From the NCBI GenBank assembly GCA_947588845.1, contig CANQAR010000003.1, forward strand, positions 1-64,000: 64,000 nt of DNA, read 5' to 3'. Positions 1 to 64,000 of the stretch are shown here, in pieces. The first letter of the stretch is position 1, and every line of letters starts with the position of its first letter. The notes below the pieces were generated by a model. It saw only the letters and a program-made list of their open reading frames with translations, was not told the origin of the DNA and searched no databases. The position numbers and the translations under genes are program-made. Source of the stretch: an uncultured Lachnospiraceae bacterium. GTDB lineage: Bacteria > Bacillota > Clostridia > Lachnospirales > Lachnospiraceae.

Positions 1-129
1 GAAATAAACGCTGCCGATTCATCTGCGCCAGGATGCTTTCCGCCGTTTGAAAATGGAAGAGCACGGTCAGGATGAAGCAAAATAGCGTCGGCTGCCTGAA
101 AACAGCAGGGCTGGTTCAGTGGAACCGAT

Positions 130-1872
130 TCAATTTTCTCCGTGTGTGAGAGGGAGCGTGATATGAATCTGCGTTCCAAATCCCAGGCCGCCGCTTGTGA
201 TCTGAAGCAGTCCTTCCTGATTGTAGTAAAGTTCCAGGCGGTTGATGACATTTCGGATGGCGATGCCGGTGGACTGGTGCCGCTGTCTGGTATCCGCGGA
301 AGAAGAAAATCCCGAAAGCTCTGCAGGCTGATTTGGATTCAGACGGAATTCGGCGCTGCTGCCGCCAAATGATTCAGGAGTCCGCTCCTGGCTGACTTCG
401 TCATTGTCGCTGCGGAAGGTTTTGAACGCCTGACCTGAATCAGGTTTGGTACTGCTGTCACTGGAAGTTTTTGTGGATTCAGGCATCCGCTTCTGTAAAA
501 CTCCGCTTGACTGCCCAGGGTTATACGAATTTGCCGAACCATTCATGATGGCATCGATCATTTCGGGACTCAGGCCCACGCCATTGTCGCTCACCGTGAT
601 AGCAAGTGTATCCGTTTTTTTGCGGATGGAAAGACAGATTTCTCCGTCTTCCATACAATCGTGGATTCCATGCTGTACCGCGTTCTCGACAAGCGGCTGC
701 AGGATCATGCTGGGAATCCGGATATTTTCAATACCCTCATCAATTTTCTTTGTGTAGGTAATATCTCCAGCGAAGCGGACATTCAGGATATAAATATAAT
801 TGTCTACGGATTCGATTTCCTCTCCGAGCGTGGTGTCCTCTCCGGTACGGCGCACATTGTAGCGGAAGAAATCGGCCATCCGTTCAAGAAAGATTCCGGT
901 CTGTTCCGCATCCTCCATCATTGCAAGCTGCGCCCCGGCGTTGAGCGAGTTGAACAGAAAATGGGGATTGATCTGCGCCTGCAGAAATTTAAGCTGCGCT
1001 TCCTTCAGATGGGCTTCCATCGAGAGTTCCCGCTCTTTCATCCGTGATTCCTTTTCCATGCTGGCTTTCAGCTTTTCAATATTTTCGCGAATGCTGATCA
1101 GCATCTGGTTGAAGCCGGTTGTCACGACGCCGACCTCGTCTCTGGAGATGACGGGGAGAAGCGGAATATTCAAATTTCCTTCTGCCACCTCGTGGGAAGC
1201 GGCGGAAAGCGCCATGAGCGGACGGATCATATCGCGGACCAGAAGAATCGCGACGAAGATTCCGACCAGAAAGACGATGACCATGATTCCTATGGAAGCC
1301 TGTTCCAGGACATTCATCGAGGAGAGCAGGAGTTTGTAGTTCTCGGAATTCCGGTGGAACTGCAGCGTGTTCAGCCTGTAAATGTAGGAGTTGATATACT
1401 GGTAGAGCTGGTCGGATTTTTCATAATAATCCTTGTACCGCTCCACATTGCGGCCGCGCTTGGCCTGCACGGTGAGATCGGTCTGCTCCAGATAGCTTTC
1501 GGACATGCTGCCAATGTTTTTCTCGAGGATTTTGATCTCGCTGTCGATGTTCCGGCTGTTCAGGCCGTCAAGCAGTTCCCGGTAATCCTGCTCGTACCGG
1601 TAATAATTTTCCAGCGCCTGGCTGCTCTTTGTGTTCAGATATTCGTACACCGTATCCTGCACGCGGCCAAGCATGTCGGAAAGGTCGTTGATCGTCACAT
1701 TGCTCGAGAAGACTGCGTCGATTCTTCCGACTGCGGAATTAATCTGACTGAAAATAAAGAGATCGATTCCAAGAACGAAGAGCAGCACAAAAAACATGAC
1801 GGCGCTGAGCTTGGTCTGCATGGAATTGGCAGAGGGAAGTTTTTCTTTCAGGTTCTTTTCTGTCAGGTTCAT
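130..1872 (-). CDS. YesM/LytS-type sensor histidine kinase
   Basis: This is a membrane sensor kinase of 580 residues. There is a transmembrane segment at about 24-42, an extracytoplasmic region at 43-190, a second transmembrane segment at 193-213 and a HAMP region at 214-266. A His_kinase (PF06580) core follows, with the phospho-acceptor His304 in NPHFLFNSLN. The ATPase domain has the N-box LVENAVQHG near 394 and the DNGVG box near 429. Residues 445-533 are a Ser/Pro-rich insertion in the ATP-lid region, where relatives usually have a short loop before the (S/T)GIxxxN motif. The start follows a good GGAGG site. The gene lies downstream of a sugar-binding protein on the same strand, which suggests sugar sensing. 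Its response regulator is probably just off the left edge; bases 1-129 show no convincing gene. Confidence 0.93.
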   Translation of the reverse strand: MNLTEKNLKEKLPSANSMQTKLSAVMFFVLLFVLGIDLFIFSQINSAVGRIDAVFSSNVTINDLSDMLGRVQDTVYEYLNTKSSQALENYYRYEQDYRELLDGLNSRNIDSEIKILEKNIGSMSESYLEQTDLTVQAKRGRNVERYKDYYEKSDQLYQYINSYIYRLNTLQFHRNSENYKLLLSSMNVLEQASIGIMVIVFLVGIFVAILLVRDMIRPLMALSAASHEVAEGNLNIPLLPVISRDEVGVVTTGFNQMLISIRENIEKLKASMEKESRMKERELSMEAHLKEAQLKFLQAQINPHFLFNSLNAGAQLAMMEDAEQTGIFLERMADFFRYNVRRTGEDTTLGEEIESVDNYIYILNVRFAGDITYTKKIDEGIENIRIPSMILQPLVENAVQHGIHDCMEDGEICLSIRKKTDTLAITVSDNGVGLSPEMIDAIMNGSANSYNPGQSSGVLQKRMPESTKTSSDSSTKPDSGQAFKTFRSDNDEVSQERTPESFGGSSAEFRLNPNQPAELSGFSSSADTRQRHQSTGIAIRNVINRLELYYNQEGLLQITSGGLGFGTQIHITLPLTHGEN

Positions 1873-2113
1873 GGAAACGTACCTCCGGGTAATTATTATT
1901 CATTTGGGATTTGTCTGATGGTTCTGCGTACGGGATCTGATCCTGCTTTGGCAGACATCTTAATTGTACCGGTTCTGCGGCAGCCGGGCGGCGTTCTGAT
2001 TCAGCTTACATTGAATATGTGCGTGTCGTCAGTCAGTCTGCAGGCAACAGGTCAGAAGGTTATGCCTGCGGCGTGAAGATGATTCTTCAGGACACGGATG
2101 TCCGGCGGAACTG

Positions 2114-3157
2114 TCATAAATCTGTCTGGCTGGGGATATTCAGATCCTCGTTGCCAACCGGATACAGAAAATCAGCCGCATTGTCCGGAGTGATAATATT
2201 CAGTCCCACGCTGTAGTAGCTGCTGGTATGTCCGAGCGAGAGATATTCCCCGAGGGCGTTGACACTGTATCGGCCGATTTCCTCCGTATCCAGAGCGATT
2301 GTGGCGGAGATGGTTCCTCTGCGCACCGCTTCAAGAATCGTATCGGAGTAATAGAAACCAATGATATCTACGTTTCCGACCTGATTATAATCGATAAGAG
2401 CCTGGTAAGCACATTCTGTGATGATTTCATCCATGCAGATCAGAATATCCGGAAGATTTGTGCTGTTCACAAAGATATCCCGGATCACTTCCTCAGCGTC
2501 AAAATCTGAGGAACTGTCTACGCTGTAAGCCGTGATATTAATAAGCTGCCCACTTTTTCGCTTCTGTTCCAGAAGCCTTGTCATGTAAGTGTAGACCAGG
2601 TTTGTCCCGGCATCGCTTGCGTTGGAGTCGATCAGAGCCATAATCTCGGTAAAATCCGGATTCAGCAGCTTCTGTGCCTGCTCTGTGTAGGCGGCGCCCA
2701 TCTGGTAGCTGTTCAGTCCGACAAAGCTGATCCTGGAGCTTGCGGAATCGTCCTCGAGAACGGTGACGACCGGGATATCCTGATCGGCAGCCAAGTCAAT
2801 CAGTCCCCGTATTTCCTCGCTTCCGTCAGGCCGCAGAATAATGCCGTCCACTTTTGAGGCGATGGCAATCCTAAGGCAGTCGGCCAGCGTGTATTCCGGG
2901 TTGTCGTCCGGCCGGATCAGTTCCAGATAAGCGTTCGACGCGGCGGCCTCTTTTTCGGCGCTCTCGTAGATGGAGTCCCAGAGAAGAGAGTTTCCGTCGT
3001 CCGCGATCAGGACATAGTGCCTGTCGTAGATGGTGCTGTGTACTGAGTCCGAAAGATCCACCTGCTCCAGCTTTTTCTGAAAATAGATCCAGATGCCGGA
3101 GAGCATGAGCGTGCAGAGAGCCAGGATGAAGAAAATTGTGGTGGTAGAACGTTTCAT
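2114..3157 (-). CDS. membrane-anchored periplasmic-binding-type sugar sensor protein
   Basis: This 347-residue protein has a hydrophobic N-terminal segment (about 8-25) that lacks a lipobox cysteine, so it probably stays as a signal anchor. The rest has the character of a Peripl_BP_4 sugar-binding protein (type 1 periplasmic fold), with segments such as DGIILRPDGSEEI and IDLAADQDIPVVTV. No transporter genes adjoin it. It sits 241 bases upstream of the sensor kinase on the same strand. Membrane-anchored sugar-binding proteins paired with LytS/YesM-type kinases are known in clostridia, for example XylFII-LytS of Clostridium beijerinckii, where the binding protein is the xylose sensor. I infer a similar sensor role here. 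The ligand cannot be read from the sequence. Confidence 0.85.
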   Translation of the reverse strand: MKRSTTTIFFILALCTLMLSGIWIYFQKKLEQVDLSDSVHSTIYDRHYVLIADDGNSLLWDSIYESAEKEAAASNAYLELIRPDDNPEYTLADCLRIAIASKVDGIILRPDGSEEIRGLIDLAADQDIPVVTVLEDDSASSRISFVGLNSYQMGAAYTEQAQKLLNPDFTEIMALIDSNASDAGTNLVYTYMTRLLEQKRKSGQLINITAYSVDSSSDFDAEEVIRDIFVNSTNLPDILICMDEIITECAYQALIDYNQVGNVDIIGFYYSDTILEAVRRGTISATIALDTEEIGRYSVNALGEYLSLGHTSSYYSVGLNIITPDNAADFLYPVGNEDLNIPSQTDL

Positions 3158-3681
3158 AATGTCGGTCCTTTTGTGGAAGCTATAGTTGTTGTTTGCTATA
3201 GACTATAACACAAAAGGGAAGGAAAAGAAAGAAGAGTTACAGGTTGTGTTTTCATGGCTCTGCAAGATTTTTCATAAAAGCGTTCCTTTATCTCTCTGGT
3301 ACAAACTTTCTGCATTCCATAGATGTTGAACTTTTAAGTTTCTTTTAAGGTCAAACTGTGGTAGACTGGGTATAGTGATAGATCCCTGCTCCGCTCCGTG
3401 CATATCAGAGAAATAAGGGAGTAGATGCAAATGCTGCAGTTATCTGATGGTATGTTCCTTTATCATGGGAGAATTGCGAGAAGTTTGAAATGTCTGTCAT
3501 TTGAAAGAAGTGAAATAGTATGGAAAAATTAAAGGATGTCACGGAAGAACAGAAAAATTTTGCTGTATGATGAGTCGTCAAAACTCTGGTGGAATGGACC
3601 TTCTTATATAGCGGAGATGTACAAGGCGGAACAGAAAAATAATATAATGCCAAATGAATAAAGTGAGGTGATCGATGGTGA
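3158..3681. other. gene-poor stretch at the left boundary of the defence island
   Basis: The first 80 bases hold the 5' region of the leftward sugar-sensor gene, including a CTATAG/CTATAG dyad near 3180-3206 that could be a promoter or operator element. From about 3200 the DNA turns A+T-rich. A 41-codon reading frame at 3536-3661 (+) resembles nothing I know and may be a gene remnant. No integrase, tRNA or direct repeat was found to mark the island edge. Confidence 0.4.
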
Positions 3682-3940
3682 AAATCAATAATCTGGTGTA
3701 TTGTGCAGCTGGACTATGAAATATGTGGAAGAAGAAAAGAAAAACTGTATGCCGGTGCAGATCCGGAAGCGGATGCCGATCCAGATGCCGCATGTGGAAC
3801 TTGATGAACTAAAGGAGGGGCGAAAACAGTTTTCAGAAGATGAGTGGCTGGATGTCATGATGCGTTCCATCGGCATGCCCGCTTACGGAAAAACTGTTTG
3901 GAGGTATGGTTGTCCTGTATTGGATAAGGAACGGCAGTAG
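3682..3940 (+). pseudogene. brxL: frameshifted fragment of brxL (BREX Lon-like protein)
   Basis: Two adjacent frames together read like one internal segment of BrxL. Frame one (from 3691) gives IWCIVQLDYE. After a one-base shift near 3713-3720 the next frame gives PIQMPHVELDELKEGRKQF and then EDEWLDVMMRSIGM. From memory, BrxL proteins carry the same order of motifs (a GIWCIVDLEY-like stretch, a KPIQM-like stretch, then EEWIDLLxxSIG) just before their Walker A motif. Here the match stops after RSIGM and the frame ends at 3940, so neither the ATPase nor the protease part is present. About 80 residues of an expected 650-700 survive. The fragment lies on the same strand as the BREX genes, at the left end of the island. 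I am confident that it is broken and fairly confident that it is brxL. Confidence 0.68.
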
Positions 3941-3983
3941 TGGTGATAGCAGTGACATAAAATTGTGAAATGAGGTAGCGAAT

Positions 3984-5123
3984 GTGGAAAGAGACCCGTT
4001 TAAGGAGTATCTAAAAGAGTCCGAGCCTGATAAGATCAGCAAAAGTTATGCCTGGAGTACTGCAATCGGACTTCAGGCAGTCGACGGGATCAAACCGTCC
4101 AAATATCTGATCAATATTGCTGTTCAGAATATTGAGGGTAAAATTACACTGAAAGAAGCGCAGGAGCTTATTGACAGCTATTATGAAGAGAGACCTGCGC
4201 ACTTGCCTGAGGGTGACCGTACGGAAGAAGCAGATAAAGTGTCTTCCCGTATTACAGAAATACTCTCAGAAACAGCATTTTCGTTTGTTCCAAATGAATA
4301 CATTGCAATACATCAGAAGCTTTTTCAGGGGATTTATAAACATGCTGGAAAGATCAGAGATTATAATATTACGAAAAAGGAATGGGTATTGGACGGAGCA
4401 ACGGTTATGTATGGCAGTGCTTCACAACTTAGAGCTACGCTTGAATATGATTTTTCTCAGGAGAAAAACTTTAGCTATAAAGGACTTTCAATGGATGAAA
4501 TTATCCGTCATCTTGCAGTCTTTATTTCAAGATTGTGGCAAATTCATATTTTTGAAGAGGGCAATACAAGAACTACGGCGGTGTTCTTTATTAAGTATTT
4601 GAGAACACTTGGATTCTCGGCGGCCAATGATATTTTTGCAGAAAATGCATGGTATTTCAGAAATGCACTTGTCCGTGCAAATTATACGAACCTGCAAAAG
4701 GGTATTCACGAAACAACAGAATATCTTGAATTGTTCCTTAGAAACCTTCTTTTGGACGAGAAAAATGAACTTCACAATCGAAATTTGCACATAAGTGGAC
4801 TTTTGCATGATGAAAAAGTGGACATTGAAGAAGAAAAAGTGGATATTTGGAATGAAAAAGTGGACATTGAAGGTATACTTGCTGAAAAAGGAAAGAATTT
4901 CACTGTAAAAACGACGGTTCATATTCACAGACTTTTTGATAAATTTGGTTTTGATGAAATATTCGGCAGAGGTGCTGTTATGGAACTGCTGGAATTGAAA
5001 AGTTCAGGAGCTTCCAAGTTTCTTTCTAATCTGGTGCAGGCAGATATTATTGAACCTGTATCCGGGTACGGAAAAGGAAAATATAAATTCAAAGAAGTCC
5101 TTGTACGAAAAAGCGTGCAATAA
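3984..5123 (+). CDS. Fic family protein with C-terminal winged helix
   Basis: Fic domain proteins transfer AMP or other nucleotide moieties to target proteins. The Fic core is at about residues 85-260, with the active-site motif HIFEEGNTRT starting at His188. It fits HxFx(D/E)GNxR, with Thr where Gly is common, a substitution seen in other family members. Residues 80-95 contain an Ser-x-x-x-Glu stretch that might act as an inhibitory helix, but it lacks the usual following Gly or Asn. Residues 270-300 hold three imperfect copies of EKVDI, then a winged-helix-like C-terminus ends near GKGKYKF. The start is a GTG at 3984 after TGAGGT. It is a defence-island neighbour, and no separate antitoxin gene is visible. 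It could be a stand-alone toxin or a regulator. Confidence 0.87.
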   Translation: MERDPFKEYLKESEPDKISKSYAWSTAIGLQAVDGIKPSKYLINIAVQNIEGKITLKEAQELIDSYYEERPAHLPEGDRTEEADKVSSRITEILSETAFSFVPNEYIAIHQKLFQGIYKHAGKIRDYNITKKEWVLDGATVMYGSASQLRATLEYDFSQEKNFSYKGLSMDEIIRHLAVFISRLWQIHIFEEGNTRTTAVFFIKYLRTLGFSAANDIFAENAWYFRNALVRANYTNLQKGIHETTEYLELFLRNLLLDEKNELHNRNLHISGLLHDEKVDIEEEKVDIWNEKVDIEGILAEKGKNFTVKTTVHIHRLFDKFGFDEIFGRGAVMELLELKSSGASKFLSNLVQADIIEPVSGYGKGKYKFKEVLVRKSVQ

Positions 5124-5182
5124 GCGGCAGAAAGAAGAAATGCCCGAGTGGTTTAAAGATATCCTGGCGAAAATAAAATAAG

Positions 5183-5440
5183 GTGATGGGTGCGTATGAA
5201 TCTGGAGATGATATTTTGGTAACATTTTGCGATGAGCTGATAAGTTTTCTGCAGGAAAAGGACGGCTGCCTCAGTCCCACGGCAGTTGGAATATCTGGAA
5301 GTGAATTGGAAAAATTTAAAGCAGAAGTATACAAATTATTTGACGATTATTGTTCGGTTGTTTACATTCCGGTAGCAGGAGTGTGTCTGGATCCTGAATC
5401 TGCTGTTCTATTATCTGATACAGCAAAAACCAGTATATAG
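5183..5440 (+). CDS. hypothetical protein, 85 residues
   Basis: I do not recognise this small acidic protein. It starts at GTG 5183 or, equally well, ATG 5186. It has no transmembrane segment or obvious motif. A different reading frame that overlaps its last codons encodes a nuclease-like fragment. The two may be parts of one gene broken by a frameshift near 5420-5440, with this as the N-terminal part. It lies between fic and the AAA ATPase gene on the same strand. Confidence 0.45.
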   Translation: MMGAYESGDDILVTFCDELISFLQEKDGCLSPTAVGISGSELEKFKAEVYKLFDDYCSVVYIPVAGVCLDPESAVLLSDTAKTSI

Positions 5441-5577
5441 AAAAAGAATATGTCACACACTGCAAAATAGATGGAGTTGTAATCACAAAAGGCAGCAGAT
5501 GTGATTATTTATTGATCAATGAAGATAAACGGACGGCGTATTTAATTGAGTTAAAAGGATCAGATTTTGATTTGTAA
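5419..5577 (+). pseudogene. fragment with a PD-(D/E)XK-nuclease-like motif
   Basis: A 52-codon frame without its own start codon reads through CDYLLINEDKRTAYLIELKG near its end. The spacing of an Asp, a beta strand and then E-L-K is that of the PD-(D/E)XK nuclease core. The frame stops five residues later, so the helical part that should follow is missing. It overlaps the end of the 85-residue gene upstream in another frame, which suggests a broken gene. Confidence 0.5.
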
Positions 5578-5618
5578 AATATTAAAAGAACGAGTAAAAA
5601 TAATTATGGAAGAGTGAA

Positions 5619-6692
5619 GTGATTGTTATGAAAATTCGAAAGTTGGCATTGAAAAATTTTATGTTGTTTGAAGAAGCAGAATTTAACTGGTCGGAAAATA
5701 TAAATGTTATTTGCGGAGAAAACAATACTGGAAAAACGACACTCTTAAAAATCATGTATTCTCTGTTAAAACCTGTCAGTAAAGGGACTCCGGAAATAAC
5801 TACGAAAGAGATGGAGGAAAGGGTTTTTGTTGAAAAATTTCAGGGAGTGTTCCGACCAGATGAAATGAAAATAGGAAGGCTGGTAAGCAGAGTACAGGGA
5901 AGCAATCGAACAGATTTTTGTGTGGAACTGGATAAGAAACAAAGAATATCAATGGGGTTTGGAAACCGGCAGGAGAACCATGCGGATATAAAACTGGATT
6001 TATCTGAAAAAAGAAAAGAATTTGATACAATTTACATTCCTACAAAAGAAGTAATTTCTACAACATTGTATTTTAATTCACTGTATGAACAGTATCATAT
6101 CGATTTCGAAGAAATGTATTACGATTTAAACAAGTTGTTGGAGCGTCCTTTGTCAAAAGGAGCGAATACCAATGAACAGAATGAGGTTCTCCATAGCTTT
6201 GAAGAGATTATGAAGGGACGCATTATTCAGAAAGACAAAAAATTTTATCTTAGAATCAAAGGTGAAGGGGAATTTGAGATGGGGCTGGTATCAGATGGTT
6301 ATCGGAAATTATCCATGATCATCTATATGATCTTGTCAGGAAGTTTGAATAAAAATACCATTTTGTTTTGGGATGAACCGGAAACAAATATGAATCCTAA
6401 AATGATTCGGCCAATTGTACAGGCACTTACTGTTCTTGCTAGAATGGGTGTACAGGTATTTGTGACTACGCATGATTATTTTGTTCAGCAGGAGTTTAAT
6501 ATGTTGGCGGTGTATCCGAAGCTGAATGCAGATAAACTGGATATACGCTTTGTTTCTTTATACCACGATGAATTTTCCGGGCAGATGACTTATGAAATGG
6601 AAGGAAATGCTTCAGATTTAAAGCATAATGCAATTATGGATGAATTTGATGCAATGTACGACAGAGAGCAGGGATATATATATGGTATTTGA
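5619..6692 (+). CDS. AAA-family ATPase (OLD/Abi-like, AAA_15/21 type)
   Basis: This is a 357-residue SMC/ABC-like ATPase of the kind found in OLD, Abi and Septu-type defence genes. It opens with the beta-hairpin IRKLALKNFMLFEEAEF, then Walker A GENNTGKTT (about residue 34). A region near 225-235 (LVSDGYRKLS) stands where an ABC signature would be. Walker B ILFWDEPETNMNP lies near 250 and the H-loop TTHDYF near 288. The start may be GTG 5619 or ATG 5628. Its last 11 bases overlap the next gene, so the two are probably translated together and work together. I infer that the ATPase senses or controls and the downstream protein acts. The trigger is unknown. Confidence 0.85.
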   Translation: MIVMKIRKLALKNFMLFEEAEFNWSENINVICGENNTGKTTLLKIMYSLLKPVSKGTPEITTKEMEERVFVEKFQGVFRPDEMKIGRLVSRVQGSNRTDFCVELDKKQRISMGFGNRQENHADIKLDLSEKRKEFDTIYIPTKEVISTTLYFNSLYEQYHIDFEEMYYDLNKLLERPLSKGANTNEQNEVLHSFEEIMKGRIIQKDKKFYLRIKGEGEFEMGLVSDGYRKLSMIIYMILSGSLNKNTILFWDEPETNMNPKMIRPIVQALTVLARMGVQVFVTTHDYFVQQEFNMLAVYPKLNADKLDIRFVSLYHDEFSGQMTYEMEGNASDLKHNAIMDEFDAMYDREQGYIYGI

Positions 6693-7278
6693 AGAAAGCA
6701 GAATGAAATTTGAATTTCCGGACAACAGCAGAAACATAAAATTTGATGACAACGAAGAGTTTTACAGAAAATTATTTAATGCTTTGCCGGGATCGAAAGC
6801 GGTTGACTTTATTTCTCTTGGAAAAGAATATGCAGCATTTATTGAGATTAAAAACTGCCTGGGAGATGAAGGAAACTGCAGGTGGAGGATTTTTCCCAAT
6901 AATAAGAAGAGAGAAACATCGCATACAACCGTAGATGTAGAAGGAAGAGACAGTCTGGATATTGAAATTCCGGAAAAGGTGGCTATGACTCTGGCAACTT
7001 TATCCGGCGTGGTATCATTTGGAGAAACCAGAGGGTCGCTGCAGGAATTAAATGATATAGCAAGTGAAATAATAATGAATTATCTTCGAAAGGGACGTAA
7101 GAAGAAATATGTCATATTATTTTTGGAAGGAAACTTTGAAAGCCATACCCGGTCAAAGAAAATGATTATGTCAGAATTGCAAAAAAGTATGAGGGAAAAA
7201 TTGAAATGGTTGAATTGCGTAGTTTCTGTGGTGGATTCTGATACATATAATCCAGAAGTATTTAGGATTATCAGTTAA
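6682..7278 (+). CDS. partner of the AAA ATPase, possible PD-(D/E)XK-type nuclease
   Basis: This 198-residue protein starts at ATG 6682, seven bases after AGGGA and inside the end of the ATPase gene. Near residue 40-55 the sequence AVDFISLGKEYAAFIEIKN has the Asp, beta strand and E-x-K arrangement of PD-(D/E)XK nucleases. Near residues 145-160 there is KKKYVILFLEGNFE followed by a basic helix. I do not recognise a named family, so the nuclease call is an inference from one motif. The tight overlap with the ATPase gene argues for a two-protein module, much as PtuA and PtuB work in Septu, although PtuB is an HNH enzyme and this is not. Confidence 0.6.
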   Translation: MVFEESRMKFEFPDNSRNIKFDDNEEFYRKLFNALPGSKAVDFISLGKEYAAFIEIKNCLGDEGNCRWRIFPNNKKRETSHTTVDVEGRDSLDIEIPEKVAMTLATLSGVVSFGETRGSLQELNDIASEIIMNYLRKGRKKKYVILFLEGNFESHTRSKKMIMSELQKSMREKLKWLNCVVSVVDSDTYNPEVFRIIS

Positions 7279-7604
7279 AAACCCTATAAAATTGGTAAAG
7301 AGTAATCAGAAAAAACTGAAATTTGAAAAATTAAAGCATTTGATATATTCTGAAAAAATAATATAATAGAAATATGAAATGTATATTTTCCATAAAGGAG
7401 GAGATTTACAGGGAAATCGGCAGGAAGAGCTATGAAAGAAATGGGAAATCGTACAAAAAGACGAAAACAGTTTTGTCGTTTATCATAATTTTGGAAGATA
7501 CACCATTTGACACATTTTGTTTCATCGCATGTGAAATATGAGACTTATTTGCCGGAAAATTAAAAAACAATAGCATAAAAAATTAAAGAAAACGATACTG
7601 TTAA

Positions 7605-7633
7605 TTGAAATTTAAGCTGAATCATAGTATATT
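7605..7633 (+). promoter_or_regulatory. candidate sigma-A promoter of the brx operon
   Basis: TTGAAA (7605-7610) and TATATT (7628-7633) are separated by exactly 17 bases and lie 104 bases before the brxA start codon. The surrounding gap 7279-7736 is very A+T-rich and otherwise shows only a possible 18-codon frame at 7432, which I would not call a gene. In A+T-rich DNA such matches also arise by chance. Confidence 0.5.
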
Positions 7634-7736
7634 TTTTTCAGTATGAAATTTTTTAGAGATGCCGCTGAGAGGGCAGGGTATAAGAAGGGTATTTGCAACA
7701 GTCAAATCCGCTGAGAATTAACGGAGGGTGTGTGAG

Positions 7737-8339
7737 ATGGAGCGTAAGGAATACAGCGCCGGGGCGGTCAAGTGGTCATTCTGGTTTTTGGAATTTAAGA
7801 AAATAGTTTTATTGTTGTGGCAGGGATTAGCTATGGATGATATTAGGAAGAAAAACATAGAAGAAAATTTATTTTCCGCTTCTTCTGCAGAAAGAGCAAA
7901 GTTGATCATGAATACAGTGGCAGCTAGAATCAGTGCTATGCCTGATTTATTTTTTGAAGATTTTGCAAATGCGGATGTGGCAGTCCAAAAGTTATATTGC
8001 CTGGTTGGATGCATGTGTAATGATACACTTTTCTTTGAGTTTGCTTATGAAGTTATCCGCGAAAAAATGATTCTCGGGTTGGATACTTATACAGACAGTG
8101 ATCTAAGGATATTTTTCAAAGGAAAGCAGACTCAAAGTGAGAAAGCCGCACAATGGAAAGACTATACTTTAAAGCGGCTTGGAACTTGTTATAAAACAAT
8201 GCTTTATGAGGCAGGGTTTACTGATAAGGGGAAAACAGAGCGAAAAATTTTTCGTCCCATTCTTTTTCCAGAGATGGAAGTGTGGCTTAAAACAAATGGA
8301 TTGGTATCAATATGGAAAGTATTTAAGGGGGTAACCTGA
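7737..8339 (+). CDS. brxA: BREX protein BrxA (DUF1819)
   Basis: This is a 200-residue DUF1819 protein, the first gene of the type 1 BREX operon. The N-terminus YSAGAVKWSFWFLEFKKI matches the family's opening, and the length is typical. BrxA is a small DNA-binding protein in characterised systems and is the least essential member there. The ATG at 7737 lies nine bases after GGAGG; an upstream GTG at 7728 is less well placed. Its stop codon overlaps the brxB start (TGATG), so the two are translationally coupled. Confidence 0.9.
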   Translation: MERKEYSAGAVKWSFWFLEFKKIVLLLWQGLAMDDIRKKNIEENLFSASSAERAKLIMNTVAARISAMPDLFFEDFANADVAVQKLYCLVGCMCNDTLFFEFAYEVIREKMILGLDTYTDSDLRIFFKGKQTQSEKAAQWKDYTLKRLGTCYKTMLYEAGFTDKGKTERKIFRPILFPEMEVWLKTNGLVSIWKVFKGVT

Positions 8340-8917
8340 TGACATTTGAGGAACGTCTGGATCAGATGGAAGCAGAAATTCGTAAACCAACTTTCCGAAG
8401 AAACAAAGGTCGCGCAAATGAAGTAAATTACTGGGTTTTTGATTATCCGGCACAGTGTGAACTGGAAGTCAGAAAGAGGATTGAATATATGCAGGCAAAG
8501 AATCAAAGAAGTAATGATAACTTTGAGCTGATTGTATATGATCTGTATGACTTGATTATCGACATTCTGGAAAAAGAGGAGTATATTGAACAGGCTTGTT
8601 GTTTTGAAGAGCAAAAAGGATTTAACCGTGTTATAAGAGCAATTGGGAATTTTTTTCGTATTGATGAAGATGATAGTATGATCGTGGAATATGTTAGAGA
8701 TAATACGCCGGAAAACGCTGTGGTTTTCCTGACAGGAATCGGAAAATGTTATCCGATTTTGCGTCCTCATAAAGTACTCAATAATTTGAGTCAATCATTT
8801 CGAAAGGCTCCGGTGGTGCTGTTTTTCCCTGGTACTTACGACGAACAATCCTTAATATTGTTTGATGAATTGAAGGATAATAATTATTATCGGGCATTCC
8901 GGCTCGTAAAGCCATAA
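8339..8917 (+). CDS. brxB: BREX protein BrxB (DUF1788)
   Basis: This is a 192-residue DUF1788 protein. The family's conserved C-terminal half is plain: GIGKCYPILRPHKVLNNL near residues 139-156, followed by PVVLFFPGTYDEQSLILF and YYRAFRL. BrxB is needed for both host methylation and phage exclusion in studied type 1 systems, although its biochemical role is unclear. The start overlaps the brxA stop. brxC begins 18 bases downstream with its own AGAGG site. Confidence 0.93.
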   Translation: MTFEERLDQMEAEIRKPTFRRNKGRANEVNYWVFDYPAQCELEVRKRIEYMQAKNQRSNDNFELIVYDLYDLIIDILEKEEYIEQACCFEEQKGFNRVIRAIGNFFRIDEDDSMIVEYVRDNTPENAVVFLTGIGKCYPILRPHKVLNNLSQSFRKAPVVLFFPGTYDEQSLILFDELKDNNYYRAFRLVKP

Positions 8918-8934
8918 GAAGAGGTATATTACAG

Positions 8935-11900
8935 ATGAAAATACAAGAGATGTTTGCAAAGGATATTACCCGTGATCTTCAGGGAGTTATTGTAGTGGGG
9001 GAAAAAGGGGATTCCGGAATTCAGCAGGAATTGGAGGAGTATGTTGTCACTCGCGAATTGCAAAAACATTTTCGCGAATTTTTTGTAAATTATAAAAAAG
9101 GTATTATAGGCAGGACCACGAAGACTGGCGTGTGGATTTCCGGTTTTTTTGGGAGTGGTAAATCCCATTTTTTGAAAATTTTGTCTTATCTCCTTTCTAA
9201 TAAAGAATTAGCCGGCAAGTCAGCGCTTCAGTATTTGATTGATAATGATCAGATTAAAGATGCAGCGCTGCTGACAGATATGAAACTGGCGTTAACTGTG
9301 CCGACAGATGTTGCTCTTTTTAATATTGACTCAAAGAGTGAACAGAGTAGCAAACAATCCAGAGATGCTGTCGTTATGGTATTTCTGAAAGTTTTTAATG
9401 AGATGCAGGGATTCTATGGTTCCATGCCATATGTGGCGGATCTGGAGCGACAGCTTTCTGAAGATGGCCGCTACGAGGAATTCAAGAAGATTTTTGAAAA
9501 GGAATTTGGGAAACCATGGATAAACTCTCGAAACCGTTTTGATTTTATTCAGGATATTATTGTAGGTGTGTTGAATGAAATGGGTTATATGAGCGAGGCA
9601 GCCGCACGTAACTGGTGTGAGAAAGCAGGTGAACCGTATCAAATCAGTATTGAAAATTTTGCAAAGATGGTGCGGGAATATATTGACAGTAAAGAGAAAA
9701 ACCAGCATATAGTTTTTCTTGTGGATGAGGTCGGTCAGTATATTGGAGATAATTCTCAACTCATGCTGAATCTGCAGACGATTCGTGAGGAACTTGGAAA
9801 AGAATGTCAGGGGCGAGCGTGGGTAATTGTTACCAGCCAACAGGATATCGACTCTATTACGACGGTTAAAGGCAACGATTTTTCAAAAATCCAGGGACGT
9901 TTTGATACGAGACTTTCCTTGACTTCTGCTAGTGTGGATGAGGTCATCAGAGAGAGAATTCTGCGCAAAACACCGGTGGCAGCACAGACACTTCGTCTGC
10001 TTTATGGCCAGAAAGAAACGCAGATCTCTAATATCATAGTATTTACCGATACAGCAGAGATGAAGTTATATGGCAATGAGGACGATTTTGCCGGAGTGTA
10101 TCCGTTTGTACCATATCAGTTTCGTCTGCTTGCCAGTGTATTAACCAGTATCCGTACACATGGTGCATCTGGTAAGCATTTATCGGAAGGCGAGCGATCC
10201 ATGCTGGCACTTTTTAAGGAATCGGCGGAAGCGATCAAAGATCAGAACGAAGGTGCACTGGTGCCGTTTTATTTGTTTTATGATGCACTGGAAAGTTTTC
10301 TTGATGCGGCCCACAGCCGTGTCATCCGTCAGGCACTAGATAACAAACGTATTAATCCTGACGGTGAAGAGGACTGTTTTAATGTGAATGTACTTAAATG
10401 TTTGTTTCTGATTAAATATGTTAAAGAATTTGAGAATGCAACGCTTGAAAATATTACAAGCCTGATGATATCCAATGTAGATGAAGATCGAGCAGCTCTT
10501 CTGGAACGTGTCGAAAATGCGCTGGATGTTTTAATTCACGAGACACTTGTGCAGAAACACAACAATATTTATATATTTCTGACGGAAGAGGAACAGGAGA
10601 TTGGACGTGATATTGACCGTGAAAATGTTGAGTTAAGAGAGATCGTCGGAAAAGTGTCTGAGATGATTTTTGGGGAGATTTATACTGAGCCCAAATACAA
10701 ATATCATAAATTTAATGGGCGTTATATTTTTGCTTTTAATCAAATAGTAGATGATAGACCTTATAAATCGAATCAGACTTATGATATCGGAGTTCATGTT
10801 CTGACACCGTATTCAGATTCTGCAATGGATGAGATGTCGCTGCGTCTGATTTCCGGACAAAATCGGGAGGTTTTGGTAGTATTGCCGAATGATAAATCCT
10901 ATATGGATGAAATTCGACAGGCATTGAAAATTGAAAAATATTTGCGAAAAAATGCTTCCACGGCAACGAACCGTTATGAGGATATTAAAAACAAGAAACG
11001 TAATGAGATGAGAGATTGCTCGGCTAATGCAAAACTATTTTTGACGGAGGCATTGAAAAATGCGGTTATCTATGTAAATGGAGATCGTGCGCATCTTGCA
11101 GCAAAGGATGTGAGTTTAAGGATCAATGAAGCGTTGGGACGGCTAGTAGAGAATGTTTATCACAAGTTGTATTATATTGATACCGTTTTTACAGCCAATG
11201 ATATTCGTGATATGTTCCGAAAGACGAATCAAATACCATCTTCACACGGTTCAGAAGAAGAACCAAACGAGAAAGCGCAGGCAGATGTACTGAGTTTTAT
11301 TGCTGGAAATTCAGCACTGCACACAAAAACTTCCCTGAAAACTTTGAAAGATAAATTTACTAAAGCTCCGTATGGTTTTGTAGAAGATGATGTGGAATGG
11401 CTGACAGCCCGTTTATTTAAAAAGGGAGATATTACCCTTATGGTAAATAGTTCACCTGTGACGATGATGAATAAGTCAGAGGATGAGATTGTTCGGCTAC
11501 TGACAAAGAAAGAATTTGTGGAAAAGCTGTTGACGGAGCATCGAATCAAACGATCTGCAGCGGAGATTAAAAATGCCCGGGAATTGATCAAAGAGATCTT
11601 CCGGATTACTACAATCTCTAATGATGAAGACGAACTAATGAGGATGTTCCAGGAACATGTTGGCAGTCTGATACAGGATTTGGAGAGTATGTTAAAGTAT
11701 GAATACAAAAATCCATATCCGGGACGCAAGGTGATTGAGTCTGGGCTGACATTGTTGCGTACAGTTTCTCAGATATCAGAGCCAGCCGAGTTTTATCCCT
11801 GTTTGATGAAGGACAAAGATGATTTATTGGATTTTGCTGAAGATTATGAGCCTGTCAGAGCATTTTTTGACGGTGAACAAAAGAAAATTTTCGATGAGGC

Positions 11901-12567
11901 ATTGCGTCTGATGGGGATTTATGAGGACAGTAAAAGCTATATTGTTGATACTGCCGTAGAAGCCTCTGTTGCTTCTATTCAGACAATCCTGAAAAGCCAG
12001 AAACCCTATAAAGACATTCCCAAACTTCCCGTCTTACTGGAGACTTATAGAAATGCCTATATGAAGGTACTGGACGAGACAGAAGCGCCGGTTATTTCTT
12101 CTATTGAGGCAGAAATGGCTGCGGTAATGGATGTTCTGGATACAAAGCCATACAAAGACAGGTGTCGCAGCAGCTTTTATGGACGCTTTGCTAATTTACT
12201 TGATAAGGCAGCGCACTGCAACAATATTACGATTTTACGCAGTTATGCTGATCAGGCGAATGCTGTAAGGATGCGTTTGATTAATCAGATGGATAAGATG
12301 GATATGGAGCTTGCCGAAAAAACAGCTGAAGAAGCCAGGAAGAAAGCGGAGGCAGCGAAAGGTGATGATACAAATAGGATAAAAGAAGACCTTGCAGTTT
12401 ATACGGTAAAGCCAAAGAAAAAGAAAAATCTTACGATCAAAACGGTAATACAGACTTCTTCCTGGCGTATTGAGAGCAAAGAGGACATAGACAATTATGT
12501 GGAAGCTTTGCGCAAGAGGCTGGAGCAGGAACTGGAAGATGAGACAATTGTAAATATTGAATTCTAA
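8935..12567 (+). CDS. brxC: BREX ATPase BrxC (PglY family)
   Basis: This is the large BREX P-loop ATPase, 1210 residues, a usual size for BrxC. Walker A is GFFGSGKSHFLK near residue 68, and the Walker B-like IVFLVDEVGQYIG is near residue 259. DUF-type helical regions fill the rest, with a charged coiled-coil stretch around 1125-1150 (AEKTAEEARKKAEAAK). BrxC is essential for both methylation and defence in the studied systems and is thought to form complexes with BrxB, PglX and PglZ. The reading frame is intact. It is followed by a 107-base gap and pglX on the same strand. Confidence 0.96.
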   Translation: MKIQEMFAKDITRDLQGVIVVGEKGDSGIQQELEEYVVTRELQKHFREFFVNYKKGIIGRTTKTGVWISGFFGSGKSHFLKILSYLLSNKELAGKSALQYLIDNDQIKDAALLTDMKLALTVPTDVALFNIDSKSEQSSKQSRDAVVMVFLKVFNEMQGFYGSMPYVADLERQLSEDGRYEEFKKIFEKEFGKPWINSRNRFDFIQDIIVGVLNEMGYMSEAAARNWCEKAGEPYQISIENFAKMVREYIDSKEKNQHIVFLVDEVGQYIGDNSQLMLNLQTIREELGKECQGRAWVIVTSQQDIDSITTVKGNDFSKIQGRFDTRLSLTSASVDEVIRERILRKTPVAAQTLRLLYGQKETQISNIIVFTDTAEMKLYGNEDDFAGVYPFVPYQFRLLASVLTSIRTHGASGKHLSEGERSMLALFKESAEAIKDQNEGALVPFYLFYDALESFLDAAHSRVIRQALDNKRINPDGEEDCFNVNVLKCLFLIKYVKEFENATLENITSLMISNVDEDRAALLERVENALDVLIHETLVQKHNNIYIFLTEEEQEIGRDIDRENVELREIVGKVSEMIFGEIYTEPKYKYHKFNGRYIFAFNQIVDDRPYKSNQTYDIGVHVLTPYSDSAMDEMSLRLISGQNREVLVVLPNDKSYMDEIRQALKIEKYLRKNASTATNRYEDIKNKKRNEMRDCSANAKLFLTEALKNAVIYVNGDRAHLAAKDVSLRINEALGRLVENVYHKLYYIDTVFTANDIRDMFRKTNQIPSSHGSEEEPNEKAQADVLSFIAGNSALHTKTSLKTLKDKFTKAPYGFVEDDVEWLTARLFKKGDITLMVNSSPVTMMNKSEDEIVRLLTKKEFVEKLLTEHRIKRSAAEIKNARELIKEIFRITTISNDEDELMRMFQEHVGSLIQDLESMLKYEYKNPYPGRKVIESGLTLLRTVSQISEPAEFYPCLMKDKDDLLDFAEDYEPVRAFFDGEQKKIFDEALRLMGIYEDSKSYIVDTAVEASVASIQTILKSQKPYKDIPKLPVLLETYRNAYMKVLDETEAPVISSIEAEMAAVMDVLDTKPYKDRCRSSFYGRFANLLDKAAHCNNITILRSYADQANAVRMRLINQMDKMDMELAEKTAEEARKKAEAAKGDDTNRIKEDLAVYTVKPKKKKNLTIKTVIQTSSWRIESKEDIDNYVEALRKRLEQELEDETIVNIEF

Positions 12568-12674
12568 TGATGAAAAAAGATTAGATTGTTGACTGATTGG
12601 ATATTAAAAGTATAAATTTATTCAATCTAATTGTTAGCTCCAATCAAAAAGATAGGAGAGTGAAGAGATAACGT

Positions 12675-15600
12675 ATGAATAAGACAGCAATTAAAAATTT
12701 TGCAATCTGGGCACGGAATAAACTGATCGCAGAGATTACATACAAAGCTGGGCTTATGGGGATTACGGATAGGGGCATTAAATCTGCTCTCCCTCAGTCT
12801 GACAGACGAATGGAATATTATGATATCGGGACAAAGGAGCCATATGCGGTTTCAGGTTCTGAGATTAGGCAGAGACAGGATCTGGTATCTGCTATTAAAG
12901 CGAAGCAGGACGATTCAGAATATAAATTTGCTTTTGAACAGGTTATCGACGAGGTAGCTTACACATGGTTTAATCGTCTGATTGCCATTCGCTTTATGGA
13001 AGTCAATGATTACCTGCCGTCCCGAATTCGTGTATTGTCTTCCATATCTGGTAAAAATGAACCAGATATTGTAACCACACCGTTTGAAGCGCAAATGGAA
13101 TATACTGACGCGGAAAAAGTAAAGATTATTGGCTGGAAGAATGACGAGAAGCTGGACGAGATATTTCGTTATCTGTTTTTAAAGCAGTGTAATGATCTGA
13201 ATGAGGTGCTTCCGGCTTTATTTGAAAAAGTGTCAGATTATACGGAACTGTTGTTGTCAGTATCGTTTACAGATAAAGATGGTGTGGTCTATCATCTGGT
13301 ACATGATATTCCAGAGGAAGATTTTAATGTGGAAATTGGCGGTCAGGTGGAAATTATTGGCTGGCTGTATCAGTATTACAACACCGAGCCAAAGGCAAAA
13401 GTCTTTGCCCGTGCATCCGGTACAAAAATTAAAAAAGAGGAAATTCCGGCAGCAACGCAACTATTTACGCCGGACTGGATCGTTCGGTATATGGTGGAAA
13501 ACAGTCTTGGCCGTTTGTGGGTGGAAGGTCATCCGAACAAAGAATTGAAAGAAAATTGGAAATATTATCTGGAAGAAGCTGAACAGGAGCCAGAAGTGCA
13601 GGCACAACTTGCTGAAATCCGTAAAGAGTATGAATCCTTAAATCCGGAGGATCTGTTGTGCATTGATCCCTGCATGGGTAGCGGTCATATTCTCTGTTAT
13701 TTCTTCGATGTGTTGATGCAGATTTATGAGAGCCAGGGCTATACACAGCGTGATGCGGCACAGAGTATCCTGAAGCATAATATATGGGGACTGGATATTG
13801 ATGATCGAGCTTATCAGCTTGCTTATTTTGCCGTGATGATGAAAGCACGTCAGTATGACCGTCGAATTTTAACACGTGGAATTCAGCCGCACGTTTATGC
13901 TACATGGGAAAGCAATGATTTTAATAGAGAACAGTTAGAATATTTTGGCGCGACGCTGGATGAATTTGCCCGGAACAATGCAGTCAATCAGGTGAATGGT
14001 CTGTTGGAACAGCTGCACGATGCAAAAGAATATGGATCCATTCTGACTGTGGATAAAATGGATTGGGATTTGCTGCGGGAATTTGCAGAGCATATTACCG
14101 TTTTGGGACAGATAGATTTTGATATGGTTGATATAGATAAGACGCAAGAGAGACTAAAAGAATTGATTAATGTAGGAGAGGTGTTAGCTCAGGAGTATCG
14201 TATAGTATGCACAAATCCTCCTTATATGGGGGGAAACGGTATGGATAGGGAATTGACAAAATATGTGAAGGAGCATTATCCAGACAGCAAAAGTGATCTT
14301 TTTGCCGTATTTATTGAACGCTGTGAAGAAATGATAATGAAGTCTGGGTATCAGGCAATGATTACGCAGCATGCATGGATGTTTTTATCCGGGTTTGAAA
14401 AATTAAGAAATAAGTTATTCAATAGAAATTTCATAAATATGATTCATTTAGGATCGAGAGCATTTGAAGAAATAAGTGGAGAAGTTGTACAGACAACCAG
14501 CTTTGTTTTGCAAAAAAATTATTTGCCAACTTTTATAACTTCTTATTGCAGATTGACGCAGGCAACTACGCAAAGTAAAAAAGAAGAATGGTATTTACAG
14601 AAAAAAAATCGATTTTATATCTCACAGAAATGCTTTAGAAATATTAAAGGAATACCTCATGTATATTGGGCTGGGAATGGAATACTTAAAGCATTTACTC
14701 AGGGAAAATTATTAGGAGATTGCTATAGAACTTTGGCAGGATCAAGTACAGGTGATAATACAAGATTTTTAAAACTATGGAGTGAGGTGGAACAGAAAAA
14801 AATTGGTTTTGATATTTCAGAGGATTATGATGGTTATATGTTTAAATGGATACCTTGCTTTAAGGGTGGAGGGTATCGTAAATGGTATGGTCATTTAAAT
14901 TATATAATAAATTGGGAACAAAATGGGATGGAAATAAAATATTGGGTGACGCATAATCCAAATGATCCAAAAACAACTTCGTGGTCTCGCAGATTGTTTA
15001 ATACTGATTTGTTTTTTCATAAGGGTATATATTGGTCGAAAATAACGACCGGTGATTTTTCTGCAAGATATATGCCAGAAGGATTTATTATGGAATCTGC
15101 TTCATGTGGTATTTCACCGGATGAAGATAATATTTTGTCTATTTTAGCATTTTTGAATTCGAATGTTGTTGAAACTGTCCTTCAGATGTTGAATCCGACA
15201 ATTAATATTCAAGTGGGAGATGTAATGTCACTTCCTGTTTTAGATTTTTCCAGGAGAAAAGAGATTATAGATAAAATCGCTAATAATTGTATTTCTTTAT
15301 CAAAAGATGATTGGGATTCTAGTGAAAGATCGTGGAATTTTCAACAGCATCCACTAGTTCATAAGTCTTTTAAATTTTCACTGGAAAACATCCTTACAGA
15401 ACAATATATTGAAGCAAGTTACATGGAATGGACAAGGATATGCAACTCTCGTTTTAATAAATTGAAAGCCAACGAAGAGGAACTTAATCGTATTTTCATT
15501 GAGATTTATGGTCTGCAGGATGAGTTGACGCCGGAAGTGGCGGATAGGGATGTAACTGTTCGCAAAGCAGATTTACAGAGGGATATCAAGAGTCTGCTTT

Positions 15601-16451
15601 CTTATGCGGTAGGCTGTATGTTTGGCCGCTATTCTCTGGATGAACCAGGACTGATTCTGGCAGGTCAGCCGTTTTCAGAGAGGTTTGTGTATGCCAGTGT
15701 TCCCGTAACGGGAACAGGGGTGACTGGTGATTCGGCTTCTTTTGCTTATATGGAAGGGGATTGCTATCTGCGTGTAGATGAAGGTGTAAAACGATGCACA
15801 TTTGCCCCAAGTAAGGATAATGTGATTCTAATTACAGATGAGGAATATCTGGAGAATGATATTGTCCGTTTGTTTTGCGCGTGGCTGAAAAAAGTATACG
15901 GTGCAGATACTTTGGAACAGAATCTGGATTTTATTGCCAAGGCTTTGGGGAATAAAGGAAACAGCAGCCGGGAGATTATCCGCAATTATTTCCTTAATAA
16001 TTTTTTTAAGGATCATTGTTCCACTTACTCTGTTACCGGTTCCGGTAAACGTCCAATTTACTGGATGTATGACAGCGGTAAGCAAAATGGTTTTAAGGCG
16101 CTTATTTATCTGCACCGCTATGATACTGATACTACAGGTCGTGTTCGTGTGAATTATCTGCATCGTATGGAGAAAATTTATGAAAATGAGATCAGCCGAA
16201 TGGAGGAGACAATTCAGAACAGTAAGAATAACCGTGAGGTCGCTACTGCAACAAAGCGCAAGGAGAAACTGCAAAAACAATTGAAGGAATGTCGGGAGTA
16301 TGATGAGAAAATTGCACATCTGGCGCTTGCACGTATAGAAATTGATCTGGATGATGGAGTGAAAGTCAATTACCGCAAAGTGCAGACCGATAAAAACGGA
16401 AAATTCTATGAGATTCTGGCGGATTCTAGGAACATTATGTCAAAGAAATAA
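12675..16451 (+). CDS. pglX: BREX adenine-specific DNA methyltransferase PglX
   Basis: This 1258-residue enzyme methylates one adenine in a non-palindromic site, marking host DNA as self and giving the BREX system its specificity. The SAM-binding motif IDPCMGSGHILCYF lies near residue 328 and the catalytic NPPYMGG near residue 513. The latter is the (N/D)PPY signature of N6-adenine methyltransferases. The region around 600-900 should include the target-recognition part. A long helical tail ends the protein. The frame is intact over 3.8 kb, so it is probably functional. The recognised DNA site cannot be read from the sequence. Confidence 0.96.
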   Translation: MNKTAIKNFAIWARNKLIAEITYKAGLMGITDRGIKSALPQSDRRMEYYDIGTKEPYAVSGSEIRQRQDLVSAIKAKQDDSEYKFAFEQVIDEVAYTWFNRLIAIRFMEVNDYLPSRIRVLSSISGKNEPDIVTTPFEAQMEYTDAEKVKIIGWKNDEKLDEIFRYLFLKQCNDLNEVLPALFEKVSDYTELLLSVSFTDKDGVVYHLVHDIPEEDFNVEIGGQVEIIGWLYQYYNTEPKAKVFARASGTKIKKEEIPAATQLFTPDWIVRYMVENSLGRLWVEGHPNKELKENWKYYLEEAEQEPEVQAQLAEIRKEYESLNPEDLLCIDPCMGSGHILCYFFDVLMQIYESQGYTQRDAAQSILKHNIWGLDIDDRAYQLAYFAVMMKARQYDRRILTRGIQPHVYATWESNDFNREQLEYFGATLDEFARNNAVNQVNGLLEQLHDAKEYGSILTVDKMDWDLLREFAEHITVLGQIDFDMVDIDKTQERLKELINVGEVLAQEYRIVCTNPPYMGGNGMDRELTKYVKEHYPDSKSDLFAVFIERCEEMIMKSGYQAMITQHAWMFLSGFEKLRNKLFNRNFINMIHLGSRAFEEISGEVVQTTSFVLQKNYLPTFITSYCRLTQATTQSKKEEWYLQKKNRFYISQKCFRNIKGIPHVYWAGNGILKAFTQGKLLGDCYRTLAGSSTGDNTRFLKLWSEVEQKKIGFDISEDYDGYMFKWIPCFKGGGYRKWYGHLNYIINWEQNGMEIKYWVTHNPNDPKTTSWSRRLFNTDLFFHKGIYWSKITTGDFSARYMPEGFIMESASCGISPDEDNILSILAFLNSNVVETVLQMLNPTINIQVGDVMSLPVLDFSRRKEIIDKIANNCISLSKDDWDSSERSWNFQQHPLVHKSFKFSLENILTEQYIEASYMEWTRICNSRFNKLKANEEELNRIFIEIYGLQDELTPEVADRDVTVRKADLQRDIKSLLSYAVGCMFGRYSLDEPGLILAGQPFSERFVYASVPVTGTGVTGDSASFAYMEGDCYLRVDEGVKRCTFAPSKDNVILITDEEYLENDIVRLFCAWLKKVYGADTLEQNLDFIAKALGNKGNSSREIIRNYFLNNFFKDHCSTYSVTGSGKRPIYWMYDSGKQNGFKALIYLHRYDTDTTGRVRVNYLHRMEKIYENEISRMEETIQNSKNNREVATATKRKEKLQKQLKECREYDEKIAHLALARIEIDLDDGVKVNYRKVQTDKNGKFYEILADSRNIMSKK

Positions 16452-16483
16452 AGGTTTCTGTAAAAAATTTGCAGGGTGATTAA

Positions 16484-17998
16484 ATGATAGAGAAAACATA
16501 TTTTGGGGAAGGAAAAAATATCGAGTTTAAAAGAGAGATCCCACAAAAACATGAGGGGTTTTTGAAAGACATTATTGCGTTTTCCAACTGTACTGGAGGG
16601 AAAGTAATCCTTGGCGTTGAGGATGGAACAAATACTGTTTACGGAATTGGAGAAGCAAATCCGTTTAAGTTGTCCGATGATATTTCCAATATGATTTCAG
16701 ACGCCTGTACCCCGCAGATCCTTCCGGATATCACTGTACAGACGCTGAATGGAAAGACTGTGCTTGTGATTGATGTGGCTCCGGGCAAATTCCGTCCGTA
16801 TTATCTGAAGTCTGCTGGAAAAGGAGCGTCTGCCTATATCCGTATCAATGGGACAAGCCGCGCAGCTGATGGCCGGATGCTTCAGGAGCTGGAATTGGAA
16901 GGGCAGCGGATTTATTATGACACATTACAAGAGATTGGAATGGAATACGATGAAAATATGGCAGAGAAGTTGTGTTCATCCATGAAGAAGACTGTCCTGT
17001 CTGCCTGTAAAACAGAAGAGGAAAAAGCAGAGGTTCAGGATATGACGCTTGCCAAACTGGAGGATATGGGACTTCTGTGTAAAATTGGATGCGATTATGC
17101 GCCGACACATGCCTTTAATCTGATGACCGTCAACAAGGTAAGATATGCGAAAATCCAGTGTGCACTTTTTAAAGGCGTAAACCGTGATGTATTTATTGAC
17201 AGGAGGGAATATAAAGGACCGATTTATGAGCAAATCGAGGAAGCTTACCAGTTTGTGAAACGTCATATTAATCTGGGTGCGGAGATTAACGGTATTGTTC
17301 GGCGTGATTATTATGAACTGCCGGTTTTGGCTGTAAGAGAGGCTATTATTAATGCTGTTACGCATCGGTCGTATATGGATGATTCCTGTATTCAGGTATC
17401 GATTTATGATGACAGAGTAGAAGTTTATTCTCCAGGTATGCTGTATGGAGGTCTTGACTTGGAGGAAGCTTTGCGGGGAAAGTCGAAATGCAGGAATGCA
17501 GCGATTTCAGAAGCATTCCACTACATGAAGATTATTGAGGGCTGGGGGACTGGTCTGGGACGGATTCGGAACAGCTGCAGAGAGTATGGTTTGAGAGAGC
17601 CAGTTATAGAAGAATCTGGAAATGGATTCAGGGTTGTTTTTTATCGGAAAGTGGTCGATACAGATCAGAATATAATCAATAAAGACACAATGATCACAAG
17701 TATTGACCAGAAAATATGCAATGAAGATCAAAATGTGAGCAGTGAAAGCCAGAAAACAGGCAGTGAATTTACAAAATATGAAGGAATGCTGAAGGCTTCC
17801 GGTATTACAAATATTTTTATTATGAACATTAAAGTTGTATATCATTTCAATGGTCAAAATGTATTTAAACAATCTGATGTGATGAAATGTCTTAATTGTT
17901 CGAAATCAAAAGCAGGAAATGTGATAAATGCAATGAAACGAGCAGAAATTATCAGAAAAGTAAAAGGTATGGGACCGGGGAGGTATCGGTTTATCTGA
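16484..17998 (+). CDS. AlbA_2/Schlafen-type ATP-binding regulator in the BREX operon
   Basis: This protein has 504 residues. It opens with an AlbA_2 (divergent AAA-4, Schlafen-like) domain, seen in EGKNIEFKREIP and FSNCTGGKVILGVEDG. A HATPase_c_4-like module follows near 285-330 (REAIINAVTHRSY, then VEVYSPGMLYGG). After a linker at 388-425 with a loose repeat rich in D, Q, N and S, a winged helix ends the protein (KCLNCSKSKAGNVINAMKR). Such proteins are usually annotated as ATP-binding transcriptional regulators. It sits 32 bases after pglX, where simpler type 1 BREX loci go straight to pglZ. It may regulate the island or take part in defence. Its role here is inferred from position only. Confidence 0.82.
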   Translation: MIEKTYFGEGKNIEFKREIPQKHEGFLKDIIAFSNCTGGKVILGVEDGTNTVYGIGEANPFKLSDDISNMISDACTPQILPDITVQTLNGKTVLVIDVAPGKFRPYYLKSAGKGASAYIRINGTSRAADGRMLQELELEGQRIYYDTLQEIGMEYDENMAEKLCSSMKKTVLSACKTEEEKAEVQDMTLAKLEDMGLLCKIGCDYAPTHAFNLMTVNKVRYAKIQCALFKGVNRDVFIDRREYKGPIYEQIEEAYQFVKRHINLGAEINGIVRRDYYELPVLAVREAIINAVTHRSYMDDSCIQVSIYDDRVEVYSPGMLYGGLDLEEALRGKSKCRNAAISEAFHYMKIIEGWGTGLGRIRNSCREYGLREPVIEESGNGFRVVFYRKVVDTDQNIINKDTMITSIDQKICNEDQNVSSESQKTGSEFTKYEGMLKASGITNIFIMNIKVVYHFNGQNVFKQSDVMKCLNCSKSKAGNVINAMKRAEIIRKVKGMGPGRYRFI

Positions 17999-18073
17999 AG
18001 GGATATAATGAGGGAAAACGTCCTAATTTTATAAAGGTAATTTAAATTAGAGCTAATAAAAAGGGAAAGAAAT

Positions 18074-19384
18074 ATGGCGAAAATCAAATGGATACATTTT
18101 TCGGATTTACATCTTAATCAAACGGGGACAGAAACAAAACGGCTTCGTAAAAAACTTATAGCATATTTAAAAAGAATGAATATCGTGTGTGATTATGCTT
18201 TTTGTACTGGAGATATCAGATACGCACCTGATGGTGAATTTCCTGAAAATTCTTCAAGAGAAATAGAAAAAATTTGTGAAACAATTCATCTTCCTGATAA
18301 AAGACTTTTTTTAGTTCCTGGTAATCATGATATTGATAGAAAAGAAGAAAATAGAGTAAAAGCTATTAATAAAATCTTAAAATCATATGATCCTAAAACA
18401 GGAAAAATTTCAGAAGATGATTTAATAAATATATCTAAAGGGAAAAAGAGATTTTTTGATTTTTTAAATACTTTTTCAGATAGATATATCAATATCTCTA
18501 AATCGCAATTTGTAACAAAACCACATTATATTGTTGAAACTAAGGAATTTAATATTATTCATGTGGATTCAACTTTATTTTATACTGCTAAGTTACAAGA
18601 GAATTTTGTTCTTGGAACTTATTTACTTTATGAAATATTGGAGAAACTTAATCCTGATAAAATAACAATTTTTTTAACACATTATTCTTTTGATTTTTTG
18701 GAAAGAAGCGAACAGAGAGAATTAATAGCCTTGTTTAATGATTTTAATGTACGTTTATGGTTGGCTGGACACGAACATAATCATTTGGCACGAACACAGT
18801 GGGATTGTTTTTATGAATTTCAATGTGGTAATTTGTTGTTGGAAAATGGCGCTACAGGATGTATATTGATTGGGGAAATTGATACGGATACAGGTGAAGG
18901 AAGTGTCCAAGTACATGCTTGGTATCCTCAAGCTGATTGGGGAATATATCCTTTTGTTTCATCGAAAGACGCAGATAGATCTATATATACATTTAATATT
19001 AATCGGTTTAAAACTAAGGAAATAACTTTAGAAAATAAGAGACGAGAAAAATTACGTTTACAAATATTTTCAATACTAGAAGAAAACAGAATTGTTTTTG
19101 AAACGTATGGTCCTACTCTTGAAAATCGTACTAATATTATAAGTGAATATGCTGATAACTGGGATGTACAGGTCAATAAAGTTATTTTACCTAACAGCAA
19201 AAGAATTATTGACTTACTAAGAAATAATATAGAATTGTTAAATATGGAGGAACAAAGGGTATTATATAAATATGAACAGCATATAAATGGTTTAGAAAAA
19301 AATCATCTAATCAAAGGAAAATTTGAAATAGATGCCCCCCAATTTCCGAGTGAAATTTATAACATTTTAAAAAGTGAGGATTAA
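18074..19384 (+). CDS. calcineurin-like metallophosphoesterase
   Basis: This 436-residue protein has all the metal-binding motifs of the family: FSDLHL at residue 9, CTGDIRY near 46, VPGNHDID near 85, LTHYSF near 203 and AGHEHNH near 237. An unrecognised C-terminal region of about 130 mostly helical residues follows. The coding sequence is markedly A+T-richer than the BREX genes on either side. Only four bases separate it from the next gene, so it is the first member of a three- or four-gene cassette. The substrate could be nucleic acid, a nucleotide or a protein, and cannot be told from the sequence. Confidence 0.87.
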   Translation: MAKIKWIHFSDLHLNQTGTETKRLRKKLIAYLKRMNIVCDYAFCTGDIRYAPDGEFPENSSREIEKICETIHLPDKRLFLVPGNHDIDRKEENRVKAINKILKSYDPKTGKISEDDLINISKGKKRFFDFLNTFSDRYINISKSQFVTKPHYIVETKEFNIIHVDSTLFYTAKLQENFVLGTYLLYEILEKLNPDKITIFLTHYSFDFLERSEQRELIALFNDFNVRLWLAGHEHNHLARTQWDCFYEFQCGNLLLENGATGCILIGEIDTDTGEGSVQVHAWYPQADWGIYPFVSSKDADRSIYTFNINRFKTKEITLENKRREKLRLQIFSILEENRIVFETYGPTLENRTNIISEYADNWDVQVNKVILPNSKRIIDLLRNNIELLNMEEQRVLYKYEQHINGLEKNHLIKGKFEIDAPQFPSEIYNILKSED

Positions 19385-19387
19385 CAT

Positions 19388-19789
19388 ATGCCTTTAGAAT
19401 CTAGACATTTATTATCCCAGGCAATTGATTATTTTAAGAGATCGGTAGAAAAAAATTCAATGGTCAGAAAAGTTTTAATAGAAGATATCTCGTTTTATAG
19501 GGCGATTGGAATAATTTATAGATATACTTTAGCTCATATAAAAGTTTACATTGCGGATGTTTATGTTTTAACGGCAAGTGATGTTATTGAGATAATTAGT
19601 AAATATCCCGATGTAGATTGTATTGTTGTAATAAGCAATTGGGATCATTATACAGATTTAGCAAAGGATAGAGCGAGAAGATGTGGAATAGGTGTTTTTA
19701 CATTAAATCAATTTTTAGTGGCATTAAATTATGATGAAAGAAAATTTTTGGATACAGGAATTGCAAACGCAGTTGAAGAAAATACCTGA
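19388..19789 (+). CDS. hypothetical protein between phosphoesterase and nucleotidyltransferase
   Basis: I do not recognise this 133-residue protein. Its second half (DVDCIVVISNWDHYTDLAK, then a CGIGVFTLNQFL turn) resembles the alternating strand/helix end of Mrr-like or other PD-(D/E)XK and Rossmann-like folds, but no catalytic E-x-K is visible. It starts four bases after the metallophosphoesterase gene, and its last 59 bases overlap the start of the nucleotidyltransferase gene. It therefore belongs to the same cassette and shares its low G+C content. Confidence 0.65.
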   Translation: MPLESRHLLSQAIDYFKRSVEKNSMVRKVLIEDISFYRAIGIIYRYTLAHIKVYIADVYVLTASDVIEIISKYPDVDCIVVISNWDHYTDLAKDRARRCGIGVFTLNQFLVALNYDERKFLDTGIANAVEENT

Positions 19790-20054
19790 CTTATATGGGG
19801 ACATAAATTCATTGGATATAAAATTATATTTGTTTGGATCAGCATGTAATAAGCTGTCTCCAAGTGATATTGATATTGTTCTTATGTATCCATATAATTT
19901 AAATAAAATGCAGGAAATACTTCAATTACGAGATAAAATTATTTTATATTTAGAGAATAAGATAAAGTTACAGGTGCATATACTCACTTTATCTTATGAA
20001 GAAGAAAAACAGATACTATTTCTTTCAAAAGAAAATGCAAAATTAATCATATGA
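19731..20054 (+). CDS. small nucleotidyltransferase-fold protein (MNT-like)
   Basis: This 107-residue protein carries the minimal nucleotidyltransferase signature, FGSACNKLSPSDIDIV near residues 38-53: Gly-Ser, then Asp-x-Asp. MNT-type proteins of this size are often the AMP-transferring antitoxin half of HEPN-MNT pairs, but no HEPN protein follows here. The downstream 44-codon frame shows no HEPN motif. The start overlaps the preceding gene by 59 bases; ATG 19734 is equally possible. It may modify the neighbouring protein or another island product. Confidence 0.75.
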   Translation: MMKENFWIQELQTQLKKIPDLYGDINSLDIKLYLFGSACNKLSPSDIDIVLMYPYNLNKMQEILQLRDKIILYLENKIKLQVHILTLSYEEEKQILFLSKENAKLII

Positions 20055-20185
20055 TTTATTGGAATATTATAGATTTATGCGTATTTTATAAAATGAAAAA
20101 CATGGGAAAAGCAATGATAACTTTGAAAGAAGTTTTCAAAGGAGAAATATGTAAATGTTGGATTCAAGGATGGGTTGCTGGGTAA
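20051..20185 (+). CDS. possible small protein, 44 residues
   Basis: An ATG overlaps the nucleotidyltransferase stop codon in the coupling arrangement ATGA and opens a 44-codon frame. The product is short, with Cys and Trp near its end, and resembles nothing I know. The following 240 bases are a decayed gene, so this may equally be the start of that broken gene. Confidence 0.35.
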   Translation: MIYWNIIDLCVFYKMKNMGKAMITLKEVFKGEICKCWIQGWVAG

Positions 20186-20428
20186 AAATATTAAATATAT
20201 TGTTTGGGTTAATGGAAGTGATGACAAAATAATTGCAAGTAGTGTTTCTGACAGTTGTGTACGGGCTATCATTTCGGAATTACTTTGCAGATTATTGAAG
20301 AGATTTTTACTAGTAGCGTCTACTACATTAAGTTGCCTGGAAAAGAAGAAGTGTATGTTTAGGGTGTTGGCACAACTTACCTTGCAGATGATTACATGGT
20401 GAAAGAACTAACATTCAAAGGAGGTTAA
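20186..20428 (+). pseudogene. decayed gene fragment immediately before pglZ
   Basis: The interval before pglZ contains protein-like sequence in two frames. An upstream frame gives IKYIVWVNGSDDKIIASSV. From 20276 another frame gives ITLQIIEEIFTSSVYYIKLP, then a TAG at 20360, then VGTTYLADDYMVKELTFKGG ending at 20428. A frame change plus an internal stop in otherwise natural-looking protein sequence suggests a recently broken gene. I cannot name the family. Its final codons contain the AAAGGAGG ribosome-binding site of pglZ. Confidence 0.5.
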
Positions 20429-20429
20429 G

Positions 20430-23036
20430 ATGGCAGAGCTGAATCTGAATCAGATTATAGAGAAACTGAATAAAGAGTTTTCCGGGGAATCCCGGAAACT
20501 TGTTTTCTGGTATGATGACAATGGTGATTTTGCAGGTGATATTGATTCGGTAGAGCTTAAAAATGCCAGAGTGTATCGATTAACACCAACCAATCAGTTT
20601 CGCACGAAGATATTTCTGGAGCGGCAGGATAAGACAACAAATTATCTGATTTACGCACCGTTTCCCAAACCTCCGGTGGAACAGAATCATCTGGAGGATA
20701 CATTGCTTTATTCGAAACGTTTCTATGCAGATCGCGCTTCTCTGATCAGTGCCGATTTAGGTATTCAGGAAAAATACAGGCCGGTGATACAAAAGTACAT
20801 TAAATTCTTTGGGGAGAAGAAGCGTATGCAGCGCTTTTATGATCTGGAAATTGAGAATTTTACAGAGGAAACAATAGAGATTGCGCTGATGAGTGCGCTT
20901 TGTCAGTTGAGGGTAGCTTCTTTTGAAGAAGTTGTCCGTATTTTACTGGCTGGAAATGCAAATGGATTGGAGATTTTCGGGAAAGGGAAAAGCGCAAGGT
21001 CAGAAAGGTTTCTTGGGACGGAAACAAATCAGGACGGCAACATGCTGGCAGGCAGTAAGATTCTTGCAGAATTTAAAAAATATAAACTGTTAGATGCGTT
21101 TTGGAAACAGTGTGAAAATAATTTTGGTTATGTAGATAATGAACCAACACTGGAAAAGCTGGTAATGACATTGTTTGTCACTTACACGGCAAAATATGTG
21201 AAAACAGATCTGCCGCAGAGTTGGAAACCTTTTCTATCATATAAGCCAGGTAATATTATGATATTTCTGGATAGCTTGATGAATAATGTGTTATACCGAG
21301 ATTTTTATGACAAGCTTTCCGTTTATGCAGAGACTGAATTGTCAGCGGATAAGGTATTTTCTGATCTTTCGACAGATAGTTTTGCGGAATGTGATACTTT
21401 CCTTTGTGTGGATCAGATGATAATCAAGTGGCTGAATGAACGTTTGCTTAATGAGGATACCGGTGCGAGACTGGATGGGATGAGTATTCCGGAGGTCTGT
21501 CAGTTCAGGCGAAAGAAGCATTTTGCATCAAAAACCGGGATGAGCTATACTCTTTTGGAAGCCGCCTGGCATTTGGTTTGTACAGTAAATTATCAGTCGG
21601 CAAAAGAGTTGAAAGATATTCAGGAAAAGTATATTACTGCGGACTACCGGATCGATATGTGGTACCGTATTTTTATCCACAACCTTGATCAGACGGCTCA
21701 TATAGAGGGCTTCGAAGAATTGAGAGAGCTGGTTGAAAATATTTATACAAATGAATATCTGGACAGCCTCCTGCCCGCATGGAACGCAGCATTAAACTTA
21801 TCTGCAATTAGAGAAGGAATTCCTCAGCAGAAAAATTTCTATAGCACGAGAGTCAGCAGTGCGAAAGAACGTATCGTTGTTATTATTTCGGATGCCATGC
21901 GTTTTGAGGTGGGAAAATCTCTTGCAGAAAAGCTGGAACAAGATCCGAACAGTACAGTGTCGATGGGGGCACAGCTTTCGATGCTACCTTCTTATACCGC
22001 ACTCGGAATGGCAGCTTTGCTGCCGCACAGAACACTTGAAATGACGGATGACTATAAAATCCTGGCTGATGGAAAACCGACGGACAGTATTCTGGCAAGA
22101 GAAGCCGTTCTGAAAATGTATCAGCCGCAGAGCGTGTGCATTCAGTTTGATGATTTGAAACATAGAAAGACGGTTACTGAATTAAGAAGTATCTTGACTG
22201 GCAAACAGGTAGTCTATGTTTATCACAATCAAATTGATGCAAGAGGGGAGAACCTTCGTACGGAAGATGAGGTATTCAACGCCTGTGACGAAGCAATCGA
22301 TGAGATTGTGACAATGATCCACCGGATTGCAACCAGTGGAAATACATACCGTTTTCTTGTGACCGCCGATCATGGCTTTCTGTATAAGCGGGACGTACTC
22401 AGTGAGAGCGACAAGATTAGTAGCGAAGCAAGTAAAGGAGCATTTCTTGATCGTCGTTTTATCATTGATCAGAATGTGGTTTCTAAAGATGGCGTTGCTC
22501 ATATTTCTCTGGGTGATATTTTTTGTAATGATGATACAAGACAGGTTTCTTTTCCTGTCAGTACAAGCGTATTTAAAGTTGGAGGCGGAATGAATTATCT
22601 TCATGGGGGGTCTTCTCCACAGGAAGTGATCGTTCCGATATTAGATATCAAGATGGAACGTTATCACATGGAAACTCACACGGTACAGATCGCTCTGATC
22701 AGTATTGTGCGAAAAATCACGAATTTGATCACGCATCTGGATTTTGTCCAGACGGAAGCAGTCAGCGATACGATAAAAAGTACGAATTTTCGCATTTATT
22801 TTATCTCGGAAGATGGGGAAAGGATCACTAACGAAAATATCATGATTGCTGATAGTAAAAATGATGATCCGGCAAAGAGGATTACTCGTCTGCGATTTAC
22901 ATTTAAGGATAAGAAATATGATCCGGCAAAGAATTATTATCTTGTGGTCAACGATGAAAAGAATGGTCTGGAAGTATTCCGTCAGGAGATTGTCATAGAT
23001 ATTGCTTTTGCAGATGGCTTCAGTTTTAGGTTTTAG
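20430..23036 (+). CDS. pglZ: BREX alkaline-phosphatase-like protein PglZ
   Basis: This is the 868-residue BREX PglZ, an alkaline-phosphatase-superfamily protein required for both methylation and phage exclusion. The metal-site strand is RIVVIISDAMRFEVGKSLA near residue 478, and the second metal motif TADHGFLYKR lies near 645. The region after about 740 is a beta-rich C-terminal domain. The start codon follows AAAGGAGG closely. It is the last intact gene of the island: the right end lies between its stop at 23036 and the leftward transporter terminator at 23084. No brxL follows it, unlike in the standard order. Confidence 0.95.
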   Translation: MAELNLNQIIEKLNKEFSGESRKLVFWYDDNGDFAGDIDSVELKNARVYRLTPTNQFRTKIFLERQDKTTNYLIYAPFPKPPVEQNHLEDTLLYSKRFYADRASLISADLGIQEKYRPVIQKYIKFFGEKKRMQRFYDLEIENFTEETIEIALMSALCQLRVASFEEVVRILLAGNANGLEIFGKGKSARSERFLGTETNQDGNMLAGSKILAEFKKYKLLDAFWKQCENNFGYVDNEPTLEKLVMTLFVTYTAKYVKTDLPQSWKPFLSYKPGNIMIFLDSLMNNVLYRDFYDKLSVYAETELSADKVFSDLSTDSFAECDTFLCVDQMIIKWLNERLLNEDTGARLDGMSIPEVCQFRRKKHFASKTGMSYTLLEAAWHLVCTVNYQSAKELKDIQEKYITADYRIDMWYRIFIHNLDQTAHIEGFEELRELVENIYTNEYLDSLLPAWNAALNLSAIREGIPQQKNFYSTRVSSAKERIVVIISDAMRFEVGKSLAEKLEQDPNSTVSMGAQLSMLPSYTALGMAALLPHRTLEMTDDYKILADGKPTDSILAREAVLKMYQPQSVCIQFDDLKHRKTVTELRSILTGKQVVYVYHNQIDARGENLRTEDEVFNACDEAIDEIVTMIHRIATSGNTYRFLVTADHGFLYKRDVLSESDKISSEASKGAFLDRRFIIDQNVVSKDGVAHISLGDIFCNDDTRQVSFPVSTSVFKVGGGMNYLHGGSSPQEVIVPILDIKMERYHMETHTVQIALISIVRKITNLITHLDFVQTEAVSDTIKSTNFRIYFISEDGERITNENIMIADSKNDDPAKRITRLRFTFKDKKYDPAKNYYLVVNDEKNGLEVFRQEIVIDIAFADGFSFRF

Positions 23037-23075
23037 GAAAAAATGGTACATACGGAAATGTTTTTGTGAAAAGTG

Positions 23076-23128
23076 AAAAAAGCAGAACCGGGAGTGACTG
23101 TCCTGTGGAAAAAGTCACATCCGGTTCT
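23076..23128 (-). terminator. intrinsic terminator of the sugar transporter operon
   Basis: On the minus strand a stem of AGAACCGG plus GTGACT-type arms (23121-23128 and 23113-23118 pairing with 23084-23091 and 23094-23099) is followed by a run of Ts made by the A-run at 23076-23081. The arms are perfect apart from a two-base internal loop. It ends transcription of the leftward chvE-mmsA-mmsB operon, 124 bases after the permease stop, and marks the right border of the BREX island. Confidence 0.85.
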
Positions 23129-23251
23129 GACGTGGATATATGTCACTGGCATACAGAGTCATTTGATCAGCGCTGCCAGTGACGAAATAAAAAATCATTG
23201 TGAAATTTTCAATAATTCAGGTACCGTTGAAAATATCCCTGCGTCAGGACA

Positions 23252-24409
23252 TCAGGACGATTTTCTGTTGGAGAGTACATCGAACACAACAGCGACCAGA
23301 AGCACCGCGCCCTTGACGACATACTGCCAGGAATCGCCGATTCCCATAATGGACATTCCCATGTTGATGACACCGAGCAGGAGTGCGCCGATGACCACGC
23401 CGCCGACGGTGCCGACGCCGCCGTACGCAGATGCGCCGCCGATGAAGCAGGAACCGATTGCGTCCATCTCAAAGGAGGTACCGGTGTTTCCGTTTACGGA
23501 ACCAACACGCGCTGCGCAGAGCATGCCCGCGAGTCCGGCGAGAAGGCCCATGTTCGCGTAGGCGATGAAGTAGATCTTGTTGGTGTCGATACCGGAGAGC
23601 TTGGTCGCTTTCTCGTTGCCGCCGATCGCGTAGAAGTAGCGGCCGAACGCTGTCTTTGAGGTGATGAAGTTATAGATCAGGCAGATTGCGACGACCCACA
23701 CCAGCATGACGGAGATGCCTTTGTATTGGCGGAGCAGATTGCAGTACCAGACGATAACGACTGAGATGATGCCGGCTCTGCCGAAATCAGCGAGCGCGCT
23801 GTTCTGGCGGTAGCCCTTTTTGGCCTTGTTCGCTCTGGAGCGCATGGTCGAGAAGATCACATAGATGGCCGCGACGATACCGACGATCAGGGCGGAGTAT
23901 TTGGAGACGTCGTCCAGTCCCGGAATTGTGATGTAGGAGGTGAACACGTTCAGGAACGATTTGTTCTGGATGGATACGGTCTTGTTGTCGAGTACGAGAC
24001 GTCCGAAGCCGCGGAAGACGAACATGCCGGCCAGTGTTGTGATGAACGGAGGGATGCGGACGTAGCCGATCCAGTAGCCCTGCCAGATGCCGACGAGAAG
24101 GCCGACCGCGAGGCAGAGAATGATGGTCAGATAGGGGTTCATGCCCATGTTGCTGATGAGGACGGCCGCGATGCCGCCGGTCAGGCAGATCACGGAACCG
24201 ATGGACAAGTCGATGTTGCCGCCGGTCAGGATGCAGAGCAGCATGCCGCAGGCGAGCACAAGCACGTAGCCGTTCTGGAGCATCAGGTTGGACATGTTCT
24301 GCGCGAACAGAAGTCTTCCGTCCGTCAGGAAGCAGAACAGCGCGAACACGATGACGAGAGCGATTACCATGGTATATTTGGTAAGGAAATCTTTTACCTT
24401 TGTATTCAT
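23252..24409 (-). CDS. mmsB: multiple-sugar ABC transporter permease MmsB (GguB type)
   Basis: This 385-residue BPD_transp_2 family permease has about ten hydrophobic segments. The conserved block LTGGNIDLSIGSV lies near residue 62, and GGNEKATKLSGIDTNK near 260 is the EAA-like coupling region. It would form the membrane channel for a monosaccharide imported with ChvE and MmsA. It is the third gene of the leftward operon, 47 bases after mmsA, and a strong terminator follows. The G+C content is clearly above that of the neighbouring BREX island. Confidence 0.93.
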   Translation of the reverse strand: MNTKVKDFLTKYTMVIALVIVFALFCFLTDGRLLFAQNMSNLMLQNGYVLVLACGMLLCILTGGNIDLSIGSVICLTGGIAAVLISNMGMNPYLTIILCLAVGLLVGIWQGYWIGYVRIPPFITTLAGMFVFRGFGRLVLDNKTVSIQNKSFLNVFTSYITIPGLDDVSKYSALIVGIVAAIYVIFSTMRSRANKAKKGYRQNSALADFGRAGIISVVIVWYCNLLRQYKGISVMLVWVVAICLIYNFITSKTAFGRYFYAIGGNEKATKLSGIDTNKIYFIAYANMGLLAGLAGMLCAARVGSVNGNTGTSFEMDAIGSCFIGGASAYGGVGTVGGVVIGALLLGVINMGMSIMGIGDSWQYVVKGAVLLVAVVFDVLSNRKSS

Positions 24410-24456
24410 TTCATTCTTCTCCTTTCTTTTCCGGTTTCAGGATTTTCAAGGTTTAA

Positions 24457-25989
24457 TCAGGAATTCTGCATGATGTAGGCCATGATCTTTTCCTGGGTAG
24501 CGTCTTTTGCGGCGAGTTCGCCGGCCAGTTTTCCTTCACTCATGACATAGATTCGGTCGCACATGCCAAGCAGTTCGGGCATCTCCGAGGAGATCATGAT
24601 GACGGCCTTGCCGTTTGCCACCATCTCATTGATCAGACAGTAGATGTCATATTTGGCGCCGACATCGATACCGCGCGTCGGCTCATCGAGGATCAGGATC
24701 TCAGGTTCCGCGAACATCCACTTGCCGAGCAGCGCTTTCTGCTGGTTGCCGCCGGAGAGGTTTCCGACCTTCTGCTCGTTTGACGGTGTCTTTGTTCCCA
24801 TTTCTTCCGTGATCTGCTCAGCCAGGTGCCGTTCGAGATCAACATTGATAATCCCTTTCGAGCAGACTTTGGCGATTCTTGCCAGCGTTGTATTGAAGCG
24901 GATGGACTCGTCGAGGATCAGACCGTTCGTCTTTCGGTCCTCGGTCACATACGCGAGTCCGTGAGAGATTGCCGCCCGCGGATCTTTCAGATTGACCTTC
25001 TGTCCTTTGATGTAAAGTTCGCCGGAGATCCCGGTTCCGTAGCTTTTTCCGAAAATAGACATCGCAAGTTCGGTTCTGCCGGCTCCCTGCAGTCCGGAGA
25101 AGCCGATCACCTCGCCTTTGTGTACCTTAAAGGAAATATTGTCGTCCACGATTTTTTCCGGGTAGAGCGGATGATGGACGGTCCAGTTCTTTGCCTCGAG
25201 CAGGACGTCACTGCCCACCTTATGTTCACGCTGCGGATAGCGGTCGTCCATGGAGCGGCCGACCATTCCCTTGATAATGCGGTCCTCGCTCAGGTCGTCC
25301 ACGCCTTTGGTCAGCGTCTCGATCGTACTGCCGTCGCGCAGGATGGTAACGCGGTCTGCGCAGTAGACGATCTCATTTAATTTATGTGTAATGATAATGG
25401 ATGTCAGACCGTCCTTCTTGAATTCCAGAAGAAGATCCAGCAGCATTTTCGCGTCTTCGTCGTTAAGAGATGACGTAGGTTCGTCGAGAATCAGCAGCTT
25501 TACTTTTTTGGAGAACGCCTTCGCGATCTCGACAAGCTGCTGCTTGCCCGTTCCGATGTCTTTGATTAATGTCTGTGCCGACTCGTGCAGACCGACCTGC
25601 GCCATATGTTTTTCCGCCTCGCTGTACGTTTTGTCCCAGTCGATGTACCCGAGGCTGTTTTTGATTTCATTGCCGAGGAACATGTTCTCTCCGATAGAGA
25701 GAAGAGGAATCAGCGCCAGCTCCTGATGGATGATGACGATCCCCTGGGCCTCGCTGTCGCTGAGGCGTTTAAAATGGCACTCCTTTCCCTCATAGGTGAC
25801 AGTGCCTGTGTAGCTGCCGTACGGATACTGGCCGCTTAAAACATTCATAAGCGTTGATTTTCCCGCGCCGTTCTCACCGATCAGCGCATGGATCTCTCCG
25901 CGCTGAACTTCCAGATTGACGTTGTCCAGAGCCTTTACGCCGGGGAATTCTTTTGTAATGTGCTCCATTACCAGAATATTGTCAGCCAA
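24457..25989 (-). CDS. mmsA: multiple-sugar ABC transporter ATP-binding protein MmsA (GguA type)
   Basis: This is a 510-residue ATPase with two ABC domains. The first has Walker A GENGAGKSTLMN, signature-like GTGKQQLVEIAKA and Walker B LLILDEPTSSL. The second has a degenerate Walker A (SGLQGAGRTELAMS), the signature LSGGNQQKALLGKW and Walker B ILILDEPTRGID. This matches the XylG/MglA/GguA group. I chose the TTG start at 25989 because AGGAAGGGGG lies seven bases upstream and the protein then opens LADNILVMEHITKEFPG, as in relatives. An upstream ATG at 26055 would add 22 unrelated residues encoded partly by a hairpin. Confidence 0.93.
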   Translation of the reverse strand: MADNILVMEHITKEFPGVKALDNVNLEVQRGEIHALIGENGAGKSTLMNVLSGQYPYGSYTGTVTYEGKECHFKRLSDSEAQGIVIIHQELALIPLLSIGENMFLGNEIKNSLGYIDWDKTYSEAEKHMAQVGLHESAQTLIKDIGTGKQQLVEIAKAFSKKVKLLILDEPTSSLNDEDAKMLLDLLLEFKKDGLTSIIITHKLNEIVYCADRVTILRDGSTIETLTKGVDDLSEDRIIKGMVGRSMDDRYPQREHKVGSDVLLEAKNWTVHHPLYPEKIVDDNISFKVHKGEVIGFSGLQGAGRTELAMSIFGKSYGTGISGELYIKGQKVNLKDPRAAISHGLAYVTEDRKTNGLILDESIRFNTTLARIAKVCSKGIINVDLERHLAEQITEEMGTKTPSNEQKVGNLSGGNQQKALLGKWMFAEPEILILDEPTRGIDVGAKYDIYCLINEMVANGKAVIMISSEMPELLGMCDRIYVMSEGKLAGELAAKDATQEKIMAYIMQNS

Positions 25990-26013
25990 GATAGTACCCC
26001 CTTCCTGATATAA

Positions 26014-26040
26014 GACGGGCGGGGCAATGCCCCGCCCATC
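26014..26040 (-). promoter_or_regulatory. G+C-rich hairpin between chvE and mmsA
   Basis: GGGCGGGGCA (26017-26026) and TGCCCCGCCC (26028-26037) form a near-continuous stem in the 104-base spacer between the binding-protein gene and the ATPase gene. No strong T-run follows on the minus strand. Such hairpins after binding-protein genes commonly stabilise the upstream mRNA or partly terminate, giving more binding protein than ATPase. Confidence 0.7.
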
Positions 26041-26093
26041 CGTTTGTGTTGTCAAATTATTTTTTTCAGGGATTCTTTGCCCCTGGCATCATG

Positions 26094-27206
26094 TTATGCT
26101 GTCGGATGCAGATATCCGTCGTCGTCCATGGTGTAGTAGCCCGGGTCTACGAGCGCTTCCTGAAGGTTGTCAGCCGTCACAACGGTCGGAACCAGAAGGA
26201 AGGACGGGCACTTGTTGCCTTCAGAAGTCTCATAGGATTCTGTGTCATATGCGCAGTCGAAATCCCATGCGGATGCTTCGATCAGAGATTCGTCAACGGT
26301 ATCTCCGTTGAGGATTGCTTCCGCAAGGTCGAGCGTTACGACTGCCTCGTTTGCCACTGCTTTGTAAACCGTCATGGTCTGCTTGCCGTCAACGATGTTT
26401 GCAAGGTTTGCCTCGTCGCCGTCCTGACCTGTGATCAGAACAGAGTTGCTGCCTGCGTAATCGGACTCGATTGCCTGGGTAACGCCGAGAGCGGTGGAGT
26501 CGTTGGAGCAGAGAGCCACGTCAAGCTGTGTGCCGTCTGCATAGTAGGAAGCAAGGATGTTCTGCATTCTCTCAAGAGCGGTCTGCGTATCCCACTGAGC
26601 GGTTGCAACCGTGTCGAAATCGGTCTGGCCGGAAACAACAACCAGTGTGCCGGCATCAATGTACGGTTTCAGGACATCGAAAGCGCCGTTGAAGAAGTAG
26701 CCTGCGTTGTTGTCGGCCGGGTCGCCTGCGGTGAACTCGATGTTGTAGGTTGCGTTGCCTGCATTGTCAAGATCAAGCGTGTCGACAACGAACTGTCCCT
26801 GAAGAGTACCTACGGTGTAGTTATCGAAGGATACATAATAGGAAACCGCGTCGTGCATGATCAGACGGTCGTATGCGATAACCGGGATGCCTGCCTCGGC
26901 AGCCTCGTCCATAACCGTATTCAGAGCCTCGCCGTCGATTGCGGAGATGACCAGCATGTTCACACCGTCGGAGATCAGGTTCTGGATATCATTTACCTGC
27001 TGATCTACTTCATTGTCAGAATATACAAGCTCGGCTTCATAGCCGGCTGCCTCGAACTGTTCTTTCAGATAAGAACCGTCGCGGTTCCAGCGCTCCAGAG
27101 ACTGTGTCGGCATTGCGATACCGATCTTCTCGCCTTCCGCGCTTGCCGGAACTGCCATTACGCCAACTGCCATCAGTGCAGCCACAACTAATAATCTCTT
27201 TTTCAT
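26094..27206 (-). CDS. chvE: multiple-sugar-binding protein ChvE family
   Basis: This 370-residue sugar-binding protein is very like ChvE across its length: GIAMPTQSLERWNRDG, IPVIAYDRLIMH, YYVSFDNYTVGTLQG and LITGQDGDEA, with a C-terminus of the PGYYTMDDDGYL type. ChvE-type proteins bind aldoses such as arabinose, galactose, glucose or xylose. The start at 27206 follows GGAGGTAAAAGA; a longer frame adds 12 residues without support. The signal peptide ends in VPASAEG and has no lipobox cysteine, which is unusual for a Gram-positive binding protein that must stay near its transporter. It is the first gene of the leftward operon. Confidence 0.93.
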   Translation of the reverse strand: MKKRLLVVAALMAVGVMAVPASAEGEKIGIAMPTQSLERWNRDGSYLKEQFEAAGYEAELVYSDNEVDQQVNDIQNLISDGVNMLVISAIDGEALNTVMDEAAEAGIPVIAYDRLIMHDAVSYYVSFDNYTVGTLQGQFVVDTLDLDNAGNATYNIEFTAGDPADNNAGYFFNGAFDVLKPYIDAGTLVVVSGQTDFDTVATAQWDTQTALERMQNILASYYADGTQLDVALCSNDSTALGVTQAIESDYAGSNSVLITGQDGDEANLANIVDGKQTMTVYKAVANEAVVTLDLAEAILNGDTVDESLIEASAWDFDCAYDTESYETSEGNKCPSFLLVPTVVTADNLQEALVDPGYYTMDDDGYLHPTA

Positions 27207-27533
27207 TCTTTTACCTCCGTCCAGATTTTGTTTTGTTGACATTGTATAACTTTACAGCAAAATCATCTTATCACATGTGCAGAATGCGGAAAATGGAATG
27301 ATTTTTTAATTGCCTGTGAATTTTTGTGCTGTAATGTGTAAGGATTTCGCGGCAGAACTGGATATTTTTGTGGTAAGAAGATGCAGGAAACAAAATTTTG
27401 CTGTGTATGGGCGAATTGAATAAGCAAAGGGTTTTATCACAGAATTTTTTGTAAAATTTATCAAAATTTCGTCCGAAGGAAAAATTGCACTTGATTTTTA
27501 GAAAAGATTGGAGTATCGTAAAGGCAGGTGAGC

Positions 27534-27576
27534 AAGGGCGTTCCGACATACAGTGTAGGAATGCCCTTTCTTTTTT
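27534..27576 (+). terminator. intrinsic terminator far upstream of glnN
   Basis: The arms AAGGGCGTTCCGACA and TGTAGGAATGCCCTT (27534-27548 and 27554-27568) pair with few mismatches and are followed by a T-rich run to 27576. No plus-strand gene lies upstream for 4 kb, so this either ends a small RNA made from the chvE/glnN intergenic region or is an attenuator in a long glnN leader. Confidence 0.7.
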
Positions 27577-27972
27577 CCTCAAAGGCGAAGCGAAGGAGGT
27601 CATGCGTGCATGTACCGACGGAACACGCCCGCGAAAACGAACGAAGCCCGCGCAGCGTGTTTCGGCTCGTTTTTCACAGCCGGTATGGTTTGACATCTGT
27701 GGTTCTTTTTAAAAGAGAACTGCCCGGGAACCTGACTTGCAAAGCCGGTTTTGAAAAAAGATACCAGTTGGGATTCCCCGGATTGTCCGCAGCCTGAGAC
27801 GGATCTGCAGATGACAGTCCGGAACCGGAATCAGAGGACCAGGTTCTGACCGGGGAGCAGCTGTAAAGGGCGGCAGCGCTTTCAGAGGGAAGGAAAACTT
27901 TTGAAAGTGTCCGGTCAGCCGGTCTGAAACCTTTTGTGAGAATTGAAGGAAAGCAGGAAAAGAGGAGACAGT
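27577..27972 (+). other. long structured leader region before glnN
   Basis: This 396-base stretch has no convincing gene. It contains overlapping inverted repeats that could form alternative structures: AACACGC near 27620 with GCGTGTT near 27655, and AAAACGA near 27634 with TCGTTTT near 27667. It also contains GGAGG close to an ATG at 27602 that opens a 36-codon frame with too short a spacing to be credible. The arrangement suggests control of glnN after transcription starts. I did not recognise a known riboswitch or ANTAR-type double hairpin. Confidence 0.4.
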
Positions 27973-30084
27973 ATGAGCGAGTATTTTAACGTAGCAGATA
28001 TTTTCGGTGAGGACGTCTTCACTGACAAGGTAATGAAAGAGCGTCTTCCGAAGAAAGTGTACAAACAGCTGAGAAAGACGATCGAGGAAGGTACAGAGCT
28101 TGACCTTGCGACGGCAGATGTGATTGCGGCGGCGATGAAAGACTGGGCCATCGAGAAAGGCGCTACCCATTATACCCACTGGTTCCAGCCGCTGACAGGC
28201 GTGACCGCTGAGAAACATGATGCATTTATCACAGCGCCGAATCCGGACGGCACGGTTCTGATGGAGTTTTCGGGCAAAGAGCTGATCAAGGGTGAGCCGG
28301 ATGCGTCATCGTTCCCGTCAGGCGGTCTGCGTGCGACATTTGAGGCGAGAGGATATACGGCATGGGACTGCACCTCTCCGGTATTTGTCCGCAAGGACGC
28401 GGCAGGCGCGATCCTCTGCATCCCGACGGCATTCTGTTCCTATACAGGAGAAGCTCTTGACCAGAAGACGCCGCTTCTTCGTTCCATGGAAGCGATCAAC
28501 ACCCAGGCGCTCAGGCTGCTGAGACTGTTTGGAAATACGACATCCAAAAAGGTCGTTCCGTCTGTAGGTCCGGAGCAGGAGTATTTCCTGGTGGACGAGA
28601 AAAAGTTCCTTCAGAGGAAAGACCTGATCTTCACAGGACGTACGCTGTTCGGCGCAATGCCTCCGAAAGGGCAGGAGCTCGACGATCACTATTTTGGCAC
28701 GATCCGCCAGAGAATCGCGGCGTTCATGAAGGATGTAAATATAGAACTTTGGAAGCTTGGCGTTACGGCAAAGACGCAGCACAATGAGGTTGCTCCCGCG
28801 CAGCATGAGCTTGCCCCGATCTATGCGGAGGCAAACGTGGCGGTCGACCACAACCAGATCGTTATGCAGACCTTAAAGCGTGTGGCATGCCAGCATGGCA
28901 TGAAGTGTCTGCTTCATGAGAAGCCGTTCGCGGGTGTAAATGGTTCCGGTAAACATAATAACTGGTCAATCACGACGGACGATGGAATCAACCTGCTCGA
29001 TCCGGGCAAGACGCCGCACGAGAATGTTCAGTTCCTTCTGGTGCTGACCTGTATCCTGAAAGCAGTTGATACTCACGCAGATCTTCTCCGTGAATCAGCG
29101 GCTGACCCGGGCAACGATCACAGACTTGGCGCGAACGAGGCTCCGCCTGCAATCGTATCCATTTTCCTTGGCGAGCAGCTTCAGGACGTGATGGCGCAGC
29201 TCATCAGTACGGGCGCGGCAACGCATTCAATCGCCGGCGGCGTGCTTGAGACAGGTGTTAAGACGCTTCCGAACCTTGAGAAAGACGCGACAGACCGCAA
29301 CAGAACATCACCGTTTGCATTTACCGGAAATAAATTTGAGTTCCGTATGGTCGGCTCCCGCGATTCCATCGCATCCCCGAACATCGTGCTCAATACGATC
29401 GTTGCGGAAGCGTTCTCCGAGGCATGCGACGTCCTTGAAAATGCGGAAGATTTTGAGATGGCGGTTCATGATCTGATTAAGCAGTATGCGAATGAGCATC
29501 AGCGGATCGTCTTCAACGGCAATGGTTATTCCGAAGAGTGGGTGGAGGAAGCCGCACGCAGAGGCCTTCCGAACATCAAGTCAATGGTCGACGCGATCCC
29601 GGCTCTGATCACGCCGAAAGCAATCAAGCTGTTTGGCAAATTCGGCGTATTCACCGAGTCCGAGCTGAAGTCGCGCGTTGAGATTAAATATGAAGCGTAC
29701 GCGAAGGCGATCAATATCGAGGCGAAGGCCATGATCGATATCGCGAGCAAGCAGATTGTCCCGGCGGTTATCAAGTTCACGAAGAGTCTTGCTGATACGA
29801 TCAACGCTGTGACGGCAGCAGGCGCTGAGGCGACGGTTCAGGCAGACATGCTGAAAGAGACGAGCGCGCTTCTTGGCGAGACGAAAGCGGCCCTCGATAA
29901 ACTGATCGATGTGACGGCGCAGGCAGGCGCGATGGAAGAAGGACGCGGGCAGGCGGTTTATTTCCATGATGTTGTCATGGCGGCGATGAGCGAGCTGAGA
30001 GCTCCGGTCGACAAACTTGAGATGATCGTGGATAAGGATATGTGGCCGATGCCGTCCTACGGCGACCTGATCTTTGAGGTATAA
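27973..30084 (+). CDS. glnN: glutamine synthetase type III
   Basis: GlnN makes glutamine from glutamate, ammonia and ATP. The 703-residue length is typical of the type III class, much longer than GlnA. Type III hallmarks are seen: the N-terminal domain with [31 protein letters not shown] near 200, the metal and ammonia-site stretch [16 protein letters not shown] near 275, [11 protein letters not shown] near 330 and [16 protein letters not shown] near 445. The ATG at 27973 follows AGGAGACAGT; an in-frame ATG 30 bases upstream is less well placed. It appears to be transcribed alone. Confidence 0.96.
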
Positions 30085-30130
30085 TAAATTACATAGCTCA
30101 TTCACATTTTTCACATTCTTCTTTTTAAAA

Positions 30131-30310
30131 GTAAGACCTCCGGAGGCGTAATGCTTCCGGAGGTCTTACGGCGTGAATGGGGAAATTTCTGATTTTCTTC
30201 TGTGCCTCCTGCAGGAGATTTTTATCCCGCGAAATGCTGCGTCCCGCGGGATAAAAAACCTCCTTTGTTACTGAAAGGAGGGAGGATGCCAGACCCTTCT
30301 GGGTCTGGCA
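30131..30310. repeat. three consecutive hairpins downstream of glnN
   Basis: Hairpin one pairs GTAAGACCTCCGGA (30131-30144) with 30156-30169. Hairpin two pairs AGGAG plus TTTTTATCCCGCG (30213-30231) with CGCGGGATAAAAA plus CTCCT (30245-30263). Hairpin three is a ten-base perfect stem TGCCAGACCC/GGGTCTGGCA (30287-30310). None is followed by a good plus-strand T-run, so they are not a textbook terminator, though they may stabilise the glnN 3' end. The stretch 30311-30665 is A+T-rich and holds only the promoter noted below. Confidence 0.75.
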
Positions 30311-30486
30311 ATATTATGAAAAAGTCTATTCAAAGCTGTTGCCTGTCTGTCAATTGATCTTAAACTCTTTTGATAATGGTAGTATATTTGAAAAAAGTGA
30401 AGAAAAAATGTTCACGGAATAAAAATTCTCTGAATGATAAATGAATAAATTATGAACGGATTTTTGTGTATTTTTCACAATTAAGA

Positions 30487-30515
30487 TTGATTTTTTTCGG
30501 ATATTATATTAAAAT
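30487..30515 (+). promoter_or_regulatory. candidate sigma-A promoter of the CdaR-like regulator
   Basis: TTGATT (30487-30492) and TAAAAT (30510-30515) have a 17-base spacer and lie 150 bases upstream of the GTG start of the regulator. The region is A+T-rich, so a chance match is possible. Confidence 0.5.
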
Positions 30516-30665
30516 GATATCACGTGAGTTTTTATCCGGCAGATTTCATAATCAGTATTCGGACAGATGAGGGAAAAATCGTTACTGTGCATGAAAACGG
30601 CCTGCCGGATTTTATATAGCTGTGAATCTGGAATTCTGTTTACGGAAAATAGAGGAGGTATTTGC

Positions 30666-31754
30666 GTGATATCAAATCAGGTGCTGCAAACGACTTTGGA
30701 GGGAATAAAGGCAATCAGCAGGACGGATCTTTGCGTGCTTGACACGGAAGGAATCATGCTGGCGACAACTTTTGCTGAGGCGGAGAATTTCAGAGATTCT
30801 GTTCTGGGATTTGTAGAGTCGCCGGCGGACAGTCAGGTGGTATCCGGGTGTCAGTTTATCAAGGTATTTGACGATCATCAGCTGGAGTATGTTCTGCTTG
30901 TGAACGGAAGCAGCGACAATGTGCATATGGTGGGCCAGCTGGCGGCTTTTCAGCTCCAGAATCTTCTGGTAGCATATAAAGAAAGATTTGACAAGGATAA
31001 TTTTATCAAGAATCTTCTGCTGGACAACCTTCTCCTGGTGGATATCTACAACCGGGCAAAAAAACTTCATATTGACGCGGACGCGCGGCGTGTGGTATTT
31101 TTGCTTGAGATTGATCATGACAAGGACAGCAATTCCCTGGAGAATGTCCGGACTCTGTTTTCAGGAAGACCGGGGGATTTCATTACGGCGGTGGATGAAA
31201 AGAGCATTATTGTGGTGAAAGAGCTTTCCGGTCAGGAGGGCTATGCCGAGATGGAACGGACAGCTGTAATGATTCTTGACTCGCTCGGCGACGAAAGAAA
31301 GCAGGAGGCCCGGATCGCCTATGGCACGATCGTCGGGGAGATCAAGGAAGTGTCGAGATCCTACAAGGAAGCCCGCATGGCGCTGAATGTTGGGAAGATT
31401 TTTTTCGCGGAGCGGTCTGTGGTTGCCTACAGTTCTCTTGGCATCGGCCGTCTGATTTACCAGCTTCCGATACCGCTGTGCAAGATGTTCATCCGTGAGA
31501 TCTTTGACGTGAAGTCTCCGGATGATTTTGACGAGGAAACACTTGTCACGATCAATAAATTCTTTGAGAACAGCCTGAATGTCTCAGAGACGTCGCGGCA
31601 GCTTTATATCCACAGGAACACGCTGGTGTACCGTCTGGATAAGCTTCAGAAGTCGACGGGGCTGGATCTTCGTGTATTTGAGGACGCAATCACGTTTAAA
31701 ATTGCGCTTATGGTAGTAAAATATATGAAGTATATGGAGAATCAGGAATACTGA
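30666..31754 (+). CDS. CdaR/PucR-type transcriptional regulator
   Basis: This 362-residue protein has the CdaR layout. An N-terminal sugar-diacid-recognition-like domain (TLEGIKAISRTDLCVLDTEG, then FIKVFDDHQLEYVLLVNG) is followed by a GGDEF-like middle region. The C-terminal helix-turn-helix of the PucR C-terminal type is NVSETSRQLYIHRNTLVYRL near residue 314. CdaR activates diacid use in Escherichia coli. In clostridia such regulators sit near varied genes, so the ligand is uncertain. I chose GTG 30666, six bases after GAGG. The next gene begins 66 bases downstream. Confidence 0.85.
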   Translation: MISNQVLQTTLEGIKAISRTDLCVLDTEGIMLATTFAEAENFRDSVLGFVESPADSQVVSGCQFIKVFDDHQLEYVLLVNGSSDNVHMVGQLAAFQLQNLLVAYKERFDKDNFIKNLLLDNLLLVDIYNRAKKLHIDADARRVVFLLEIDHDKDSNSLENVRTLFSGRPGDFITAVDEKSIIVVKELSGQEGYAEMERTAVMILDSLGDERKQEARIAYGTIVGEIKEVSRSYKEARMALNVGKIFFAERSVVAYSSLGIGRLIYQLPIPLCKMFIREIFDVKSPDDFDEETLVTINKFFENSLNVSETSRQLYIHRNTLVYRLDKLQKSTGLDLRVFEDAITFKIALMVVKYMKYMENQEY

Positions 31755-31820
31755 GAGTGCGGCAGAGGGCGGATCAGGCAGGCTTTCTGCTTCCATGAAA
31801 AATGAAGGAGAGGATTGTCT

Positions 31821-33068
31821 ATGGCAGATTTGCCGAATGACAGCGGGATTGAGCTGTTGGATTCTGAAGGCGGGAGATACCCGCACAGCTTCAGGGACGG
31901 GTTTGTGACAGGCATACTGGCAGCGCTCGTCCTTGTACTTCTTTTGAGCACGGGAAGAATTCTCTGGCGCAGATACGGAACAGATAAAGCAGAGGGAGCC
32001 GAGGTACTGACTTCACAGAATACCATTGACAAACTGCATGAGATTCAGGAACTGATCGACCGGGCATATCTGGGGGACGTGGACGAGGAAGAACTTTCTT
32101 CCTATTTGTTCAGAGGCGTTGCCGCCGGTCTTGAAGATGATTTTGCACGGTATTATACGGAAGAAGAATTGAACATGGAGCAGGAGGCCAACAAAGGAGA
32201 ATATCACGGGATCGGCGTCACGCTGAAGGAGACAGTCAGTCCCTGGCAGATCCAGGTGACTACCGTGACAAAGGGCGGTCCTGCCGATGAGGCGGGGCTG
32301 AAGGAAGGAGATATTCTGCTTCGGTATAACGGTTCCGAGCTTACGGATATGCGCCTTGAAGATGTGGTTTCCCTGATCAAAAACAGCAAGGATACGTTTC
32401 AGCTGACGGTGATGCGCAGTGACAAGGAGCTCACTTTTGATGTGGAATGCGGCCAGGTGGAAACGGTGAGCGTTGAGTATGAATGCAAAGAACCGGGGAT
32501 CGGCTATATTAAAATCAACGAATTTATCACAGCCACGATCCGGCAGTTCTGCAATGCGGTGGATGATCTGACCGGGCAGGGAATAGAGAACCTGATTATT
32601 GATCTGCGTGACAATCCGGGCGGGCTTTTGAATGCAGTCTGCGAGATGCTTGATTATATACTGCCGGAAGGACTGATCGTCTATACGGAGCGGAAGGACG
32701 GGAAGCGCATGGAGTACCGGTCGGATGATGAGAATTCGCTCGACTGCAATCTGGTGGTGCTGGTGAACGGAAACAGCGCCAGTTCTTCTGAAATTTTTGC
32801 CGGAGCGGTTCAGGATTACGGGCTGGGAACAATCGTCGGCACGCCTACTTACGGCAAAGGTGTTGTGCAGAATACGTATTTTCTGTCGGATGGTTCCGGC
32901 TTCAAGATGACCGTGGAGAAATACTATACGCCTGCAGGGCAGGACATCAACGGAAACGGCATTAAGCCGGATGTTCTTGTAGAAGAGCAAATACCGGAAA
33001 ATGGGGAGGAAGCGGAAGATGTGCAGCTGAAAAAGGCGCTGGAGATTCTGGGCGGCGGCAAAAGCTGA
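31821..33068 (+). CDS. S41 family C-terminal processing protease
   Basis: This 415-residue membrane-anchored protease has one transmembrane segment at about 31-50 and is otherwise extracytoplasmic. A PDZ domain lies at about 125-200 (GGPADEAGLKEGDILLRY). The S41 catalytic domain has the Ser in VNGNSASSSEIFAGA near 320 and the Lys in TPTYGKGVVQ near 347, giving the Ser-Lys dyad of CtpA/CtpB enzymes. Such proteases trim or degrade envelope proteins, and CtpB acts in sporulation signalling in Bacillus; the substrate here is unknown. The start ATG 31821 follows AGGAGAGG. Confidence 0.93.
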   Translation: MADLPNDSGIELLDSEGGRYPHSFRDGFVTGILAALVLVLLLSTGRILWRRYGTDKAEGAEVLTSQNTIDKLHEIQELIDRAYLGDVDEEELSSYLFRGVAAGLEDDFARYYTEEELNMEQEANKGEYHGIGVTLKETVSPWQIQVTTVTKGGPADEAGLKEGDILLRYNGSELTDMRLEDVVSLIKNSKDTFQLTVMRSDKELTFDVECGQVETVSVEYECKEPGIGYIKINEFITATIRQFCNAVDDLTGQGIENLIIDLRDNPGGLLNAVCEMLDYILPEGLIVYTERKDGKRMEYRSDDENSLDCNLVVLVNGNSASSSEIFAGAVQDYGLGTIVGTPTYGKGVVQNTYFLSDGSGFKMTVEKYYTPAGQDINGNGIKPDVLVEEQIPENGEEAEDVQLKKALEILGGGKS

Positions 33069-33124
33069 TTCCCACAGGCATGAAAGATTGGGTTGATTTC
33101 GACGGAGGCAGGTGTGACTATAAC

Positions 33125-33913
33125 ATGAATGACCACAGGATTGTGTTCAGAGAACGGCTGACCGGCCTGCAGAAGCTGGCGGACAGCCGGGAGAATATTC
33201 TGACAAAAGCGGAAATCAGAGAGTTTTTCGATGGAACTCCGCTGGATGATACACATTTTGAGATGATCTACGAGTATCTGCGGGGACAGAGGATTCAGGT
33301 TGCGGATACCGACGAGGAAGCGGATGAGGCGCGGACAGGCGGAAATCCGGGAAGCCTTTCGGTTTATCTGTCGGAACTGGAAATGCTGCATGACGGGGAT
33401 GCATTTGGAGAAACTTCCGGGACGCTGTTTCCGCCGGAGGCAACAGCGGAACTGTTTCGAAGAGTGGCTGCAGGCGAGGCCGCCGCGCGCGACCGGATGG
33501 TGGAGCTGTATCTTCCCGCAGTCTGTGAGCTTGCGCAGGGATACGAGGAAAAAGAACTGGGTAAGGAACTTACGGTTGAAGATCTGATTCAGGAAGGGAA
33601 CATCGGGCTGCTGCTTTCTCTTGACTCGATCGATGCTTTTGAAAGTCTGGCGGCCTGTCAGGCCCATGTTCTGAACGGAATCAGCCGGGCAATGGAGGAT
33701 GTGGTAAAAGAGAGCGGGGATATCCGCCACATGGGTGAACAGCTTGCCGGGCGGGTCAATCATCTGAATGAGGCGATTAAAAATCTTGAGGAGGATCTGG
33801 AACACAAGGTCACTATAGAAGAGCTTTCTGCTTATCTTGATATGCCGCTTGAGGAAATTCGGGATATTCTGCGAATGGCAGGGGACGCGATTGAGCTGAA
33901 GGGCGCCGGATGA
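33125..33913 (+). CDS. sigma-70-like protein lacking region 4
   Basis: This protein of about 262 residues reads like the first two thirds of a primary sigma factor. Residues 20-60 resemble region 1.1. SLSVYLSELEML near 80 is region 1.2-like. The stretch from about 115 to 195 resembles regions 2.1-2.2 (LTVEDLIQEGNIGLLLS), then a region 3-like helical part (VTIEELSAYLDMPLEEIRDIL) ends the protein. The aromatic, DNA-melting region 2.3-2.4 residues are weak and region 4 is absent, so it probably cannot read a normal -35 element. It may bind core polymerase or act as a regulator. The start could also be ATG 33080. Confidence 0.7.
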   Translation: MNDHRIVFRERLTGLQKLADSRENILTKAEIREFFDGTPLDDTHFEMIYEYLRGQRIQVADTDEEADEARTGGNPGSLSVYLSELEMLHDGDAFGETSGTLFPPEATAELFRRVAAGEAAARDRMVELYLPAVCELAQGYEEKELGKELTVEDLIQEGNIGLLLSLDSIDAFESLAACQAHVLNGISRAMEDVVKESGDIRHMGEQLAGRVNHLNEAIKNLEEDLEHKVTIEELSAYLDMPLEEIRDILRMAGDAIELKGAG

Positions 33914-33928
33914 GAGCAGAGGATGTAC

Positions 33929-34006
33929 GGCCCGCATATGGAAATCAGCTGCTGACGCAGCATGCGGGCCGCGCGGCGGGCAGGAGGAAAAACCGCCTCC
34001 TACTCG
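33929..34006. repeat. dispersed hairpin repeat, family B, copy 1
   Basis: A nine-base stem GGCCCGCAT/ATGCGGGCC (33929-33937 with 33962-33970) is followed by a second hairpin AGGAGG/CCTCCT (33982-33987 with 33996-34001) and TCGATTTC. Copies with the same order lie at 53741 and, in part, 54231. The last bases overlap the stop codon and final codons of the leftward CBS-domain gene. Confidence 0.85.
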
Positions 34007-35334
34007 ATTTCGTCTTTATTGTGTGAGAAGGCTGCAGACGGAGGATTCTCTTCTGTGTTTTCCGGGTCAGCAATCGGTTTTGGGAGTTTCAGACGGACAA
34101 GAGCGATTCGGTTCTTGTCCATTTTTTTGATCTTCAGAGAAATTCCTCCATCGATTGTGACACTTTCGCCCTCGCGGGGCAGATGATCCAGTTTTTCGAT
34201 CGCCAGACCGCCCAGGGAATCATAATCCTCCGACGAGAGGGACAGGCCGATTGCGTTGTTGATGTCATCCAGTTTGACGGAGCCTTCGATCAGATACTCA
34301 AGATCAGAGACTTTCCGGATCAGATCTTCCTCATCCTCGTCATATTCGTCCCGTATCTCTCCGACAATCTCCTCAAGCAGATCTTCAATTGAAATCATTC
34401 CGACGGATGAGCCATACTCGTCGAGAACAATGGAAACGCTCACTGAATTTTTCTGCATTTCCATCAAGAGCTCGGAGGTCTTTTTGAATTCATAGGTAAA
34501 ATACGGTTCATACATGAGATCTGTCACGCGAAAATCAGAGGAATCATTTGAAAAAAAGAAATCCTTGATGTTCAGAATGCCGACAATGTTGGCGCGGTCA
34601 TCCTGATAGACAGGGAGACGGGTGTATTTTTCAGTACGGAATATCTCATAGATCTCATCGTGCGGAGTCGTTGTGCTGATCGTTACCATATCGGCGCGGG
34701 GTACCATGACGTCCTTTGCCTCAGAATCTCCGAAATCCACCACATTGTAGATCATTTCCCGTTCTGATTTTTCAATCACACCGTCCTTGTGGCTTACGTC
34801 TACAATGGTGCGCAGTTCCATTTCCGTCATTGCGCTTTCTCCATTGGTGTCTATGTGCAGAAGACGCAGGAAGAACCGGCAGATCTGATTGATGACAAAA
34901 ATGACCGGAGTCATGATTCTGACCAGCGCGTAAATGACCGGGGCATAGGCAAGCGCAAGCTTTTCGGAATTGGAGGCCGCGATTGTCTTGGGCGTGATTT
35001 CGCCGAAGACAAGGATCAGAACCGTCAGGATACCGGTCACGATTCCGACGGCGCCGCTGCCGACAAGCCGGATAGCAAGGGCCGTGGCAAGAGCAGCCGC
35101 AAAATTGTTGACAAGGTTGTTGCCGATCAGGATAGCGCTCAGCATACGGGAGGAATTTTCCTTAATGTCAAGAACCATCGCCGCACGTTTGCTGCCTTCT
35201 TCCGAAAGAGCCTGCAGACGGATCCGGTTGACGGTGGTCATTGCGGTCTCGGCAGATGAGAAAAATGCAGAGAGAACGATAAGTATTGTCAGAACTAATA
35301 GTTGTATGGCGTCGTCAGAAGCCAAAAAAATCAT
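34000..35334 (-). CDS. CNNM/CorC-type membrane protein with CBS domains (hemolysin C family)
   Basis: This 444-residue protein has a DUF21/CNNM transmembrane domain (about 1-180, beginning SAFFSSAETAMTTVNRIRLQ), a CBS pair (about 200-325, with MVPRADMV and FTYEFKKTSELLMEMQ) and a C-terminal CorC_HlyC domain (from about 340). Members transport or regulate Mg2+ or other divalent ions. The ATG at 35334 is preceded by AAAGAGGAG at very short spacing; a TTG nine bases downstream is an alternative. The stop codon and the last few codons lie within a dispersed repeat, so the C-terminus was probably set by the repeat's insertion. Confidence 0.9.
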   Translation of the reverse strand: MIFLASDDAIQLLVLTILIVLSAFFSSAETAMTTVNRIRLQALSEEGSKRAAMVLDIKENSSRMLSAILIGNNLVNNFAAALATALAIRLVGSGAVGIVTGILTVLILVFGEITPKTIAASNSEKLALAYAPVIYALVRIMTPVIFVINQICRFFLRLLHIDTNGESAMTEMELRTIVDVSHKDGVIEKSEREMIYNVVDFGDSEAKDVMVPRADMVTISTTTPHDEIYEIFRTEKYTRLPVYQDDRANIVGILNIKDFFFSNDSSDFRVTDLMYEPYFTYEFKKTSELLMEMQKNSVSVSIVLDEYGSSVGMISIEDLLEEIVGEIRDEYDEDEEDLIRKVSDLEYLIEGSVKLDDINNAIGLSLSSEDYDSLGGLAIEKLDHLPREGESVTIDGGISLKIKKMDKNRIALVRLKLPKPIADPENTEENPPSAAFSHNKDEIE

Positions 35335-35519
35335 CTCCTCTTTTTGTTTCGTAAATACTGTCGATAGTTGAATATTAAAAATATACAATAGAATAAGAAG
35401 AAATGCAATCATTTTATGCAGAAGCCGTTTCTGGAAAGCGGCAGGGCGGAGGAATAGCAGAGCTTTTCCGCGCGTATATTGGATTATGGATTTTTATGAA
35501 AATAAGGGGAGGGGACTGG

Positions 35520-35894
35520 ATGGAAAAACGGGCGGAAAGAGGGAATATGGCCGGAGCTGTTTTAAAGGCGCTCCTGACCGCGTATATTGTGACGGCAGTC
35601 ATTTTGCTGGCGCTGGCCTTTGTTCTTCTGAAATTTCAGCCGGATATGCAGAAGCTGGGAATTGTGATTCTGTTCTGCTACGTGATTTCCTGTTTTCTGG
35701 GAGGATGGCTGTGTGGGAGAAAAGCAGGGAAAAGAAAATTTTTGTGGGGACTGTTGACGGGAACCCTGTATTTTGTGCTTTTGTTTTTGCTTTCAAACAG
35801 GAGAGACAGCGTTCTTCCGGCCGATATGACGCAGCTTCTGACCGCGTTTGTGCTGTGTGCCGGAAGCGGCATGGCAGGCGGTATGATATCCTGA
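35520..35894 (+). CDS. TIGR04086 family membrane protein (YrzE-like)
   Basis: This 124-residue protein has four hydrophobic segments, the usual layout of the TIGR04086/YrzE family found in spore-forming Firmicutes. The function is unknown. The ATG at 35520 follows AGGGGAGGGG; the frame is open further upstream, but that part is unlikely to be translated. It is divergent from the CBS-domain gene, sharing about 185 bases of upstream DNA. A small CCGTTTTTAAACGG hairpin follows the stop. Confidence 0.82.
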   Translation: MEKRAERGNMAGAVLKALLTAYIVTAVILLALAFVLLKFQPDMQKLGIVILFCYVISCFLGGWLCGRKAGKRKFLWGLLTGTLYFVLLFLLSNRRDSVLPADMTQLLTAFVLCAGSGMAGGMIS

Positions 35895-35932
35895 GCCGTT
35901 TTTAAACGGGGTTCTATTCTCGCTGGGTCCAA

Positions 35933-35988
35933 GGTGATTTCCGCACAAAATGTGCGGAAATCACCTCGAGTTCGGTGTGAACAGTAAC
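35933..35988. repeat. dispersed hairpin repeat, family A, copy 1
   Basis: A perfect 14-base stem GGTGATTTCCGCAC/GTGCGGAAATCACC (35933-35946 and 35952-35965) is followed by the tail TCGAGTTCGGTGTGAAC. A second copy at 62880 keeps the loop, the right arm and the tail. Confidence 0.85.
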
Positions 35989-36300
35989 AAAATGGCCTTT
36001 TAGAGTGGTTGTTGATAAAAATTTTGCTTCCAATTTGCGGAATTGTATGCTATAGTATTTTTAAATGGTCTGGTTCAATTAATAAAACCATTATATTTGT
36101 TATTTTCATTGCCGGCATACGGCGAAATAATACTGCGGTTCTCATGCAGAAGGGCAGTAAAAGTGTTCATGTCAGTTCAGACAAACATCCCGTTAAGGAA
36201 CAAGGAATCTGTAACAAGAGAAAGAATACGCAAAACACAAAAAGGAAATACAAAAAAGAATTAGGAAAATCAGATGAAAAATTAAAATGATGAGGTGTTT
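35989..36300 (+). other. A+T-rich leader of rho
   Basis: This 312-base stretch precedes rho. A 93-codon frame at 36009-36290 has no ribosome-binding site and an A+T-rich, Lys-rich composition that suggests it is not a gene. A TATAGT element near 36050 may be the -10 of the rho promoter, giving a leader of about 240 bases. Long leaders are common where Rho controls its own synthesis. Confidence 0.35.
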
Positions 36301-38199
36301 ATGAGAGAAAAATATGAGTCTATGCCTCTGGTGAAGCTCAAGGAGCTGGCAAAGTCCCTGGGTATAAGGGGTATTTCTACTATGAAAAAGAAAGATCTGG
36401 TTGATTTGCTGACTGCGCAGGAAGAAAAGGACGTGCCGAAAAAGCCGGAACAAAAACAGGAGGACAAGCCTGTGCCGGAAGAAGAGACGCAGTCTTCGGA
36501 GAACCAGCCTGTACAGAAAAATGCCGCGCGGGAAAAAGATGTGCAGGGAACAGCGCAGGAAGAAATGATCCGGCAGAATGTGGAAGAGTCTTCGGATGGA
36601 GAGGTACAGAGTTCCACTGCAGCTGCTGAAGAAAACGGACAGAATGCAGGCATGACCGCAGCGGGGACCGGGACAACTCCTTTGGCGAATGGACAGGGTA
36701 CAGGTGCGGCTGCAAACGGAACCGTACAGAGGGACGGCGTGCGTTCCAGAAATGTCCTTCGCACTCCGCGCGAGAATAATCTGCGGACGCGGCGCGACAA
36801 TAATTATAACGGCAATTACAATTATACGAGAAACAACCCGGCTGCGAGGCGGGAAGCGTCTTCCGTGGCTGAAAAGAAAATGAATTATTCGAATGCCGAC
36901 AAAGGGGAGAACGTGCCGGCCCCGGAGAGGAACCAGACTTCAGCGGCAGAAAAACGGAACGTGTATCAGGAGATGGAACGGCGGGATGTCCCTGTGCAGC
37001 CAGAACGGCAGGATGGAGTTCCGGCGGCGGATACGTCCGTGGATAAGCCGCCAATGGACCTTGCACAGCTTGACAGCGGAATCTCCGTAGGGGGGATTCT
37101 GGAGGTCATGCAGGACGGTTATGGCTTTATCCGCAGCGACAACTATCTGCCCGGAGACAGCGATGTCTACGTCTCCCCGTCGCAGATCCGCAGATTCGGC
37201 CTCAAGACGGGAGACATCATTACCGGCAATACAAGAATCAAATCACAGCAGGAGAAGTTCAGCGCACTTTTATATCTCAAGACGATCAACGGCATGATAC
37301 CTTCCGAAGCGATGAAACGGTATAATTTTGAGGATATGACGCCGATTTTCCCCAATGAACGGCTGCGCATGGAACGCGGTTCAAGAGCGGTTGCAATGCG
37401 GATTGTGGATTTGTTTTCCCCGATTGGCAAAGGACAGAGAGGAATGATCGTGTCGCCGCCGAAGGCCGGCAAGACGACGCTGCTCAAAGATGTGGCCAGA
37501 TCGATTCTTCAGAACGATCCGCACATGAAACTGCTGATTCTTCTGATCGATGAGCGTCCCGAGGAAGTGACTGACATCAAGGAGTCGATCCGGGGGGAGA
37601 ATGTTGAGGTAATCTATTCGACATTTGACGAGCTGCCGGATCACCACAAGCGCGTCTCGGAGATGGTAATTGAGCGTGCGAAGCGTCTTGTGGAACACAA
37701 AGAGAATGTCACGATTCTGCTTGACAGCATTACGCGTCTCGCGCGCGCCTATAATCTGACGGTCTCTCCGAGCGGCCGTACACTTTCCGGCGGTCTTGAT
37801 CCGGCCGCGCTCCATATGCCAAAACGGTTTTTCGGGGCGGCGAGGAAAATGCGTGAGGGAGGAAGCCTGACGATTCTTGCCACGGCTCTTGTGGATACAG
37901 GCAGCAAGATGGATGACGTCGTATACGAAGAATTTAAGGGAACCGGAAATATGGAGCTGGTACTGGATCGGAAGCTTTCCGAGAAGCGTGTGTTCCCGGC
38001 TGTGGATATTCCCAAATCCGGAACCAGACGGGACGATCTTCTGCTCGACCGGGAAGAACAGGAGGCGGTTGATATTATGCGCCGTGCGCTCAACGGAATG
38101 AAGTCGGACGAGGCGGTGGAAAATATTCTGAATATGTTTGTCCATACGAGGGATAACCGGGAACTTGTGACGAGAGTGAGAAGGCAGAAATTTATTTAA
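36301..38199 (+). CDS. rho: transcription termination factor Rho with long disordered insertion
   Basis: Rho is the hexameric RNA helicase that ends transcription. It opens with the Rho_N helical part (residues 1-40, [17 protein letters not shown]). Residues 42-262 are a low-complexity insertion rich in Gln, Glu, Asn and Arg, including an Asn/Tyr-rich patch near 160-180. The RNA-binding cold-shock-like domain begins near 265 ([17 protein letters not shown]). Walker [13 protein letters not shown] lies near 384 and the Q/R-loop region follows. At 632 residues it is about 200 longer than Escherichia coli Rho. The start follows GAGGTG. It begins the clostridial cluster rho, rpmE, DUF1385, prmC, prfA. 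Confidence 0.96.
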
Positions 38200-38204
38200 A
38201 ACAG

Positions 38205-38233
38205 TTGCATTTGGGAACAGGCTGTGGTATAAT
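38205..38233 (+). promoter_or_regulatory. sigma-A promoter of rpmE
   Basis: TTGCAT (38205-38210) and a perfect TATAAT (38228-38233) are spaced by exactly 17 bases, starting only six bases after the rho stop codon. Transcription would begin near 38240. Confidence 0.85.
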
Positions 38234-38239
38234 GCAGAC

Positions 38240-38503
38240 GCTGTTTGTGAGGGGAGGACTCACAGACGGAGAACCGGAAAGTCCCGTTTGGACGGATGCT
38301 GTCTGAGAATTGCCAATGTATATTTTACAGGCTGCGGTGTCAGGACGGGGAACAGAAGTTCCGGATTTTCAGAATACCTGCAGGGACTTGCAGGGATAGC
38401 CCGGGGTATCTTGGCGCGGGATCAGAGCGTCATTGACCGGGAACCGGTCGGCGTACATGCGCAGATCAGCAGTTCACAATATCAGAATAAAGAGGTGAAA
38501 ATC
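38240..38503 (+). ncRNA. long structured leader RNA of rpmE
   Basis: About 264 bases lie between the promoter and the rpmE start. They can form several short stems: GTTTGTGAG/CTCACAGAC at 38243-38267, GGAACagaaGTTCC at 38349-38362 and GACCGGgaaCCGGTC at 38435-38449. A leader this long for a 68-codon ribosomal protein gene suggests autoregulation by the protein or by zinc status. Leader motifs for L31 are known in Firmicutes, but I could not match one with certainty. Confidence 0.5.
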
Positions 38504-38710
38504 ATGAAGGAAGGAATCCATCCGAAGTATTATCAGGCAACGGTGACATGCAACTGCGGCAATACTTTTGTAACGGGCTCTACAAAGAAGGATATCCACG
38601 TGGAAGTCTGCTCAAAATGTCATTCATTCTACACAGGCCAGCAGAAATCTGTGGCAGCCCGCGGACGTATCGATAAGTTCAACAGGAAGTACGGTCTTCA
38701 GCAGAAATAG
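38504..38710 (+). CDS. rpmE: ribosomal protein L31 (zinc-binding form)
   Basis: This 68-residue protein starts [20 protein letters not shown]. It has the two Cys pairs of the zinc-binding C+ form of L31: CNC near 16-18 and CSKC near 36-39. It is a large-subunit protein at the intersubunit bridge. The ATG at 38504 follows AGAGGTGAAAATC. It has its own promoter and leader, and a terminator follows its stop, so it is probably a separate transcription unit from rho. Confidence 0.95.
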
Positions 38711-38760
38711 TGTGGAAGCGCAGTATCGTCCCTGCCTGAAGGTCAGAGGACAGAATGTTA

Positions 38761-38792
38761 AGGATGGGATTGCAAAATCTCATCCTATTTTT
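38761..38792 (+). terminator. intrinsic terminator of rpmE
   Basis: AGGATGGGATT (38761-38771) pairs with AATCTCATCCT (38776-38786) with one mismatch, and a run of Ts follows (38788-38792). Confidence 0.85.
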
Positions 38793-38826
38793 TACTGTAT
38801 AAGTCCAGTCTCCGTGCAGAGACGGG

Positions 38827-39104
38827 AGGCAAGTTTACTTGCCAGACCGACTATGCACAGGAGACGACAACAGGTATGAGCAATACAGCAGCGTGAACAA
38901 AGTGAACGATGCGGCGCCGTGTGCCAGTGGCACACGTTTGGCGCCGACCGAAGCGGAGCGTAGACTTTGCGAATACCTGTAGGATTGCGGGGTGCTGGAC
39001 GTCCAGTGGACGTCCGTTCAGCACCGACCGAAGCGGAGCGAAGACTGCGAAAGCACGAAGCAATCCGTGGACTTATATTCATGGTGTTGCCCGCAGCGCG
39101 GGCA
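38827..39104. repeat. tandem structured units with covarying stems
   Basis: A hairpin GGCAAGTttACTTGCC (38827-38842) is followed by two units of one design. Unit 1 has outer stem ACAGGTAT/ATACCTGT (38870-38877, 38973-38980), inner stem GGCGCC plus GTGTGCC, loop AGT, then GGCACAC, a GTTT bulge and GGCGCC (38913-38945). Unit 2 has outer stem GGATTGC/GCAATCC (38982-38988, 39059-39065), inner stem GGTGCTG plus GACGTCC, loop AGT, GGACGTC, a CGTT bulge and CAGCACC (38991-39025). Both inner hairpins are followed by GACCGAAGCGGAGCG and an AGACT element. A family C hairpin GCCCGCagcGCGGGC ends the stretch (39089-39103). The rest of the 38711-39135 interval has no gene. Confidence 0.85.
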
Positions 39105-39135
39105 CAAAAGCTTATTACGAAATGGGGGATATTTT

Positions 39136-40272
39136 ATGAAACCATCCGGTATAGGAGGTCAGGCGGTGATCGAGGGTATCATGATGCGTAATGGGGACAG
39201 GTATGCGGTAGGTGTCAGAACGCCTGACGGGAAGATCGTTGTAGATCAGCAGGAATGTAAAGGCAGATTCCGGAACAAAAAGATCGCGAAACTTCCGATC
39301 ATCCGCGGGGTCATTAATTTTTTTGATTCCCTGGTGCTTGGTATGAAGACACTTATGTATTCGGCGTCTCTTTTTGCGGAGGAATCAGAGGAAGAGCGGA
39401 ACGAACGTGAGGCTCATGAACGGGAGAAGGCGTCGAAAAAAGCAGACAGGCTGCGGGCAAAGGGGAAGACGGCGGAGGCGGAAGAGGTTCTTAAAAAGTG
39501 TGAGGAAAAACTTGTGAAAGAGGCGGAGAAGATGGCGGCAGGAGGCGGAGATGACAGTGAAAATGATCTGCTCATGACGCTGACCGTTATTTTTTCCATC
39601 GTGGTTTCAGTCGCATTGTTTATGATGCTTCCGTATTTTATCTCGAGACTTCTCAGGCGGGTGATTACTTCTGAGATTGCCATACTGATCGCGGAGGGAT
39701 TTGTCCGCGTCCTGATCTTCATCGGGTATCTGGCGGCGATTTCCAGAATGAAGGATATTCAGAGGACATTCATGTATCATGGCGCCGAGCACAAATGCAT
39801 CAACTGCATTGAGAACGGCATGGAACTGAAAGTGGAGAATGTCCGTCTCTGTTCGCGGGAACACAAACGGTGCGGAACCAGTTTTCTGTTCATCGTCATG
39901 TTCATCAGTATTGTGTTTATTATGATGTTCAGTATTCCGCTGTTTATGCTGTTTCATGTGAATACCGCATTCTGGCGGATTGTGCTGCGTCTGGCGCTGC
40001 TGCCGCTGATTGCCGGCGTATCCTATGAGTTTATCCGCCTTGCGGGAAGTTCGGATAGTCCTCTGGTCAATCTGCTGAGCAGGCCGGGTATGGCGATGCA
40101 GCATATGACGACAAAGGAACCGGATGATTCCATGATCGAGGTAGCGATTGCCGCTGTGGAGGCTGTTTTTGACTGGAGAAAGTTTTTGAATGAGCAGTAC
40201 GGGGCGCACTATGAGACAGCCGGGAGCGAAGCGGAGACGGCGGAGGCTCTTGACAAGACGAGAAGCGCGTGA
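39136..40272 (+). CDS. DUF1385 membrane protein (YqhQ family)
   Basis: This 378-residue protein opens with IGGQAVIEGIMMRNGDRYAV, the conserved DUF1385 start. It has a charged insertion at about 85-135 and four or so hydrophobic segments between about 150 and 310. Conserved histidines lie in YHGAEHKCI (near 215) and a Cys/His motif in LCSREHKRCGTSF. The enzymatic role is unknown. In Firmicutes this gene is often next to prmC and prfA, as here. The ATG at 39136 follows GGGGGA. Confidence 0.9.
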   Translation: MKPSGIGGQAVIEGIMMRNGDRYAVGVRTPDGKIVVDQQECKGRFRNKKIAKLPIIRGVINFFDSLVLGMKTLMYSASLFAEESEEERNEREAHEREKASKKADRLRAKGKTAEAEEVLKKCEEKLVKEAEKMAAGGGDDSENDLLMTLTVIFSIVVSVALFMMLPYFISRLLRRVITSEIAILIAEGFVRVLIFIGYLAAISRMKDIQRTFMYHGAEHKCINCIENGMELKVENVRLCSREHKRCGTSFLFIVMFISIVFIMMFSIPLFMLFHVNTAFWRIVLRLALLPLIAGVSYEFIRLAGSSDSPLVNLLSRPGMAMQHMTTKEPDDSMIEVAIAAVEAVFDWRKFLNEQYGAHYETAGSEAETAEALDKTRSA

Positions 40273-40344
40273 AAAGAATCACAGACAACAGTGTAGAAAA
40301 TCAGACAGAATCAGAAAACGGCGCAGGATGAGAACTGTGCGGAA

Positions 40345-41346
40345 ATGAATATCCAGAATATGCAGGCAGGAAGAAAGAATGAGAGATCTGAAATGCAGGA
40401 GCAGAAATCAACGGTCCGGGTGACAGGACAAAGGCGGGAAGAAATATGGAAGGCGGCCGCGGGAAGAAGCTTCCAGGAGACGCAAAAAGCCGTCCGGGAA
40501 CTTTTTCTTGCGCGTGGAATTGCCGATGCGGAGGCGGATTCCTGGTATCTTATGGAATATGTGACCGGAATGAACCGAACAAAATTCCTGCTGGAACGGC
40601 AGAACCAGATGGAACCGGCCATGCAGGAAAAGTACCTTGCGCTTGCCAGACGGCGGGCGGAGCATATCCCCCTGCAGTATCTGACAGGCGTACAGGAATT
40701 TATGGGTTTTGCGTTCCAGGTCAATGAACATGTGCTGATTCCGCGCCAGGACACGGAGATACTGACGGAGGAAGCAGTAAAATATCTGAAAAACCGGGAG
40801 GCCGGGCGATCAGGCCCCCCGGGGCGGCAGACAAAGGTGCTTGACCTTTGTACCGGCTCGGGATGTATCGCGGTCAGTCTGAAAAAGCTGTGTCCCGGTA
40901 TTGAAGTGACAGCGTCGGATCTCTCAGGTGAAGCTCTCGAGGTGGCGCGGGAGAACGGGAGACTGCTCGGCGCCAATGTCAAATGGACAAAAAGTGACTT
41001 GTTTGAGAATGTGGAAGGAACCTTTGATCTGATTGTTTCGAATCCCCCCTATATCAGGACGGATGTGATTGAAGAACTCCAGGAAGAAGTGCGTCTCTGT
41101 GAACCCCGCATGGCGCTTGACGGTCATGAGGACGGCCTGTTTTTTTACCGCAGGATAACGGAGAGTGCGCCGGATTTTCTTGAACCTGGCGGCTGCCTGA
41201 TGTTCGAGATTGGGTATGATCAGGGGAATGAGGCTGCCGGGCTGCTTGCGCGAAACGGTTTTGACGAAATTAAAGTGCTGCGTGACCTGGCGGGACTTGA
41301 CCGCGTTGTGACCGGCCGTCTGCGGGAAGCAAAAAGAAAAAATTGA
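40345..41346 (+). CDS. prmC: peptide chain release factor N5-glutamine methyltransferase
   Basis: PrmC methylates the Gln of the GGQ motif in release factors. The helical N-terminal domain (DSWYLMEYVTGMNRTKFLL) is followed by PLQYLTGVQEFMGF and VLIPRQDTEILTE. The SAM motif DLCTGSGCIAVSL lies near residue 168 and the catalytic NPPYIRTDV near 233. Several in-frame ATGs compete (40345, 40360, 40393), and the family usually begins near residue 30 of this frame, so the start is uncertain. It lies directly upstream of its substrate's gene, prfA. Confidence 0.93.
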   Translation: MNIQNMQAGRKNERSEMQEQKSTVRVTGQRREEIWKAAAGRSFQETQKAVRELFLARGIADAEADSWYLMEYVTGMNRTKFLLERQNQMEPAMQEKYLALARRRAEHIPLQYLTGVQEFMGFAFQVNEHVLIPRQDTEILTEEAVKYLKNREAGRSGPPGRQTKVLDLCTGSGCIAVSLKKLCPGIEVTASDLSGEALEVARENGRLLGANVKWTKSDLFENVEGTFDLIVSNPPYIRTDVIEELQEEVRLCEPRMALDGHEDGLFFYRRITESAPDFLEPGGCLMFEIGYDQGNEAAGLLARNGFDEIKVLRDLAGLDRVVTGRLREAKRKN

Positions 41347-41376
41347 GCTGCGTGCATGAATTAAGGAGGAAAAAAC

Positions 41377-42453
41377 ATGTTTGACAAACTGGAAGATTTG
41401 CTGATGCGTTTTGAGGAAATACTGAATCTGCTCAACGATCCTTCGGTGATTGCGGAGCAGGGGCGTTTTCAGAAACTGATGAGAGAGCAGGGCAGCCTTC
41501 AGCCGATTGTTGATACATATAAGGAGTACAAGAAAAATAAAGAGACGGAAGAAGAAAGCCTCCTGATGCTTGAGGAAGAATCGGACGAGGAGATGCGCGA
41601 GATGCTCAAGGATGAACTTTCCCAGGCGCGCAAAAACATTGAGGAACTTGAGAAGAAGCTGAAGATCCTTCTGCTTCCGAAGGATCCGAATGATGACAAG
41701 AATGTGATCGTTGAGATCCGGGCGGGAGCCGGCGGCGATGAAGCGGCCCTGTTTGCGGCCGAGATTTACCGGATGTACGTGCATTTTGCGGAGAGCCAGC
41801 GCTGGCGTGTCGAGACGATGGACGTGGAGGAGATCGGCATCGGCGGAATGAAATACGTAAGTTTTATGATCACAGGGCAGGGAGCCTACTCGAAGCTGAA
41901 ATATGAGTCGGGCGTGCACCGTGTTCAGCGTGTGCCTGAGACGGAGTCGGGAGGAAGGATCCATACTTCCACGATCACTGTGGCAATTATGCCGGAGGCG
42001 GAGGAAGTCGATGTGCAGCTGGATCTCAACGACTGCAAGTTTGACGTGTTCCGCGCGTCTGGAAACGGCGGTCAGTGCGTCAATACAACGGATTCCGCGG
42101 TTCGTCTTACCCATATTCCGACAGGTATCGTTATCTCATGCCAGGATGAAAAGTCGCAGCTCAAGAACCGGGACAAGGCGCTGAAAGTACTCCGTGCGAA
42201 GCTGTATGATCTGGAGCTTCAGAAAGCGCACGACGCAGAGGCAGAAGCGAGACGCAGTCAGGTGGGGACGGGCGACCGCTCGGAAAAAATCCGTACCTAT
42301 AATTTCCCGCAGGGCCGTGTGACGGATCATCGGATCAATCTGACGCTGTATAAGCTGGAGAAGATCATGGACGGCGATATTCAGGAGATCATCGACAACT
42401 GCATCGCGGCGGACCAGACGGCGAAACTGGCCCGAATGAATGAGAGCGCGTAA
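41377..42453 (+). CDS. prfA: peptide chain release factor 1
   Basis: RF1 reads UAA and UAG and frees the finished protein. The 358-residue length is typical. The codon-recognition motif is seen as the P-E-T variant in [14 protein letters not shown] near residue 187 (bacterial RF1 has P-x-T here), and the catalytic GGQ in [15 protein letters not shown] near 231. The conserved [18 protein letters not shown] lies near 295. The start follows AAGGAGG. It forms a unit with prmC upstream and the NUDIX gene 21 bases downstream. Confidence 0.97.
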
Positions 42454-42473
42454 ACGGGAAGGGGAAACTGCCT

Positions 42474-43061
42474 GTGATACAGGAAATCTATGATTTGATT
42501 AAGACATATAAAGCATCAGGCGCGCAGGAAGAACAGGACCGTGCGGTTATGCTGCGCTACGTGGAGTTGTTTGACGATATTCTGGAGCGGGAAAATGTGT
42601 TCGCTCATTTTACTGCCTCTCCCTGGATTGTGAATCAGGATGGAACCAGAGTGCTTCTGGTTTACCACAGGATTTTTGACTCCTGGGGATGGTGCGGAGG
42701 TCATTGCGACGGAGATCCGGATTTTCTGGGTGTCGCGCTGCGGGAAGGCAGGGAGGAATCGGGCCTTTCCACGATCCGCAGCTGTTCGGAAAAGATTCTT
42801 GGACTGGATATTCTGCCGGTCGGACAGCATACGCGCAGGGGAAAATTTGTGAACGCTCACGTGCATCTGAATCTGACATATCTCTGCACGGCCGATGAGA
42901 AGGAACCTCTGCGCTACAAGGAGGATGAGACGAAAGGGGCCATGTGGGCGGACGTGGAAAAGGTCGCATCGTACGTCTCTCCGTGGGACAGGGATATGAT
43001 ACCTGTGTATGAGAAACTGAACCGCAGGATGAAAGAATTCCTGCGAGGTTCCGTAAAATGA
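42474..43061 (+). CDS. NUDIX hydrolase
   Basis: This 195-residue protein has the Nudix box GGHCDGDPDFLGVALREGRE followed by ESGL, near residues 76-100; it matches GX5EX7REUXEEXGU except that the first Glu position is Asp. The family cleaves nucleoside diphosphates linked to another group, and the substrate here cannot be assigned. It starts at a GTG after GGAAGGGG and follows prfA closely, so it is probably cotranscribed. Confidence 0.88.
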   Translation: MIQEIYDLIKTYKASGAQEEQDRAVMLRYVELFDDILERENVFAHFTASPWIVNQDGTRVLLVYHRIFDSWGWCGGHCDGDPDFLGVALREGREESGLSTIRSCSEKILGLDILPVGQHTRRGKFVNAHVHLNLTYLCTADEKEPLRYKEDETKGAMWADVEKVASYVSPWDRDMIPVYEKLNRRMKEFLRGSVK

Positions 43062-43092
43062 AGAACGGATGTAATCTGAGGCGCGAAGCGTT

Positions 43093-43128
43093 GTTACGTT
43101 CACGCCCTGAAAGGGAGTGAACCGTAAC
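43093..43128. terminator. bidirectional hairpin between convergent genes
   Basis: GTTACGTTCACGCCCT (43093-43108) pairs with AGGGAGTGAACCGTAAC (43112-43128) with one bulge and one mismatch. It lies between the rightward NUDIX gene and the leftward AraC gene, where a shared terminator would be expected. The lack of a T-run makes this uncertain; it could also be a dispersed repeat. Confidence 0.5.
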
Positions 43129-43160
43129 GCGTGGAGGAGCGGGCGCGTGACTGCGGATGG

Positions 43161-43907
43161 CTATTCATGGTTTCCGGCGTGATGTTCCCGGTACTGGCGC
43201 GGCGTCTGCCCGGTTTCCTTTTTGAAGATCCGGCTGAAATAATGGACATCCGCGATTCCCACCTGTTCCGCGATTGTCTTGATCGGGAGCTGAGAGGTCA
43301 GAAGCAGGTCTGCCGCCCGCTGCACACGGCGCGTGGTAATGTATTCCGTGAGCGATATACCGGTCTTTTTTTTGAAAAGTCCGGAAAGATAGGAACTGTT
43401 CACGTTCAGCATTTCCGCGAAGTAACTCAGGGTCAGCGGGCGTGCGAGATCCATATCGACAGCAAGGATGATTTCTTTTATCAGCGGCGGATAATTGTGA
43501 AAGGACTGCAGTCTGCTCAGGCTGCAGTAATCTTTTGCCAGTTCCGGCGCGAGATGACGGCATTCGTCGGGGCTGGCCGCGGCTTCGATTCTGCGCAGGG
43601 AGGACGTATGGATGCGTTCAAGATGCAGATCCTCGATTCCGGATTCGCGCAGGGACTGCCCCATCAGTGCGCAGAGAAGCACAAGATCATATTTGAGTTC
43701 AGTCAGCTCGTCTGACAGACGTCCGGCCCGGTCCTTGCGAAACCGTTCGGTCATTACCTGGCGGGCGGCATATTCATTTCCTTCACGAATATACATGCGC
43801 AGCTGATCCGTCTGGCGATAGCGCAGAAGGATGCCTGGAAGATCCTGGCCTCCGGAGCTGTCGGCGAGAGGGCTGCGGTCTGTGTAGTTGAAAATATTAT
43901 CGGACAT
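43161..43907 (-). CDS. AraC family transcriptional regulator
   Basis: This is a 248-residue regulator with an unassigned N-terminal region and a C-terminal AraC double helix-turn-helix. The first is LSYFAEMLNVNSSYLSGLFK near residue 160; the second is IKTIAEQVGIADVHYFSRIF, followed by KKETGQTPRQYR. The N-terminal part is helical rather than a cupin, so it may not bind a sugar directly. A 19-base palindrome lies 12 bases upstream of the ATG, and its inner arm contains the GGAAG ribosome-binding site. It is transcribed towards the NUDIX gene and away from the tat genes. Confidence 0.9.
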   Translation of the reverse strand: MSDNIFNYTDRSPLADSSGGQDLPGILLRYRQTDQLRMYIREGNEYAARQVMTERFRKDRAGRLSDELTELKYDLVLLCALMGQSLRESGIEDLHLERIHTSSLRRIEAAASPDECRHLAPELAKDYCSLSRLQSFHNYPPLIKEIILAVDMDLARPLTLSYFAEMLNVNSSYLSGLFKKKTGISLTEYITTRRVQRAADLLLTSQLPIKTIAEQVGIADVHYFSRIFKKETGQTPRQYREHHAGNHE

Positions 43908-43919
43908 ATCTTTGATTTC

Positions 43920-43938
43920 TTCCAGAACCGTTCTGGAA
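43920..43938 (-). promoter_or_regulatory. palindrome overlapping the AraC gene's ribosome-binding site
   Basis: TTCCAGAAC C GTTCTGGAA is a perfect nine-base inverted repeat around one base. Read on the minus strand, its second arm contributes the GGAAG that precedes the ATG of the AraC gene by 12 bases. It could be an autoregulatory operator, or an mRNA hairpin that hides the ribosome-binding site. Confidence 0.7.
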
Positions 43939-44139
43939 ACTCCTCTTTCCGTTTATATTTTTGTATCTTTTGGAGTACATTTAAGTGAGTTTATGTCTAT
44001 TATACCAAACAAACAAAAAATATGCAAAAGAAACTAAAAATTGTGCGCTGAAAGAATTTATGAAAACTGGTATTCTATTATAGGTTTATTGTGCATTTTG
44101 CCCAATTTGCCACTACTTTACAAGAAGGGAGGTACCTAT

Positions 44140-44730
44140 ATGAAAATCAGCATACAGGAACTGCTGGTAGTCTTTATTGTTGCTCTGGTGGTTGTCGGGC
44201 CGGATAAGCTGCCCATGTATGCGAAGAAACTGGGGACGGCCCTGGCTCAGTTCCGTAAGTTCTCCGAAGATGCGACGAAGGATATCCGGGAAAGCATCGT
44301 GGAACCGCTTGAGGAAGCACAGCGTCCTCTCAGGGAGGCAATGGAGCCGGTTGCGGAGCTTGAGAGAAGTGTAAAGAGCAATGTAAAAGAGATTCAGCAG
44401 TCATTTGCGGACATCGGCAAGCCGAAAAAGTCATCTGATTCATCAGACGGGGAAAAAGTTTCCAGTCAGTCAGAGGGGAAGAAGGAACATGTTTCCGGAG
44501 AGTCGGCGGAATCCGAAGCTGGCGGAAAGCAGGAGATTGCATCCGAAGAGTCGGCGGAATCCGGAACTGACGGGAAGCAGGAAATTTCATCCGAAGAGCC
44601 GGTATTGTCCGGAACGGAAGAAGAACGGGAAATTTCTTCCGGGAGCCAGGAAGTTTCATCAGAAGGACCGGAAAAATTGTCCGGCGGTTCCAGGGAGCGT
44701 CAGGATAATGCCGAAGAAGCCGTGTCCTGA
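44140..44730 (+). CDS. Tat translocase TatA/TatB-like protein with long acidic tail
   Basis: This 196-residue protein has the TatA/B N-terminus: a short transmembrane helix at about 6-22 (LLVVFIVALVVVGPDKLP) with the FGP-like V-G-P hinge, then an amphipathic helix. A long Ser/Glu-rich tail follows from about 100, with three imperfect repeats of the form S-A-E-S-x-x-x-G-K-Q-E-I-x-S-E-E. The length suggests a TatB role beside the shorter TatA downstream, although many Firmicutes lack a true TatB. The start follows GGGAGGTACCTAT. It opens the tat operon. Confidence 0.85.
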   Translation: MKISIQELLVVFIVALVVVGPDKLPMYAKKLGTALAQFRKFSEDATKDIRESIVEPLEEAQRPLREAMEPVAELERSVKSNVKEIQQSFADIGKPKKSSDSSDGEKVSSQSEGKKEHVSGESAESEAGGKQEIASEESAESGTDGKQEISSEEPVLSGTEEEREISSGSQEVSSEGPEKLSGGSRERQDNAEEAVS

Positions 44731-44875
44731 CGTACGGTGAAGCAGGAGAACTGTTTTCCAGGCGCGGCACAGCCGGAGAAAACGCTCAGGGACTGACCGC
44801 CCGGCATACGGTGCGGCTGTGAGAAAATAATGATTGGGGATTAAAAATTACATAGATAAAAAGGAGGAACCCATT

Positions 44876-45055
44876 ATGAAAATAGGCACGCAGGAATTGC
44901 TGATTGTACTGGCAATCGTTGTTTTGCTGTTTGGTCCGACGCAGATTCCCAAACTGAGCAGAATGTTCGGAAAGAGCGTCAAAAATTTCCGCGAAAGCAT
45001 GGCTGAGGCTGAAGAGAAGGAGGATTCAGACGGCGCGGAGAAATCTGAATCATAA
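44876..45055 (+). CDS. tatA: Tat translocase subunit TatA
   Basis: This is a 59-residue TatA with transmembrane helix LLIVLAIVVLLFGPTQIP (residues 8-25), the F-G-P hinge, an amphipathic helix and a short acidic tail. TatA subunits assemble into the pore that passes folded proteins across the membrane. It follows AAGGAGGAACCCATT. Its stop codon overlaps the tatC start (TAATG), so the two are coupled. Confidence 0.92.
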   Translation: MKIGTQELLIVLAIVVLLFGPTQIPKLSRMFGKSVKNFRESMAEAEEKEDSDGAEKSES

Positions 45056-45813
45056 TGAGCAGGCAGACAGAAAAGAACATGACCTTGTCGGGGCATCTGA
45101 GAGAACTTCGGAACCGTGTGGTGATCTGCATCGTCTGTCTTGTCGTTTCCTTTCTGGCAGGGCTTAATTTTGCCGAAGATATTGTGGATATGCTGACCGA
45201 TATCGGGACAGCCTATGGATATACCTATGTGTTTATCTCTCCGCAGGAACTTCTTCTGCAGTATTTTTCCGTGGCCATGCTGGCCGCGGTCTGCATTACG
45301 CTCCCGGTTATTCTCTATCAGATATGGGCGTTTGTTCAGCCTGGACTGAAAAAGAATGAGAATATGCTTTTTTTGTCCGCGCTGTTTTTCGGCCTGATCT
45401 GTTTTATTACAGGAGTTATGTTCGCATATAAGATCATGCTGCCGTTTATGCTGCGTTTCCTGATCGGACTGAGCGCGGGAAGTGATATCACGGCGGCGGT
45501 AAGTGTGCAGAATTATATCGGCTTTCTGCTCACGATATTCATGATCATGGGAATTGTTTTTGAACTGCCGGTAATTGCGGTTCTTCTGACACAGCTGGGA
45601 CTGGTGAAAGTTTCGTGGATGAAAAAGGGAAGAAAATTTATCATTGTCCTGATCTTCCTGATCGCCGCGTTTATCACGCCTCCGGATATTGTGTCGCAGG
45701 TCATGGTAGCGTTTCCAATGATCGGCCTGTATGAACTGAGCATCATCATCTGCGCTTTTCTTCAGAGGCTCAGACGGAGAAAGAGGACGGAAGGGGACGC
45801 GGATGAAGTGTAA
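45055..45813 (+). CDS. tatC: Tat translocase subunit TatC
   Basis: TatC is the receptor for twin-arginine signal peptides. This 252-residue protein has six hydrophobic segments and the family motifs LSGHLRELRNRVV at the N-terminus (the cytoplasmic signal-binding part), QIWAFVQPGL near 93 and a conserved F-x-x-G-x-x-F-A-Y-like segment near 118. It overlaps tatA by one base. The FMN-binding protein gene starts 38 bases downstream, which makes that protein a likely Tat substrate. Confidence 0.95.
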   Translation: MSRQTEKNMTLSGHLRELRNRVVICIVCLVVSFLAGLNFAEDIVDMLTDIGTAYGYTYVFISPQELLLQYFSVAMLAAVCITLPVILYQIWAFVQPGLKKNENMLFLSALFFGLICFITGVMFAYKIMLPFMLRFLIGLSAGSDITAAVSVQNYIGFLLTIFMIMGIVFELPVIAVLLTQLGLVKVSWMKKGRKFIIVLIFLIAAFITPPDIVSQVMVAFPMIGLYELSIIICAFLQRLRRRKRTEGDADEV

Positions 45814-45851
45814 ATAAACTTACTATTTATATAGTAGAAAGGAAGTTGAAA

Positions 45852-47903
45852 ATGGGAAAGGGAAATTTTTCACGTGAGACATACGTGAAAGGTATTACGG
45901 CTGCTGTGATAGCGGTCGCTTCACTGGGAATGCTCCGGGTGGGAGACTACATGCTCCCGCAGGATACCAGTACAGAGGCGGGCGACGCAGCCGCGGCGGA
46001 GGTTGAGGTTGTTTCGACATCCGGCCTTACATTTACGCCGGGGACATACACCGCGACAGCGACGGGTATGTCCGATGTCACAGTTACCTGTACATTTGAT
46101 GAGACAGGTATTACGGATATGACGGTTGACGTATCCGGGGAGACGCCGGGACTTGGAGCGGACATCGGAGATCAGATGATTGAAGCGATCAAGGCAGCTC
46201 AGTCCAATGATGTGGACAATATTTCCGGCGTGACACTTACTTCCACGGCGATCAAGACCGCAGTAGGAGACTGCATTGCGCAGGCTTCGGGAACCGGCGG
46301 AGAGCCAGAGACTGGTGCGGCAGAGGCAGAGAGTGAAGCGACAGCGGCAGAGGAATCTTCAGAAGCTGTGACCGAGGCGGCAGCGGCGGAAGAGTCTTCA
46401 GAAGCTCCGGCAGGAGAGGCAGATGCGGCCGGAACAGCGGCGGCAGGAAGTTATACGCCGGGCACGTACACGGCAGTCGGCCAGGGAATCGGCGGAGATG
46501 TGACAGTAGAAGTTACCTTCGACGAGAGTTCCATTACGGACATGACAGTTGACGTATCAAATGAGACGCCGGGACTTGGAGCGGACATAGGAGATCAGAT
46601 GATCGAGGCGGTCAAGGCGGCGCAGTCGAGCGAAGTGGACAGCATAGCGGGCGTGACGATCACGTCTGACGCGATCAAGGCGGCAGTTGCGGACTGCATC
46701 GCGCAGGCCGGAGGAAGCGCAGAAGCGGCCGGCACGGAAGAAGCGGCTGAGACGGAAGCTGTGACCGAGGCGGCAGAAGAATCCTCAGAGGCGCCGGCAG
46801 AAGAAGCGGCTGTAGAGACAGAATTTACAGGAATCCTGGCAGGAGGCCCGGAGATCGAGGAAACCGAGGCGGAGCCTGAGACGCCTTCCGGACTGGAAGG
46901 AGTTCTGGCGGCAGGAGTCTGGTCAGAAGACGCAGCGGCAGAAACAGAAATTGAGACTGAAGCCGGAGATGCGGCAGAAGGTACGGTGGGCGCATATACG
47001 CCTGGTACTTACACAGCGTCCGCAAAAGGAATTGAGAGCGATGTGACGGCAGAGGTTACGTTTGACGAGAGCTCCATCACGGATGTGACCGTCGATGTCT
47101 CGGGAGAGACAGCTGGAATCGGAGCGGAGATCGGCGATGTCATTACAAATCAGATCCTTGAAGCGCAGTCTGATGCGGTGGACGGTGTGGCGGGAGCTAC
47201 AATCACGTCTGACGCGGTGAAGGCGGCAGTTGCGGACTGCATCGCGCAGGCCGGAGCGGGAAGCGCGGCCGGTGCAGAGGAAGCGGCAGAGACGGAAGCT
47301 GTGACTGAGGCGGCAGCGGATGAGGCTGACACAGAAGCGGCGGCGGAAACCGAATTCACGGGCGTTCTGGCAGGCGGACCGGAAGCAGAGGAGACCGAGG
47401 CGGAGCCCGAGACAGGTTCCGGACTGGAAGGAGTTCTGGCGGCAGGAACCCCGTCAGAAGACGCAGAGGCGGAAACCGAGACAGAAACAGCTGAAACTGA
47501 GGCGGCGGAGGCCGGAACGGAAGCAGAAGCTGCGGAAGAAGGGAATACGGCGGGAGCATACGTGCCGGGTACCTATACGGCTGCGGCAAAGGGAATCGAG
47601 AGCGACGTGACGGTTGAAGTTACCTTTGATGAGAGTTCCATCACAGATGTGACCGTCGATGTTTCGGGAGAGACGGCCGGAATCGGCGCGGAGATCGGCG
47701 ATGTCATTGTGAAGCAGATCCTTGAGGCGCAGTCGGATGCGGTGGACGGTGTGGCGGGAGCCACGATCACGTCTGACGCGGTGAAGGCGGCGGTTGCAGA
47801 CTGTATCGCGCAGGCCGGAGCGGGAAGCGCGGAGGCAGCCGGCACAGAAGAAGCGGCAGAGACCGAAGCTGTCACAGAAGAAGTTCCGGAGACTGAGGCA
47901 TAG
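45852..47903 (+). CDS. exported protein with four FMN-binding domains
   Basis: This 683-residue protein has a signal-anchor-like N-terminus. Residues 7-14 read SRETYVKG, like a Tat motif with Glu in place of the second Arg, and a hydrophobic stretch at 15-35 follows. Four FMN_bind domains lie at about 64-146, 203-286, 385-468 and 572-656. Each opens GTYTA and closes with a (S/A)G(V/A)T(L/I)TS motif, where ApbE-type enzymes attach FMN to Thr. Acidic Ala/Glu-rich linkers separate them. Domains 3 and 4, with their linkers, are near-copies and look like a recent duplication. It has no cell-wall anchor. It lies between tatC and the rnf operon, which suggests extracytoplasmic electron transfer. The ATG at 45852 follows AGGAAG. 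Confidence 0.9.
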   Translation: MGKGNFSRETYVKGITAAVIAVASLGMLRVGDYMLPQDTSTEAGDAAAAEVEVVSTSGLTFTPGTYTATATGMSDVTVTCTFDETGITDMTVDVSGETPGLGADIGDQMIEAIKAAQSNDVDNISGVTLTSTAIKTAVGDCIAQASGTGGEPETGAAEAESEATAAEESSEAVTEAAAAEESSEAPAGEADAAGTAAAGSYTPGTYTAVGQGIGGDVTVEVTFDESSITDMTVDVSNETPGLGADIGDQMIEAVKAAQSSEVDSIAGVTITSDAIKAAVADCIAQAGGSAEAAGTEEAAETEAVTEAAEESSEAPAEEAAVETEFTGILAGGPEIEETEAEPETPSGLEGVLAAGVWSEDAAAETEIETEAGDAAEGTVGAYTPGTYTASAKGIESDVTAEVTFDESSITDVTVDVSGETAGIGAEIGDVITNQILEAQSDAVDGVAGATITSDAVKAAVADCIAQAGAGSAAGAEEAAETEAVTEAAADEADTEAAAETEFTGVLAGGPEAEETEAEPETGSGLEGVLAAGTPSEDAEAETETETAETEAAEAGTEAEAAEEGNTAGAYVPGTYTAAAKGIESDVTVEVTFDESSITDVTVDVSGETAGIGAEIGDVIVKQILEAQSDAVDGVAGATITSDAVKAAVADCIAQAGAGSAEAAGTEEAAETEAVTEEVPETEA

Positions 47904-48062
47904 AGAAAGGACCGGAACGAGCGGAGATTCTTTGTTTTTGAAATTATCAGTGTGAATGAATGCCTGTGCATGTTCGCCTGATAAAATAGCAATGGAACCG
48001 CAAGGTTTCGCGGCAGCATAAAGATTACTGTTAACATACTGTTGACGGAAAGGAAGAGAGAT

Positions 48063-48515
48063 ATGGTAAAAGCAACAATTTCCCGAGGTACATTTGTACT
48101 GGGTATCCTGGCAGGCGCGCTGAGCGTTGCGGTACTCATAGGGATCCAGTTCGGAGAGCACAAGTTTGAAGAACAGCTTTCCGCGCAGCCGGCAGTCACA
48201 CCGGCTGTACTGAGCGGACTCACCTTTACTTCCGGGACCTACACAGCATCGGCGACAGGCATGGCGGAAGTCACTGTGGAATGTACGTTTGACGAAACCA
48301 CAATGACAGACATGACGGTTGATGTATCCGGTGAAACCGCAGGGATCGGTGCGGACATCGGAGATGAGATGAGAGAAAAATTCCTCTCTGCTCAGTCCTG
48401 TGACGTGGATGGGGTGTCAGGAGCTACGATTACTTCCAGCGCTCTGAAGACAGCAGTCGCGGACTGCATGTCACAGGCATCCGGCGAGACGATTACCGTA
48501 GGCGGCGGAGAGTAA
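48063..48515 (+). CDS. exported protein with a single FMN-binding domain
   Basis: This 150-residue protein has one FMN_bind domain at about 58-140, closely related to those of the four-domain neighbour, with the flavinylation motif DGVSGATITSSAL. The N-terminus has SRGTFVLG at residues 7-14, aligned exactly with SRETYVKG in the neighbour. Again the twin-arginine motif has only its first Arg, and a hydrophobic stretch follows. The gene starts at ATG 48063 after AGGAAGAGAG and lies 104 bases before rnfC. It could pass electrons between Rnf and the larger flavoprotein. Confidence 0.88.
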   Translation: MVKATISRGTFVLGILAGALSVAVLIGIQFGEHKFEEQLSAQPAVTPAVLSGLTFTSGTYTASATGMAEVTVECTFDETTMTDMTVDVSGETAGIGADIGDEMREKFLSAQSCDVDGVSGATITSSALKTAVADCMSQASGETITVGGGE

Positions 48516-48619
48516 AGAGCGCAGGCCCGTCGGCTCATCTGTACGGCCGGCGCGGCAAAACGGACCGTGGAAATTTTCTCCATGGCAAATTTGAGCATCT
48601 AAAAGATGGGAGGTAACAT

Positions 48620-49954
48620 ATGAGTAACAAAACGTTTCGGGGAGGAGTCCATCCCGAAGGGTACAAGGAAATTTCGAAGACTCAGCCGGTCGAAGTTTTC
48701 CTGCCCAAGGGAGACATGGTTTATCCCCTCAACCAGCATATCGGCAAGCCTGCGAAGCCTGTCGTGAAAAAGGGCGACAAAGTACTGGCAGGACAGCTCA
48801 TCGCGGAAGCCGACGGTTTTGTGTCCGCAAATATTGTGAGTTCCTGCTCCGGCACAGTCAAGGCGATCGAGGAGCGGTACGTTGCTTCCGGCGCAAAGGC
48901 AATGAGTATCGTGATTGAGAACGACGGCGAATTCACGCTTGCTCCCGGGATCGGCGAAGAGCGTGACCCGGAAGGTCTGTCCAATGAGGAGATTCTTGAC
49001 GCCATCCAGATGGCGGGCATCGTCGGAATGGGCGGCGCCGGTTTCCCGGCACGCGTGAAGCTTGCTCCGAAGGATCCGGACTCGATCGAATATATCATCG
49101 CGAACGGTTCCGAGTGCGAGCCTTACATAACCTGTGATGATCAGCTCATGCAGAAGGAAGCGCATGCGATTGTGGGCGCGATCAAGCTTCTGATGCAGCT
49201 GTTCCCGAACGCGGTCGGCGTGGTTGCGATCGAGGACAACAAGCCGGACGCGATTGCGACGATGCAGGGCGTCTGCAACAATGAGAAAGGAATTTCCGTT
49301 CTGCCGGTGAAGGCGAAATACCCGGAGGGCGGTGAGCGAAGCCTGATCGGCGTTGTGACAGGACGTCAGCTCCGGTTCGGACAGCTTCCGGCAGAGCTCG
49401 GCTGTGTCGTCTGTAACGTAAGCACACTGAATGCGATCTACCGCGCGGCCTGCAAGAACGAGCCGCTGATGGAGCGTCTGTTTACGGTTTCCGGAGATGC
49501 GGTTGCCAATCCGCGTACGATGTCCGTGAAGATCGGCACTTCCTGTGCGGAGCTGCTTGAGGCGGCAGGCGGGATCAAATCCGGCTGTGAGGCCGTGAAA
49601 GTTCTCTCCGGCGGACCGATGATGGGCATTGCGATGCCGTCTCTGGATGTTCCGGTCTGCAAGAACAACAACGCGATGACCGTGATGTCAAAGGATGAGG
49701 TTGCGCTTGCCGAGAAGAAGATGACGGCCTGCATCCGCTGCGGACGCTGCGGTCATGTCTGCCCGCTCGGGCTTGTCCCGCAGATGATGGCGGAAGCCGC
49801 GGAGCGCGGAGATTATGAGCGCTATGAGAAGAAATTATACGGGCTTGATTGTATTGCCTGTGGTACCTGCACTTACATCTGCCCGGCCAAGAGGCCGCTG
49901 ATGCAGCTGTTCAAGCAGACCAAGGCCGCGATCATGGCAGCGAAGAGAAGGTAA
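48620..49954 (+). CDS. rnfC: Rnf electron transport complex subunit C
   Basis: RnfC is the cytoplasmic-face subunit that binds NADH and FMN and carries two [4Fe-4S] clusters. The 444 residues include the glycine-rich IVGMGGAGFPARVKL near 135 and the FMN/NADH region GSECEPYITCDDQ near 165. The cluster motifs CIRCGRCGHVCPLG near 372 and CIACGTCTYICPAK near 410 follow. It starts after GGGAGGTAACAT. It leads the operon rnfC, rnfD-G, rnfE, rnfA, rnfB, which couples ferredoxin oxidation by NAD+ to ion export. Confidence 0.96.
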   Translation: MSNKTFRGGVHPEGYKEISKTQPVEVFLPKGDMVYPLNQHIGKPAKPVVKKGDKVLAGQLIAEADGFVSANIVSSCSGTVKAIEERYVASGAKAMSIVIENDGEFTLAPGIGEERDPEGLSNEEILDAIQMAGIVGMGGAGFPARVKLAPKDPDSIEYIIANGSECEPYITCDDQLMQKEAHAIVGAIKLLMQLFPNAVGVVAIEDNKPDAIATMQGVCNNEKGISVLPVKAKYPEGGERSLIGVVTGRQLRFGQLPAELGCVVCNVSTLNAIYRAACKNEPLMERLFTVSGDAVANPRTMSVKIGTSCAELLEAAGGIKSGCEAVKVLSGGPMMGIAMPSLDVPVCKNNNAMTVMSKDEVALAEKKMTACIRCGRCGHVCPLGLVPQMMAEAAERGDYERYEKKLYGLDCIACGTCTYICPAKRPLMQLFKQTKAAIMAAKRR

Positions 49955-49968
49955 GGGGGACGGAGAAA

Positions 49969-51516
49969 ATGAATACAAAACTGTTTAATGTTTCATCCAG
50001 CCCGCATATCAGGAATAAGCTGACGACCGGAAGCGTCATGTTCGACGTTGTGCTGGCACTGCTGCCGGCCACGGTTTTCGGCGTTTACCGCTATGGGCTG
50101 CGTGCGCTGCTGATAATCGTCACCTCGATCCTTTCCGCAGTTGTGACAGAGTTTATATTTGACCTTATTGCGAAGAAAAAGAATACGGTGGCGGACGGCA
50201 GCGCGGTTGTCACAGGACTTCTGCTGGCGCTTTCCCTGCCGCCGACAGTTCCGCTTTTCATACCGTACCTTGGTTCCTTCTTTGCGATCCTCTTTGTAAA
50301 ATGCTGTTTTGGAGGACTTGGAAAGAACTTCATGAACCCGGCGCTTGCCGGCCGCTGCTTCCTGCTGATTTCCTTTGGAGGAATCATGACGGATTTCGCG
50401 GTTGACGGCATGAGCGGCGCGACTCCGCTTGCGGCGATGAAAGCCGGAGAAGTGATCAATGTTGCGGATACCTATCTTGGATTTGCGCCGAGTGTAATCG
50501 GCGGTTCCGCGCTGGCGCTGATCATCGGCGGACTGTTCCTGTGGATCTCCGGCGGGATCACATTTGAGATTCCGGCGGCATGTATCGTCGCGTTTACGGC
50601 TTTTATGGGTCTTTTCGGAGGCCAGGGCTTTGATATCCCGTTCCTGCTTGCGCATCTGTGCGGCGGCGGTATCCTGATGGGAGCGTTCTTCATGGCTACC
50701 GACCCGGTCACCAGCCCGGTGACATCCTCCGGACAGATAATGTTCGGCGCGATCGTCGGTATTCTGGCGGCTTTGTTCCGCACGAACGGCACGGCGGCCG
50801 ATTCCGTCAGCTACGCGATCATTCTTGGCAACCTGCTTGTACCGTTTATTGACAAGATTTCTGTTCCGAAGCCTATCGGCTACCGCGGAGAGGATCCGAA
50901 AGGAAAGAAGACCGGCTTCCCGAAGGCGGCTCTCAATCTCTGCATCATCACGCTGGTTGCGGGACTTGCGCTCAGCAGCGTATTCATGCTGACAAAGGAT
51001 GCGATTGAAGAGCAGCAGATGGCCGCGAACGCCGCTTCCTATCAGGAAGTCTGCCCGGACGCGGAGTCCTTCTCTTATGACGATACGCTTACCGCGGCTG
51101 TGGAAGCGCTTGGCGGAGAAGTTTACGGCGAGCAGTACGGACGTACCTATATCAATGAGATTGTGGTCGGAAATGCGGCTGACGGCTCCGTTGCGGGCTA
51201 CGTGATCAGCGCGACAAGCTCTGACGGTTTTGAAGGAAATATTACAGTGTCCGTCGGCATTTCACCTGATGGTACGGTCAACGGTATCTCCTTCACTGAG
51301 CTGAATGAGACGGCAGGTATGGGTATGCTGTGCGGCGAGGACGCGTTCAAGAGTCAGTTCTCCGGTGTAAACACGGATGCATTTATCCTGAACAAGTCCG
51401 GTTCCTCGACAGCAGACAACGAGATCGATACGGTATCCGGCGCGTCCACAAGTTCCGGAGCTGTCGTCAACGCAGTCAACACCGCGCTCGATTTCTTCGC
51501 GGCAAATGTTAAGTAA
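49969..51516 (+). CDS. fused RnfD-RnfG subunit of the Rnf complex
   Basis: One frame of 515 residues covers two subunits. Residues 1 to about 320 are RnfD: multiple transmembrane segments and the covalent-FMN motif DGMSGATPLAAM near 145. From about 325 a new transmembrane segment (LNLCIITLVAGLALSSVF) starts an RnfG-like part whose extracytoplasmic FMN_bind domain ends with the flavinylation motif DTVSGASTSSGAV near 487. No stop or restart lies between them. The ATG at 49969 follows ACGGAGAAA. Separate RnfD and RnfG proteins are the norm, so this is a fusion. The flavin Thr residues of both halves are kept. Confidence 0.92.
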   Translation: MNTKLFNVSSSPHIRNKLTTGSVMFDVVLALLPATVFGVYRYGLRALLIIVTSILSAVVTEFIFDLIAKKKNTVADGSAVVTGLLLALSLPPTVPLFIPYLGSFFAILFVKCCFGGLGKNFMNPALAGRCFLLISFGGIMTDFAVDGMSGATPLAAMKAGEVINVADTYLGFAPSVIGGSALALIIGGLFLWISGGITFEIPAACIVAFTAFMGLFGGQGFDIPFLLAHLCGGGILMGAFFMATDPVTSPVTSSGQIMFGAIVGILAALFRTNGTAADSVSYAIILGNLLVPFIDKISVPKPIGYRGEDPKGKKTGFPKAALNLCIITLVAGLALSSVFMLTKDAIEEQQMAANAASYQEVCPDAESFSYDDTLTAAVEALGGEVYGEQYGRTYINEIVVGNAADGSVAGYVISATSSDGFEGNITVSVGISPDGTVNGISFTELNETAGMGMLCGEDAFKSQFSGVNTDAFILNKSGSSTADNEIDTVSGASTSSGAVVNAVNTALDFFAANVK

Positions 51517-51530
51517 GGGAGGGTCCTGGA

Positions 51531-52208
51531 ATGAAGCAATGTATGGAACGACTTTATAACGGTATCGTCAAGGAGAATCCCTGTATCATCCTGATGCTTG
51601 GTATGTGTCCGACTCTGGCGGTCACGACCTCGGCGATCAACGGTCTCGGCATGGGACTTTCCACGCTGGCCGTACTGATTTTCTCGAACCTGATCATCTC
51701 GATCATGAGAAATATCATTCCGGATCAGGTTCGTCTGCCGGCCTACATCGTTATCGTGGCTACGCTCGTTACGATTGTAGACCTGCTGCTTCAGGCGTAT
51801 GTTCCGAGCATTTACAGTGCGCTCGGTATCTATATTCCGCTGATTGTTGTTAACTGTATCATTCTTGGCCGCGCAGAGGCGTATGCGAACAAGGTTCCGC
51901 CGATGCCCGCGATGTTCGACGGCATTGGTATGGGTCTCGGTTTTACAATCGCTCTCGTAGTGATCGGCGCCGCCCGTGAGGTTCTGGGTTCCGGTACAGT
52001 GTTCGGAACCACGGTTCTTCCGGAATTTGTTGAGCCGATTGCCATTTTCGGCCGCGCTCCGGGCGCGTTCCTCGTCATGGCGATCCTTGTGGCGATCCTG
52101 AACGGACTCGGCATCACCACGGCCGCAAACAAGAAAGTAGAAGGCTGCGACGGCTGCTGCGCGACCTGCGCGAAAGGCTGCAGCAATGCAGGAAAGGAGG
52201 AGAACTAA
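51531..52208 (+). CDS. rnfE: Rnf electron transport complex subunit E, with Cys-rich tail
   Basis: This 225-residue membrane subunit has about six hydrophobic segments and the conserved openings NGIVKENPCIILMLGMCPTL and VNCIILGRAEAYA. RnfE and RnfA form the membrane core around an iron-sulfur site. The last 20 residues (EGCDGCCATCAKGC and beyond) add five cysteines in a short hydrophilic tail, not part of the usual RnfE. It starts 15 bases after rnfD-G and is followed three bases on by rnfA. Confidence 0.95.
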   Translation: MKQCMERLYNGIVKENPCIILMLGMCPTLAVTTSAINGLGMGLSTLAVLIFSNLIISIMRNIIPDQVRLPAYIVIVATLVTIVDLLLQAYVPSIYSALGIYIPLIVVNCIILGRAEAYANKVPPMPAMFDGIGMGLGFTIALVVIGAAREVLGSGTVFGTTVLPEFVEPIAIFGRAPGAFLVMAILVAILNGLGITTAANKKVEGCDGCCATCAKGCSNAGKEEN

Positions 52209-52211
52209 GGT

Positions 52212-52793
52212 ATGGATGGATCCTTATTTATGATTGCGATTACCGCTGCGCTGATCAACAACGTTGTGCTCAGCCAGTTCCTTGGAATCTGTTCTTTCCT
52301 GGGCGTTTCCAAACAGATTAAAAACTCTGCCAGCCTCGGCGGCGCGGTTATCTTCGTTATGGCAATTTCGTCAGCGGTGGCGAATCTGCTCTACGACTAC
52401 CTGCTTGCCCCGCTTGGACTGGAGTATCTTGAGACAATCGTATTCATTCTCGTCATCGCCGCTCTCGTGCAGATGGTTGAGATGTTCCTGAAAAAAACGT
52501 CTCCGGGCATCTATCAGGCGCTCGGTATCTACCTTCCGCTGATCACGACAAACTGTGCGGTTCTCGGCGTTGCCCTGACGAATGTGCAGAATGAGTACAA
52601 TCTTGCGCAGAGCGTTACCGCCGGTGTGGCTACCGCGATTGGATATACGATTGCCATCGTTCTTCTGGCAGGTATCCGTGAACGTATCAACGAGGAAGAT
52701 CTTCCGGCTCCGTTCCGCGGCGCTCCGATCGTCCTGCTCTCCGCAGCCCTGATGGCCATCGCGTTCATGGGCTTTGGCGGACTGTCATTCTAG
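52212..52793 (+). CDS. rnfA: Rnf electron transport complex subunit A
   Basis: This is a 193-residue integral membrane subunit with six hydrophobic segments, homologous to RnfE but inverted. The conserved VVLSQFLGICSFLGVS near residue 19 and YLPLITTNCAVLGVAL near 108 each carry a cysteine that helps hold the membrane [2Fe-2S] centre between RnfA and RnfE. It starts three bases after rnfE, and rnfB follows 12 bases on. The length and motifs are standard. Confidence 0.96.
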   Translation: MDGSLFMIAITAALINNVVLSQFLGICSFLGVSKQIKNSASLGGAVIFVMAISSAVANLLYDYLLAPLGLEYLETIVFILVIAALVQMVEMFLKKTSPGIYQALGIYLPLITTNCAVLGVALTNVQNEYNLAQSVTAGVATAIGYTIAIVLLAGIRERINEEDLPAPFRGAPIVLLSAALMAIAFMGFGGLSF

Positions 52794-52805
52794 AGGAGGT
52801 AGTAT

Positions 52806-53615
52806 ATGCTAAGTTTTATGCCAATTATCATTGCAACCGCCTCTGTGGCGGTCATCGGCCTCCTGATCGGATTGCTTCTGATTGTGGTCGGTAACAAATT
52901 CAAAGTAGAAGTCGATGAGAGAGTTGCGGCAGTTCGTGAATGTCTGCCCGGCAACAACTGCGGCGGCTGCGGCTTCGCCGGCTGCGACGCGCTGGCAGAG
53001 GCCATTGCGGCCGGAAAAGCTCCGGTAAACGCCTGCCCTGTAGGAGGAGCTCCGGTAGGAGAAAAAGTCGGCCGTATCATGGGTGTATCGGCAGAGGAAA
53101 AAGAAAGATTAATCGCGTTTGTCAGATGCTCAGGGGACTGTGAGACAGTTATCCGCAAAAGCAATTATGTCGGTATTAAGGACTGCGCTTCGGCAGTGGG
53201 AAGTGGCCTGAATCCGTGGGGCTGCGATCATGGCTGTCTCGGCCTTGGCACGTGTGCGTCTGTCTGCCCGTTCGGCGCGATCAAAGTTGACAAGGGAGTC
53301 GCCCATGTGGACCGTGATAAATGTATGGCATGCGGCAAGTGCGTGGCGGCCTGCCCGAAGCACCTGATCGAGCTTGTTCCGGAGTCTGCTCAGTATGCGG
53401 TTCAGTGCGCGAGCCGCGACCGCGGACCTGCGGTCAAGAAAGTCTGCTCCGCGGGATGTATCGGCTGCAAGCTCTGTACGAAGCAGTGCGAGTTCGAGGC
53501 GATCACGGTGGAGAACAACATCGCGCATATCGATTACTCGAAATGTACCGGATGCGGCAAGTGCGCCGAGAAATGTCCGGCAAAGATTATCAGGAGCAAG
53601 GCGGAGAGAATGTAA
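52806..53615 (+). CDS. rnfB: Rnf electron transport complex subunit B (ferredoxin-accepting)
   Basis: RnfB takes electrons from ferredoxin. It has one N-terminal transmembrane segment (about 2-25) and the CGGCGFAGC motif near 54, with a later ACPVG that completes the first cluster. Ferredoxin-like cluster motifs follow near 137-157, 178-188, 216-226 and 245-255 (for example CMACGKCVAACPK and CTGCGKCAEKCPA). Its 269 residues are typical of clostridial RnfB. It ends the operon; a hairpin terminator follows 80 bases after its stop. Confidence 0.96.
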   Translation: MLSFMPIIIATASVAVIGLLIGLLLIVVGNKFKVEVDERVAAVRECLPGNNCGGCGFAGCDALAEAIAAGKAPVNACPVGGAPVGEKVGRIMGVSAEEKERLIAFVRCSGDCETVIRKSNYVGIKDCASAVGSGLNPWGCDHGCLGLGTCASVCPFGAIKVDKGVAHVDRDKCMACGKCVAACPKHLIELVPESAQYAVQCASRDRGPAVKKVCSAGCIGCKLCTKQCEFEAITVENNIAHIDYSKCTGCGKCAEKCPAKIIRSKAERM

Positions 53616-53695
53616 TTTCTGCAGGCAGTGAGCCGTCACATGCTGGAACATGTTTCGGTCTGCTTTGGAATCCCGTCTGTTCGGATAAAATGAAA

Positions 53696-53727
53696 GGTCA
53701 TGCCCTGCCAAAGGGGCATGGCCTTTT
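53696..53727 (+). terminator. intrinsic terminator of the rnf operon
   Basis: GGTCATGCCC (53696-53705) pairs with GGGCATGGCC (53714-53723), with one wobble, and four Ts follow. Confidence 0.85.
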
Positions 53728-53740
53728 AATGTTATGTGCA

Positions 53741-53823
53741 GGCCCGCACATGGAAATCAGCTGCTGGCACAGCATGTGGGCCGCGCGGCAGGCAGGAGGG
53801 AAAAACCGCCTCCTGCTCGATCA
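53741..53823. repeat. dispersed hairpin repeat, family B, copy 2
   Basis: This stretch matches the repeat at 33929 almost base for base, with paired changes in the first stem (GCACAT/ATGTGG against GCATAT/ATGCGG). The second hairpin AGGAGG/CCTCCT (53794-53799 with 53809-53814) and the tail CTCGATC are kept. Confidence 0.88.
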
Positions 53824-53903
53824 CAGTAAATTGTTTGAATTTTCAGATAAATATATGCAATTATGAAATTCGTAAAAAAACAGAAAAAAATTAAAAATAA
53901 TTA

Positions 53904-53932
53904 TTGACAAAACAAAGGAAAGGGACTATAAT
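53904..53932 (+). promoter_or_regulatory. consensus sigma-A promoter with no intact gene downstream
   Basis: TTGACA (53904-53909) and TATAAT (53927-53932) are both perfect and have a 17-base spacer. A strong ribosome-binding site GGAGGAG and an ATG follow about 45 bases after the expected start point. A terminator lies at 54147, so the transcript would be about 240 bases. Confidence 0.9.
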
Positions 53933-53981
53933 ACAGACATAAACAAAAAAGCAAACGAAAAGAAAAAAGGAGGAGAGTCCA

Positions 53982-54119
53982 ATGAAAATATAATTCTCAG
54001 TCATCTTATTTAAAGCAAAGCGTAAATTTGATGCTGGGTTCCGGAATATAAAGGGAAGGAAGGTACGGGCCATTGAGAAAGTAATCGCACATTTCAAATT
54101 AATACGGAAAGGCAGGTAA
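53982..54119 (+). pseudogene. 45-codon basic reading frame interrupted by a stop at codon 4
   Basis: ATG AAA ATA TAA follows GGAGGAGAGTCCA. Without the TAA the same frame continues for 41 more codons as FSVILFKAKRKFDAGFRNI and KGRKVRAIEKVIAHF, ending at 54117. The composition (hydrophobic start, then Lys/Arg-rich) looks like a real small protein. It may be a recently broken gene, a leader whose short M-K-I peptide matters, or a case of stop readthrough. A five-codon frame (MHTEF) with a similar AGGTAAGGGCCA approach follows at 54126. Confidence 0.5.
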
Positions 54120-54146
54120 GGGCCAATGCACACAGAATTTTAGTGG

Positions 54147-54183
54147 GCGGTATCAATGATAAAAGTTGATGCCGCTCTTTTTT
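54147..54183 (+). terminator. intrinsic terminator of the 53.9-54.2 kb transcript
   Basis: GCGGTATCAA (54147-54156) pairs with TTGATGCCGC (54166-54175), with one wobble, and is followed by TCTTTTTT. Together with the consensus promoter it bounds a transcript of about 240 bases. Confidence 0.85.
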
Positions 54184-54212
54184 ACTGAGAAAGCCCCGGA
54201 CGGCGACCATCG

Positions 54213-54273
54213 GCTTTCATTCATGGTGCCGCCCGCAGCGCGGGCAGGAGGGAAAGCCGCCTCCTGTTCGATC
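54213..54273. repeat. dispersed hairpin repeat, family C joined to the family B tail
   Basis: TTTCATTCATGGTGCC precedes the hairpin GCCCGCagcGCGGGC (54231-54245), as at 39078-39103. It runs straight into the AGGAGG/CCTCCT hairpin (54246-54251 with 54260-54265) and the TTCGATC tail of family B. It therefore looks like a hybrid of the two repeat types. Confidence 0.85.
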
Positions 54274-54281
54274 GTTCTGTC

Positions 54282-54309
54282 ATATTTGTGCTGGACATCC
54301 TCATATACT
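54282..54309 (+). promoter_or_regulatory. candidate sigma-E promoter of the spoIIIA operon
   Basis: ATATT (54282-54286) and CATATACT (54302-54309), with a 15-base gap, fit the sigma-E pattern (-35 ATATT, -10 CATACAAT-like). They lie 20 bases upstream of spoIIIAA. The operon is sigma-E-controlled in Bacillus subtilis. Confidence 0.7.
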
Positions 54310-54328
54310 GAACTAAGAGGTGGGGGTT

Positions 54329-55399
54329 ATGGAACAGTATCTGCAGTTTTTTTCATCGCGTATCCGGGGACTTCTGCAGAAAAGCGGAATTCATCAGGAA
54401 GATCTGCAGGAAATCCGGATGAGGGCGGAACGTCCTCTGCTGGTCTGGTATGAGGGAAGAGAGTACGCGCTGACAGAGGATGGGAGGCTGACCAGGGAAC
54501 CGCGCCAGGGCTGCCGTGTCAGTCAGGAAGACCTGCGGGGAACGCTGGAGTGCATTTCAGGCTATTCTCTGTATGCGTTTGATGAGGAAATGAAGCAGGG
54601 ATTTATCACAGTAAGCGGGGGGCACAGAGTGGGGCTTGCCGGAAAGATCATCATGGAGTCCGGAAAGATTCAGAGTATCCGCCACATTTCTTTTTTGAAC
54701 ATTCGGTTGTCGCATCAGGTGCGCGGCTGTGCGGACCGGGTGCTCCCGTGGGTGATTGACCGGGGAGAGGTGTGCCATACGCTGATCGTATCTCCTCCGC
54801 GCTGTGGGAAGACGACGCTTCTGCGTGATCTGATCCGCCAGATTTCGGATGGTTCGGCGTATGCCGCGGGCAGAACCGTGGGGGTTGTGGATGAGCGTTC
54901 GGAGATTGGCGGGTCCTGTCTCGGCATCCCGCAGAATGATCTTGGAATGAGGACCGATGTGCTTGACTGCTGCACAAAAGCCGAGGGAATGATGATGCTT
55001 CTGCGCTCGATGGCGCCGCAGGTGATCGCGGTTGATGAGATCGGAAGTGAGAGAGACAGCCAGGCGATTGAGAGCGTGATTCACTGCGGATGCAGGCTGC
55101 TTGCCACCGCGCACGGGACTTCACTGGAGGATCTCCGGCGCAGGCCGCTGCTCGCGCGGCTTCTGGATGAACAGGTATTTGAACGGTATATTATCCTGGG
55201 GAACGGAAGTGGGCCGGGAGAAGTCTGGTCGGTCTGCGACAGGTATGGAAAAGAGATGCAGGGGGGCGGCGGAAGGGATGGTACAGCTGACGATGCGCAC
55301 AGCGGGGATCGCTCTGATCTTCGCGGCAAGTTGTCTTCTTGGCGATGCGATGGAATCCAGGCTGAAAAAGCGGTGGATGATTCTGCGGGAATTTTGTGA
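54329..55399 (+). CDS. spoIIIAA: stage III sporulation protein AA
   Basis: SpoIIIAA is the secretion-type ATPase of the mother-cell/forespore channel. Walker A SPPRCGKTTLLRDL lies near residue 155, Walker B-like VIAVDEIGSERD near 233 and an ATP-site His motif ATAHGTSLEDL near 256. At 356 residues it is about 45 longer than the B. subtilis protein. After CDRYGKEM (near 310) the remaining residues, rich in Gly, Asp and Ser, run through the first 122 bases of spoIIIAB in another frame, so an original stop was probably lost. The start ATG 54329 follows AGAGGTGGGGG. Confidence 0.95.
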   Translation: MEQYLQFFSSRIRGLLQKSGIHQEDLQEIRMRAERPLLVWYEGREYALTEDGRLTREPRQGCRVSQEDLRGTLECISGYSLYAFDEEMKQGFITVSGGHRVGLAGKIIMESGKIQSIRHISFLNIRLSHQVRGCADRVLPWVIDRGEVCHTLIVSPPRCGKTTLLRDLIRQISDGSAYAAGRTVGVVDERSEIGGSCLGIPQNDLGMRTDVLDCCTKAEGMMMLLRSMAPQVIAVDEIGSERDSQAIESVIHCGCRLLATAHGTSLEDLRRRPLLARLLDEQVFERYIILGNGSGPGEVWSVCDRYGKEMQGGGGRDGTADDAHSGDRSDLRGKLSSWRCDGIQAEKAVDDSAGIL

Positions 55400-55808
55400 A
55401 CTTCTGCGTTATATGGAACGGGAAATGGTATTTCATCATACACCTCTCGGGGAAGCCTTGCGTCTCGCCGCCGGAAGCGGGATGCGGGAAATACGGGAAA
55501 TACTGGAGTATGCGGCAGACAGAGTGGGACAGCAGGATGGAACTTCTTTTCAGGAGATCTGGAAAGCTGCGGTAACCGGGTGTCTGGAGACTGCCGTGCT
55601 GCCAGATGCGATCCGGGAACAGGTCTGCGATATATGGACAGCCTTTTGCAATCAGGATACTGTCACACAAAAAACAATGCTGGAAAAACAGGAATCGCAT
55701 CTTTTTGTGCTCTGCAGGGACGCGGAACAGGAGTACCGGGAGAAAGCCGGACTTTACCGCAGGCTGGGAGCAGCCGGAGGCGTCTTTCTGATTATATTGC
55801 TGCTGTAA
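55278..55808 (+). CDS. spoIIIAB: stage III sporulation protein AB
   Basis: This is a 176-residue protein with an N-terminal hydrophobic segment (GIALIFAASCLLGDAM) and family motifs LREFCELLRYMEREMVFHHT, ESHLFVLCRDAEQEYREKA and a C-terminal hydrophobic end. SpoIIIAB resembles GspF-like platform proteins of secretion systems. The start may be ATG 55278 or ATG 55293; neither has a well-spaced ribosome-binding site, probably because translation is coupled to spoIIIAA, whose frame overlaps here. Confidence 0.92.
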   Translation: MVQLTMRTAGIALIFAASCLLGDAMESRLKKRWMILREFCELLRYMEREMVFHHTPLGEALRLAAGSGMREIREILEYAADRVGQQDGTSFQEIWKAAVTGCLETAVLPDAIREQVCDIWTAFCNQDTVTQKTMLEKQESHLFVLCRDAEQEYREKAGLYRRLGAAGGVFLIILLL

Positions 55809-55823
55809 GGAGAAGGATAGCGT

Positions 55824-56018
55824 ATGAGTGTGAATCTGATATTCAAAATAGCGGCTGTCGGAATACTGGTGTCTGTTTTGAGTCAGGTTCTGAAACAGAG
55901 CGGCCGGGAGGAACATGCGTTTCTAACGGGGCTTGCCGGCCTGCTTCTGGTTCTTTTCTGGCTGGTGCCGTACATCAGCCAGCTCTTTGAAACGGTCAAA
56001 TCATTGTTTGCTCTGTGA
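55824..56018 (+). CDS. spoIIIAC: stage III sporulation protein AC
   Basis: This is a 64-residue membrane protein with two hydrophobic segments and the family motif FKIAAVGILVSVLSQVLKQS, then GREEHAFLTGLAGL. SpoIIIAC and SpoIIIAD are thought to be small membrane parts of the channel complex. It starts after AAGGAGAAGGATAGCGT and ends 11 bases before spoIIIAD. Confidence 0.95.
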   Translation: MSVNLIFKIAAVGILVSVLSQVLKQSGREEHAFLTGLAGLLLVLFWLVPYISQLFETVKSLFAL

Positions 56019-56029
56019 GGAACTGCCAA

Positions 56030-56413
56030 ATGGATATGATGCGGATCGCATGCCTGGGACTTTCAGGTGTGTTTCTCGGACTTTTGCTGAAACAGATGGG
56101 TTCTCCGTTTGCGGAACTGGTAAGCCTTGGCACCTGCATTCTGATTGTGTATTATACGGCAGGGAAGCTTGGATTTATCCTTGAGATGCTGAATGGTCTC
56201 GGAGAGGAAATCAATCTGCAGGCCGGGTATTTCAAAATACTGCTGAAGATCGCCGGGATCACGTATCTGGCGGACTTTTCCGCAAGCCTCTGCCGCGATG
56301 CAGGATATTCCGCGATTGCGGGGCAGGTGGAGCTGTTTGGAAAAATCTCGGTTCTGGCGGTCAGTTCGCCGATTATCCTGACGCTGATTGAGACAGTCTG
56401 TTCGTTTCTGTGA
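56030..56413 (+). CDS. spoIIIAD: stage III sporulation protein AD
   Basis: This 127-residue membrane protein has three or four hydrophobic segments. Family features are LLLKQMGSPFAELVSLG near the N-terminus and ITYLADFSASLCRDAGYSAI near residue 82. It is related to SpoIIIAC. The ATG at 56030 follows GAGGAACTGCCAA. A 76-base gap precedes spoIIIAE. Confidence 0.95.
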   Translation: MDMMRIACLGLSGVFLGLLLKQMGSPFAELVSLGTCILIVYYTAGKLGFILEMLNGLGEEINLQAGYFKILLKIAGITYLADFSASLCRDAGYSAIAGQVELFGKISVLAVSSPIILTLIETVCSFL

Positions 56414-56489
56414 CAGGGACTTGAATTTATATATGCAATAAGAAATATTTCTGATACACTGAGAAGTGTATGAGTGCCGGAGGTGGGAC

Positions 56490-57839
56490 ATGAGACTATG
56501 CGTTCTTCTTTTTTTTGGACTTTTTTTCCTCATACAGCCGTCGCCGGCCGTGTGTGCAGCGGAATCTTCGCTGCCTCAGCCTGTGAAAGCCATGTGTTTT
56601 CAGTCCGCGGGCACAAGGAAATTTCTTCAGGTTCCGGCTCCGGAAACCGCAGAAACCGTCCGGCTGTTGTCCGTACAGGCGGAGGAACCGGCCCTGACCG
56701 GTGAAACCGCCGGTTCAGCAGACGACAGCACGGAGGAAGAGCAGGGAACTGCAAAAATAAGACCTTCTGAAGACTGGATCGGCGGACAGCTGATGAATGA
56801 ACTGGAACTGGAAGAGATCGAGCAGTCCCTCGCGGATATTCTGGGGACGGAGAAATTTTCTTTCCGGGAAACCGTTCTGGCGCTGATAAAAGGGGAAATT
56901 CCGTTTGACGGGGAAGAGCTTGTGAGTCTTGCGGTCAGCGCGCTGCTGGATGAAGTGAGACAGCAGAGGAGGCTGATTCTTCAGATTCTTTTCGTGGTGC
57001 TGACCTCCGCGGTTTTTTCCAACTTTACGATGATATTTCACAGCAGCCAGATCGCGGATATCGGTTTTTACATGATGTATCTGCTTCTTGCCGTAATTCT
57101 GATGCAGTCGTTCGGCATTATGAACGGGATTGCCTGCAGTACGGTGCGGTCGCTGATCTCTCTGATGCGTGTGCTGCTTCCAGCCTATCTCCTGACGATC
57201 ATGTTCTGCGCCGGTTCACTGACCGTCACAGGAGCGTCGGAGATTCTGCTGTTTTCTTTCACGCTGCTGGAAATGTTCATGGTGAACGTGATGATTCCTG
57301 CCGTGAATTTTTATCTTGTGCTGCAGATACTGAATCAGATGTCAAGGGAGGATTATTTTTCAAAATTCGCGGAACTGCTGGAGCTGATCATAAGCTGGGG
57401 AATCAAGTCGGTGTTCGGGATTGTGATCGGGCTGCAGACAGTTCAGTGTCTGATCACGCCGGCGGTTGATTCTCTGAAAAACGGGATGCTGCAAAAAGCG
57501 GCCAGGGCAATCCCGGGACTTGGGAATACGCTGGATGCCGCGGCGGAGACGATCGCAGGATCGGCTGTTGTAATCAAAAACGCCGTTGGGACGGCAGGAA
57601 TGGCGGCGATTCTTTTTTTGTGCCTTGTTCCGGTCACAAAGCTGGTATGCTGCATCCTGATGCTGCGGGTGCTGTGCGCGCTGGTGCAGCCCGCCGGGGA
57701 AAACAGGCTGGTCGAGAGCGTCTCTCATGTGGCGGGGGCCGCCTCGATGCTTCTGCGGATCATTCTGTATTCCATGGGGATTTTTATGGTATCGATCGCG
57801 ATGATTATGGCGTCAGTCAGGGGGCGGGGCGGAATATGA
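56490..57839 (+). CDS. spoIIIAE: stage III sporulation protein AE
   Basis: This is the large polytopic membrane protein of the channel, 449 residues. A signal-like N-terminus (about 1-25) is followed by an acidic linker rich in Glu and Ala. The domain with WIGGQLMNELELEEIEQSL then leads into about eight hydrophobic segments from residue 165 on. The start follows GGAGGTGGGAC. Its stop overlaps the spoIIIAF start (ATGA), so they are coupled. The family is distantly like ion-pump or permease folds. Confidence 0.95.
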   Translation: MRLCVLLFFGLFFLIQPSPAVCAAESSLPQPVKAMCFQSAGTRKFLQVPAPETAETVRLLSVQAEEPALTGETAGSADDSTEEEQGTAKIRPSEDWIGGQLMNELELEEIEQSLADILGTEKFSFRETVLALIKGEIPFDGEELVSLAVSALLDEVRQQRRLILQILFVVLTSAVFSNFTMIFHSSQIADIGFYMMYLLLAVILMQSFGIMNGIACSTVRSLISLMRVLLPAYLLTIMFCAGSLTVTGASEILLFSFTLLEMFMVNVMIPAVNFYLVLQILNQMSREDYFSKFAELLELIISWGIKSVFGIVIGLQTVQCLITPAVDSLKNGMLQKAARAIPGLGNTLDAAAETIAGSAVVIKNAVGTAGMAAILFLCLVPVTKLVCCILMLRVLCALVQPAGENRLVESVSHVAGAASMLLRIILYSMGIFMVSIAMIMASVRGRGGI

Positions 57840-58348
57840 GAGAATGGCTGGGGAAGATAGCCGGGATTTTATGTATTATGACGATCATACTTCAGCTTCT
57901 CCCGGAAGGCAGTTTTGGGAAGTATGTGAAATTTTACGCGAGTCTGCTTTACCTGCTTGTTGCGGCGGGACCTGTGCTGCGTCTGTTTACGCAGGAGGAT
58001 CTGCTGGAGCGTTTTTTAAAACTGGAGCTTTTAAAGGAAGAGCATTACGACCTGGAATCGGCTGTGACGGGACTGCAGGAGCTCAGAAATGAGATGTTTC
58101 GGGATGCTTATGAGCAGGAGCTGGCCTGTCAGTTTGAGGAGATTGTGCAGGCCTACGGAGCTGAGATGGAGGACAGCAGGATTCAGTTTGAAGAAGATGA
58201 TACCCTGCGGGAGGTGAAAATAAAAATTCGGACAGAGGATGAAACGGCGGCAGACGCGGCGGAGAAGATCCGGCGTGAGATAGCCGGGATTTATGGACTT
58301 GAGCAGGATAAGATACAGGTCGGGGAAGCGGGAGGCGGAGAAAAATGA
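57836..58348 (+). CDS. spoIIIAF: stage III sporulation protein AF
   Basis: This is a 170-residue protein with two N-terminal transmembrane segments (about 5-20 and 33-50) and a soluble domain of the ring-building (RBM/YscJ-like) kind in the C-terminal half (TLREVKIKIRTEDE). It overlaps spoIIIAE by four bases and spoIIIAG by four bases (ATGA), so all three are translated together. The length matches the family. Confidence 0.93.
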   Translation: MREWLGKIAGILCIMTIILQLLPEGSFGKYVKFYASLLYLLVAAGPVLRLFTQEDLLERFLKLELLKEEHYDLESAVTGLQELRNEMFRDAYEQELACQFEEIVQAYGAEMEDSRIQFEEDDTLREVKIKIRTEDETAADAAEKIRREIAGIYGLEQDKIQVGEAGGGEK

Positions 58349-58920
58349 AAACAGGCTGGCTGGAAAAACTGAAAAAACCAGGAAAAGATCAGATATTGAT
58401 TCTTCTGCTTGCCGGAGTCCTTCTTCTTGTGATCGCTCTGCCTGCGGAGGAAGAGAAAGAACCGGAGGACAGATCAGATTCTGCAGAACAGCAGATACAG
58501 GAGAGCAGCAGAATTCCGGCGCAGCAGGAAGAACGGCAGGAGCTTGAAAACCGGCTCCAGGAACTGCTCTGTCAGGTACAGGGGATCGGAAAAACACAGG
58601 TCATGATTACCCTGAAATCAGATGGGAAAAAGATTGTGGAGAAAGATAAGGAACAGTCGCAGGACGGCGCGGAAAGTACGGCAGAGGGAGGAAACGGTTC
58701 CGGGCTTTCAGTCCGGAGCAGCGAAAGTACGGTTTATCAGAGAGATGGCAGCGGCGCGGAAATTCCCTATGTGTCGGAGCAGCAGGCGCCGGAGATCGCC
58801 GGTGTGCTGGTCGTCGCGCAGGGCGGAGGAGACGCGTCCGCCGCGAAGGAAATTACAGAAGCAGTTATGGCATTATTCGGAGTCGAGGCGCATAAAATCA
58901 AAGTAATGAAGATGGAATGA
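58345..58920 (+). CDS. spoIIIAG: stage III sporulation protein AG
   Basis: This 191-residue protein has one transmembrane segment at about 18-35 and a soluble extracytoplasmic ring domain from about 70 to the end (VQGIGKTQVMITLKSDGKK, then PEIAGVLVVAQGG near 150). In B. subtilis SpoIIIAG forms a large ring between mother cell and forespore. The insertion at about 100-140, rich in Ser, Glu and Gly, corresponds to the beta-triangle region of that protein. It overlaps the end of spoIIIAF. Confidence 0.95.
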   Translation: MKTGWLEKLKKPGKDQILILLLAGVLLLVIALPAEEEKEPEDRSDSAEQQIQESSRIPAQQEERQELENRLQELLCQVQGIGKTQVMITLKSDGKKIVEKDKEQSQDGAESTAEGGNGSGLSVRSSESTVYQRDGSGAEIPYVSEQQAPEIAGVLVVAQGGGDASAAKEITEAVMALFGVEAHKIKVMKME

Positions 58921-58933
58921 AGGAGGATAAGGT

Positions 58934-59596
58934 GTGAAGCACATCTTAAAGAAAAATCAAATCATCATCACGACACTGGCGATTATGATCGCAATCGCGG
59001 GGTACCTGAACTATTCCGGGAGAATACTGAATGAGGAAGTGGACATGGTCAGCACGGACGATAATCTGGTGCTGGTGACGGACGGAGAGATACAGGAAAA
59101 TACATATGTGGATACCACTGCGGACATTGTCAGCATGGATCAGGATCTGGAAGATGATCTCACAGCCTCCGCTCAGGATCAGGAGAACAGCGGAACGGCA
59201 GTTGGGGAGGCCGTGCTGGCGAGCGCAAGGGCCGGCGACAACCTGATTGCGGCGGCCAAGCTGAACCGGGAGCAGGTGCGGGCAAAAAGCAAGGAGACGC
59301 TGCTTGAGGTGATCAACAACACGAACATTGAGGAAGCACAGAAACAGGACGCGATTGCGGCCATGACAAATATGGCGCAGATTGCGGAGCGGGAAGCGGC
59401 GGCCGAGCTTCTGCTGGAAGCGAAAGGCTTTGAGGACTGCGTGGTCAGCATCACGGACGGAACTGCGGATGTCGTGATCAATGAAGCGGAGATCGATGAC
59501 GCGAAGCGGGCGCAGATCGAGGACATTGTCACGAGAAAGACGGAGATCGCCGGAGAGAATATTGTGATCACGCCGCGGGACACTGTGGCAGAGTAG
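58934..59596 (+). CDS. spoIIIAH: stage III sporulation protein AH
   Basis: This is a 220-residue protein with one N-terminal transmembrane segment (about 8-22) and a YscJ/FliF-like ring domain at the C-terminus (about 115-215, with ADVVINEAEIDDAKRAQIED). SpoIIIAH binds SpoIIQ of the forespore in the septal space. The start is GTG 58934 after AGGAGGATAAGGT. It ends the operon; a terminator follows 34 bases after its stop. Confidence 0.95.
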   Translation: MKHILKKNQIIITTLAIMIAIAGYLNYSGRILNEEVDMVSTDDNLVLVTDGEIQENTYVDTTADIVSMDQDLEDDLTASAQDQENSGTAVGEAVLASARAGDNLIAAAKLNREQVRAKSKETLLEVINNTNIEEAQKQDAIAAMTNMAQIAEREAAAELLLEAKGFEDCVVSITDGTADVVINEAEIDDAKRAQIEDIVTRKTEIAGENIVITPRDTVAE

Positions 59597-59629
59597 GTAT
59601 CCGCAGAGGAACATCATAGGGAAAATGGA

Positions 59630-59662
59630 AAACCAGCTTCTTGTTCGGAGGGGCTGGTTTTT
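59630..59662 (+). terminator. intrinsic terminator of the spoIIIA operon
   Basis: AAACCAGC (59630-59637) pairs with GCTGGTTT (59653-59660), and the T-run continues to 59662. Confidence 0.85.
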
Positions 59663-59708
59663 GCATGGTGTGCACATGGAAATTTATCAATTCTTTTGAA
59701 ATAAGGAC

Positions 59709-59848
59709 TTGACAACAACGTTAGCATGTGCTAACTTATAAGAGGTTAGAAAGTACTAACGAAGTCTGCGTACCGGCAGATTATTTTTCAGACGAAAAGT
59801 TAGCATTTTCTAACTCTTATATTGGCATGCAGATTAGCAAATACTAAC
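59709..59848 (+). promoter_or_regulatory. feo promoter with four copies of a TTAG-N7-CTAAC operator
   Basis: TTGACA (59709-59714) and TAACTT (59732-59737), with a 17-base spacer, form the promoter. Four 15-base imperfect palindromes lie at 59721-59735, 59746-59760, 59800-59814 and 59834-59848, all fitting TTAG(C/A)A-N5-CTAAC closely. The first overlaps the -10 and spacer; the last ends 16 bases before feoA. The half-sites fit DtxR/IdeR-family metal repressors, so iron would shut the operon down. Confidence 0.85.
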
Positions 59849-59863
59849 TAAAAGGAGGAACCC

Positions 59864-60076
59864 ATGATGCCTTTGATGATGGCAGAAACCGGACAGGAAA
59901 ATTCGATCAAAAAGGTTGGAGGAAAAACAGAAGTGAGGCAGTTTCTGGAGAATCTTGGATTCGTTCCGGGAGCGAAGGTGACAGTGGTTTCCGCGAATGG
60001 CGGGAATATCATTGTAAACATTAAGGAATCGCGGATTGCCATCAGCCGGGAGATGGCTGGCAAGATCATGGTATGA
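59864..60076 (+). CDS. feoA: FeoA family protein (first copy)
   Basis: This 70-residue FeoA protein, an SH3-like fold, helps the iron transporter FeoB. The family motif is LENLGFVPGAKVTVVSAN near residues 28-45. It starts after AAAGGAGGAACCC, with ATG 59864 or ATG 59867. A second FeoA follows 13 bases on; paired FeoA genes before feoB are common in clostridia. Confidence 0.9.
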   Translation: MMPLMMAETGQENSIKKVGGKTEVRQFLENLGFVPGAKVTVVSANGGNIIVNIKESRIAISREMAGKIMV

Positions 60077-60089
60077 GAGGAGAAGAAGT

Positions 60090-60311
60090 ATGGCAAGACT
60101 GAATTCGGTGGCGTGCGGGAAATCTGTGCGCGTCACGAAAATCAACGGAACCGGCGCGGTAAAGCGCAGGATCATGGACATGGGGATCACAAAAGGCGTT
60201 GACATCTATGTCCGCAAAGTAGCCCCGCTTGGAGATCCGGTGGAAGTAACGGTCAGAGGCTATGAGCTTTCTCTGCGGAAAGCGGATGCCGAGATGATAG
60301 AGACAGAGTGA
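60090..60311 (+). CDS. feoA: FeoA family protein (second copy)
   Basis: This is a 73-residue FeoA-like protein with RRIMDMGITKGVDIYVRKVA near residues 25-44 and the GDPVEVTVRGYELSLRKADA end that is typical of the family. It starts after AGAGGAGAAGAAGT. It lies between the first feoA and feoB in the same operon, and the 86-base gap to feoB carries a family C hairpin repeat. Confidence 0.92.
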   Translation: MARLNSVACGKSVRVTKINGTGAVKRRIMDMGITKGVDIYVRKVAPLGDPVEVTVRGYELSLRKADAEMIETE

Positions 60312-60340
60312 AGATGCGAGGAAGCGCGGATTATCCCGCG

Positions 60341-60374
60341 GCTTTCGTCCATGATGCTGCCCGTTCTGCGGGCA
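60341..60374. repeat. dispersed hairpin repeat, family C, copy between feoA and feoB
   Basis: GCTTTCGTCCATGATGCT leads into the hairpin GCCCGttctgCGGGC (60359-60373). The same lead and stem occur at 39078-39103 and 54213-54245, with a changed loop here. Confidence 0.65.
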
Positions 60375-60397
60375 CAGAGGTTAAGGAGGAGAGACCA

Positions 60398-62560
60398 ATG
60401 GCAGTTAAAATCGCACTTGCGGGAAACCCGAACTCCGGAAAGACGACGCTGTTCAACGCGCTGACAGGTTCCAATCAGTACGTCGGGAACTGGCCGGGAG
60501 TTACGGTTGAAAAAAAAGAAGGAAAATTGAAGGAGCAGAAGGATGTCATCGTGACAGACCTTCCGGGTATCTACTCACTGTCCCCGTATACGCTTGAGGA
60601 AGTGGTGGCCAGGAATTATCTGATCGATGAGAAGCCGGACGCCATTCTGAATATTGTGGACGGGACGAATCTGGAGCGAAATTTGTACTTGACGACGCAG
60701 CTTGTGGAGCTTGGAATCCCGGTAGTCATGGCGGTCAACATGATGGATGTCGTGAAAAAGAAAGGCGACCGGATTGATACGGAAAAGCTCGCGAAGACGC
60801 TGGGATGCGAGGTGTTTGAGATCTCCGCGCTGAAAGGCGAGGGCGTCATGCAGGCGGCATCTGCCGCGGTGCGGGCAGGTCAGAGCGGGAAGATCATGAT
60901 CCCGCAGCACAGCTTTTCCGGAAGCGTCGAGCATGCGATCGCGCATATCGAGGAGCAGGTACTCCACAGCATGCCGGAGAAGGAGCAGCGCTGGTACGCG
61001 ATCAAGCTGTTTGAGCGCGATGAGAAAATCCGGGCGAAGCTGGATATCGCCAGTTCGGATCTCGCGCATATCGAGGAGGACATCAAGAGATGCGAGGAAG
61101 AACTGGACGACGATGCAGAGAGCATCATCACTTCCGAGCGCTATACATACATCGAGAGCGTGATTAAGAGCTGCTATCATAAAAAGAGCGCGGGCGCGCT
61201 GACGACTTCCGATAAGATCGACCGGATTGTGACGAATCGTATTCTTGCGCTTCCGATTTTTGCGGTGGTTATGTTCATTGTATACTATATTTCCGTGACG
61301 ACGGTCGGAACGATCGTGACAGACTGGACGAACGACGTTCTGTTTGGGGAGATCATTCCTCCGGCGATCGAGAGCTTCCTTGTGAGCGTGAACTGCGCGG
61401 GCTGGCTGCAGGGACTGATTCTTGACGGTATCGTGGCAGGCGTCGGCGCCGTGCTCGGTTTTGTGCCGCAGATGCTCGTGCTGTTCCTGTTCCTCGCCTT
61501 CCTTGAGGGCTGCGGCTACATGGCGCGCATCGCGTTCATCATGGACCGTATTTTCCGCAAATTCGGACTTTCCGGAAAATCCTTCATCCCGATGCTGATC
61601 GGCACGGGCTGCGGTGTTCCGGGCGTCATGGCATCGAGAACGATCGAGAATGACCGTGACCGCAAGATGACGATTATGACGACGACTTTTATCCCCTGCG
61701 GAGCGAAGCTCCCGATCATTGCCCTGATCGCGGGCGCGCTGTTCGGCGGCGCAGCCTGGGTAGCGCCGAGCGCTTACTTCGTGGGAATCGCGGCAATCAT
61801 CATCTCCGGCATTATCCTGAAGAAGACGAAGATGTTCGCCGGCGATCCGGCTCCGTTCGTCATGGAGCTTCCGGCTTACCATATGCCGACCGTGGGCTTC
61901 GTGCTCCGCAGCACCTGGGAGCGCGGCTGGTCCTTCATCAAGAAAGCCGGGACGATCATTCTGCTTTCCACAATCTTTGTATGGTTCACGTCCAACTTCG
62001 GCTGGGCAGACGGAAGTTTCGGCATGCTGGAAGGAGAACTGCAGGACGGTTCAATCCTCGCTTATATCGGACGCGCGTTCGCGTGGCTGTTCATCCCGCT
62101 TGGCTGGGGCGACTGGAAAGCGGCAGTGGCGGCGGTTACAGGCCTTGTCGCAAAGGAGAACGTGGTCGGTACTTTTGGTATTCTCTATGGCTTTGGCGAG
62201 GTTGCCGAGGACGGACAGGAGATCTGGGGCACGCTGGCAGCCAGCATGACGATGGTTTCCGCTTATTCTTTCCTCGTATTCAATCTGCTGTGTGCGCCGT
62301 GCTTCGCGGCAATCGGAGCGATCAAGAGAGAAATGAACAACGCAAAGTGGACGATCTTCGCGATCAGCTATCAGTGTGCATTTGCATGGATTATTGCCCT
62401 GATCATCAATCAGTTCGGAAATCTGGCGATGGGCGGAGGATTTGGAGTCTGGACGCTTGTCGCGGCAGCGGCGGTCGTGTTCCTGCTCTACATGCTGTTC
62501 CGTCCTTACAAGGCAGATCAGGGAGCGGTCAGCTATTCCGGGAAGGCATACGCGCGCTAA
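60398..62560 (+). CDS. feoB: ferrous iron transporter FeoB
   Basis: FeoB imports Fe2+. It has 720 residues. The N-terminal GTPase shows G1 AGNPNSGKTTLFN near residue 8, G3 DLPGIYSLSPY near 52 and G4 VNMMD near 114; a helical GDI-like domain follows. The membrane part begins near 285 and has the two Gate motifs, including GTGCGVPGVMASRTI near 405. The ATG at 60398 follows AAGGAGGAGAGACCA. It is the main gene of the iron-controlled feo operon. Confidence 0.97.
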   Translation: MAVKIALAGNPNSGKTTLFNALTGSNQYVGNWPGVTVEKKEGKLKEQKDVIVTDLPGIYSLSPYTLEEVVARNYLIDEKPDAILNIVDGTNLERNLYLTTQLVELGIPVVMAVNMMDVVKKKGDRIDTEKLAKTLGCEVFEISALKGEGVMQAASAAVRAGQSGKIMIPQHSFSGSVEHAIAHIEEQVLHSMPEKEQRWYAIKLFERDEKIRAKLDIASSDLAHIEEDIKRCEEELDDDAESIITSERYTYIESVIKSCYHKKSAGALTTSDKIDRIVTNRILALPIFAVVMFIVYYISVTTVGTIVTDWTNDVLFGEIIPPAIESFLVSVNCAGWLQGLILDGIVAGVGAVLGFVPQMLVLFLFLAFLEGCGYMARIAFIMDRIFRKFGLSGKSFIPMLIGTGCGVPGVMASRTIENDRDRKMTIMTTTFIPCGAKLPIIALIAGALFGGAAWVAPSAYFVGIAAIIISGIILKKTKMFAGDPAPFVMELPAYHMPTVGFVLRSTWERGWSFIKKAGTIILLSTIFVWFTSNFGWADGSFGMLEGELQDGSILAYIGRAFAWLFIPLGWGDWKAAVAAVTGLVAKENVVGTFGILYGFGEVAEDGQEIWGTLAASMTMVSAYSFLVFNLLCAPCFAAIGAIKREMNNAKWTIFAISYQCAFAWIIALIINQFGNLAMGGGFGVWTLVAAAAVVFLLYMLFRPYKADQGAVSYSGKAYAR

Positions 62561-62573
62561 AGGAGGAAATCAT

Positions 62574-62762
62574 ATGTCAACGGTGATTATCAGCCTGATT
62601 CTGATCGGGATCGTCGGATTGATCATCCGCACGATGTACCGCGATAAAAAAGCGGGAAAGAGAACCTGCGGTTATGGCTGTGCGGGCTGCGCCTCCGCGG
62701 GAGTCTGCTGCGGACACCAGCAGAAAAAGAGTGCAGTAAAAGAAAATGGACATCGTCCATAA
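62574..62762 (+). CDS. FeoB-associated Cys-rich membrane protein
   Basis: This 62-residue protein has one N-terminal transmembrane segment (about 3-19), a basic stretch and the Cys-rich tail TCGYGCAGCASAGVCCGHQQ. Small Cys-rich proteins of this type follow feoB in many clostridia and may take the place of FeoC or bind iron at the transporter. It starts after AAAGGAGGAAATCAT, 13 bases after feoB. A terminator follows. Confidence 0.88.
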   Translation: MSTVIISLILIGIVGLIIRTMYRDKKAGKRTCGYGCAGCASAGVCCGHQQKKSAVKENGHRP

Positions 62763-62802
62763 GAGGAATATAGATGCTCTGCGTGGGGCATTGTCAGACG
62801 GG

Positions 62803-62833
62803 AAAGGGATCTTCTGCCGGAGGGTCCCTTTTT
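62803..62833 (+). terminator. intrinsic terminator of the feo operon
   Basis: AAAGGGA (62803-62809) pairs with TCCCTTT (62825-62831), and the T-run continues to 62833. Inner bases add further pairing. Confidence 0.75.
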
Positions 62834-62879
62834 GCGTATTGTGGACCGTATATCAGAAAGAAGATGCGCAGACCTCGGG

Positions 62880-62932
62880 ATTTTCGCACAAAACGTGCGG
62901 AAATCACCTCGAGCTCAGCGAAGGTGTGAACT
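62880..62932. repeat. dispersed hairpin repeat, family A, copy 2
   Basis: ATTTTCGCACaaaacGTGCGGAAAT and the tail CACCTCGAGCTC, ending in GGTGTGAAC, match the repeat at 35933-35988. The left arm carries a change that weakens one pair, and the tail has a six-base insertion (AGCGAA). Confidence 0.85.
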
Positions 62933-63039
62933 GAAATAATTTTTCACGGTGCTGCAAAAATCAAGTATGGACAGACGGCGGTCAACGGTGTATGATGATA
63001 AAAACTGCAGCGGCTTTGATTGCTAAGGAGGGCACACAG

Positions 63040-64000
63040 TTGGATCAGGAGCATTTAATCAGAGAAACGGCGGCCGGTTTTCTGCTTCCGGGCAGACTGA
63101 AGGAGATAACTGCCTATGGGAACGGACATATCAATGATACATACCGTCTTTCCTGTGAGACGGAGGACGGAGTGAAGCGCTATATCCTGCAGCGCATCAA
63201 CAAAGACGTATTTACGGAACCGGAAAAGCTGATGGAGAATATCCTTGGGGTGACAGACTGGCTGAAGCAGAAGATTCTTGCCGAGGGCGGGGACCCTCTG
63301 CGGGAGACGCTGACGATGGTTCCGTGCCGTGAGGGCGGCTTTGTCCATCGGGACAGCAGGGGAGAGTACTGGCGCGTCTGCCTGTTCATCGAAGGAGCGT
63401 CCAGCTTCGAGCGTCCGGATGACCCGGAGGTATTTTATCAGAGCGCGGCTGCGGTCGGACGTTTTTTGCGTCAGCTTTCCGATTATCCGATCGAGAGTCT
63501 TTCAGAGACAATTCCGGATTTTCATAATACGGTCAAACGTTTTGAAGATTTTAAGAAGGCGGTCCGCGAAGATGTCTGCGGACGCGCGCAGGAAACGGCG
63601 GATGAGATTCAGTTCATCTGTGAAAGAGAATCTTTCATGCATACGCTCTGCGACCTGGAAGCGGCCGGTGTGCTTCCTGTCCGTGTGACGCACAATGATA
63701 CGAAGCTGAACAATGTCCTGATCGACGACGAGACCGGAAAGGGTCTCTGTGTGATTGATCTCGATACCGTGATGCCCGGGCTTTCGGTGCTTGATTTCGG
63801 GGACGCGATCCGGTTTGGCGCGAGTACGGCCACGGAGGACGAGCCGGATCTGTCGAAGGTGCATTTTGATCTGGAGCTGTACCGGACATTTGTCCGGGGA
63901 TTCGTGGAGGGCTGCGGCGGGGCGCTCACGGACGCGGAACTGGAGCATCTGCCGACCGGGGCGATCATGATCACACTTGAAAATGCGATGCGTTTTCTTG
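63040..64000 (+). CDS. phosphotransferase of the sugar/choline kinase type (cut by the window edge)
   Basis: This is an APH/choline-kinase fold protein, open to the right edge after 320 residues. The family motifs are AYGNGHINDTYRLS near residue 25, the Brenner-type catalytic loop VTHNDTKLNNVLID near 218 and CVIDLDTVMPGLSVLDFGDA near 237. Relatives include N-acetylhexosamine 1-kinase (NahK) of the lacto-N-biose pathway, so a sugar kinase role is plausible but not certain. It starts at TTG 63040 after AAGGAGGGCACACAG. Confidence 0.85.
   Translation, partial: MDQEHLIRETAAGFLLPGRLKEITAYGNGHINDTYRLSCETEDGVKRYILQRINKDVFTEPEKLMENILGVTDWLKQKILAEGGDPLRETLTMVPCREGGFVHRDSRGEYWRVCLFIEGASSFERPDDPEVFYQSAAAVGRFLRQLSDYPIESLSETIPDFHNTVKRFEDFKKAVREDVCGRAQETADEIQFICERESFMHTLCDLEAAGVLPVRVTHNDTKLNNVLIDDETGKGLCVIDLDTVMPGLSVLDFGDAIRFGASTATEDEPDLSKVHFDLELYRTFVRGFVEGCGGALTDAELEHLPTGAIMITLENAMRFL

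Follow-up and report, generated by a model that had tools for sequence, protein, structure and literature searches.

Rickettsia palindromic elements (RPE) are mobile palindromes found both inside and outside coding genes, and the BOX elements of Streptococcus pneumoniae are structured repeats of modular build, where an element with an outer stem takes up an additional hairpin module. The TnpAREP system recognises, as single-stranded DNA, a hairpin that has a bulge and a tag at its foot (PMC8266576). The REP super-families carry GTAG and CGTC foot motifs, and RPE-4 and RPE-6 have been mapped to the CGTC repeats; the words Firmicutes and Clostridia do not occur in the text of that survey (PMC3733652). 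Clostridiales-1 RNA is a further described family, RF01699 (Weinberg et al. 2010, PMC2864571).

The 64,000-nucleotide stretch analysed here (the window) comes from a chromosome of Lachnospiraceae type and carries rho, rpmE, a DUF1385-like gene, prmC and prfA. Between rpmE and the DUF1385-like gene it holds two copies of a unit that resembles REPs in being a short high-copy palindrome with a bulge and an unpaired foot motif, in having families with different stems and in lying in genes in some copies. With a hairpin of 33 or 35 nt and 129 model matches in the source genome (5.06 Mb), it is small and abundant enough for a REP. However, its foot motif is GACCG, neither GTAG nor CGTC, it has a conserved 19-21-nt tail on the 3′ side, and it is often nested in other repeats. 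Moreover, a Y1 transposase flanked by the repeat, as in REPs with a RAYT, was not found, and several high-copy genomes are without Y1. Compared by properties, the unit is like RPEs in also occurring in coding genes, with at least one case in frame and open, but it is half their size, breaks or shifts the frame in four of five coding cases and belongs to a different phylum. Compared with BOX by description, it is likewise a hairpin module within an outer-stem element, although the module also stands by itself, in genes and in a wide range of hosts. Both inserted units lie outside the Rfam model of Clostridiales-1, and units occur independently of RF01699. REP/TnpAREP is the closest working analogy, with membership failing on the tag and on the Y1 transposase. 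The unit is a real and widespread palindromic mobile repeat, apparently undescribed, nested in a known and probably mobile Rfam element.

Two inserts in a Clostridiales-1 copy downstream of rpmE

Table 1. Features between rpmE and the DUF1385-like gene, in window positions
Feature	Position	Strand	Details
rpmE (ribosomal protein L31), upstream neighbour	38504..38710	+	translation; kept at orthologous loci
rpmE intrinsic terminator, AAGGATGGGATT..AATCTCATCCT and T run	38760..38793	+	sequence; Clostridiales-1 host starts directly behind
Host, Clostridiales-1 RNA (RF01699)	38801..39074	+	cmscan 26.5 bits as interrupted; same-genome and G067 copies
Host P1	38801-38806/39069-39074	+	
Host P2	38807-38865	+	
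Host P3	38870-38877/38973-38980	+	
Unit 1	38913..38966	+	inserted in host P3; model R1 84 bits, E 7.5e-18; missing in empty host L023
Unit 1 hairpin	38913-38945	+	33 nt, 6+7 bp, loop AGT, bulge GTTT
Unit 1 tail	38946-38966	+	21 nt, GACCGAAGCGGAGCGTAGACT
Host P4	38982-38988/39060-39066	+	
Unit 2	38991..39046	+	inserted in host P4; model R1 67.6 bits, E 1.2e-13; missing in empty host L023
Unit 2 hairpin	38991-39025	+	35 nt, 6+8 bp, loop AGT, bulge GTTC
Unit 2 tail	39026-39046	+	21 nt, GACCGAAGCGGAGCGAAGACT
Accessory hairpin at the 3′ side of the host repeat, GCCCGC-AGC-GCGGGC	39089..39103	+	sequence; G067 orthologue has one too
DUF1385-like gene, downstream neighbour	39136..40272	+	ORF; marker for orthologous loci

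The region between the two genes (38790-39110) folds strongly on the plus strand (z = -10.4), with none of 100 shuffles as good. The sequence-only reading had placed two adjacent structured units here (38870-38980 and 38982-39065), with different stems, an identical tail and no match to a named motif. The sequences, stem pairings and repeated tail are indeed present, and the inner hairpins and tails stand as the unit. The outer stems do not: they are P3 and P4 of RF01699. Similarly, the lack of a named motif holds for the unit itself, for which Rfam gave no family when the window was searched at the gathering threshold, but not for the outer stems. A permissive Rfam scan yielded one meaningful match, to Clostridiales-1, at 38852-39075 over the full-length model, scoring 26.5 bits against the family gathering threshold of 48. 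We attribute this low score to the two units interrupting P3 and P4. Uninterrupted copies in the same genome lie above the threshold (L031, 107 bits; L022, 98 bits; L023, 103 bits), and in alignment with them the window has an additional block in each of P3 and P4. Both L022 and L023 share 99% identity with the first 119 nt of the window copy.

Orthologous loci were found through the DUF1385-like gene, which was located in 45 of the 47 genomes of the genus. The locus exists in three states: with neither host nor units (G006), with the host alone (G067, where Clostridiales-1 scores 82 bits and the neighbour gene has 94% protein identity to that of the window), and with host and two units, as in the window. 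The rpmE terminator is kept in relatives both with and without the Clostridiales-1 element. At the same locus in another genome (G029, L258), Clostridiales-1 is partly tandem-duplicated, from P4 to the 3′ end.

The two window units, 54 and 56 bases long, have changed stems and share the AGT loop, the GTTY bulge and a GACCGAAGCGGAGCG-NAGAC tail. The family consensus reads GG-NNNN-(7 or 8 nt)-AGT-(7 or 8 nt)-GTTY-NNNN-CC followed by the tail GACCGAAGCGGAGCGNAGAC, with the loop mostly AGT and the 3′ arm carrying the 4-nt bulge. In 206/206 sampled copies, from a scan that selected for it, the hairpin is directly followed by GACCG, which reads CGGTC on the opposite strand, and the tail has GNAG at a depth of 15-18 nt. 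On the 5′ side the flank consists of target DNA and varies.

Clostridiales-1 itself has at least 44 matches in the source genome and is present in 43/47 genomes of the genus. Canonical copies (L383-L422) start with ATGATGCC and end with CATCAT, giving inverted ends ATGATG..CATCAT, and a flank match of at least 3 bp is seen in 11/24 of them, compared with 6% when flanks are permuted. Because canonical copies combine inverted ends with 3-bp target duplications, as MITEs do, RF01699 is probably itself mobile; this applies to the canonical copies, the AAGTCC subfamily of the window having different ends. This Rfam 'sRNA' family, listed as a candidate RNA, is a dispersed and probably mobile repeat that looks MITE-like. 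We found no description of this mobile, inverted-end character of canonical Clostridiales-1 in the literature. The position behind the rpmE terminator is not a rule for the family, since 6/39 copies lie behind terminators against a background of 5.5%, and the idea that Clostridiales-1 habitually follows terminators was rejected.

Junctions, interrupted genes and copy number of the unit

Comparison of filled sites with empty copies of the same host family gave exact junctions (a slash marks the joint): GATGC/GAATTGCG becomes GATGC-unit-TTGCG, and TTGCGG/GAGTGCG becomes TTGCGG-unit-TGCG. Three more junctions lie in unique or nearly unique DNA. In a PDDEXK_2-family gene, compared with two relatives, ATGGGAG/GAG/ATC becomes ATGGGAG-unit-ATC; the others are GCCGG/GAACATACGG, from comparison with L423, and GCAGA/GGTC/GCAGG in a 3′ remnant of tRNA-Pro(CGG). 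Whether in Clostridiales-1, in other repeats, inside other units or in unique DNA, filled/empty pairs show a discrete insert and no target duplication, and the edges of conservation of the unit coincide with the insertion junctions. The target is (R)G/GNN, with two to three target bases beginning with G replaced. Of 41 copies with unshared flanks, 37 have A or G at position -2 and none has T there, and 28 have G at position -1; the junctions differ by a base or two from site to site. Units are also nested in other units directly behind the hairpin (GGCGCC/GACC), and units of opposite orientation occur inside the hairpin of another (L079 at about 1376-1554, L309, L341 and L016).

Coding genes have been hit as well, in insertions that were read directly and compared with Pfam. 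One of five such cases is in frame and open, an AhpC/TSA peroxiredoxin gene in a Butyrivibrio MAG (L224 1618-2130, minus strand; Pfam). The DUF188 gene is broken at 69/72 of the 130 profile positions (L210; Pfam) and, like the PDDEXK_2 gene (L114) and an RlmD-like gene identified from its sequence (L206), gains one or more stops, whilst an ArsC-like gene (L195) is shifted in frame. Insertion into a live tRNA was considered and rejected, as L439 near 1431 holds the 3′ part of tRNA-Pro(CGG) alone and ARAGORN finds no gene there. Genome annotators should be prepared to meet units within genes, downstream of terminators and in the middle of RNA models.

A 15-mer of the tail has exact copies in the window at 38946-38960 and 39026-39040 and nowhere else; with up to three mismatches there are 6 matches, compared with a shuffle mean of 2.1. 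Genome-wide there are 15 exact copies, against 0 for the reversed control, and covariance model R1 was built from 15 copies. The search for further units that had been proposed from the sequence found them in plenty. In the source genome, that of a gut-type bacterium, the unit has dispersed to about 100 copies. Beyond it, the model finds 0-92 copies per genome in other sampled members of the genus and at least one match in 88/200 genomes sampled from the family, almost all of different genera. An exact 19-base pattern occurs in at least 118 stretches of GTDB contigs, mostly Lachnospiraceae, and the matches listed include the isolates Butyrivibrio sp. AC2005, Coprococcus comes MSK.16.63 and Oliverpabstia intestinalis. 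The exact tail pattern gave no matches in IMG/VR, where phage carriage was sought. Among the papers searched, none contained the tail sequence, nor did any on REP or MITE repeats of Lachnospiraceae come up. Although it apparently has no name, the mobile repeat is very common in this family, which is dominant among the gut Firmicutes.

Covariation and the competing explanations

That the stems change while pairing is kept, as the sequence-only reading proposed, proved to be true covariation. Across 101 aligned matches from the source genome, 95% of cells are paired, double changes occur in 13/15 pairs, and there are 174 double-change cells compared with 57 in shuffles, whilst slid controls collapse. 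These counts lean toward the model because the alignment was fitted to it; a small ungapped seed alignment agrees, with double changes in 10/15 pairs. The tail contains a two-pair mini-helix that likewise switches between A-U and G-C. Covariation alone need not mean RNA function, because mobile palindromes can produce it too. G-U and A-C mismatches in the units stand at 39:32, with no clear G-U excess, and the same asymmetry measure, applied as a gauge of RNA selection and itself weak, gives 20:6 for 35-nt units, 23:23 for 33-nt units and 32:26 for Clostridiales-1 on Rfam's own structure without P2. A ratio of 48:4 for Clostridiales-1 was discarded as circular, because RNAalifold had derived the structure from those very sequences. 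The results give no support to an RNA function of the unit. The earlier proposal of a selected RNA or DNA structure is to that extent unsupported: no sign of selection on an RNA was found, and the copying of a mobile palindrome accounts for the conservation.

We put at about three in four the probability that both units represent a short mobile palindrome, non-autonomous and REP/RPE-like, which forms a new family in Lachnospiraceae and would be moved in trans. This reading rests on the filled/empty junctions, the three states of the orthologous locus, the interrupted genes, the match between conservation edges and junctions, the copy numbers and the covariation above controls. Counting against it are the absence of a recurrent transposase beside units and of Y1 transposases in several high-copy genomes, the shared flanks of most units and the variation of the junctions. 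The hairpin might instead be a REP proper, moved as single-stranded DNA by an IS200/IS605-type Y1 (HUH) transposase (RAYT/TnpAREP), as for GTAG REPs, whose gene has disappeared from some genomes or was overlooked there. The bulge in the hairpin, the conserved motif at its foot, the many copies, the absence of target duplication and pairs in opposite orientation would all suit this (cf. PMC8266576, PMC3733652), as would the Y1_Tnp genes of the source genome. However, those genes belong to IS605-type elements whose ends differ and were rejected as the mobiliser, the foot tag is of neither REP type, and Y1_Tnp has no match in G030, G035, G031 and G012 (100% complete) despite 70, 55, 18 and 29 units, respectively; we regard this alternative as unlikely. 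The sequence-only reading had set a REP/RAYT match against its own proposal; a literal match is lacking on these same grounds of tag and transposase, but the unit does work like the REP class.

The strong covariation, tail mini-helix included, and the many units within Clostridiales-1 and other structured repeats would also be expected of a selected RNA module, that is, a protein- or RNA-binding domain of hairpin and tail acquired repeatedly by structured RNAs and kept for transcript function. Yet units of either orientation are found, some of them in coding genes and one in a tRNA remnant, their number ranges from 0 to 92 within one genus, and the G-U excess is not clear, albeit by a weak measure, which together leave such a module improbable. 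Lastly, the unit could have no mobility of its own and spread solely because the host repeats around it are amplified and recombine with one another. Among 273 sampled units, 225 have flanks common to other units, and near-identical amplifications of host plus unit are seen in G031, G095 and G263. Most units therefore reside in other dispersed repeats, and it is these hosts, not movement by the unit itself, that account for a large share of the copies. As the whole explanation, however, this is very improbable: 48 units have unshared flanks, several different unit positions occur within one host, and the insertions in coding genes already point to insertion in unique DNA.

For a mobile element moved in trans, the enzyme would read the folded single strand, with loop, bulge and tail as fixed contacts and the stem contributing shape alone, and would join it into exposed sites at RG/G. 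When 2588 ORFs within 800 bp of units were clustered, no transposase appeared among the protein families recurring beside them; the exact junctions make an enzyme search feasible. An integron attC site was rejected by inspection, the bulge plus outer arm reading GTTTAGC or GTTCAGC against GTTRRRY of the core boxes GTTRRRY and RYYYAAC, and no cassette arrays were seen. More specifically, and only tentatively, the units may form a previously undescribed class of mobile hairpins of about 54 nt in Lachnospiraceae, not moved by Y1/RAYT and integrated by a putative structure-reading enzyme that would replace a G-N-N trinucleotide. Such hairpins would often land close to the base of other hairpins or right at it, and in this way turn other repeats, among them the likewise mobile Clostridiales-1, into nested mosaics.

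Host repeats that carry units

Units that landed in dispersed repeats such as Clostridiales-1 would then have multiplied along with them. Behind the rpmE terminator of the window sits one such Clostridiales-1 repeat, holding two units, in P3 and P4. Besides Clostridiales-1, the hosts include a GCGAGCAAYGAG repeat, which carries the unit and, at L343-L353 of G095 and similar loci, immediately follows intrinsic terminators at unrelated places. In the source genome, a dispersed repeat TATAGCAAACGACAAAAATATTTGCCGTTTGCTATA-ACCCTCCGGG (L324-L328, L330, L335, L340) has the unit at a constant position. Units were also observed in the leaders of putative small hydrophobic-peptide loci, resembling type I toxin-antitoxin systems by sequence (L082 534, L105 1500, L112 716 and L113 1500). 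Finally, one locus (L342; G000:C17:30604-30869) contains four degenerate units in tandem, with a period of about 71 bp.
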